Below are positions 1-33,101 of a stretch of DNA of 33,101 nucleotides, piece after piece. Positions within the stretch are counted from its first letter, which is position 1. The number at the start of each line of letters is the position of its first letter. The DNA comes from Actinomycetota bacterium (GTDB lineage Bacteria; Actinomycetota; Actinomycetes; JACCUZ01). The position numbers were made by a program, and so were the translations under genes. Under the pieces are notes generated by a model. That model was not told the origin of the DNA, ran no database searches, and saw nothing but the letters and a program-made list of their open reading frames with translations. The stretch covers positions 1-33,101 of the forward strand of contig JAVEDJ010000382.1 of the NCBI GenBank assembly GCA_030841025.1. Direction: 5' to 3'.

Positions 1-209
1 CGCTCCGCTCCTGCGGCGAGTACGACGGCGGGCGCTGAGGAGACGTAGTCGGGACGATGGTGCTCACCGAGTCCGTAGACGTCCAGGCCCACCTGGTCGG
101 CCAGCTCGATCTCCTCCACGACCTCGCGCAGCCGCTGAGCGGGGCTGATCGTCACCCCGGTCTCGGGGTCGGGCGTGAGCTCCGCGAAGGAGTAGACGCC
201 GAGTTCCAC
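1..209 (-). CDS. LLM-class flavin-dependent oxidoreductase, N-terminal part (runs off window)
   Basis: The N-terminal 69 or so residues of a protein that continues beyond the left edge. It opens with [11 protein letters not shown] and contains [20 protein letters not shown], the pattern of bacterial luciferase-like monooxygenases (LLM class), where an aromatic/acidic GLGEHH segment follows the first helix of the TIM barrel. Such enzymes use reduced flavin (FMNH2 or F420H2) on varied substrates, so the substrate cannot be inferred. I chose the GTG start at 209 because a GAGG ribosome-binding site lies about 7 bases upstream; the ATG at 237 is out of frame. It is transcribed away from the DUF2267 gene at 376. 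Confidence 0.8.
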
Positions 210-375
210 GTGGTTCCTCACAAGGCTCGAGGTTCATCCGTCGTCGGCCTCACGCTAACGGGTGGCGTCCCCGACGCTGATCGGTCCGGTCGGCAAGAAG
301 TACGGGGATACGCGATGCGCGGCTGTCGGGGCCGAGTGCAGCATCGGGGGACTGCTCCCGTGGGCGGAGGTACCG
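210..375. other. divergent intergenic region
   Basis: This 166-base gap separates a minus-strand flavin oxidoreductase from a plus-strand DUF2267 gene and should hold both promoters. I do not see a convincing -35/-10 pair or a long inverted repeat. An upstream in-frame extension of the DUF2267 reading frame to 262 exists but looks non-coding, because the conserved domain and the ribosome-binding site both fit the start at 376. Confidence 0.3.
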
Positions 376-780
376 GTGAACTACGACGAGTTCGTGAGCA
401 ACGTGTCCGTGCGTGCGGATGTCTCCTTCGAGAAGGCGCAGGCCCTCACGCGGGCTACGTTGGAGTCTCTCGCCCACCGGATCAGCGGGGGAGAGGCCAG
501 GCAGCTGGCCGAGCTGTTGCCCGAGCCGCTCAACCAGTGGCTGAGCAGCGGAGACGAGATAGCTCAACGCTTGCCGTTGCACTCCTTCGTCGTCAGGGTC
601 GCGGAGCAGGCTGGGCTGGACGAGGACGACGCCGAGCTTGGCATCCGCGCGGTCGTCACCACATTGCGTGAGGCGGTTGGCGACAAGGAGCTTCGCGACG
701 CCACCGCGCAGCTGCCCAAGTCATATGACGTGCTGCTCGAGGGGCCGGTGGGCCGACCCGGACGTCGGCACAGCTCCTGA
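376..780 (+). CDS. DUF2267 domain-containing protein
   Basis: A 134-residue soluble protein matching the DUF2267 pattern in nearly its whole length. It has an N-terminal NYDEFVSNV helix, a central RQLAELLPEPLNQWL segment, and a C-terminal helix ending in LPKSYDVLLEG. The family is small (about 130-140 residues), all-helical and widespread in actinobacteria and cyanobacteria, with no established biochemical function. The GTG start at 376 is preceded by GGAGG at 366-370 with a 5-base spacer. It ends six bases before the convergent histidine phosphatase gene, with no room for a separate terminator. The family assignment is fairly secure; the function is unknown. Confidence 0.8.
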   Translation: MNYDEFVSNVSVRADVSFEKAQALTRATLESLAHRISGGEARQLAELLPEPLNQWLSSGDEIAQRLPLHSFVVRVAEQAGLDEDDAELGIRAVVTTLREAVGDKELRDATAQLPKSYDVLLEGPVGRPGRRHSS

Positions 781-786
781 TCGTGC

Positions 787-1416
787 TCAGTCGTGGCTGC
801 TGGGGCGGGGCCGCGCATTGAACTCGGCGAGCCGCCAGCCGAACGACCTCTCGGTCAACGTGGCCCAGCGTCCGTGCCCCAGCGTTCCGAGATGCCGCCA
901 GCTTGCGGTGTCCAGACAGAGCAGGCGGCCGAGTGTCGCCCGCGCCGTGCCTCCGTGGGTGACGACCACCATGGTCTGCCCCTCCTTCAGCACCGTGAGC
1001 AGCTCGGCGATCGCGGCCTCCGCTCGGGCGGCGACCTGCACGTTGGTCTCGCCACCACCGCGACGTACGTCGGTGCCCTGCCGCCATGCCGCGTACTCGT
1101 CCGGGAAACTTTGGACGACCTGCTCGCGCGTCATTCCCTCCCAGGCGCCGAGGTCGGCCTCGCGTAACCGGGGCTCAAGCACCGGCTCGAGCCCGCACCG
1201 AAGGGCCAGCGGTCCCGCCGTCTGCCTTGCTCGCACGGCGTCGGACGTGACCAGGATCGAGGGATCGAGCTTCTGCAGGGTCACCGCCGCGGCCTCGGCC
1301 TGGCGGACGCCGTCTTCGTCGAGAGGAAGATCGGAGCTGCCTTGGAACCTGCGTTCCTTGTTCCATGTCGTGCTGCCATGGCGCCAGACAACGATCTGCC
1401 GGCCGCTCACTGTCAT
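787..1416 (-). CDS. histidine phosphatase family protein
   Basis: A 209-residue protein of the histidine phosphatase (phosphoglycerate mutase-like) superfamily. The catalytic RHG is at residues 12-14, with His13 as phospho-acceptor, followed by TTWNKERRFQG. The family arginine lies near 62-64, the acidic residue at Glu86 (EADLGAWEG) and the second catalytic histidine at 154 (VTHGG). All core residues are present, so it is probably an active phosphatase, but substrates in this family range from sugar phosphates to cofactor intermediates and cannot be read from sequence. The ATG has a GAGGAGG ribosome-binding site 7 bases upstream. It lies 34 bases downstream of the phosphotransferase-like gene at 1451-2599 on the same strand, so the two are probably cotranscribed. 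Confidence 0.88.
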   Translation of the reverse strand: MTVSGRQIVVWRHGSTTWNKERRFQGSSDLPLDEDGVRQAEAAAVTLQKLDPSILVTSDAVRARQTAGPLALRCGLEPVLEPRLREADLGAWEGMTREQVVQSFPDEYAAWRQGTDVRRGGGETNVQVAARAEAAIAELLTVLKEGQTMVVVTHGGTARATLGRLLCLDTASWRHLGTLGHGRWATLTERSFGWRLAEFNARPRPSSHD

Positions 1417-1450
1417 CCCTCGACCTCCTCAGCCGGATCCATGCGCACCG

Positions 1451-2599
1451 TCAGATCCCCAGGTCGGCGCAGACCCGCTGCAGGTGCGATGCCGCACGCG
1501 CGTCACCATCGGGCCGCAGTGACCACGCCGCGCGGGTGACCTTGGCCAGTCGCTTGTGACTTCGGTGCAGCTGCAGCCGGTCCTGGGCGAGCTCGATCCC
1601 GCCATCTCGGTAGCCCTGGAGCAGCCCCTCCTCCAGGTTGGCGACGGGCACCGACAACGAACGGTCGCCGTCGAGCTCGGCGAGGAACGTCGCGACATCC
1701 AGCTCCGGTTCACCACGTGCGAACCGGTCAAAGTCGATCAGGCCCAGGCGTGGCCCGTCCGCGAGCCACTGGTGCACGTGCGGTGCGCCATGGACCGGGA
1801 CCAACGGACGCGGCGTCAGCACCGCATGCCTCCGGCGCAACGCGTCGACGACCACCCGCAGCTGCCGGTCCAGCCCCGGAACGCGATGCGCCGCACGCGC
1901 CGCAGCACGTCCGGTCCGGGCCAGCTGGACTTCCGGACCCGCGGCGGCGGAGGGCGCGGCCGAGCTGCGCGCGAGACTCGCCAGGCCCGATCCCAGCCGT
2001 CGCGCCAGCGCGGCACCGTCGGTGCCGGACAGCTCCTTCAGGACGGGCGTGCCGGGCACCACCCCTTGCCACAGCGCACCCAAGGACCGGTCCATGCCGT
2101 GCGGCTCGGCCACCGTGAAGGTCAGCTCGTCACGGTTGGCCGTGCGCCACAGCTCCACCGCGTCCCGGTACAGCGGCGACGGGTCAGGTACGACCTTCAC
2201 GAACCGCACCCCACCGGCCACGGACCCCGCGAGCGTGCAACGCTTTCCGGGTCGGTAGCGCACGACACGCGCGTCGGTGAGCGACCCCAGCACCGCACGC
2301 ATCCCGGGCAGCGCCCGGTCCTTCGCGAGTCCGCTCACCAGCACGTGCCCGACCCCGTCCACGCGGACCCGGTCATCCGCCGCCTGCTCGTGCACGTCGG
2401 CCCGCACGACCAGCGGACCGGACTCGAAGACCAGCACCGCCCAGGGGTCCTGCCCGGGGTAGAAGCGCCCGTAGTCCTGGCGCCACGGCCCACCCTCGCC
2501 GCTGCCGGCTCGCTCGCGCCAGGCATCCAGCGCCGCCGCGAGCGCAGCCGGGTCGGCCAGCGCCTGCAGGCGCGCCCGGTACGAGGCATGGCCAGCCAT
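1451..2599 (-). CDS. phosphotransferase-fold (APH-like) protein with degenerate catalytic loop
   Basis: A 382-residue protein with the layout of the aminoglycoside phosphotransferase/choline kinase fold. A Lys-containing N-lobe strand (GVRFVKVV, about residues 130-137) is followed by a C-lobe loop at 270-277 and an LIDFDRF motif at 287-293. The loop reads HGAPHVHQ where active members have HxDxxxxN: the catalytic Asp is Ala and the metal-binding Asn is Gln. The metal-binding DFD equivalent of DFG is kept. It may be a pseudokinase or use a different chemistry. The ATG at 2599 is chosen because AAGGAG sits 7 bases upstream; an in-frame ATG at 2623 has no such site. It is followed by the histidine phosphatase gene in the same direction. 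Confidence 0.75.
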   Translation of the reverse strand: MAGHASYRARLQALADPAALAAALDAWRERAGSGEGGPWRQDYGRFYPGQDPWAVLVFESGPLVVRADVHEQAADDRVRVDGVGHVLVSGLAKDRALPGMRAVLGSLTDARVVRYRPGKRCTLAGSVAGGVRFVKVVPDPSPLYRDAVELWRTANRDELTFTVAEPHGMDRSLGALWQGVVPGTPVLKELSGTDGAALARRLGSGLASLARSSAAPSAAAGPEVQLARTGRAAARAAHRVPGLDRQLRVVVDALRRRHAVLTPRPLVPVHGAPHVHQWLADGPRLGLIDFDRFARGEPELDVATFLAELDGDRSLSVPVANLEEGLLQGYRDGGIELAQDRLQLHRSHKRLAKVTRAAWSLRPDGDARAASHLQRVCADLGI

Positions 2600-2695
2600 G
2601 ATCGTTCTCCTTCGACGCCGCATGGTGGCACAGGCCGCACGTCCGCGCAGGGGGCGGCTACCCGACCCGCCGGCGATGTGGGTGCTGTCCGGCCG

Positions 2696-3481
2696 TCAGG
2701 CCAACGCTTCGCGCAGCATCGCGAGGTTGGATGCGTACCACGCGCGGGTCCGCGCCGCGCGGTCGGCGCCGCCGTGCCACCAGTAGTCGGCGAACCCGTC
2801 GTTGCCCCCCTGCGCGCCCTCGCTGACGATGGCGTAGCACCAGTCGTGGGTCGCCGGAACTGCGTCGACCACCAGAGCGCGGTCCTCGCCCTGCAGACCG
2901 TAGGCGTCGACGAAGCGACGGAAGCGCTCGATGCCCAGTCCGCGACGTGCATCGGTCACGTCGGCGTCAGTCCGCAGCGGCGCCCACAGCCGGGCGGCGC
3001 AGGCGACGTCCCACGCGTGCGACCCCGGCGAGGCCAGGTCGAAGTCGATCAATGCCACCGCGCGGCCGTCGCGGAACACCACGTTGTCGAGATTCGGGTC
3101 GTTGTGCGTGGTCACCCGATCGCTGCGGAACCGAAGGGGGACCGGGTCCGACCAGACGTGCAGGTCGGCACGAAACCCCAGCGTCGCCTGGTGATAGTTG
3201 CGCAGCAGTCGAGCGACGCTGACCATCGCCTCCTCGGTCATGGCCCACGCGGGGTAAGGCGCGATCACGGCCTCGCCCTCGATGTAGGACAGCACCTCCC
3301 GCCCCTGCTCGTCGATGCCGAGCAGCCGCGGAGCCCCGTCGAACCCCACGGACTCGAGGTGGCGCAGCAACGCGTGCGTCGCCGCGCTGGTGGGCCGCAG
3401 CGGCCGGCGCACCGTGGCGCCGACGCGCACCACCCGGCCGCGGTTCGCGGTGCCGCCAAGCAACGGCTGCTCCGCCGTCAT
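2696..3481 (-). CDS. APH-family small-molecule kinase, coupled to SorC regulator
   Basis: A 261-residue protein of the aminoglycoside phosphotransferase fold. The catalytic loop HNDPNLDN at residues 126-133 has the catalytic Asp128 and the metal ligand Asn133, and LIDFDLA at 144-150 supplies the second metal Asp, so it should be an active ATP-dependent kinase. The family includes antibiotic kinases but also kinases for choline, homoserine, fructosamine and methylthioribose. Its ATG overlaps the stop codon of the SorC-type regulator by four bases (ATGA), indicating translational coupling and a shared physiological role. With a polyol importer and two polyol dehydrogenases encoded divergently, I infer that it phosphorylates a sugar or polyol of that pathway rather than an antibiotic. 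The substrate is unknown. Confidence 0.78.
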   Translation of the reverse strand: MTAEQPLLGGTANRGRVVRVGATVRRPLRPTSAATHALLRHLESVGFDGAPRLLGIDEQGREVLSYIEGEAVIAPYPAWAMTEEAMVSVARLLRNYHQATLGFRADLHVWSDPVPLRFRSDRVTTHNDPNLDNVVFRDGRAVALIDFDLASPGSHAWDVACAARLWAPLRTDADVTDARRGLGIERFRRFVDAYGLQGEDRALVVDAVPATHDWCYAIVSEGAQGGNDGFADYWWHGGADRAARTRAWYASNLAMLREALA

Positions 3482-4434
3482 TCGGCCGCCAGCATCGCGC
3501 GCGCCATGGTGGTGTGCGTGACGACACCTTTGACCAGACCGCTGCGCACCGCGGCCAGGATGGCGGGCGCCTTCACTGCCTGGTAGACGATCGCGATGAC
3601 CTGCGGGATCGCCCGCATCTGCGTGGCGTTGATGCCGATCATCCGCTCGCTGAGCCGTGCCTCGACGGGTGAGCCGTCGGCACGGAGCAGGATGCCGGAG
3701 ATGTCGGCGACGACGCCTGCGCGCGTCAGCTGCCGACGTTCCTTCTCGTCGGTCGCATCGAAGACGGTCGACTGCCCCGGCGACCAGCGACCCACCCCTG
3801 CCACTGCCTTGGTCACTGAGCCGAATTGGGCGAAGGCCCGCGCGACCTCGGGCTGGCGGCGCAGTGCGTTGGCCGTCGCAGCGTCCGGGACCACGAGCGG
3901 TGCGTAGAAGAGGTACGCAGGCCCGCCGGAGATCTGGGCCACCTCCCGCACCAGCTCGATGGAGCTGTCCTCGATGTCGGGATGCGACAGTGCGCCGGTG
4001 AGCTGCACGACCGGTGTCGCAGCCAGTCGACGAAGCGCCGCGGTCATCGCGCTGACCGACCGCGCCCAGGCCAGCCCGAGCACGTCGGCGCCGGTGACGA
4101 TCTCCTCGAGCAGCTCGGCCGCTGCCACCCCGAGCTCGCGGCGCAGCTCTGCCGCCCTCTCGTCCGGCGCATCGATGACCACTGCATGGAGCAGGCCGAA
4201 GCGCTCCCGCAGCAGCGCGGACAGCTCGACATCGATCACACCGGGCCAGCCGATCTCGATGCGCACCAGCCCGCTGCTGCGCGCGGTCTCCAGCAGCCGT
4301 GCCACCTTGAACCTGCTGATGCGGAACTCGTCGGCGAGCTCTGTCTTGGACCGGTTGTCGATGTAGTAACGGCGCGCGACCGACGCGGTCAGCACGAGCT
4401 CGGCAGGACCGCCGAGGCCGGCGGCGACGTCCAT
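3478..4434 (-). CDS. SorC/DeoR-type sugar-binding transcriptional regulator
   Basis: A 318-residue regulator. Residues about 15-55 form a helix-turn-helix (RYYIDNRSKTELADEF, ISRFKVARLLETAR), and the rest is the SorC/CggR sugar-phosphate-binding domain: GADVLGLAWARSVSAM, VVQLTGAL, the late GVVADISG segment and a C-terminal GVVTHTTMARAML. SorC-family proteins sense phosphorylated sugars or polyols and control the adjacent catabolic operon. The start at 4434 is chosen because GGAGGAGG lies 7 bases upstream; longer in-frame starts up to 4536 run into the probable promoter region. It is divergent from the polyol transporter operon and overlaps the kinase gene behind it. The product of that kinase would be a logical effector. 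That is inference from context. Confidence 0.9.
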   Translation of the reverse strand: MDVAAGLGGPAELVLTASVARRYYIDNRSKTELADEFRISRFKVARLLETARSSGLVRIEIGWPGVIDVELSALLRERFGLLHAVVIDAPDERAAELRRELGVAAAELLEEIVTGADVLGLAWARSVSAMTAALRRLAATPVVQLTGALSHPDIEDSSIELVREVAQISGGPAYLFYAPLVVPDAATANALRRQPEVARAFAQFGSVTKAVAGVGRWSPGQSTVFDATDEKERRQLTRAGVVADISGILLRADGSPVEARLSERMIGINATQMRAIPQVIAIVYQAVKAPAILAAVRSGLVKGVVTHTTMARAMLAAE

Positions 4435-4555
4435 CTCCCAACCTCCTCCGCCAGAAGTGGCGACAGTCTGGCACGCCGGCTCGCCGGTGCACCCCTTCGT
4501 GACCTGTGCGGGCTCGGCAAGCAAGGCCGCACCCACAATGCCCGGGGCTCACCCA

Positions 4556-4584
4556 TTGACAGCCGTGTCCTGCGGTTGTTGCAT
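4556..4584 (+). promoter_or_regulatory. candidate promoter of the polyol transport operon
   Basis: A perfect consensus -35 box, TTGACA, lies at 4556-4561. Seventeen bases later is a weak -10-like TTGCAT at 4579-4584. Transcription would start near 4590, on the first of two operator-like inverted repeats. The -35 is strong evidence; the -10 is poor and could lie elsewhere or depend on an activator. Confidence 0.4.
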
Positions 4585-4586
4585 GG

Positions 4587-4603
4587 TGCTCGTCAGATGA
4601 GCA
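4587..4603. promoter_or_regulatory. operator-like inverted repeat O1 (SorC regulator candidate)
   Basis: TGCTC-N7-GAGCA is an inverted repeat just downstream of the candidate -10. It contains TCAGATGAGC (4593-4602), which matches TCATATGAGC in the next repeat at 9 of 10 positions. The two copies are exactly 20 bp apart, about two helical turns, as expected for an oligomeric SorC-type regulator on one face of DNA. Confidence 0.5.
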
Positions 4604-4609
4604 GCATAG

Positions 4610-4623
4610 CGCTCATATGAGCG
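4610..4623. promoter_or_regulatory. operator-like 14-bp palindrome O2
   Basis: CGCTCATATGAGCG is a perfect 14-bp palindrome between the divergent regulator and transporter genes. Its right half repeats that of the inverted repeat at 4587-4603. Binding here would sit in the 5' leader of the transporter operon. Assignment to the adjacent SorC-family protein is by position only. Confidence 0.5.
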
Positions 4624-4673
4624 AACCGCATCCGGACCGGTGCCCCGCGGGTCACCGCTCGCGAGGAGGACAC

Positions 4674-6065
4674 GTGTTGGCAGCAGCGAAGTGGCGCGCA
4701 CGGGCAGTGGTCGCGGGGCTGGCGGTACTGGCCGTGACGGTGTCCGGCTGCGCGGGGGCCGGCGGTGGCGGGGGCGGTGGGGGCACCTCGGGAGGCGGTG
4801 GAGGCAGCGCCAAAGCCATCAACGTCCTGATGGTGGGCAACCCGCAGATGGAGGACATCCAGAAGCTCACCAAGGACAGCTTCACCAAGGACACCGGCAT
4901 CAAGGTGAACTTCACGATCCTGCCGGAGAACGAGCTGCGCGACAAAGTGACGCAGGACGTGGCGACCAAGGCAGGGCAGTACGACGTCGCGACCATCGGT
5001 GCCTACGAGGTACCGATCTGGCACAAGAACGATTGGCTGCACGAGCTCGACTCCTACGCCGACAAGGACAGCTCCTTCGACAAGGCGGACCTGCTCAAGC
5101 CGATCGTGCAGTCCCTGTCGGGTGAGGACGGCAAGCTCTACGCCCTGCCCTTCTACGGTGAGTCCTCCTTCCTGATGTACAACAAGGACGTCATGAAGTC
5201 GAAGGGCATCCAGGTGCCCGAGCGGCCGACGTGGCAACAGGTCGCCGACATCGCGGCCAAGGTCGACGGCGCGAAGCCGGGCATGAAGGGCATCTGCCTG
5301 CGCGGCCTGGCGGGATGGGGTGAGGTGTTCGCGCCCCTCACGACGGTGGTCAACACCTTCGGTGGCACGTGGTTCACCAAGGACTGGCAGGCCCAGGTCG
5401 ACGGCAAGGGCTTCAGCGACGCGACCAACTTCTACGTCAACCTGGTCCGCGACCACGGTGAGCCAGGTGCCTCGCAGGCCGGTTTCACCGAGTGCCTCAA
5501 CGCGATGGCCCAGGAGAAGGTCGCGATGTGGTACGACGCGACCAGCGCGGCCGGTTCGCTAGAAGACCCGTCGGTCAGCAAGGTCGCCGGCAAGGTCGGC
5601 TACGCGTACGCCCCGGTCGCCAAGACGGATCAGAGCGGCTGGCTCTGGGCATGGGCTTGGGCGATGCCGAAGACCACCAAGAAGGCCGACGCGGCGTCGA
5701 AGTTCATGTTGTGGGCGTCGAGCAAGGACTACGAGAAGCTGGTCGGCCAGCAGCTCGGCTGGGCCCGTGTACCGGCCGGCAAGCGCGCCAGCACCTATGA
5801 GATCCCGGAGTACAAGAAGGCGGCCGCTGCGTTCGGCGACATCACCCTCAAGGCCATCGAGGAGGCCGACCCTACGAACCCCGGTGTGCAGCCGCGGCCG
5901 ACCGTCGGAGTGCAGTTCGTGGCGATCCCGGAGTTCCAGGACCTCGGCACCAAGGTGGCGCAACAGGTCAGCGCCGCCATCGCCGGCAAGACGAGCGTCG
6001 AGGCGGCGCTGGCCGATGGCCAGAAGCTCGCCGAGGCCGTTGCGAAGAAGTACCAGGGCGGCTGA
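4674..6065 (+). CDS. ABC transporter substrate-binding lipoprotein, polyol (sorbitol/mannitol)-type
   Basis: A 463-residue lipoprotein of the extracellular solute-binding family 1. A short hydrophobic leader ends in the lipobox TVSGC with Cys26 as the lipidated residue, followed by an unusually glycine-rich tether (residues 27-45). The mature part has the NVLMVGNPQMEDIQKL start, the YDVATIGAYEVPIW core, LPFYGESSFLMYNKD, and the aromatic GWLWAWAWAMP segment typical of sorbitol/mannitol-binding proteins (SmoE-like). It would deliver a polyol to the two permeases encoded next. The GTG start at 4674 is preceded by GAGGAGGA; an in-frame ATG at 4617 falls inside the O2 palindrome and is unlikely. 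The exact ligand is inferred from the two sorbitol-dehydrogenase-like genes in the operon. Confidence 0.9.
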   Translation: MLAAAKWRARAVVAGLAVLAVTVSGCAGAGGGGGGGGTSGGGGGSAKAINVLMVGNPQMEDIQKLTKDSFTKDTGIKVNFTILPENELRDKVTQDVATKAGQYDVATIGAYEVPIWHKNDWLHELDSYADKDSSFDKADLLKPIVQSLSGEDGKLYALPFYGESSFLMYNKDVMKSKGIQVPERPTWQQVADIAAKVDGAKPGMKGICLRGLAGWGEVFAPLTTVVNTFGGTWFTKDWQAQVDGKGFSDATNFYVNLVRDHGEPGASQAGFTECLNAMAQEKVAMWYDATSAAGSLEDPSVSKVAGKVGYAYAPVAKTDQSGWLWAWAWAMPKTTKKADAASKFMLWASSKDYEKLVGQQLGWARVPAGKRASTYEIPEYKKAAAAFGDITLKAIEEADPTNPGVQPRPTVGVQFVAIPEFQDLGTKVAQQVSAAIAGKTSVEAALADGQKLAEAVAKKYQGG

Positions 6066-6066
6066 C

Positions 6067-7017
6067 ATGGCGACCATCGCGCCCCCCGCTCCCCGTGCAC
6101 GCACGGGGAGCGGGGTCGACCGCCTCGAGAAATGGCGCCGGCGCGCGCCGCTGCTGCCCGCACTGGTGTTCCTCGTGGTCGTCACCCAGATCCCCTTCGT
6201 GGTGACCCTGGTCATCTCCACGTTGCACTGGAACGTGCTGCAGCCCGGTGACAAAGGATTCGTGGGCCTGGACAACTACCAGACCGTCTTCACCGACGAG
6301 CGCCTGCGCAACGCGGTCAAGAACACGATCGTGCTCACCGCTTCGGTGGTGCTCATCAGCCTGCTGCTCGGCCTGTTGCTCGCTGTACTGCTCGACCGCC
6401 GTTTCCCGGGCCGGGGGCTGGCACGCACTCTGCTGATCGCGCCGTTCCTGGTGATGCCAGTGGCCGCAGCGCTGCTGTGGAAGCACGCCATCTACAACCC
6501 CGACTACGGGCTGCTCAACGGCACCCTGAACGCAATCTGGCGCGCGTTCGGCGCCGCTGAGGGCCCGCAGCTGGACTGGGTCTCGGACTACCCGATGCCC
6601 GCGGTGGTCGCCGCGCTGGTCTGGCAGTGGACACCGTTCATGATGCTGATCCTGCTCGCCGGGCTGCAGGCCCAGCCGGGTGACGTGCTCGAAGCGGCTC
6701 GGGTAGACGGTGCTTCGGGACTGGGCATCTTCCGTTACATCACACTCCCGCACCTGCGGCAGTACATCGAGCTCTCGGTGCTGCTCGGCTCCATCTACAT
6801 CGTGCAGACCTTCGATGCGATCTTCACGATCACCCAGGGTGGACCGGGGACCGCGACGACGACGCTGCCCTACGAGATCTACCTGACGATGTTCCGCAAG
6901 TACGAGTACGGCGAGGCGGCCGCAGCCGGCGTCGTCGTGGTGATCGGCACGATCATCGTCGCCACCTTCGCCCTGCGCGTGATCTCGTCCCTCTTCCGCG
7001 AGGAGATGGCCAAGTGA
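6067..7017 (+). CDS. carbohydrate ABC transporter permease (MalF/SmoF type)
   Basis: A 316-residue inner-membrane permease with about six transmembrane segments; the first spans roughly residues 30-50. The cytoplasmic EAA loop at 209-216 (EAARVDGA...G) docks the transporter ATPase. The long periplasmic loop around 55-85 and the QGGPGTATTTLPYEIY segment are typical of MalF-type subunits. It starts one base after the binding-protein stop codon and shows only a weak ribosome-binding site, so it is probably translated by coupling. It pairs with the MalG-type permease that follows. No ATPase gene is in the cluster; a shared MsiK/MsmX-like ATPase encoded elsewhere is the usual actinobacterial solution. 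Confidence 0.92.
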   Translation: MATIAPPAPRARTGSGVDRLEKWRRRAPLLPALVFLVVVTQIPFVVTLVISTLHWNVLQPGDKGFVGLDNYQTVFTDERLRNAVKNTIVLTASVVLISLLLGLLLAVLLDRRFPGRGLARTLLIAPFLVMPVAAALLWKHAIYNPDYGLLNGTLNAIWRAFGAAEGPQLDWVSDYPMPAVVAALVWQWTPFMMLILLAGLQAQPGDVLEAARVDGASGLGIFRYITLPHLRQYIELSVLLGSIYIVQTFDAIFTITQGGPGTATTTLPYEIYLTMFRKYEYGEAAAAGVVVVIGTIIVATFALRVISSLFREEMAK

Positions 7018-7943
7018 GCACGACGACACCTGCCCCGGTGGAGCAGCCCACCGAGCCCGGCCCCCGGCGGACCTCGGAACCTCCGCGTCGCGCAGCCATG
7101 TCGCGTCGGCGCCGCAAGTCCAGCGACGACCAGGCCGCCCGCGGCGGACCGTTGTGGGCGCTGTTCGCCTGGGTGCTCACCCTGCTCTTCTTCGCCCCGG
7201 TGGCCTGGATGGTGCTCACGTCGCTGCACAAGGAGGCGGACGCAGCCACCAACCCGCCGAGCCTGCTCGCACCGCTCACCACCGGCAACTACGGGCTGCT
7301 GTTCGACCGCGGCGTGCGGCCGTTCCTCATCAACTCCGCCACGGCCAGCATCCTGTCCACGATCCTCGTGCTCGCACTGGCCATCCCAGCGGCCTACGCA
7401 CTGGCCATCAAGCCGGTCGAGAAGTGGACCGACGTCCTGTTCTTCTTCCTGTCCACCAAGTTCCTGCCGGCCATCGCCGCCCTGCTACCGATCTACCTGA
7501 TCGTCAAGGACCTCGGCATGCTGGACAACGTCTACACGCTGGTCATCCTCTACACCTCGATGAACCTGCCGATCGCCGTCTGGCTGATGCACTCGTTCCT
7601 CGCCGAGGTACCGCGGGAGATCCTGGAGGCCGCAGAGGTCGACGGCGCCGGCTTGTTGCGGGTGCTGTGGCAGGTGATCCGGCCGATCGCCATGCCCGGG
7701 ATCGCCGCGACCGCGCTGATCTGCTTCATCTTCAGCTGGAACGAGTTCATGTTCGCCGTCAACCTCACCGCCACGCGTGCCTCGACCAGCCCGGTGTTCC
7801 TGGTCGGCTTCATCAGCAGTCAGGGCCTGTTCCTCGCCAAGCTGTGCGCCGCGGCCACGTTGGTGTCGTTGCCGGTCCTGATCGCCGGGTTCGCCGCGCA
7901 GGACAAGCTGGTGCGGGGTCTGTCCTTGGGAGCGATCAAGTGA
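7014..7943 (+). CDS. carbohydrate ABC transporter permease (MalG/SmoG type)
   Basis: A 309-residue permease. After an extended, charged cytoplasmic N-terminus (about residues 1-45) come about six transmembrane segments. The EAA docking loop reads EAAEVDGAG near residue 205, followed by IRPIAMPGIAATALICFIFSWNEF, the classic MalG-type pattern. Its GTG start overlaps the preceding stop by four bases (GTGA), and its own stop overlaps the GTG of the dehydrogenase gene behind it in the same way. Transporter and enzyme are therefore made in coupled fashion. It forms the second half of the membrane channel for the polyol importer. Confidence 0.92.
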   Translation: MSTTTPAPVEQPTEPGPRRTSEPPRRAAMSRRRRKSSDDQAARGGPLWALFAWVLTLLFFAPVAWMVLTSLHKEADAATNPPSLLAPLTTGNYGLLFDRGVRPFLINSATASILSTILVLALAIPAAYALAIKPVEKWTDVLFFFLSTKFLPAIAALLPIYLIVKDLGMLDNVYTLVILYTSMNLPIAVWLMHSFLAEVPREILEAAEVDGAGLLRVLWQVIRPIAMPGIAATALICFIFSWNEFMFAVNLTATRASTSPVFLVGFISSQGLFLAKLCAAATLVSLPVLIAGFAAQDKLVRGLSLGAIK

Positions 7944-8947
7944 GAGCCGCCGTCATCACCTCGCCGGGCGAGGTGGAGGTCACCACCGTCCCCGACCCCT
8001 CGCCCGGGCCACGTGACGTGGTGGTCGCCGTCGCCGGGTGCGGGATCTGCGGCACGGACCTGCACATCCTCGACGGTGAGTTCGCCCCGACGCTTCCGGT
8101 CGTACCCGGCCATGAGTTCGCCGGTGAGGTGGTCGAGGTCGGTCGCGAGGTCACCGAGATCGCAGTCGGCGACCAGGTGGCCGTCGACCCGTCGCTGCAC
8201 TGCGGCGAGTGCTACTACTGCCGGCGCGGGCGAGGCAACCTGTGTGAGCGGTGGAACGCCATCGGGGTCAGCACCTCGGGCGGGGCGGCTGACTTCGCGG
8301 TCGGGCCGGTCGCGAACTGCTTCCGGCTGGGGGAGGGCATCGCGACAGCCGACGCAGCGCTGGTCGAGCCGCTGTCGTGTGCGGTGCGGGGCTTCGACGT
8401 GCTGCAGCCCCAGCTCGGCGACCACTATCTCATCTATGGCGCCGGGACCATGGGCCTGATGATGATGGAGCTGGCCAAGCGTGCAGGTGCCGCCAGCGTC
8501 AGCATGGTCGATCTGAACCCCACCCGGCTCGAGACCGCGGACGTGCTCGGTTGCACCGCCACGGTCGCGAGCGCAGACGAGCTGGAGCGGCCGCGCGGTT
8601 GGGACATCGTCATCGACTGCACCGGCGTCGTCGCGGCGATCGAGGACGGGCTGAGGCGAGTCGGCCGCGGCGGGACCTTCCAGCAGTTCGGAGTCTCCAA
8701 CGAGAAGGCGGTCGCGCGCTTCGAGCCCTACCGCGTCTACAACCAGGAGATCCGCATCGTCGGCTCGATGGCCGTGCTGCACAGCTTCGAACGGGCCGGT
8801 GAGCTGCTCGAGGCCGGCTTCCTGCGGCCCGACGTCATGATCAGCCACCGGTTCGACCTCGAGGACTACCCCAAGGCGCTCGAGCAGTTCCGGCAGGGTG
8901 TCGGGCGCAAGATCCAGGTGCAACCGTCCGCGCGGTCCGCCGTCTGA
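7940..8947 (+). CDS. zinc-dependent polyol/alcohol dehydrogenase (MDR family)
   Basis: A 335-residue medium-chain dehydrogenase. The catalytic zinc ligands are Cys37, His58/Glu59 (GHEFAGEV) and probably Glu143 (VEPLSC). The structural zinc site has all four cysteines at 88, 91, 94 and 102 (CGECYYCRRGRGNLC). A Rossmann GAGTMG motif lies at 167-172 and is followed by an acidic VDLN end to the second strand, which favours NAD over NADP. It resembles sorbitol/threonine-type dehydrogenases and probably oxidises the imported polyol or a derived keto-sugar. The GTG start overlaps the permease stop by four bases. A second, distinct dehydrogenase follows 27 bases later, suggesting two sequential or alternative oxidations. 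Confidence 0.88.
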   Translation: MRAAVITSPGEVEVTTVPDPSPGPRDVVVAVAGCGICGTDLHILDGEFAPTLPVVPGHEFAGEVVEVGREVTEIAVGDQVAVDPSLHCGECYYCRRGRGNLCERWNAIGVSTSGGAADFAVGPVANCFRLGEGIATADAALVEPLSCAVRGFDVLQPQLGDHYLIYGAGTMGLMMMELAKRAGAASVSMVDLNPTRLETADVLGCTATVASADELERPRGWDIVIDCTGVVAAIEDGLRRVGRGGTFQQFGVSNEKAVARFEPYRVYNQEIRIVGSMAVLHSFERAGELLEAGFLRPDVMISHRFDLEDYPKALEQFRQGVGRKIQVQPSARSAV

Positions 8948-8974
8948 CACAGCAGCGACACGAAGGGGTCTTGG

Positions 8975-9988
8975 ATGAGGGCGGCGGTGTTGCACGGGAC
9001 GCGGCGGCTCACGGTCGAGGAGCGGCCCGAGCCGCAGCCCGCCCAGGGCCAGGTCGCCGTTCAGGTCGCCTCCGTCGGCGTGTGCGGCTCGGACACGCAC
9101 TACTACGAGCACGGCCGGATCGGACGGTTCCTGGTGGAGGCGCCGTTGGTCCTCGGTCACGAGGCGTCGGGGACGATTACCGCAGTGGGACCCGGCGTTT
9201 CCCCCGACCGGGTCGGGCAGCGAGTCTCGATCGAACCCGGCGTACCGGACCTGACCTGCCGGCAGTGCCTGGCCGGCCGCTACAACCTGTGCCCGGGCAT
9301 GGTGTTCTTCGCGACGCCGCCCGTCGACGGCGCGCTCGCGGAACGGGTCGTCGTACACGAGGCGTTCGCCCACCCCGTGCCGGACCGGATGAGCGACGAC
9401 GCGGCTGCGCTCCTCGAGCCGCTGTCGGTGGGCATCTGGGCCTGCCGCAAGGGACGGGTGACCGCGGGCTCGCGCGTCCTGGTGACCGGAGCCGGACCCA
9501 TCGGCCTGATGGCACTGCAGGCCGCACTGGCCTTCGGCGCAACCGACGTCGTCGTCTCCGATGTGAACCCCGCGCGGCTCGCCCTGGCGAAGGCGCTCGG
9601 TGCGACGCAGGCCCTCGACGCCCGAGCCACGCCGCTGATCGACCTCGACGAGCGGCCAGAGGTGCTGCTCGAGTGCTCCGGCAACGCGCGCGCCACCCTC
9701 GACGGGTTGGCAGTGCTCCAACCGGCCGGGCGCGCGGTGCTCGTCGGCATGGGCGTCGACGAGCTCGCGCTGCCCGTCCCCCTCGTGCAGGAGCAGGAGC
9801 TGGAGGTCACGGGCACCTTCCGGTACGCCGGCACCTGGCCGACGGCGATCGCGCTGGTGAGCAGCGGCCGCGTCGACCTGGACCGGCTGGTCACCGGCAC
9901 GTACACGCTGGCCGAGTCAGCCGCGGCGCTGACCGCCAGCCACGACGACCCGCAGTCGATCAAGGCCGTCGTGCACCCGCAGACCTGA
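8975..9988 (+). CDS. sorbitol/xylitol dehydrogenase-like zinc MDR
   Basis: A 337-residue medium-chain dehydrogenase close to L-iditol/sorbitol and xylitol dehydrogenases: Cys37 (GVCGSDTHYYEHG), His62/Glu63 (GHEASG), Glu148 (LEPLSVG) and the family signature YNLCPGMVFFATPPVDG. The Rossmann motif GAGPIG is at 172-177, with SDVN after strand two, consistent with NAD. The structural zinc loop reads PDLTCRQCLAGRYNLC, so the first of the usual four cysteines is Asp92; Asp can substitute as a ligand. A GAAGGGG ribosome-binding site lies 6 bases before the ATG. It is the last gene of the operon and would convert a polyol to the matching ketose. It is only about 32% alike by eye to the preceding dehydrogenase, so this is not a recent duplication. 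Confidence 0.88.
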   Translation: MRAAVLHGTRRLTVEERPEPQPAQGQVAVQVASVGVCGSDTHYYEHGRIGRFLVEAPLVLGHEASGTITAVGPGVSPDRVGQRVSIEPGVPDLTCRQCLAGRYNLCPGMVFFATPPVDGALAERVVVHEAFAHPVPDRMSDDAAALLEPLSVGIWACRKGRVTAGSRVLVTGAGPIGLMALQAALAFGATDVVVSDVNPARLALAKALGATQALDARATPLIDLDERPEVLLECSGNARATLDGLAVLQPAGRAVLVGMGVDELALPVPLVQEQELEVTGTFRYAGTWPTAIALVSSGRVDLDRLVTGTYTLAESAAALTASHDDPQSIKAVVHPQT

Positions 9989-10032
9989 GCGCCACTGCGT
10001 GATTCGCCACCAGGCCAGCGCCGGTCGCTCAG
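9985..10032. terminator. possible bidirectional terminator between convergent genes
   Basis: CTGAGCG (9985-9991) and CGCTCAG (10026-10032) are a perfect 7-bp inverted repeat spanning both stop codons, with a 34-base GC-rich loop that could fold further. There is no T-tract. Part of the symmetry simply reflects two convergent TGA codons, so confidence is low. Confidence 0.25.
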
Positions 10033-11282
10033 CGGCAGCCGCCGACTTTCCCGATCTGGCGCAGGCCGGCGATGTCGCCGGCGCCCCACACAGCGGCCGG
10101 CAAGGCGGCGCTCGGGTGCATGACCTGGCTGCGGTTGTTGTAGTGGTCGAGACCGACCACGTGCCCGATCTCGTGCATCAGCACCATGCCGTGCGGGGCG
10201 CCGGTGCCGAACCCTGGAACGGCCGTCTTGGTGAACTGGGTGCTCATGACGACGTAGCCGGTCAGGATGCGCCCGCTGCTGGTGCGGCGCGTGCCGCCGA
10301 CTCCGCCGGTGAACGGTCCGAGCAGTCCGCCGGTCGCCGCCGGCGCAGCCCACGCCACCACCATCCTGTTGGTGCCAGGACCGCCGTAGCCGAGGTGAGG
10401 CACGGCGCGGCTACGGCCGACGTAGCGGAACTTGATGCCACTGACCTGGGTCACCCGGCGGAACGCTTCGCGCAGGTCGCTCATGCCCTGCGCCGGCATC
10501 CCGCGCGGATTGACCTGGTACCGGATCGAGCACGTCTGCCAGTGCGCGGGCCGGGCCTTGGTGCCAGCGAGGGGTCGCCAGGCGCCCGCGGGTCCGGTGC
10601 CGGTGACCGTGACCCGCGCGGTCGTCTCTGCCGTAGCGGCAGCCCAGGTGGCATCGGCCGCCCGAGTCACCCGGAACGTGTACACCCCCGTCTTGGTCCG
10701 TGCCCCGAGCGGCACCGCAACCGAACCGTCGGCCGCGGCGCTGACGGTCGCGACGGTGCGCCAGGCTTCGCTGCCGAACCGCTCCTCGACGAGGACACTT
10801 CCGCCGGGCACCGCGGGGCGCAGGGTGGCGGTCACTGAGAGCTGGCCGCCGGGCGGGACGGCCGTCGGCGACGCGGTCGGCTTCACCGCGACGGCCACCG
10901 CGACGACGACGGGGTTGGAGATCCCCGTGTCGGTGCCCGTCTCGCTGAAGCTCTCGGCGCGCGCGACGTAGGTCGCCCGTCCGGTTGCGGTGTCGGTCAT
11001 GACGGCCCGGCCCGCCGCGTCCGCGACGTTGACGTCCACGACGGTCGTCGTGCCGTCCGCCGCGGTGCGGTGCAGCTCGATGTAGCGCTCGGGACCGGGC
11101 GCGCCCCCAGCGCTGGTCGCGATGGTGAACGTGACGGTGCCGCCGTAGGTCACCTGGGCCGCTGAGGCGGTCAACGTGACGGTGATCGGTCCGTCGGCTG
11201 CGGCGGGCCCGGCCGGGAGCAGCATCCCCAGCAGCGACAGGGCCACCGCCGCAGCCGCCCTGCGGGCCTTGCGCAGCCGCAT
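10029..11282 (-). CDS. secreted metzincin-type zinc protease with Ig-like domains
   Basis: A 417-residue secreted protein. The leader has an RLRKARR n-region and a hydrophobic core, with a probable cut after about residue 29 (PAAA-D). Two beta-sandwich (Ig-like) domains cover about 30-135 and 136-228. The C-terminal protease domain carries HEIGHVVGLDH at 370-380, the metzincin zinc motif HExxHxxGxxH, followed by the Met-turn SQVMHP with Met388. The spacing is that of matrixins and related bacterial Zn peptidases. The ATG is preceded by GGGAGG 8 bases upstream. It is the only gene on its transcript as far as I can see. The substrate is unknown; an extracellular protein or cell-surface target is likely. 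The N-terminal Ig-like domains may serve for attachment. Confidence 0.88.
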   Translation of the reverse strand: MRLRKARRAAAAVALSLLGMLLPAGPAAADGPITVTLTASAAQVTYGGTVTFTIATSAGGAPGPERYIELHRTAADGTTTVVDVNVADAAGRAVMTDTATGRATYVARAESFSETGTDTGISNPVVVAVAVAVKPTASPTAVPPGGQLSVTATLRPAVPGGSVLVEERFGSEAWRTVATVSAAADGSVAVPLGARTKTGVYTFRVTRAADATWAAATAETTARVTVTGTGPAGAWRPLAGTKARPAHWQTCSIRYQVNPRGMPAQGMSDLREAFRRVTQVSGIKFRYVGRSRAVPHLGYGGPGTNRMVVAWAAPAATGGLLGPFTGGVGGTRRTSSGRILTGYVVMSTQFTKTAVPGFGTGAPHGMVLMHEIGHVVGLDHYNNRSQVMHPSAALPAAVWGAGDIAGLRQIGKVGGCR

Positions 11283-11376
11283 CCGTCGGTCCTCCCACGT
11301 AGATCATCCGGTCGTCTGCCGGGATGCTACGGCCTGGGGGTCGGCGGGGTGTCCGCTTCGGCAAGGCCGCCCACGA

Positions 11377-11408
11377 CCGGCCCTGAAGCGCGCACGCTTC
11401 AGGGCCGG
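11377..11408 (-). terminator. strong hairpin terminator after the flavin oxidase
   Basis: Perfect 14-bp arms, CCGGCCCTGAAGCG (11377-11390) and CGCTTCAGGGCCGG (11395-11408), enclose a 4-base loop. It begins 26 bases after the stop codon of the minus-strand oxidase gene and lies ahead of the metalloprotease start. There is no T-tract, as is common for actinobacterial terminators. Confidence 0.75.
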
Positions 11409-11434
11409 CAGGGAGGTCGGGGAAGGTCAGGAGG

Positions 11435-12805
11435 TCAGGGCCTGATGTTCTGGTTGAGGTGGAACAGGTTGCCCGGGTCGTAGCTCCGCTTGACCTCCTG
11501 CAGCCGGGCGTAGTTGGCACCGTAGTTGGCCGCCACCTTGGACTGGTCGTCGGCGGAGGCGAAGTTGATGTACCCGCCCCCCTGCGAGTGCGGCGCGATC
11601 GCCGCGTCGTACTCCCGCACCCACTGCGTGTTGGCCTCGTTGTCTGCCGGGTCGGGCCACATGCCGGCGATCACCACCGCGTACGTCGCGTCACGGTGTC
11701 CGAAGGCCGTCGCATCCGATGCCACGTCGTGGCAGGCGCCGTTGATCGGGTACAGGTGCACTGTCGAGTTGACCACCGGCACCCGCGAGCCGTGCTCCAT
11801 GTGTGTCTGGATGGCCTCGTCCGTGAGGTCGCCCACGAAGGCGGCCTTCCAGTAGTGCTGCAGGCCCGGGGGGACCAGTGCGTCGAAGGCACTGTTGAGT
11901 GCGGCGTAGGGCATCGGCCCGACGTGCTCCGCGACCGGCATCGCGACGTCCCTGAACCCCTGCAGGATCTTCTCGCCGTCGGCGGACGAGCCGGTCCAGC
12001 AGGACACGACCGCTACGAACGGCTCACCGACCCGGTCCTCGGGCACGAACGGCAGGGGCGGCGCGATCTGGAAGGCGGGAAACCCGCCGTACTCACGCGG
12101 TGCGGTCTTGATGAACTCGTTGAAGTAGGCGAAGACGGCCGGCCCGTCGGACAGCTCGAAGAACATCGGGCCGCCGTAGATCTCGGCCACCGGGTGCACC
12201 CGGAAGGTGAACTCGGTCACGACCCCGAAGTTGCCGCCGCCACCGCGCAGCGCCCAGAACAGGTCCGGGTGCTCGGTCTCGTTCGCGGTCACCGTCTTCC
12301 CGTCCGCGGTGACGACCTCGGCGGAGAGGAGGTTGTCGCAGGACAGCCCGTAGCCGCGGGAGAGGTAGCCGATTCCGCCGCCCAGGGTGAGCCCGCCGAC
12401 CCCCGTCGTGGAGATGATCCCCCCGGTGGTCGCCAGCCCGTGCGCACCTGCTGCCTCGTTGAACGCTCCCCACGTCACGCCGCCTCCCGCCCGCGCAGTC
12501 CGACCGGACGGGTCCACCGTCACCGAGGAGAGGCCGGACAGGTCCGCGACCAGCGCACCGTCCGCCGTACCGAACCCGGGGACGCTGTGCGCGCCGCCCC
12601 GGACCGCGAGCTCCAGGCCAGTCTCGGCAGCCTGCCGCACCACGACGGCCACGTCCGATGCGTCCGCGCACTGCACGATGGCAGCCGGGCGGCGGTCGAT
12701 CATGGCGTTGTAGACCTTCCTGGCCTCGTCATAGTCGGGGCTGCCCGGGGTGATCACTGGGCCCGAAACCTGGCGCTGCAGGATGTCGATTGGCTGCGCT
12801 GTCAT
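11435..12805 (-). CDS. FAD-binding oxidase, berberine-bridge-enzyme type
   Basis: A 456-residue flavin oxidase of the PCMH/VAO fold with a C-terminal BBE domain. The N-terminal half has RGGAHSVPGFG, where His73 is the expected site of covalent FAD attachment, then GVGGLTLGGGIGYLSRGYGLSCDNL. The segment before it reads GIISTTG rather than the CPTVG form, so the second (Cys) flavin bond of bicovalent members is probably absent. The C-terminal YDPGNLFHLNQNI is the BBE signature. Homologues oxidise sugars, aromatic alcohols or antibiotic intermediates; the substrate here is unknown. The ATG at 12805 follows AAAGGAG. It is divergent from the LuxR-type regulator and may be its target. No signal peptide is visible, so it is probably cytoplasmic. 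Confidence 0.88.
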   Translation of the reverse strand: MTAQPIDILQRQVSGPVITPGSPDYDEARKVYNAMIDRRPAAIVQCADASDVAVVVRQAAETGLELAVRGGAHSVPGFGTADGALVADLSGLSSVTVDPSGRTARAGGGVTWGAFNEAAGAHGLATTGGIISTTGVGGLTLGGGIGYLSRGYGLSCDNLLSAEVVTADGKTVTANETEHPDLFWALRGGGGNFGVVTEFTFRVHPVAEIYGGPMFFELSDGPAVFAYFNEFIKTAPREYGGFPAFQIAPPLPFVPEDRVGEPFVAVVSCWTGSSADGEKILQGFRDVAMPVAEHVGPMPYAALNSAFDALVPPGLQHYWKAAFVGDLTDEAIQTHMEHGSRVPVVNSTVHLYPINGACHDVASDATAFGHRDATYAVVIAGMWPDPADNEANTQWVREYDAAIAPHSQGGGYINFASADDQSKVAANYGANYARLQEVKRSYDPGNLFHLNQNIRP

Positions 12806-12860
12806 GCCAACTCCTTTCGTCCGCCGCGGCTCACCGAAGGTGCGTCGTCGGCTGGTCTCC

Positions 12861-12883
12861 ACGTTAGGAAGCCGACCGGTCGG
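12861..12883 (-). promoter_or_regulatory. candidate oxidase promoter element with 12-bp palindrome
   Basis: On the minus strand a -10-like TAACGT (12866-12861) lies upstream of the oxidase start. Just upstream of it is the perfect palindrome CCGACCGGTCGG (12872-12883), in what would be the spacer between -10 and -35. A regulator bound there would block the promoter. GC-rich palindromes arise easily by chance in this genome. Confidence 0.3.
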
Positions 12884-12940
12884 GCGCATGACCCGAACTG
12901 CGTGACTTGCGCCCGCCGGGTGAATGGTCAGATCTGGTCA

Positions 12941-12969
12941 TCGACGGGTTGGTCGAGCGCCCATACCCT
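12941..12969 (+). promoter_or_regulatory. candidate promoter for a leaderless LuxR-regulator transcript
   Basis: TCGACG (12941-12946, 4 of 6 consensus), a 17-base spacer and TACCCT (12964-12969, TAnnnT) end 9 bases before the ATG at 12979. No ribosome-binding site is present, so a leaderless mRNA starting at or next to the ATG would explain the arrangement. Confidence 0.35.
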
Positions 12970-12978
12970 GGCCGGACC

Positions 12979-15894
12979 ATGCCAGGGTGGACCGGACCAC
13001 CGATGCCGGTGCGCTGGTCTGGGACCGCGCACCCGGTCTTCGTCGGCCGCGCCCGGGAGCTGGCCGTCCTCGAGCAGGTCTGGGCCGAGACCGTCGCCGG
13101 TGCCCGGCAGGTGGTCTTCGTCGGAGGCGACCCGGGCGGGGGAAAGTCCCGGCTGCTGGCCGAGGTCGCGACCGTGCTGCACGAGCGCGGTGCCGCCGTG
13201 CTGCTGGGCAGCTGCATCGAGGAGTTCGGCCCGCCGTACCAACCGTTCGTCCAGCCCATCGACGCCCTCCTGCCCGACCTGCGAAGCGGTCGGCTGCCTC
13301 TCGCCGCGACCACGGGGCGCGAGGCCACCCCTCTCACCGACCGGCTCGCCACGCTGTCCGGGCAGCGCCCGACCCGGGCCGGCGCCGCGCAGCACCGGCG
13401 CCGGCTGTACGACGCCGCCGTCGACGCCTTTCGGGCGGCCGCCGCGGAACGGCCGCTCGTCCTGGTGCTCGAAGACCTGCACTGGGCCGGGAGCACCGCC
13501 TTGCAGCTGCTCGGCTACCTCGTGGAGCAGACCGCGGACGCGCGGATCCTGCTGCTCGCGTCGCACCGGACCACGGCGCCGGACCGCTCCCGGCCGCTCG
13601 CGCAGGCGATGGCCCCGCTCTACCGGCTCGACGGCGTCCGGCGGCTCGACCTCGCCGGCCTGGACGCCGAGGACATCACCGACTACCTGATCCGGGGGAG
13701 CGGGGTGCCGGCCAGCCGGGCCCCGGGCTACGCCGCGGTGCTGCGCGACCAGACCGGGGGCAACCCCTTCTTCCTGCGCGAGCTGTGGCGGGACCTGGCG
13801 TCGCGCGGTGGACCGGCTGCCCTGCGCAGGGCCGGCTTCCAGGCCCCGGAGTCGGTTCGGCAGACCATCGAGACCCGGCTGGACCGGCTCACCGCGCCGC
13901 ACCGTGAGGTGCTCGAGCTCGCGGCGGTCATCGGCGAGGAGTTCGACTCGACGATGCTCCTCGCGGCGTCGGCCTGGGCGCACGACACCACTCTGGAGGC
14001 GCTGGACGCCGCCGTCGACTCGGGCCTGGTCGAGGCGGCGCCCGGTCCCGAGGGATGCTTCCGGTTCCCGCACGCACTGGCGCGCCAGGCCGTGCTGGGA
14101 CTCTTGCCGTCGTCCCGCCGGGCACACGAGCACGCACGCGTGGCGCAGGTCATCGAGACCAGGTTTCCCGGATCGGACCGGTTCGTGCAGCAGCTCGCCT
14201 ACCACTACGCCGGCGCCCACACCCTCGGGTTCGCGGACAAGGCGGTGCGCTACCTCCTGGAGGCGGCGGGCGTGGCCGATCGCAGCCTCGCGCACGAGGA
14301 CGCCGCTCGGTCACTCGAGCAGGCAGCCTCGCTGTCCGAGGACGCCGACGAGCGGGACGCGTTGCTACTGGGAGCGTCGCGCAGCCGCCTGCTCGGGGGT
14401 GACTTCGCGCGGGCCCGCGAGCTGGCCGAGCGCGTGGCGACGAGCGGCTCACCACGACAACGGGTGCGCGCAGCGATCGCCTACGAGGCCGCCTCCTGGC
14501 GGCCCGGGCACCCGGGGCAGCGCTCGGTGGAGCTGCTCTCCGGCGCGCTCGCGACCATCGACCGCCAGCCCGCGGACCCGGACTACGTGCGGGCCGTCGC
14601 GAGCCTCGGGCGCGCGCTCGCCTTCACCGACTCGAACGACGAGGCGCGTGCGCTCGGCAACCGGGCGATCGAGCTCGCCGAGGCCCTCGGCGACGAGCAG
14701 CTGCTCGCCGACAGCCTGCAGGCCAGCCTCTGGCACGGGCTGCGGCCGGGAGACGCTCCCGCAAAGCTCGAGCGGGCCACCCGGTTGTCGGCCCTCGCGC
14801 ACCGGACCGGCGACCTCGGCCAGCTGGGCCCGGCGGCCTACTACCGCGGTGCCATCTCGTACCTGCGCGGTGACCCGGAGAGCATGGAGAGCGCGTACGG
14901 CGACCTGGTGCTCACCGCCCGCGCCACCGGGCAGGGCTTCTTCAGCTACATGGCCGGCTGCATGGAGTACGCACGGCAGTTCGCCGCCGGCCAGTTCACC
15001 GGCGCGGAGCGCACCTGCGCCGGCCTGATGGAGATGGGTGAGTCGTTCGGCACCGATGACACCGAGGGGCCCTATGGCGTGCAGACCTACATGGTGCGGC
15101 GAGAGACCGGACGCCTCGAACAAGTGCGCCGGCTGGTCACGGGGGCGGAGCTGCCGACCGATCACTGGGCTCCGGGGCTGCTGGCGCTGTACACCGAGCT
15201 CGGCATGACCGCCGCGGCGTCCCGGCTGCTCGGCTGGTTGCTCGACCAGCAGCTGCCCCGCTACGAACGGTCCGCGCAGTGGCCCGGCGTTCTCGCCTTC
15301 CTCGCCGAGGCCGCCGTGGCGCTGGAGGACGAATCGGCCGCGCGCCAGCTGCGCGGGCCCATGCTGGAGTATGCCGGTCTGAATCTGGTGGCCGGTCAGT
15401 TCGTCGCCGTCTTCGGCAGCGCCGACCGATACCTCGGTGCGATCGACTCGCTGCTCGGCACCGGCACCCCGGAGGAGTGGTTCGCCGCCGCGCTCGAGAT
15501 GGACACGCGGATGGCCGCACCGGTTCACCAGGCGCTCACCTTGACGGCACACGCCCACCACCTTCGGCGGGACCGGGCCGACGCCCGCCGGGTGACCGAG
15601 CTGGTCGACCGGGCGCGCAGCCTGGCCGAGCCGGTCGGCCACCTTCGCGCGCTGCGCCAGCTCGATGGCCTGACCGAAGCCCCAGGAGGCGCCCGGCGGG
15701 ACGGCCTGACCGCTCGCGAGACCGAGGTGCTGCGCCTGCTCGGTGAGGGGCTCAGCAACCGGGACATCGCCGGCCGGCTGGTCATCAGCGAGAACACTGC
15801 CGCCAACCACGTGCGCAACATCCTGGCCAAGACCGGTTCGGACAACCGCACCCAGGCGGCGTTGTACGCCGCCGCTCAGGGCCTGCTCACCTGA
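12979..15894 (+). CDS. large ATP-binding LuxR-family regulator (LAL)
   Basis: A 971-residue regulator of the LAL/MalT-like class. After FVGRARELAVL comes an ATPase domain with Walker A GGDPGGGKS at residues 49-57 and Walker B LVLVLEDLHWA at 160-170. The middle (about 390-880) is alanine- and leucine-rich helical sequence of the TPR type. The C-terminal 64 residues form a LuxR helix-turn-helix (LTARETEVLRLLGEGLSNRDIA...). Such proteins act as ATP-dependent, ligand-responsive activators. I chose ATG 12979, which fits a leaderless start; ATG 13003 is an alternative 8 residues shorter. It is divergent from the flavin oxidase, and its stop lies 4 bases from the convergent DUF4242 gene. The oxidase is the obvious candidate target, by position only. 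Confidence 0.88.
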   Translation: MPGWTGPPMPVRWSGTAHPVFVGRARELAVLEQVWAETVAGARQVVFVGGDPGGGKSRLLAEVATVLHERGAAVLLGSCIEEFGPPYQPFVQPIDALLPDLRSGRLPLAATTGREATPLTDRLATLSGQRPTRAGAAQHRRRLYDAAVDAFRAAAAERPLVLVLEDLHWAGSTALQLLGYLVEQTADARILLLASHRTTAPDRSRPLAQAMAPLYRLDGVRRLDLAGLDAEDITDYLIRGSGVPASRAPGYAAVLRDQTGGNPFFLRELWRDLASRGGPAALRRAGFQAPESVRQTIETRLDRLTAPHREVLELAAVIGEEFDSTMLLAASAWAHDTTLEALDAAVDSGLVEAAPGPEGCFRFPHALARQAVLGLLPSSRRAHEHARVAQVIETRFPGSDRFVQQLAYHYAGAHTLGFADKAVRYLLEAAGVADRSLAHEDAARSLEQAASLSEDADERDALLLGASRSRLLGGDFARARELAERVATSGSPRQRVRAAIAYEAASWRPGHPGQRSVELLSGALATIDRQPADPDYVRAVASLGRALAFTDSNDEARALGNRAIELAEALGDEQLLADSLQASLWHGLRPGDAPAKLERATRLSALAHRTGDLGQLGPAAYYRGAISYLRGDPESMESAYGDLVLTARATGQGFFSYMAGCMEYARQFAAGQFTGAERTCAGLMEMGESFGTDDTEGPYGVQTYMVRRETGRLEQVRRLVTGAELPTDHWAPGLLALYTELGMTAAASRLLGWLLDQQLPRYERSAQWPGVLAFLAEAAVALEDESAARQLRGPMLEYAGLNLVAGQFVAVFGSADRYLGAIDSLLGTGTPEEWFAAALEMDTRMAAPVHQALTLTAHAHHLRRDRADARRVTELVDRARSLAEPVGHLRALRQLDGLTEAPGGARRDGLTARETEVLRLLGEGLSNRDIAGRLVISENTAANHVRNILAKTGSDNRTQAALYAAAQGLLT

Positions 15895-15898
15895 CGCG

Positions 15899-16168
15899 TC
15901 AGAGGGAGACGCTCGACCCGTCGGGCTGCAGGGTCTGTGTCACCTCGACGATCACGTCAGACGGCAGCCCGGCGCGCTTCGCGGCCCGCACGATGGCGTC
16001 CGCCGAGGGGGCCTCGTACAGGCAGTAGGTCTTGCGCTTGTCCGCGGACAGGAACGAGTAGAGCCAGCGCACGCCTTCCTCGTCGTTGATCCGATTGATG
16101 CCCTCGGCGCTCTCGGTGGTGACGTCGAGCTGGTCGGCGAACCGCCGCTCGATCATGAATATGGCCAC
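15899..16168 (-). CDS. DUF4242 (SCO4226-like) small protein
   Basis: An 89-residue protein that opens VAIFMIERRFADQLD and contains VRWLYSFLSADKRKTYCLYEAPSADAI, the pattern of DUF4242, a small ferredoxin-like fold. The Streptomyces member SCO4226 is reported to bind nickel; whether this one does is not shown. The GTG at 16168 has AGAGAGG just upstream, and the domain begins right there; in-frame extensions to 16315 look non-coding. The last bases make the palindrome CTGACGCGTCAG (15891-15902) with the convergent LuxR gene's stop. Function is unknown. Confidence 0.8.
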   Translation of the reverse strand: MAIFMIERRFADQLDVTTESAEGINRINDEEGVRWLYSFLSADKRKTYCLYEAPSADAIVRAAKRAGLPSDVIVEVTQTLQPDGSSVSL

Positions 16169-16189
16169 GGGCACCTCTCTCGGGTCGGA

Positions 16190-16288
16190 CTGCTCACGGT
16201 AGCGCCGGCGTGCGGTCACAGGGAGCAAGTCCAGGCTGTTCGCTGGCCGACCGCGCGGGTGGTCCTGAACGGTGTGGCTGCTCACGGT
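16190..16288. repeat. 11-bp direct repeat upstream of the DUF4242 gene
   Basis: CTGCTCACGGT occurs at 16190-16200 and again at 16278-16288, 88 bp apart, in the 175-base gap between the DUF4242 gene and the LacI gene. It may be a paired regulator site; no clear promoter boxes are seen beside it. Confidence 0.3.
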
Positions 16289-16343
16289 GAGGCGGCGAGT
16301 GGTCCGGTTGATCAATCGCAGTGTTCATGAGCGGTGTGGCCGG

Positions 16344-17405
16344 TCAGAGCCGCGTGGCCGGGCTGGCGGCGCCCGCCCGTCCCGCAGTCGGCGCCGAGGA
16401 CCGGCGTACGACGAGATTGCAGTCGAACCGAACCTGTTCGAGCTGCACGGGCCGGTGCGCCTCCAGTGCGCGGATCTGCGTGAACAGCAGCTCCGCCGCG
16501 CAGCGACCCAGCTCGATGCGTGGCTGGCGGACCGACGACAGGGGGACCGCCGCTGCCTCGGCGAACTCGATGTCGTCGTAGCCCACGATCGCGACGTCTT
16601 CCGGGACCCGCAGGCCGTGGGCCGCTAGCCCGCTGAGCAGACCGATGGCGATGAGGTCATTGGCCGCGAAGACTGCGGTGGGACGCTGGCGGTCGTCGAG
16701 CGTCGCTATCTCGTCGGCTGCCATGCGACCTGCGGCGGTCGTCAACGCCGGCGTGGAGATGACGAGCAGGATGCCGTCCTGCGTAGCACCCACGACCTCC
16801 TCGGCACCCTGCTTGCGGTCGCGGACCTGACGCAGCGACGAGGGACCGCCGACGAACGCGATCCTTCGGTGTCCCGTCTCGACCAGGTGCGAGGCCGCGA
16901 GCCGGCCACCGGCGACGTCGTCGACCGACACCGACGAGTAGGCAAGGTCCTCGGGATAGCGGTCGACGAACACGACGGGGATGCCGAGGCGGGTCAGCGA
17001 CTCCAAGGGGGGATTCTGGTCACCGGTCGGGGCGATGAGGACACCTCGAACGCGCTGCTGCTCGAAGAGCTCGAGGTAGCGACGTTCCCGCTCGCCATCC
17101 CCGGCGCTGTTACCGAGCAGCACCACGCCACCCACCTGCTGCACCGCGTCCTCGACGCCGCGTGCGACATCGGCGAAGAACGGGTTGGCGGCATCGATCA
17201 CCAGCAGACCGACGGCACGGCTGGAGCCGGCGCGCAGCTGTCGGGCCGACTCGTTGCGTACGAAACCGAGCTGCGCGATGACGGCGTTGACGCGCAGCCG
17301 AGTGGCCTCCGCCACGACGTCGGGCTTGTTCAGGACGTTGGAGACGGTGCCGACGGAGACCCCGGCCGCGGCCGCGACCTGCTTGATGCTCGGCGACGAC
17401 CTCAT
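16344..17405 (-). CDS. LacI-family repressor of the rhamnose operon
   Basis: A 353-residue LacI-family protein. The N-terminal helix-turn-helix SIKQVAAAAGVSVGTVSNVLN (residues about 6-26) is followed by a hinge helix (NESARQLRAG) and a periplasmic-binding-protein-like effector domain: VGLLVIDAANPFFADVARG, PVVFVDRYPED, HRRIAFVGG, TAVFAANDLIAIGLL, VAIVGYDDIEFA. It should bind LacI-type operators as a dimer and release on binding a rhamnose-derived sugar. The first ATG of the domain (17405) is chosen; a start at 17450 adds 15 basic residues before the HTH. It is divergent from the rhamnose transport operon, and two operator-like sites lie in the shared upstream region. The C-terminal Ala/Gly-rich tail looks unstructured. 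Confidence 0.88.
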   Translation of the reverse strand: MRSSPSIKQVAAAAGVSVGTVSNVLNKPDVVAEATRLRVNAVIAQLGFVRNESARQLRAGSSRAVGLLVIDAANPFFADVARGVEDAVQQVGGVVLLGNSAGDGERERRYLELFEQQRVRGVLIAPTGDQNPPLESLTRLGIPVVFVDRYPEDLAYSSVSVDDVAGGRLAASHLVETGHRRIAFVGGPSSLRQVRDRKQGAEEVVGATQDGILLVISTPALTTAAGRMAADEIATLDDRQRPTAVFAANDLIAIGLLSGLAAHGLRVPEDVAIVGYDDIEFAEAAAVPLSSVRQPRIELGRCAAELLFTQIRALEAHRPVQLEQVRFDCNLVVRRSSAPTAGRAGAASPATRL

Positions 17406-17504
17406 CTGGCGGTGCCGCCGAGGGATGTGCCTCGCACGATCGCGTCCCACCCCTCGCAGAGCGCGGGACCAAGACCCGCGCGAGTGAAACCGTGCCCGTC
17501 CGAA

Positions 17505-17516
17505 TGAAACGTGTCA
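17505..17516. promoter_or_regulatory. LacI-type operator-like site 1
   Basis: TGAAACGTGTCA is nearly palindromic (10 of 12 positions pair) with the central CG of LacI-family operators and resembles the TGAAACG-type sites common in actinobacteria. It is upstream of the rhamnose operon's -35 box, between it and the lacI-type gene, where it could serve autoregulation or looping with site 2. Confidence 0.45.
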
Positions 17517-17535
17517 ACTTTTTCGTCCCCAGCCC

Positions 17536-17564
17536 TTGACGTGCGGGTCCGAGGTGCCTAGGTT
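17536..17564 (+). promoter_or_regulatory. promoter of the rhamnose operon
   Basis: TTGACG (17536-17541, 5 of 6 consensus) and TAGGTT (17559-17564, TAnnnT) are separated by an ideal 17-base spacer. Transcription should begin near 17571, immediately before operator-like site 2. The leader before the first ATG would be about 80 bases. Confidence 0.65.
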
Positions 17565-17575
17565 CTGGCCCAGGT

Positions 17576-17591
17576 TAGAACGATTCAATCG
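17576..17591. promoter_or_regulatory. LacI-type operator-like site 2, overlapping transcription start
   Basis: TAGAACGATTCA (17576-17587) matches a TGAAACGATTCA-type LacI site at 10 of 12 positions, and CGATTCAATCG (17581-17591) is an inverted repeat with 5-bp arms. Its place 12 bases after the -10 box suits simple repression by the divergent LacI-family protein. Confidence 0.55.
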
Positions 17592-17651
17592 CTTCTGCCG
17601 AACCGTATCCGGCGCCGCGGCGCCGCTCTCCAAGGACCGAAGGGAACTCGC

Positions 17652-18692
17652 ATGATGCGTTCGAAGAGGGCGACCGGCGTCGTGGTCGCCGGGATCGCCG
17701 GCGCGCTGCTCGTGAGCGGTTGCAGCAAGAAGGCGGACGACACCGCCACCAGCGGCTCGACCGCCTCGGGGAGCAGCAGCCAGGCGGTCAGCGTCGCGTT
17801 CGTCCCGAAGCTTCAGGGCATCCCCTACTTCGAGGCCATGAACACCGGTGGGCAGGAAGCCGCGACCGATCTCGGACTGAAGTGGATCTACAAGGGCTCC
17901 ACCACGGCCGACCCGGGAGCGCAGACCGACATCGTCAAGTCGCTCATCCAGCAGAAGGTCAGCGCGCTCTTCGTGGCGCCGAACGACCCCGACTCCATGG
18001 CACCCGTCCTCGGGGACGCCAAGGCCAAGGGCATCCACATCGCGACGTCCGACACCGACGCCCCCAACTCGGATCGTGAGGTCTTCGTCAACCAGGCGAC
18101 AGCCGAGGGCATCGGTCAGGCGATCTCCGATGCGCTGCTCGAGAAGATGGGCGGCAAGGGCAAGCTGGCGATCGTCTCCTGTGGTCAGACCGCGGCGAAC
18201 CTCAACTCCTGGATCGACGTCGAGAAGAAGTACATCGCGCAGAAGTATCCGGACGCGCAGATCGTGAGCACCGTCTACGCCGGTGAGGACGAGGCCAAGG
18301 CCGTCTCCATGGCGAAGGACCTGATGAACGCCCACCCCGACCTGACGGGGCTCATCGGGGAGTGCACCTCGTCGGCACCGGGTGTCGCCAAGGCAGTCCG
18401 TGAGGCCGGCAAGATCGGCAAGGTCTTCACCGTCGGCCTCGGCACGCCGCAGGCCATGAAGCCCTACCTGACCGACGGCTCGTCCAGCGCGGCGATCCTC
18501 TGGGACGTCCAGAAGCTCGGCTACCTCACCGCCTGGGCCGGCAAGCAGCTCGCCGACGGCGGCTCGCTCGCTCCCGACGCGAAGCTCAAGGCGAAGGTGC
18601 CGGACGCGACGTACGACGACGCCACCAAGGTCCTGCTCCTCGGTCCCGCGCTGCGGATCACCACGGAGAACGTCGACCAGTTCCAGTACTGA
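17652..18692 (+). CDS. rhaS: rhamnose ABC transporter substrate-binding lipoprotein
   Basis: A 346-residue lipoprotein with a short basic leader and the lipobox LVSGC (Cys24), then a Ser/Thr-rich tether. The mature part is a type I periplasmic-binding (ribose/rhamnose) fold: VSVAFVPKLQGIPYFEAMNTGG, LFVAPNDPDSMAPVL, HIATSDTDAPNSDREVFVNQA, VFTVGLGTPQAMKPYL. The KxxGxPYFxAMNxG pattern is typical of RhaS-type binding proteins. It delivers L-rhamnose to the permeases encoded downstream. GAAGGGA lies about 7 bases before the ATG at 17652; the following ATG at 17655 is a possible alternative. It is the first gene of the operon and is separated from the ATPase gene by a strong hairpin, which should raise its relative mRNA level. 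Confidence 0.9.
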   Translation: MMRSKRATGVVVAGIAGALLVSGCSKKADDTATSGSTASGSSSQAVSVAFVPKLQGIPYFEAMNTGGQEAATDLGLKWIYKGSTTADPGAQTDIVKSLIQQKVSALFVAPNDPDSMAPVLGDAKAKGIHIATSDTDAPNSDREVFVNQATAEGIGQAISDALLEKMGGKGKLAIVSCGQTAANLNSWIDVEKKYIAQKYPDAQIVSTVYAGEDEAKAVSMAKDLMNAHPDLTGLIGECTSSAPGVAKAVREAGKIGKVFTVGLGTPQAMKPYLTDGSSSAAILWDVQKLGYLTAWAGKQLADGGSLAPDAKLKAKVPDATYDDATKVLLLGPALRITTENVDQFQY

Positions 18693-18699
18693 CAGTCGG

Positions 18700-18735
18700 G
18701 TGACTGGGCCGTCCCCCCCGGGGCGGCCCAGTCAC
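18700..18735 (+). terminator. intercistronic hairpin between rhaS and rhaT
   Basis: GTGACTGGGCCG (18700-18711) pairs perfectly with CGGCCCAGTCAC (18724-18735). One G-T and three C-G pairs extend the stem to about 16 bp around a CCCC loop. It starts 7 bases after the rhaS stop. It probably acts as a partial terminator or 3' stabiliser that gives binding protein in excess of the ATPase and permeases. Confidence 0.7.
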
Positions 18736-18751
18736 GCTGGACGGAGGCGAC

Positions 18752-20308
18752 ATGACGACCACGCACCACGAGGGCCACACGGCACGGCCCGCCAGCGACA
18801 CGCCCGTCCTGCGGCTGACGGGGGTCACCAAGCGGTACGGCGGTGTGCAGGCGCTCCGCGGCGTCGACTTCGAGCTGATGCGTGGTGAGGTGCATGCCAT
18901 CGTCGGCGAGAACGGTGCCGGGAAGTCCACGCTCATCAAGATCATCTCCGGTGCCGAGGTCGCGGACCAGGGCGAGATCGAGATCGACGGGCACGGGCTG
19001 GCGTCGGGCAGTACCACGTCGGCACTCGGCGCCGGCATCGCGACGGTCTACCAGGAGCCGCAGCTGTTCGGCGAGCTCACCGTGGCCGAGAACGTCTTTA
19101 TCGGGCGCGAGCTGCGCAACCGCGGCATCGTCGACCGGGCCGGGCAGCGCGAACGGGTCCTCGAGCTGCTCGACCGCATCGGTCTGCATCGCGATCTCGC
19201 CGACGTCCGCGTGGCCGACATGCCGGTCGCCGAGCAGCAGCTCGTGAGCATCGCCAAGGCTCTTTCGCAGGATCCGCGCATCCTCATCCTCGACGAGCCG
19301 TCCGCGATCCTCACCGACCGCGAGATCGAGACCATGTTCTCCGCGGTTCGTGCCATGCGCGACAGCGGCGTGGCCGTCATCTACATCAGCCACCGGCTGG
19401 ATGAGCTCGCCCAGATCACCGACCGGGTGACCGTGCTGCGTGACGGCAGCGCCGTCGCAAGCCGGCCCACGTCCGAGCTTTCGGTGCGCGACGTGGCCGA
19501 GCTGATGGTCGGTCACGCCGTCGACGCCGGTGCCGTGAACCGAACGGTTCCTGACGCCGACCCGGTGCTCCGGGTGGAGGGCCTGACGCGCGTTCCGAAG
19601 TTCGCGGACGTCAGCTTCACGCTGCGGCCGGGGGAGATCGTCGCGATGTACGGGCTGATCGGGTCCGGTGCGGCGGACGTCGCCCGGGCGCTCTTCGGCA
19701 TCGACCCGGCCGACGAGGGGCAGGTCATCGTCGGCGGAAGGCCGGTTGTGCTCGCTGCACCGGCGGACGCCGTACGCAACGGCATCTCGATGCTGCCGGC
19801 GAACCGCAAGGTTCAGGGCGTCTTCGGTCCGAAGAGCATCGCCTTCAACATCTCCAGCGGTCATCTGCGGCTGCTGAGCAAGTGGGGCCTGTGGGTCGAC
19901 CGGTCACGGGAGCGGACCATCGCCACCGACTTCATCCGCCGGATCTCGATCAAGGCACCTGGTCCGGCCACGGCCGTGGACAACCTCTCCGGCGGCAACC
20001 AGCAGAAGGTCGTGCTCGCCCGTCAGCTCGTCGAGCGCCCGCGGATCCTGCTGCTGGAGGAGCCGACCCAGGGTGTCGACGTGGGCGCCAAGGACGAGAT
20101 CCACCGGATCATCCTCGAGCTCGCCGACGGGGGTGGTGCCGTGCTCGTCATCTCCTCGGACCTCCCCGAGGTGCAACAGCTGGCCGATCGCATCCTCGTC
20201 GTCCGCGGTGGCGCGATCACCGCCGAGTTCGCGCGCGGGTCCCGTCAGGCCGACCTGCTCGCGGCGGCGGCCGGCGACGACAGCGACACCGAGACGAGGA
20301 GCAGCTGA
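18752..20308 (+). CDS. rhaT: rhamnose ABC transporter ATP-binding protein (two ABC domains)
   Basis: A 518-residue ATPase with two ABC domains in tandem, as in RbsA/XylG/RhaT importers. Domain 1 has Walker A GENGAGKST at 52-60 and Walker B ILILDEP near 177-183. Its signature region is VAEQQ rather than LSGGQ. Domain 2 has a degenerate Walker A (GLIGSGAADVA), a good LSGGNQQKV signature and a Walker B reading LLLEEPTQGVD, with Glu in place of the usual Asp. One complete ATP site per protein is typical of this family. The ATG at 18752 begins after the rhaS hairpin with GGAGGCGAC upstream. The stop overlaps the permease start by one base (TGATG). Confidence 0.92.
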   Translation: MTTTHHEGHTARPASDTPVLRLTGVTKRYGGVQALRGVDFELMRGEVHAIVGENGAGKSTLIKIISGAEVADQGEIEIDGHGLASGSTTSALGAGIATVYQEPQLFGELTVAENVFIGRELRNRGIVDRAGQRERVLELLDRIGLHRDLADVRVADMPVAEQQLVSIAKALSQDPRILILDEPSAILTDREIETMFSAVRAMRDSGVAVIYISHRLDELAQITDRVTVLRDGSAVASRPTSELSVRDVAELMVGHAVDAGAVNRTVPDADPVLRVEGLTRVPKFADVSFTLRPGEIVAMYGLIGSGAADVARALFGIDPADEGQVIVGGRPVVLAAPADAVRNGISMLPANRKVQGVFGPKSIAFNISSGHLRLLSKWGLWVDRSRERTIATDFIRRISIKAPGPATAVDNLSGGNQQKVVLARQLVERPRILLLEEPTQGVDVGAKDEIHRIILELADGGGAVLVISSDLPEVQQLADRILVVRGGAITAEFARGSRQADLLAAAAGDDSDTETRSS

Positions 20309-21306
20309 TGGCCGCCGCCAACCCGGGCATCGCCACGCGACGCCGCCGACCGGTGGCCCGCGCGGTCGAGGGCCAGGAGCTGGCACTGATCATCGTGCTG
20401 GCCGCACTCTGGCTGATCCTGTCCATCAGCACCGACACGTTCCTCACCTCGTCGAACCTGAGCAACCTGCTCTACTCGGTCGCGCCGATTGCCATCATCG
20501 GCATCGGGATGACCGCCGTCATCGTCACGGGCGGCATCGATGTCTCGGTCGGCAGCGGCGCGGCGGTCGTCATGGTCGTCGTGGCCAAGGCGATCCGCGA
20601 CAGTGGTCTCCCACTGGCGCCCGCCCTCGCCCTCGGCCTGGCTGTCGGGCTGGTCTTGGGTGTCATCAACGGCGTGCTCGTCGCCTACGGCGGCATCCAT
20701 CCGATCATCGTCACCTTCGGGACCCTGAACCTGTACCGGTTCCTCGCGCTGCGGCTGTTCGAGAACAAGCAGGTGACCGGCGTGCCGGACACCTTCAGCG
20801 TGCTCGGCGGTGGCAAGAGCGGAGAGACGCTCGGTGTGCCCAACGCGTGGTGGCTGGCCTTGGTGCTGGCCGCGGTGATGTGGAGCTACATGAGGTACTG
20901 GGCCACCGGCCGGCACTGGTACGCCCTCGGCAACGATGCCGCTGCGGCCCGCTTGGCCGGCATCCGGGTCAAGAGTCGCACGATCGCTGCTTACGCCCTC
21001 ACCGGTCTGTTCGTGGGGCTGGCCGGCATCGTGCTCATCGGCAGCGGCGGCCTCGTCCAGCAGAACGCCGGCACCGGGCTCGAGCTGCGCGTCATCGCCG
21101 CCGTCGTCATCGGTGGCACCAGCATCCTCGGGGGACGCGGCAGCGTGCTGGGCACGTTGCTCGGCGCGCTGCTCGTCGGGACCGTCACCAGCGCGATCAC
21201 CCTGCTGGGCTGGCGCAGCGAGCTCACGGAGCTGTTCATCGGTGTGTTCATCCTTGTCGCAGTCGGGGTCGACCTCGTCCGCGAGCGGCGCAGGAGGGCG
21301 AGATGA
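20308..21306 (+). CDS. rhaP: rhamnose ABC transporter permease 1
   Basis: A 332-residue membrane protein of the BPD_transp_2 (RbsC-like) permease family with about eight to ten transmembrane segments. Family marks include IVTGGIDVSVGS after the third segment, GVLVAYGGIHPIIVTFGT, and GRHWYALGNDAAAARLAGIRV, the cytoplasmic loop that contacts the ATPase. The late AAVVIGGTSILGGRGSVLGTLLGALL is also diagnostic. It starts inside the ATPase stop codon (TGATG), and its own stop overlaps the next permease's ATG (ATGA). Both junctions imply coupled translation of a 1:1 permease pair. Confidence 0.9.
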   Translation: MAAANPGIATRRRRPVARAVEGQELALIIVLAALWLILSISTDTFLTSSNLSNLLYSVAPIAIIGIGMTAVIVTGGIDVSVGSGAAVVMVVVAKAIRDSGLPLAPALALGLAVGLVLGVINGVLVAYGGIHPIIVTFGTLNLYRFLALRLFENKQVTGVPDTFSVLGGGKSGETLGVPNAWWLALVLAAVMWSYMRYWATGRHWYALGNDAAAARLAGIRVKSRTIAAYALTGLFVGLAGIVLIGSGGLVQQNAGTGLELRVIAAVVIGGTSILGGRGSVLGTLLGALLVGTVTSAITLLGWRSELTELFIGVFILVAVGVDLVRERRRRAR

Positions 21307-22400
21307 CTACGGACACGACGACCGCACCTCCCGAACCGGGCCCCGGGCTTGCGGACCGCGGACGACAGAGCCCGATCCGCCGGGCCATCGACCTCGTCCT
21401 GTCCGAGCGGGTTCCACTGCTCGCCGTACTGCTCGTGCTGGTGGTCGGCTGGTTCTTCCTCCTGAGCAACCAGGGCTATCTCGTGGCGCCCTACGACTCC
21501 GACTACCTGTTCTCCGCGCTCGACTCGCTGGTCCCGCTCTGTCTGCTGGCGTTCGCCGAGCTCGTGGTCATCGTGTCCGGCCGCGGCGGCATCGACCTGT
21601 CCGTGGGATCGATCGTCAGTCTCTGCGGGATGGCCTTCGGCTTCATGGTCGGCCTGTGGAACTGGCCCGTGCTCGCGGCCCTCGTGGTGACAGTCGCGGT
21701 GGGGGCGGCTCTGGGAGCGATCAACGGACTGCTGGTGGCCTACCTCGGCTTCCCGGCGCTGATCGCGACCTTGGCGACCTTCTACGCGTTCGGCGCGCTT
21801 GCCCTGCTCAGTCACAACAATGCGCCGATCTCGACCAAGCCGATCCAGGACGTCCACTCGCTGACGCGTACGGTGAGCCTCCCGCTCGGTGACCAGGTGC
21901 CCGACGTGCCGCTGCAGGTGCTGACATTCCTCCTGCCGGTGGCGGTCGTCGTGTGGCTCGTTGTCAACCGGACGGCCTACGGCCGCAAGCTGTACGCGAT
22001 CGGCACGAACGACATCGCGGCGCGGTTCGCGAACATCCCCGTCCGTCGGTCCCGGTTCCTGGCCTACGTGGCCTCGGGAGCTCTCTCGGGCCTCGCGGCT
22101 GTCGTGATCGTCGCGCAGTTTGCATCGGCGCGCCCCGACTCGGGCAGCGTCGGCAACGGGATGGCGTTGCCCGCCATCACGATCGCGGTGCTGGGCGGCG
22201 TGGCCATCGTCGGCGGTGTGGGACGGGTGGCGGGCGTCATCCTCGCCGGCCTGCTCGTCGTGTGGCTGAACGCGGGCATCCTGCTCGCGTTCGAGGGGTC
22301 CGACGGCAGCCAGTTCCAGCTGTTCGCGCTCGGTGCCCTGCTCGTGCTGTCCGCTCTGCTCAATGCCTACAGCCTGCGCCGTGGCCGCGGCGCCGGATGA
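21303..22400 (+). CDS. rhaQ: rhamnose ABC transporter permease 2
   Basis: A 365-residue permease of the same RbsC-like family as its neighbour but clearly diverged. The hydrophilic N-terminus is about 35 residues. Marks are IVSGRGGIDLSVGSIVSL, GLLVAYLGFPALIATLAT, AYGRKLYAIGTNDIAARFANIPVRR and IAVLGGVAIVGGVGRVAGVILAG. It probably forms a heterodimeric channel with the preceding permease; I assign rhaP and rhaQ by order only. It overlaps the preceding gene by four bases. After it comes a 49-base gap with a fresh ribosome-binding site before the isomerase gene. Confidence 0.88.
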   Translation: MTTDTTTAPPEPGPGLADRGRQSPIRRAIDLVLSERVPLLAVLLVLVVGWFFLLSNQGYLVAPYDSDYLFSALDSLVPLCLLAFAELVVIVSGRGGIDLSVGSIVSLCGMAFGFMVGLWNWPVLAALVVTVAVGAALGAINGLLVAYLGFPALIATLATFYAFGALALLSHNNAPISTKPIQDVHSLTRTVSLPLGDQVPDVPLQVLTFLLPVAVVVWLVVNRTAYGRKLYAIGTNDIAARFANIPVRRSRFLAYVASGALSGLAAVVIVAQFASARPDSGSVGNGMALPAITIAVLGGVAIVGGVGRVAGVILAGLLVVWLNAGILLAFEGSDGSQFQLFALGALLVLSALLNAYSLRRGRGAG

Positions 22401-22449
22401 CCTTTCTGGACCACTCCGCCGCGCTTGCTGAAGATAGAAAGGCAACACC

Positions 22450-23616
22450 GTGAACGACACCACCGACGTGAAAGCTCAGCTGCGCCAGCAGCGCATCGAG
22501 ACGCCGTCGTGGGGGTACGGCAACTCCGGCACCCGATTCAAGGTCTTCGCGCAGGAGGGCGTACCACGCACGCCGCAGGAGAAGATCGACGACGCCGCGG
22601 TGGTTCACCGCTTCACCGGTGTCGCACCGACCGTCGCGTTGCACATCCCTTGGGACAACGTCGACGACTTCTCGGAGCTGGCGAAGTACGCGATCGCTCA
22701 GGGCGTCGAGCTGGGCACCGTGAACTCGAACGTCTTCCAGGACAACGACTACAAGCTCGGCAGCGTGACGAACCCCGAGCCTGGCGTGCGGCGCAAGGCT
22801 ATTGATCATCTGCTGTCCTGCATCGACGTCATGGACCTCACCGGATCCCGCGACCTCAAGCTGTGGTTCTCCGACGGCACCAACTATCCGGGCCAGGACA
22901 GCATCCGGGAACGGCAGGACCGCCTCGCGACGGCACTGGCCGAGGTCTACGCGCGGCTCGCCGACGACCAGCGCATGGTGCTCGAGTACAAGCTGTTCGA
23001 GCCGGCGTTCTACCACACCGACGTGCCGGACTGGGGCACGTCGTACGCGCACTGCTTGGAGCTGGGGCCCAAGGCCCAGGTGGTCATCGACACCGGCCAC
23101 CACGCACCGGGCACCAACATCGAGTTCATCGTGGCCTTCCTGCTGCGGGTCGGCCGGCTCGGGGCGTTCGACTTCAACTCCCGCTTCTACGCCGACGACG
23201 ACCTGATGGTCGGCTCCGCCGACCCCTTCCAGCTGTTCCGGATCCTGCACGAGATCGTCCAAGGAGAAGCGCTGCGTCCCGAGTCCGGGATCACCTTCAT
23301 GCTCGACCAGTGTCACAACATCGAGGCCAAGATCCCGGCCATCATCCGGTCGGTGATGAATGTCCAAGAGGCCACGGCGAAGGCCTTGTTGGTCGACGCT
23401 GCTGCTCTCGCCTCCGCCCAGCGCGAGGGTGACGTGCTCGCGGCGAACGCGGTGCTGATGGACGCCTACAACACGGACGTGCGACCGCTGCTCGCGGAGC
23501 TGCGGGAAGAGACGGGCCTGGACCCTGATCCGATCGCCGCCTACCACCGGTCCGGCTACTTCGATCGGATCAGGGAAGAGCGGTCCACCGGCCAGCAGGC
23601 AGGGTGGGGTGCCTGA
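22450..23616 (+). CDS. rhaI: L-rhamnose isomerase (RhaI type)
   Basis: A 388-residue TIM-barrel isomerase converting L-rhamnose to L-rhamnulose. It resembles the Pseudomonas stutzeri RhaI type rather than E. coli RhaA: QRIETPSWGYGNSGTRFKVF at the N-terminus, LHIPWD, EYKLFEPAFYHTDVPDWG with its metal-ligand Glu, VVIDTGHHAPGTNIE and FDFNSRFYADDDLMVG. These supply the usual Glu/Asp/His metal ligands. RhaI-type enzymes have broad activity on aldoses. The GTG at 22450 is preceded by AGAAAGG. The stop overlaps the next gene's start by one base (TGATG). It supplies the substrate for the rhamnulokinase encoded two genes later. Confidence 0.93.
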   Translation: MNDTTDVKAQLRQQRIETPSWGYGNSGTRFKVFAQEGVPRTPQEKIDDAAVVHRFTGVAPTVALHIPWDNVDDFSELAKYAIAQGVELGTVNSNVFQDNDYKLGSVTNPEPGVRRKAIDHLLSCIDVMDLTGSRDLKLWFSDGTNYPGQDSIRERQDRLATALAEVYARLADDQRMVLEYKLFEPAFYHTDVPDWGTSYAHCLELGPKAQVVIDTGHHAPGTNIEFIVAFLLRVGRLGAFDFNSRFYADDDLMVGSADPFQLFRILHEIVQGEALRPESGITFMLDQCHNIEAKIPAIIRSVMNVQEATAKALLVDAAALASAQREGDVLAANAVLMDAYNTDVRPLLAELREETGLDPDPIAAYHRSGYFDRIREERSTGQQAGWGA

Positions 23617-25667
23617 TGAGCCAGGCCAGCGGCGACGGAAGCGTCGCAACCGAGCTCGTGGCGCGCAGCAACCGCCTCGGTGCCGACCCGCGTAACACCA
23701 ACTACGCGGGTGGCAACACGTCGGCCAAGGGCACGGCACTCGACCCCGTGACCCAGCTGCCGATCGAGCTGCTCTGGGTCAAGGGATCGGGAGGCGACCT
23801 CGGCACGCTGACCGAGGCCGGGCTCGCCGTTCTCCGGCTGGACCGGCTGCGGGCCCTCGTCGACGTCTATCCAGGCGTCGACCGCGAGGACGAGATGGTG
23901 GCCGCGTTCGACTTCTGCCTGCACGGCAAGGGCGGCGCGGCGCCATCGATCGACACCGCGATGCACGGCCTCGTCGAGGCCGACCACGTCGACCATCTGC
24001 ATCCCGACTCCGGCATCGCCGTGGCGACGGCCGCGGACGGCGAGGCACTCACGAAGCAGATCTTCGGCTCGCGTGTCGCCTGGGTGCCGTGGCGGCGTCC
24101 CGGCTTCCAGCTCGGGCTCGACATCGCGGAGGTGCGCCGCAGCAACCCGGACGCGATCGGGGTCATCCTCGGGGGCCACGGCATCACGGCGTGGGGAGCA
24201 ACCAGCGACCAGTCCGAGGCGAACTCCCTGTCCATCATCAGGACGGCCGAGCGTTACATCGCCGAGTACGGCAAGGCGGAGCCGTTCGGTGCCGAGCTTC
24301 CTGACCACCGCCCGCTCAGCGAGCAGGAGCGGCGTGCGCGGGCAGCGGCGCTCGGGCCGGTCATCCGCGGGCTCGCTTCGACGGACCGCGCACAGGTAGG
24401 GCACTTCACCGACAGCGCGGAGGTGCTCGACTTCCTCTCCCGGGAGCGGCATCCGGAGCTCGCGGCGCTCGGCACGTCCTGCCCCGACCACTTCCTCCGG
24501 ACAAAGGTCCGGCCGATGGTTCTCGACCTGCCACCCACCGCCGCTCTGGACCAGGTCGTCGACCGCCTGCGCGAGCTGCACACGGCTTACCGCGAGGCCT
24601 ACCGCGCCTACTACGAGCGCTATGCGGACGACTCCACGCCGCCCATGCGTGGCGCGGATCCGGCCATCGTCCTCGTGCCGGGCGTGGGCATGTTCAGCTT
24701 CGGTGCCAACAAGCAGACCGCCCGGGTGGCGGGGGAGTTCTACGTCAACGCCATCAACGTGATGCGAGGCGCCGAAGCCATCTCGACGTACGCACCGATC
24801 GACGAGCGTGAGAAGTTCCGCATCGAGTACTGGGAGCTCGAGGAGGCCAAGCTCCGGCGGATGCCCAAGCCCAAGCCACTTGCGACCCGCGTGGCGTTCG
24901 TCACGGGCGCAGGTTCGGGGATCGGGCGGGCGATCGCGCACCGCCTCGCCGCCGAAGGCGCCTGCGTCGTCGTGGCCGATCGTGACGAGGAGTCTGCGAG
25001 GAACGTCGCTGAAGAGATCGGCAGCACCGACACGGCCATCGCCGTCACGGCGGACGTCACCGACGGGATCGCGGTCGCCGCGGCTTTCCGCGAGGCGGTG
25101 GTCGCCTTTGGCGGTGTCGACCTCATCGTCAACAACGCCGGCCTGTCGATCTCCAAGTCGCTCCTGGAGACCACCGAGGACGACTGGGACCTCCAGCACG
25201 ACGTCATGGCCAAGGGCTCATTCCTCGTCTCCCGGGAAGCAGCCCGCATCATGACCGAACAGCAGATGGGTGGAGACATCGTCTACATCTCCAGCAAGAA
25301 CTCGCTGTTCGCCGGGCCGAACAACGTCGCGTATGGCGCCGCAAAGGCGGACCAGGCGCACCAGGTCCGCCTGCTCGCCGCCGAGCTCGGTGAGCACGGC
25401 ATCCGCGTCAACGGGGTCAACCCGGACGGCGTCGTGCGCGGATCAGGCATCTTCGCCGGCGGCTGGGGTGCGCAACGCGCCGCGGTGTACGGCGTGCCGG
25501 AGGCGGAGCTCGGTGCGTACTACGCGCAGCGAACCCTGCTGAAACTGGAGGTGCTTCCGGACCACGTCGCCAACGCTGTCTTCGTGCTCACCGGCGGAGA
25601 GCTGTCGCACACGACAGGTCTGCACATCCCAGTGGACGCCGGGGTAGCTGCCGCGTTCCTTCGGTGA
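23616..25667 (+). CDS. rhaEW: bifunctional rhamnulose-1-phosphate aldolase / short-chain (lactaldehyde) dehydrogenase
   Basis: A 683-residue fusion. Residues about 1-415 form a class II aldolase/adducin-type domain with zinc-ligand candidates His127 and His129 (HLHPD) and His188 (GGHG). It cleaves L-rhamnulose-1-phosphate to DHAP and L-lactaldehyde. Residues about 424-683 are a short-chain dehydrogenase: cofactor motif TGAGSGIG at 430-437, NNAG at 506-509, and the catalytic Ser near 559 with Tyr573 and Lys577 (YGAAK). An acidic VADRD after strand two favours NAD. The dehydrogenase part would oxidise lactaldehyde to lactate, as described for Bacillus RhaEW. The ATG at 23616 has GGTGGGG 6 bases upstream. 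Its stop overlaps the kinase start by four bases (GTGA). Confidence 0.92.
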   Translation: MSQASGDGSVATELVARSNRLGADPRNTNYAGGNTSAKGTALDPVTQLPIELLWVKGSGGDLGTLTEAGLAVLRLDRLRALVDVYPGVDREDEMVAAFDFCLHGKGGAAPSIDTAMHGLVEADHVDHLHPDSGIAVATAADGEALTKQIFGSRVAWVPWRRPGFQLGLDIAEVRRSNPDAIGVILGGHGITAWGATSDQSEANSLSIIRTAERYIAEYGKAEPFGAELPDHRPLSEQERRARAAALGPVIRGLASTDRAQVGHFTDSAEVLDFLSRERHPELAALGTSCPDHFLRTKVRPMVLDLPPTAALDQVVDRLRELHTAYREAYRAYYERYADDSTPPMRGADPAIVLVPGVGMFSFGANKQTARVAGEFYVNAINVMRGAEAISTYAPIDEREKFRIEYWELEEAKLRRMPKPKPLATRVAFVTGAGSGIGRAIAHRLAAEGACVVVADRDEESARNVAEEIGSTDTAIAVTADVTDGIAVAAAFREAVVAFGGVDLIVNNAGLSISKSLLETTEDDWDLQHDVMAKGSFLVSREAARIMTEQQMGGDIVYISSKNSLFAGPNNVAYGAAKADQAHQVRLLAAELGEHGIRVNGVNPDGVVRGSGIFAGGWGAQRAAVYGVPEAELGAYYAQRTLLKLEVLPDHVANAVFVLTGGELSHTTGLHIPVDAGVAAAFLR

Positions 25668-27163
25668 CCACCGTGTCGCGAACGGTGGACGTCGCTGCTG
25701 CGGACCTGGGGGCATCCAGCGGTCGCGTCATGGTCGGCCACGTGGGTGCCGATCGACTCGACCTCACCGAGGTGAACAGGTTCGTCAATCGGCCGGTGCG
25801 CGTGGCTGGAACGTTGCACTGGGACATCCTCGGGCTGTACGCCGGCGTACTCGACGGACTGCGGGCCGCCGGCCGGCAGCTCGGCCGGCTCGACGGCGTC
25901 GGCGTTGACGCCTGGGCGGTCGACTACGGCCTGTTGGACGCGGCGGGAAACCTCCTAGGCAACCCGGTGCACTACCGCGACAGCCGCACCGACCGCGTCA
26001 TGGATCGGCTGGTGGCCGAGGCAGGCGCGGAAAAGCTCTACGAGCTGTCGGGGTTGCAGTTCCTGCCGTTCAACACCATCTATCAGCTCGCGGCCGCCCG
26101 GGACGACACACAGCTGGCGGCGGCCCATCGACTCCTTCTGCTGCCCGACCTCATCGGATACTGGCTCACGGGGGAGCAGGTCGCCGAGATCACCAATGCC
26201 TCGACGACCGGCCTGCTGGACGTGCGCGCGCGCACCTGGTCCCTTGACCTGGCACGCCTCGCGGGGACGTCGGCCGCCCTGCTTCCTCCGCTGGTCGAGC
26301 CGGGAGCTCGGGTCGGCGAGCTGCAGAAGGAGGTGCTGGAGGCGACCGGGTTGCCCGGACCGGTGCCGTTGTTCACCGTGGGATCACACGACACGGCCTC
26401 GGCGGTCGTCGGCGTACCCGCAGCGACCGAGCGGTTTGCCTATATCTCCTGTGGGACGTGGTCGCTCGTCGGCCTGGAGCTCGACGCGCCGGTGCTGACG
26501 GCGCAGAGCAGGGAGGCCAACTTCACCAACGAGCTGGGCGTCGATGGCACGGTTCGCTACCTGCGCAACGTGATGGGCCTGTGGCTGCTGCAGGAGTCGT
26601 TGCGGGTGTGGAACGTGGCGGGGCTGCCGGCCGACCTCGAGACCCTGCTGCACGCCGCTTCCCACGTGCCTGCCTTCTCGACGGTGGCCCCTGTCGACGA
26701 CCCAGTTTTCCTGCCACCGGGGGACATGCCGGGCCGCATCGCAGACATCGCCCGGCACACCGGTCAGGCGCCGCCGCAGAGCCAGGCAGAAACCGTCCGC
26801 TGCATTCTGGACAGCCTCGCTCTCGCCTACCGCGCCACGGTTCGTGATGCGCAGCGACTCTCGGGGCAGGACGTGGACGTGGTGCACCTGGTCGGCGGTG
26901 GTGCGCGCAACGAGCTGCTCTGCCAGCTGACGGCTGATGCCTGCGGCCTACCGGTCGAGGCCGGGCCGGTCGAGGCAGCAGCACTAGGCAACGTCCTGGT
27001 GCAGGGCCGGGCCCTTGGCGTGACCCCTGACGACCTCGCAGGGATGCGGGCGCTGTTGCGTTCCACGCAAGCAATCCGCCGCTACGAGCCGTCGGGACGG
27101 GCCGCCGACTGGGCGGCGGCCGAGGCCAGACTCCAACGACCGACTGACAGGGAGACCGCATGA
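25664..27163 (+). CDS. rhaB: L-rhamnulokinase
   Basis: A 499-residue FGGY-family sugar kinase that phosphorylates L-rhamnulose at O1 with ATP. The N-terminal phosphate-binding motif is AADLGASSGRVMVG, a rhamnulokinase hallmark. Then come VDAWAVDYGLLD with the substrate-region Asp, HYRDSRTD, LPFNTIYQL, ISCGTWSLVG, the VGSHDTASAV active-site segment carrying the catalytic Asp, and HLVGGGARNELLCQ near the C-terminus. Length is normal for the family (about 480-500). The GTG start overlaps the aldolase/dehydrogenase stop, and the stop overlaps the next ATG (ATGA), so kinase and aldolase are coupled. That is sensible, because rhamnulose-1-phosphate should not accumulate. Confidence 0.93.
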   Translation: MTTVSRTVDVAAADLGASSGRVMVGHVGADRLDLTEVNRFVNRPVRVAGTLHWDILGLYAGVLDGLRAAGRQLGRLDGVGVDAWAVDYGLLDAAGNLLGNPVHYRDSRTDRVMDRLVAEAGAEKLYELSGLQFLPFNTIYQLAAARDDTQLAAAHRLLLLPDLIGYWLTGEQVAEITNASTTGLLDVRARTWSLDLARLAGTSAALLPPLVEPGARVGELQKEVLEATGLPGPVPLFTVGSHDTASAVVGVPAATERFAYISCGTWSLVGLELDAPVLTAQSREANFTNELGVDGTVRYLRNVMGLWLLQESLRVWNVAGLPADLETLLHAASHVPAFSTVAPVDDPVFLPPGDMPGRIADIARHTGQAPPQSQAETVRCILDSLALAYRATVRDAQRLSGQDVDVVHLVGGGARNELLCQLTADACGLPVEAGPVEAAALGNVLVQGRALGVTPDDLAGMRALLRSTQAIRRYEPSGRAADWAAAEARLQRPTDRETA

Positions 27164-28011
27164 ACCTCCTCGGCGTGCACGCACTCGTCTGGGCAGGCGA
27201 CTGGACCGAACCGTCTGCCCGCTTCGCCATCGAGTCGACCCGCGAGGTCGGGTTCGACCTCATCGAGCTCGCGCTGCTCGACCCGGCCGCCACGGACGTC
27301 GCGATGACGAAACGGCTGCTCGCTGACAACGGCCTCGCCGTCACGTGCTCTCTCGGACTCGACCAGGACACCGACGTGTCCAGCGAGGACCCGACCGTCG
27401 TGGCTCGTGGACGGGATCGTCTCGCGGCGGCGCTCGAGGTGGCGCACGGCATCGGCGCGACCCACCTGTGCGGGGTGCTCTACTCCGCCTTGCGCAAGTA
27501 CTCGCAGCCGGCCAGCCCGCGATCGCGCGAGAACAGCCGGGCCGCGATGGCGTGGCTTGCCGAGCAGACGTCGGCTGCCGGGGTGACGCTCGCGCTCGAG
27601 GTGGTCAACCGTTACGAGACCAACATCGCCAACACCGCAGCGGAGATGCTCGCCTACATCGATGAGTCGGGCGCCGACATCGCGCTTCACCTCGACAGCT
27701 ATCACATGAACATCGAGGAGAACGGGCTCGTGGAGCCGGTGCAGCAGGCCGGGCCCCGCCTCGGCTACCTGCACATCGGGGAGTCGCACCGCGGCTACCT
27801 CGGCACTGGCAATGTCGATTTCCGCTCACTGTTCGCCGCTGTCCGCGACAGCGGCTACGCCGGTCCCGTGACCTTCGAAAGCTTCTCGTCGGCCGTTGTG
27901 CACCCGAGTCTCAGCAACGTCCTTGGCGTCTGGCGCAACCTGTGGGAGGACAGCCGCGACCTTGCCGCTCATGCGCACGCATTCATGGCGGAGGGGTTGG
28001 CCCCTCGATGA
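27160..28011 (+). CDS. ketose 3-epimerase-like TIM barrel (DTE/DPE family)
   Basis: A 283-residue sugar phosphate isomerase/epimerase-type TIM barrel. Metal ligands can be placed at Glu147 (ALEVVNRYETN), Asp179 (LHLDSYHMN), His205 (YLHIGESHRG) and Glu240 (VTFESFSS). Their spacing (32, 26, 35) is nearly that of D-tagatose/D-psicose 3-epimerases (33, 26, 35), and the loop wording around each is the same. It therefore probably epimerises a free ketose at C3, with the two glutamates as acid/base. Inside a rhamnose operon the natural substrate could be L-rhamnulose or a rare ketose fed into the pathway. It is coupled to rhaB before it and rhaM after it by ATGA overlaps. Confidence 0.82.
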   Translation: MNLLGVHALVWAGDWTEPSARFAIESTREVGFDLIELALLDPAATDVAMTKRLLADNGLAVTCSLGLDQDTDVSSEDPTVVARGRDRLAAALEVAHGIGATHLCGVLYSALRKYSQPASPRSRENSRAAMAWLAEQTSAAGVTLALEVVNRYETNIANTAAEMLAYIDESGADIALHLDSYHMNIEENGLVEPVQQAGPRLGYLHIGESHRGYLGTGNVDFRSLFAAVRDSGYAGPVTFESFSSAVVHPSLSNVLGVWRNLWEDSRDLAAHAHAFMAEGLAPR

Positions 28012-28376
28012 CGTCGCAGCCCCGTCGCGTGTGCTTCACCCTGCAGGTCCACCCGGCCAGGCTGGAGGAGTACCGCACCAGGCACCGTGAGATCTGGCCG
28101 GAGATGCTGGAGGCGTTGGCCGCGACGGGGTGGGACGACTACTCCCTGTTCCTCCGCGAGGACGGCCTTCTGGTGGGCTGTCTCGTGACCGAGGACTTCG
28201 ACGCGGCGAAGGCGGCGATGGAGGCGACCGACGTCAATCGTCGTTGGCAGGCCGAGATGGCGCCGTACTTCGTCGGCCTGGCCGACGGACGACCTGACGC
28301 CGCGGCGCAGCCGCTACGCGAGATCTTCAACCTTCGCGACGCACTGGCGAGCATCCCTGGTCACGACGTGGCTTGA
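28008..28376 (+). CDS. rhaM: L-rhamnose mutarotase
   Basis: A 122-residue RhaM-family protein that interconverts the alpha and beta anomers of L-rhamnose. The N-terminus reads RRVCFTLQVHPARLEEYRTRHREIWPEML, with the conserved Tyr and His of the active site. It continues GWDDYSLFLREDGLLVGCLVTED, and MEATDVNRRWQAEMAPYF matches the family's closing helix. It is slightly longer than the 104-residue E. coli protein, because of a C-terminal extension (LREIFNLRDALASIPGH). The ATG overlaps the epimerase stop by four bases. It is the last gene of the operon and is followed by a large hairpin terminator. Confidence 0.92.
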   Translation: MTSQPRRVCFTLQVHPARLEEYRTRHREIWPEMLEALAATGWDDYSLFLREDGLLVGCLVTEDFDAAKAAMEATDVNRRWQAEMAPYFVGLADGRPDAAAQPLREIFNLRDALASIPGHDVA

Positions 28377-28428
28377 GGCCCTGGCGGCCCGGCAGCGCCC
28401 ACGCAAGCCGGTGTGACGCACACGCGGA

Positions 28429-28470
28429 AGGCGGCCGGGCCTCCCCAGGAAAGAGGAGAGCCGGCCGCCT
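28429..28470. terminator. bidirectional terminator between rhaM and the giant secreted protein gene
   Basis: AGGCGGCCGG (28429-28438) pairs perfectly with CCGGCCGCCT (28461-28470), and an inner CCTC/GAGG stem (28440-28443, 28453-28456) extends it. It lies 52 bases after the rhaM stop and 8 bases after the stop of the convergent minus-strand gene, so it can end both transcripts. Confidence 0.7.
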
Positions 28471-28478
28471 GCCGATCG

Positions 28479-31400
28479 TCAACGCTTCTTGCTGGGCCGC
28501 TTCTGCTTCTTTGCCTTGACCATCTTGACCGTCGTGACCTTGCTTGTGGTCGCCCGGCTGTTCTTGTCGCCGGCGAAGCGCGCAGTGACCCTGATGCCCG
28601 TGGCCCGTGCGGGGAGCTTGACCTTGACGGCGAACTTGCCCTTCTTGTTCGTCGTGGTCCGGACCTTCCTCACCCCGACCGGCTTGCCCTTGCCCTTCTT
28701 GAACGTGACGGTCACCGTGATCGGCGCCCCGGCCCGCGCGGGCGTGAGGGTGCCGGAGAGGGTGACCGCTCCGCCGGCTGCGGGCGCCTGAGCGACCCGA
28801 GCCAGCGTCACCGTGGACGCGACGGCGGTGGGCTGCCCAGCGTCGGGCGCCGCCGCAGCGACCTCCGGCACAGCCGGCGGCGTCACGTCGTAGGAGTAGC
28901 TCACCGTCGTGCTGTTGCCCGCCGCGTCGATGGCCACGGCGTTGACCGTCACCGGTCCGATCACCTGGATAGGAGCGGTGTAGGCGGTACCGTTCGCGCT
29001 CGGCGCCGACCCGTCAACGGTGTAGTAGATGCGCGCCGTTGCGTCGTCCGAGGTCAGCGTGACGTCGTACGGGCCTGGAAGAGTCGTGACCCCGTCACCC
29101 CCGGGCGACGCTGTCAGCGACGGCGCCATGAGGTCGAGCGTGTAGCTGCCCGTGAGGACATCGCTCTCGACTCCGTCCTTGGTGGCCAGCGCCTTCAGCG
29201 TCCACGATCCGTTGTCGGCAAACCGGACCGGACCGGCGTAGATCTCGCCGTGGGTGTCCGTCGGTGTGGAGCCGTCGGTCGTGTAGCGGATGGTCGCGCC
29301 CGGCTCGCTCGCCTTCAGGGTCACCGAGAACGGGTCCTTGAACAGTCCCGTCCGCGGCGAGGCAGTGAGCCCGAGACCGACGATCTTGCCCAGGATGACG
29401 AACTCGTCGGTCTCGCCGATCGACTGCGCACCGCCGACCAGCGGCACGCCGGAACCATTGGTGACCTGCTCGACCTTGAAGAGGTTCTGGTCAAGCGGGC
29501 TGCCCACGACCTTGTGCGGGGTGGCTCCGTCGCCGACGAAGCCGTCAGGGGCCGCCGGGGCCACGTCCGGATCCCACTGCAGGAACGGCCCGATCTGACC
29601 CTTCAGGGTCCGCGACCAGTCACAGTTGGCCGAGAGGCAACCCATGTCGTCGGTGTAGAAGATGGTGCCGTCCGCCTCGGCGGTGAGCGTCTCGACACCG
29701 TAGGGGTACGTGACTCGGTACCGCGCGTTCGGCACGAGCTGGTCGACGCGGATCCGGATCCGGTTGAACGCCACCTGGTCGCCGCGTCGTGCTGCGCCCG
29801 CGGCAAAAGCCGCCTCGGCGGCCATGGTGAGCCGGGCCCTCCGGCCGGTCCCGTCGTCCGGCAGGCTTGCGTCACCGGACCACCAGAACGCCTCGTCCGG
29901 GAAGTTGTCCGGGAAGGACAAGGGCTTGCTCGGGTCCGGCAGTGCGCCGGCAGCCGGGCACGTCGCGATATCGACGCAGAGCCCCAGGCGCACCGAGGTC
30001 TGCGCGCCATTTCCGAAGTCCTGGAACCATGCGGGGAAGCCGTTGGCCGGGTCGACCGGTCCGACTGCCTTCAGGTTCTGGATGACGTAGTCCAGCTGCG
30101 CCAGCGGCCCGCCGACCTCCGTGCCGTCGGCCGCGGAGCCGAGCACGGCGACCGCACGGACACCGGTTGACCTCTGCACCCGGAACCGGTCGGTGTAGCG
30201 GAACGTGCCTTCACGTGGCGCGCCGTCGGCGGCGTACGCCGGGGTGCTGCCGTTGACGGTGTAGTAGATCCGCGTGCCGGGGGCTGACGACAGCGTCACC
30301 CACTGACCACCCTGGTGCTCGCCCGGTGCGGGCGAGGCGGTGACGGCCGGCAGGTCCTGGTCGATGGTGTACGAGTTCTCGTAGACCTCTGACCTCGTCG
30401 ACAGGTCCGTGTTGTCGACCGCGACGAACTTCAGCGTCGTCGTCGTCCCGACGGTGACCGGCGTGCTGCCGTCACCCGCGAGTCGCGTGGTGCCTCCACC
30501 AGGGGAGTGGTCGTCGTTGATGGTGGGTGCCGAGCCGTCCGTCGTGTAGTAGACGTCCGCCTCGTCCGGGAACGAAGCCTGCAGCCGGACGGCCTTGGTC
30601 GTCTCGTACGCGCCGGACGGCACTGAGGCGGTAGCCCGCAGCTTGGCGATGCGTCCCTGGACGGCGAACAGGTCGGTGCGGATGGAGTCCACGCCCGGGC
30701 CGCCCACGTCCGGGCCGTCGATCTGGAAGTAGTTCGTGCCGGTCGGGCTGCCGATCACGGTGTGCTCGACCGTCGGGTCTCCCACGTGGCCCACAGGTGC
30801 GGCTGGTGCGGCCGCAGGGTCCCAACGGAGGAACGGTCCGACGCGACCGTCGTACGACTCCTCCCAGGTGCACGGCGCCACCAGGCAGCCGATGTCCTCG
30901 GTCATCCGGAGGCGACCGCGATCGTCGGACGTGATGACCTCGACGCCGTACGGGTGCGTGACGGTGTACTGCGTGTCGGGCCGCATGCTGTCGGCACGGA
31001 CCCGCAGGCGCGCGAATCCCACCTGCTGTCCGACCTGGGGCGATCCGAGGCCGCCGAATGCTGCCTCCTGTGCGAGGACGAGCAGTGCCGTCCCGCCGAT
31101 GGGCCGGGTGATGGACGCCTCACCGGACCACCAGAAGGCCTCGTCCGGCCAGTTGTCGGGGAGGGACGCCGGCGCACCCGGGTTGGGCAGGTCGCCCACC
31201 ACGGGGCACAGGACCGGGTCGTCGATGCACAGCTCGAGGCGCGTGGTCTCCACGCCGTTCTCGCCCGTCGTCGTGCGGTCCTGGTACCACGTCGGCCAGC
31301 CGGTGCCGGGGTCGACCGGGCCGTGGTTCACGAGCTTGCCCTTGGGTCGCCTCTCGACGATGTCGATGAGGTACTTCTCGGTGAAGACGCCGGACTTCCC

Positions 31401-32969
31401 GGCAGCGTTCACAGCGATGAACTTCAGGACGGTGCTGTCCTCGAGCAGGATCGGCGCGGTGTAGAGGGTTCCAGTGACGAGGCTGGCCGTCGTGGTCCCC
31501 GACTCGGCGTCAGTGACGAAGTGGACCTCAGGATTGGTCCCGTCGGTCGTGTAGTAGACCTGCGCGTTGTCCTCGCTCGGCGTGAGCGTGATGTGCTGCG
31601 CGGCGACGAAGGATCCACCGGCGGGCTCAGCACTCGCCGTTGGTGCCTTCACCGTGTATGCGGCGGTGGCGATCTCGGACTTGTTGCCGGCGGCGTCGAT
31701 GGCTATTGCCTTCAGCACGACGGCGTCACCGGCCACGTTTCCGTTGATGACGACCGGCGTGCTGTACGCCGTGCTGTCCTGGGTCGGGGTCGACCCGTCC
31801 AGCGTGTAGAAGATCCGTGGACTCGTGTCCTTGGCATCGGTGGTCGCGAGCGTCACGGCAAGCGCTGACGTGTAGGTGCCCTCGGGCTTGTCGACCGTCG
31901 GCGCATCGGGCGCCAGGTTGTCGACGACGTACGACCAGGTGAAGACCCTGGACTTCGGGGAGCTCGACGTGTCGGCCACTACTGCGCTGAGCGTCGTGCC
32001 GTCACCGACGGCGATCGGGTCGGTGAAGCTGGCCACGGTCTCCGGCACGAGTCCGTCGACGACCGGCGAGTCGCCGTTCACCGTGTAGCGGATGGCTGTG
32101 TCCGGCTCGGAGCTCACGAGCGCGACGCTGGGAGCCTCCTGGTAGGACCCCGACCCGGGGGTGGCCACGATGTGGGGTGTGGCGAGCTTTCCCTGGACCG
32201 TGAAGTCATGCGTCTCCACGATCTTCTCGGGCTGCTCCAACGGCGCACCCTGCGCGTCCGCGATGCGCTCCACCCGGACGAAGTTGGTGCCCAGCGGGCT
32301 GCCGGTCACGCGGTGCGGTGTGATGGCGTCACCGAGGTAGCCCTCCGGTGCGCCCGAGGTCGAGCGCAGGAAGGGAGGCACTGAGCCCAGCATCCCCGGC
32401 TGCCCGAAGTCGCACGGTGCAACGGTGCAGCCCACGTTGACTGTGTCGTTGATCTGACCATCGGTGACGTCGATGTCCGCCACGCCGTAGGGGTGGGTCA
32501 CGCGATAGGTGCCGGCACTGGGCACGTCCTGCTTGAGCCGGATCCGGGTGAACATGACCGGAGCCCCGGTGTCGGGGTCTTGCGCCGCCTCGGTCGCGAA
32601 GACGAAGACGCCCCCGTCAACGTTTGCGGTCGCGTTGAACCAGAACGCCTCGCCTCCCGCCGCGGCGAGGTCTGCGGGCGTGGCCAGGCAGCGGGTCGTG
32701 CCGTCCAGGCAGAGGTCGAGGCGCTGGCCGACGGCGTCCTGTACCCAGAACGGGTAGCCCGTCGTCGGGTCCACCGGACCGACGCCGGTCTCGTCGCCGG
32801 TGACCGCATCGGCCTGCGACGGCGGCGTGGCGGTGCCGAGCGCCACGGCTGCGACGAGCAGCGCGACGAGGACGACGCGACCCTGCGCCAGCGGACGCGC
32901 GACAGCGAGTGGTCGCTGGCGTCGTCCGCTGAACGAATGCAGGCTCGACAGAGCAAAGCGGTTCATCAT
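28479..32969 (-). CDS. giant secreted protein: three four-Cys modules, seven chitobiase-C-type repeats, basic tail
   Basis: About 1,496 residues, exported by a leader with a long basic n-region, a hydrophobic core at about 32-45 and a probable cut near residue 53 (SQA-DA). Three copies of an unrecognised ~200-230-residue module (about 64-262, 550-774 and 970-1196) begin GPVDPxxGxPxWxQD. Each has two close cysteine pairs; those 12 cysteines are the only ones in the protein. Between them lie seven CHB_HEX_C_1-like beta repeats centred on Y-T-x-[DN]-G-[SDT]-x-P: three, then two, then two. A last Ig-like domain (about 1379-1484) ends in KAKKQKRPSKKR. There is no LPxTG or C-terminal membrane anchor, so it is released or held by charge. 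Starts at 32969 or 32966 (ATGATG) are possible. It could bind surface polymer or be a matrix protein; no catalytic motif is visible. Confidence 0.85.
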   Translation of the reverse strand: MMNRFALSSLHSFSGRRQRPLAVARPLAQGRVVLVALLVAAVALGTATPPSQADAVTGDETGVGPVDPTTGYPFWVQDAVGQRLDLCLDGTTRCLATPADLAAAGGEAFWFNATANVDGGVFVFATEAAQDPDTGAPVMFTRIRLKQDVPSAGTYRVTHPYGVADIDVTDGQINDTVNVGCTVAPCDFGQPGMLGSVPPFLRSTSGAPEGYLGDAITPHRVTGSPLGTNFVRVERIADAQGAPLEQPEKIVETHDFTVQGKLATPHIVATPGSGSYQEAPSVALVSSEPDTAIRYTVNGDSPVVDGLVPETVASFTDPIAVGDGTTLSAVVADTSSSPKSRVFTWSYVVDNLAPDAPTVDKPEGTYTSALAVTLATTDAKDTSPRIFYTLDGSTPTQDSTAYSTPVVINGNVAGDAVVLKAIAIDAAGNKSEIATAAYTVKAPTASAEPAGGSFVAAQHITLTPSEDNAQVYYTTDGTNPEVHFVTDAESGTTTASLVTGTLYTAPILLEDSTVLKFIAVNAAGKSGVFTEKYLIDIVERRPKGKLVNHGPVDPGTGWPTWYQDRTTTGENGVETTRLELCIDDPVLCPVVGDLPNPGAPASLPDNWPDEAFWWSGEASITRPIGGTALLVLAQEAAFGGLGSPQVGQQVGFARLRVRADSMRPDTQYTVTHPYGVEVITSDDRGRLRMTEDIGCLVAPCTWEESYDGRVGPFLRWDPAAAPAAPVGHVGDPTVEHTVIGSPTGTNYFQIDGPDVGGPGVDSIRTDLFAVQGRIAKLRATASVPSGAYETTKAVRLQASFPDEADVYYTTDGSAPTINDDHSPGGGTTRLAGDGSTPVTVGTTTTLKFVAVDNTDLSTRSEVYENSYTIDQDLPAVTASPAPGEHQGGQWVTLSSAPGTRIYYTVNGSTPAYAADGAPREGTFRYTDRFRVQRSTGVRAVAVLGSAADGTEVGGPLAQLDYVIQNLKAVGPVDPANGFPAWFQDFGNGAQTSVRLGLCVDIATCPAAGALPDPSKPLSFPDNFPDEAFWWSGDASLPDDGTGRRARLTMAAEAAFAAGAARRGDQVAFNRIRIRVDQLVPNARYRVTYPYGVETLTAEADGTIFYTDDMGCLSANCDWSRTLKGQIGPFLQWDPDVAPAAPDGFVGDGATPHKVVGSPLDQNLFKVEQVTNGSGVPLVGGAQSIGETDEFVILGKIVGLGLTASPRTGLFKDPFSVTLKASEPGATIRYTTDGSTPTDTHGEIYAGPVRFADNGSWTLKALATKDGVESDVLTGSYTLDLMAPSLTASPGGDGVTTLPGPYDVTLTSDDATARIYYTVDGSAPSANGTAYTAPIQVIGPVTVNAVAIDAAGNSTTVSYSYDVTPPAVPEVAAAAPDAGQPTAVASTVTLARVAQAPAAGGAVTLSGTLTPARAGAPITVTVTFKKGKGKPVGVRKVRTTTNKKGKFAVKVKLPARATGIRVTARFAGDKNSRATTSKVTTVKMVKAKKQKRPSKKR
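28872..29381 (-). repeat. chitobiase-C-type beta repeats R6-R7
   Basis: Two tandem repeats with cores IRYTTDGSTPT and IYYTVDGSAPS, followed by an Ala/Pro linker and the last Ig-like domain with the basic tail. Confidence 0.75.
29382..30062 (-). repeat. four-Cys module copy 3
   Basis: It begins GPVDPANGFPAWFQD, then RLGLCVDIATC, PDEAFWWSGDAS, TYPYGVETL, GCLSANCDWSR, IGPFLQWDP, HKVVGSPLDQNLF and FVILGKI. In DNA, 29872-29919 matches 31120-31167 of copy 2 at 43 of 48 positions. Confidence 0.78.
30078..30647 (-). repeat. chitobiase-C-type beta repeats R4-R5
   Basis: Two tandem repeats with cores VYYTTDGSAPT and IYYTVNGSTPA, between module copies 2 and 3. Confidence 0.72.
30648..31322 (-). repeat. 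four-Cys module copy 2
   Basis: It begins GPVDPGTGWPTWYQD, then RLELCIDDPVLC, PDEAFWWSGEAS, THPYGVEVI, GCLVAPCTWEE, VGPFLRWDP, HTVIGSPTGTNYF and FAVQGRI. It is closest to copy 3. Confidence 0.78.
31356..32183 (-). repeat. chitobiase-C-type beta repeats R1-R3
   Basis: Three tandem Ig-type repeats with cores IRYTVNGDSP, IFYTLDGSTPT and VYYTTDGTNPE. Each is followed by TxLxAxAxDxAGNxS-like strands. They link module copies 1 and 2. Confidence 0.75.
32184..32780 (-). repeat. four-Cys module copy 1 (most diverged)
   Basis: It begins GPVDPTTGYPFWVQD and carries RLDLCLDGTTRC, GEAFWFNATA, HPYGV and GCTVAPCDFG. It ends with the GSPLGTNF..FTVQGK pattern. It lacks the PDEAFWWSG form shared by copies 2 and 3. 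Confidence 0.75.
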
Positions 32970-32998
32970 GGCCCCCCCAAGGGCTTGGGCAGGGGGCC
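32970..32998 (-). promoter_or_regulatory. hairpin enclosing the ribosome-binding site of the giant protein gene
   Basis: On the minus strand GGCCCCC (32998-32992) can pair with GGGGGCC (32976-32970). Part of the same G-run can instead join a TTGGG/CCCAA inner stem. The G-run is the only ribosome-binding-site candidate and the stem ends right at the ATG, so folding would hide the start. The rest of the leader, out to 33101, shows no promoter boxes I trust. I looked for a c-di-GMP-I riboswitch, but its conserved core is absent. Confidence 0.45.
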
Positions 32999-33101
32999 TC
33001 AGCACCCTCTGCCTTTCCGGGACCTTTGTCTCTCGTCGGCGTGACATATGCGTATCAGCCCCGATTTGAGAAGGGGTTGGGGCACCGCATGGGCGACGTC
33101 G

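Follow-up and report, generated by a model that had tools for sequence, protein, structure and literature searches.

What is the cysteine-bearing unit that occurs three times in a long, putatively secreted protein of an Actinomycetota bacterium, and what might it do at the cell surface? The protein is encoded near one end of a 33,101-nucleotide contig, which was analysed over its whole length and is called the window here. Its open reading frame lies on the minus strand (28479..33047) and codes for 1522 aa counted from its ATG. An internal ATG at residue 27 (position 32969), the right end given in a first-pass annotation, leaves 1496 aa and is likely the true start, standing directly before a signal-like hydrophobic stretch. 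As read from the sequence, this putative signal-peptide segment (aa ~27-79; 32811..32969, minus strand) is LVALLVAAVALGTATPPSQADA.

Layout of the window protein

The first-pass annotation had described a protein of about 1,500 residues with a triplicated unit, and this description stands. Three homologous modules of about 200-227 aa are present, modules 1 and 2 being 44-51% identical to module 3 when aligned to it, with 67 invariant columns; Smith-Waterman scores among the three range from 290 to 538, compared with a mean of about 36 and a maximum of 73 for shuffled sequences. All 12 cysteines of the protein do fall inside the modules, as had been claimed: at 113/120 and 207/212 in module 1 (aa 90-288; 32184..32780), at 607/614 and 721/726 in module 2 (aa 576-800; 30648..31322) and at 1024/1030 and 1137/1142 in module 3 (aa 996-1222; 29382..30062), all on the minus strand. 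The modules are acidic, with a pI of about 4.4.

Alternating with the modules are seven stretches that had been read as chitobiase-C-type repeats in the order 3+2+2. Pfam profiles recover both their kind and their order (PF13290/PF13287, E 3e-85 and 2e-77), with three CHB_HEX_C_1/Fn3_assoc repeats at 31332..32183, two at 30072..30647 and two at 28848..29381, again on the minus strand. The PF13290 score of 280.7 bits, against a Pfam gathering score of 22 bits, identifies them as CHB_HEX_C_1. The likeness to CHB_HEX_C_1/Fn3_assoc proteins is confined to these repeats, which form the stalk of the window protein, whereas the four-cysteine modules between them match neither family. NCBIfam matches of the protein to DUF499 and OmpL47 arise from the repeats, not the modules, and were discarded. 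The protein ends in a basic Ig-like domain, read from the sequence (aa ~1401-1522, 122 residues, pI 12; 28482..28847, minus strand), which relatives also have in a less basic form. No sortase signal was seen at the C-terminus, in agreement with the earlier reading, but the "lysine/arginine-rich tail" reported there is the end of this Ig-like domain. Elsewhere in the window, a 417-aa open reading frame (10029-11282, minus strand) has a signal-peptide-like start and Ig-like sequence.

The module is a new and widespread extracellular domain

An undescribed extracellular module had been suspected, and a profile search and a structure prediction had been proposed as checks; the results of both favour that suspicion. 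Searches of Pfam, NCBIfam and PDB sequences with the window modules gave no family match, and no named family was matched by the 58 module sequences that we collected: against Pfam-A, NCBIfam and PDB sequences they gave stray marginal matches only. No Pfam-A or NCBIfam match exceeded its curated cut-off, the best being to Big_9 (E 9e-4, in 2/58). The PF13290 profile of the stalk repeats matched none of the 58, and modules also occur in proteins without CHB_HEX_C_1/Fn3_assoc repeats. The AlphaFold model of module 3 is confident (pLDDT 94.3, pTM 0.90) and almost all strand. A Foldseek search with this all-beta model against PDB and BFVD returned nothing at E<=0.001, the best hits having E 0.066 and 0.055 and TMq <0.3. 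A second, less confident model (pLDDT 79), of the proteobacterial-type L010 module with its following domains (L numbers are our handles for loci), has adhesin and Ig tandems as its best matches. The Ig-like domains that follow the module in proteobacterial-type members resemble the Ca-stabilised stalks of bacterial adhesins (e.g. PDB 4p99); for the module proper, no fold match was significant.

Could the module carry a metal site or catalytic activity of its own? Its near-invariant residues include P120 and a polar set (D15, E57, E83, Q96, R101, R103, D139 and N193) which might suggest as much, as might a very weak fold likeness to Cu,Zn superoxide dismutase barrels. That likeness was rejected, however: with TMq <0.3 and E >0.09, the matches amount to no relationship. 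Nor is there a conserved set of His or Cys ligands, H183 being present in 32/58 modules and the cysteines sometimes absent, and we regard an own metal site or activity as very improbable.

The cysteines had been suggested to form two local disulfides per module, and this is supported for one pair. Both cysteines of pair 1 are present in 50/58 modules and both are absent in 8/58, with no module having just one; a pair kept or lost only together supports a disulfide. Pair 2, in contrast, occupies the window's position chiefly in members of actinobacterial type and lies elsewhere in other lineages, and two members have no cysteine at all. Pair 2 is therefore lineage-specific, and the four cysteines do not define the family.

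The module was found at 73 loci in the 45 genomes or plasmids examined; the relatives include 37 loci from a species-level genome collection and three plasmids, together with a genome from the window's own genus and another from its class. Carriers include Actinomycetota (Arthrobacter, Rubrobacter, Actinomycetospora, Acidimicrobiales), Chloroflexota, Nitrosomonas and other Betaproteobacteria, Azospirillaceae, Deltaproteobacteria, Myxococcales, Verrucomicrobia and Patescibacteria-type MAGs. Among sampled Actinomycetota 9/297 have it, the window's own genome included. In a sample of 399 Pseudomonadota genomes it occurs in the seed genome only (0/398 others), so the family is rare there, and viral contigs and phage records gave no relative. 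The module often stands directly after the signal peptide and is followed by Ig-like, PKD, Big_9, FG-GAP, lamin-tail, SLH or CHB_HEX_C domains. In one Nitrosomonadales locus (L023, 10302-15602), a 1767-aa RTX/cadherin-like protein is encoded directly downstream of the module gene.

A tree built from 108 modules places window module 1 with the first module of the L004 protein (support 0.99), and window modules 2 and 3 with that protein's second and third modules. In the related proteins of L005, L007, L077, L092, L093 and L099, the first module falls with window module 2 and the second with window module 3; module 2 also groups with the first module of Arthrobacter-type two-module proteins. Each window module is thus grouped by position with modules of other genomes, which means that the copies separated before those genomes did; a recent triplication is rejected, and the triplication is ancient.

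Enrichment of module genes beside secreted copper oxidase genes

The first sign of a functional context came from two annotated plasmids in which the gene for a multicopper oxidase (MCO) adjoins the module gene, in one of them with an SCO protein encoded between the two. MCOs in further module loci were confirmed by motif scan and Pfam. When the positions of PF07731 and of the module were listed across the 45 genomes or records, at least 14 of the 73 module loci had an MCO (PF07731) within 8 kb, a lower bound, against 1.22 expected (Poisson-binomial P ~7e-12, a value that assumes uniform placement, related genomes not being independent). Six more loci have an MnxG-type MCO gene within 8 kb, which brings the figure for any MCO to at least 20/73. 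Among the matches listed, 53/73 loci lack an MCO at that distance, the window, L004 and the Nitrosomonas loci being among them; some of the 53 lie at contig ends. The MCO-linked loci occupy many separate places on the module tree. No Cu-oxidase domain was found in any module protein scanned, the MCOs being separate neighbouring genes.

These counts bear on what the first-pass annotation had offered as a function, a modular adhesin or polymer-binding scaffold. A generic surface-adhesion or polymer-binding module, linked to MCOs through nothing more than surface genes sharing loci, would fit the all-beta fold, the usual company of stalk-type repeats (CHB_HEX_C, PKD, Big_9, SLH, FG-GAP), the resemblance of the following domains to adhesin and Ig tandems, and a window gene that abuts a putative sugar-catabolic operon. 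Big_9 surface genes, however, do not behave in this way: their loci without the module in the same genomes, a control that consists of one family, have an MCO within 8 kb in 1/42 cases only (Fisher P 4e-4 against 20/73). Compared with carbohydrate-binding families, the 58 modules gave one marginal match (CBM_35, E 0.04, one member), and the model of module 3 gave none by fold. The operon, whose genes we read as L-rhamnose uptake and catabolism with a mutarotase (17652..28376, plus strand), is convergent with the module gene rather than co-oriented, and this putative rhamnose operon is not part of the module system. Nothing tested thus points to a glycan, whereas the neighbourhoods point to secreted copper oxidases, and adhesion or polymer binding seems to us a rather unlikely function of the module.

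The neighbouring oxidases are of several types. The MCOs of L097 (2037 aa) and L016 (1939 aa) match MnxG (PDB 9bxa) at E 2e-132 and 7e-160, and those of L006, L008 and L087 resemble them; the best matches of the L074 and L012 MCOs are bilirubin oxidase and CotA. In a genome of the window's genus (G001), a single-module gene is divergent from a bilirubin-oxidase-like MCO gene (L074) and a two-module gene stands beside cytochrome c/di-haem peroxidase, DUF1775 and CopC-CopD genes, with an MnxG-type gene 20 kb away (L073). No single substrate follows from neighbours of such different types. SCO genes lie beside the module gene in eight loci, and CusF, CopC/CopD, DUF1775 and di-haem peroxidase genes are further recurrent neighbours. 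Module genes are thus strongly enriched next to secreted MCO genes of several kinds and other copper and haem redox genes.

The two-module protein of L007, encoded 2 kb from an MCO, has SLH domains, as does that MCO; SLH is found in the L005 module protein as well and likens these proteins to S-layer-homology anchored surface proteins, although the window protein has no such domain. A Rubrobacteraceae-type MnxG-like protein (L087) and the L004 module protein have a common C-terminal Ig region (E 2e-27). In an Anaerolineales genome, a 4529-aa open frame (L097, 11889-17999, G351:C4) holds an MnxG-type MCO, Big_9 and a di-haem peroxidase-like stretch. In a betaproteobacterial cluster (L033, L034, L035, L037, L038), two or three tandem module genes stand behind a CusF-like gene, and in most of these loci MCO and SCO genes also precede the module genes.

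The neighbouring oxidants belong to two unrelated kinds, the MCOs and the di-haem peroxidases, which raises the possibility that the module protein is itself the substrate: cross-linking by the neighbouring MCO or MauG/CCP peroxidase would then yield an oxidatively hardened surface layer. The module has conserved aromatic positions (W12, F59, W60, Y115) that might serve as targets, but W60 is often Tyr, Y121 is variable, the pattern would suit a structural core equally well and no precedent was found. We think such cross-linking quite improbable.

A possible surface partner of secreted copper oxidases

From the gene association, which is measured, we infer that the module acts as a surface partner or scaffold. 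It would be an extracellular all-beta module without catalytic function, stabilised by a disulfide and carried by a stalk, and it would partner secreted copper oxidases, a proposal to which we give even chances. The module would keep the secreted oxidase, its metal substrate or its oxide product near the cell surface, while CHB_HEX_C, Ig, PKD or SLH repeats would serve as stalk and anchor. By extension from its relatives, the window protein may be such a partner too, its three modules forming a multivalent scaffold that would serve MnxG-type or other MCOs encoded elsewhere in the genome.

No MCO is encoded on the 33 kb window contig itself. A stretch of 54 bp separates the module gene from the contig edge (position 33101), for which an overlap with the genome's other contigs was looked for and not found. 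MnxG-type genes do occur on three other contigs of the genome, C16, C45 and C205 (L113, L114 and L115), with open frames of 1960, 1741 and 2198 aa; the window's organism may be an unrecognised Mn oxidiser. One of the three genes precedes an RTX-repeat-like protein and another a CopC-like protein. MnxG-type genes occur in 17/45 of the module genomes or records compared with 9/297 of the sampled Actinomycetota. Module and MnxG genes also tend to occur together within the Actinomycetota sample (Fisher P 1.5e-5), but we place no weight on this because one family (f45) dominates both lists.

Accessory partners of MCOs have a precedent. MnxG of the Bacillus Mnx complex depends on two accessory proteins, MnxE and MnxF, that have no likeness to any characterised protein, and the complex is described as the only characterised MCO requiring accessory proteins (PMC5622069). 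The MnxEFG Mn(II) oxidase of Bacillus sp. PL-12 is brought to mind by the MnxG-type MCOs encoded beside several module loci. By description, however, MnxE and MnxF are copper-binding subunits of about 12 kDa, whereas the module has about 200-230 aa and is secreted within long stalk proteins. We found no described partner of the MCOs treated here in the open-access literature, which does not prove that there is none. More broadly, and only tentatively, the modules could be accessory domains of secreted MCOs, a hitherto unrecognised family spread over at least six phyla that would bring MnxG-type or laccase-like enzymes, or else their metal oxides, to the surface. Such a family would supply a part now missing from the Mn oxidation of bacteria and from related metal redox outside the cell, an idea we consider doubtful as it stands.

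Even if the MCO link fails, the module is an extracellular domain new to description, confidently modelled and without a relative of solved structure. Its recognition would allow many proteins now called "hypothetical" or "Ig-like domain" to be named. As a widespread domain found beside genes for MnxG-type and other secreted copper oxidases, it is a concrete and testable candidate for what holds or assists such enzymes at the cell surface.
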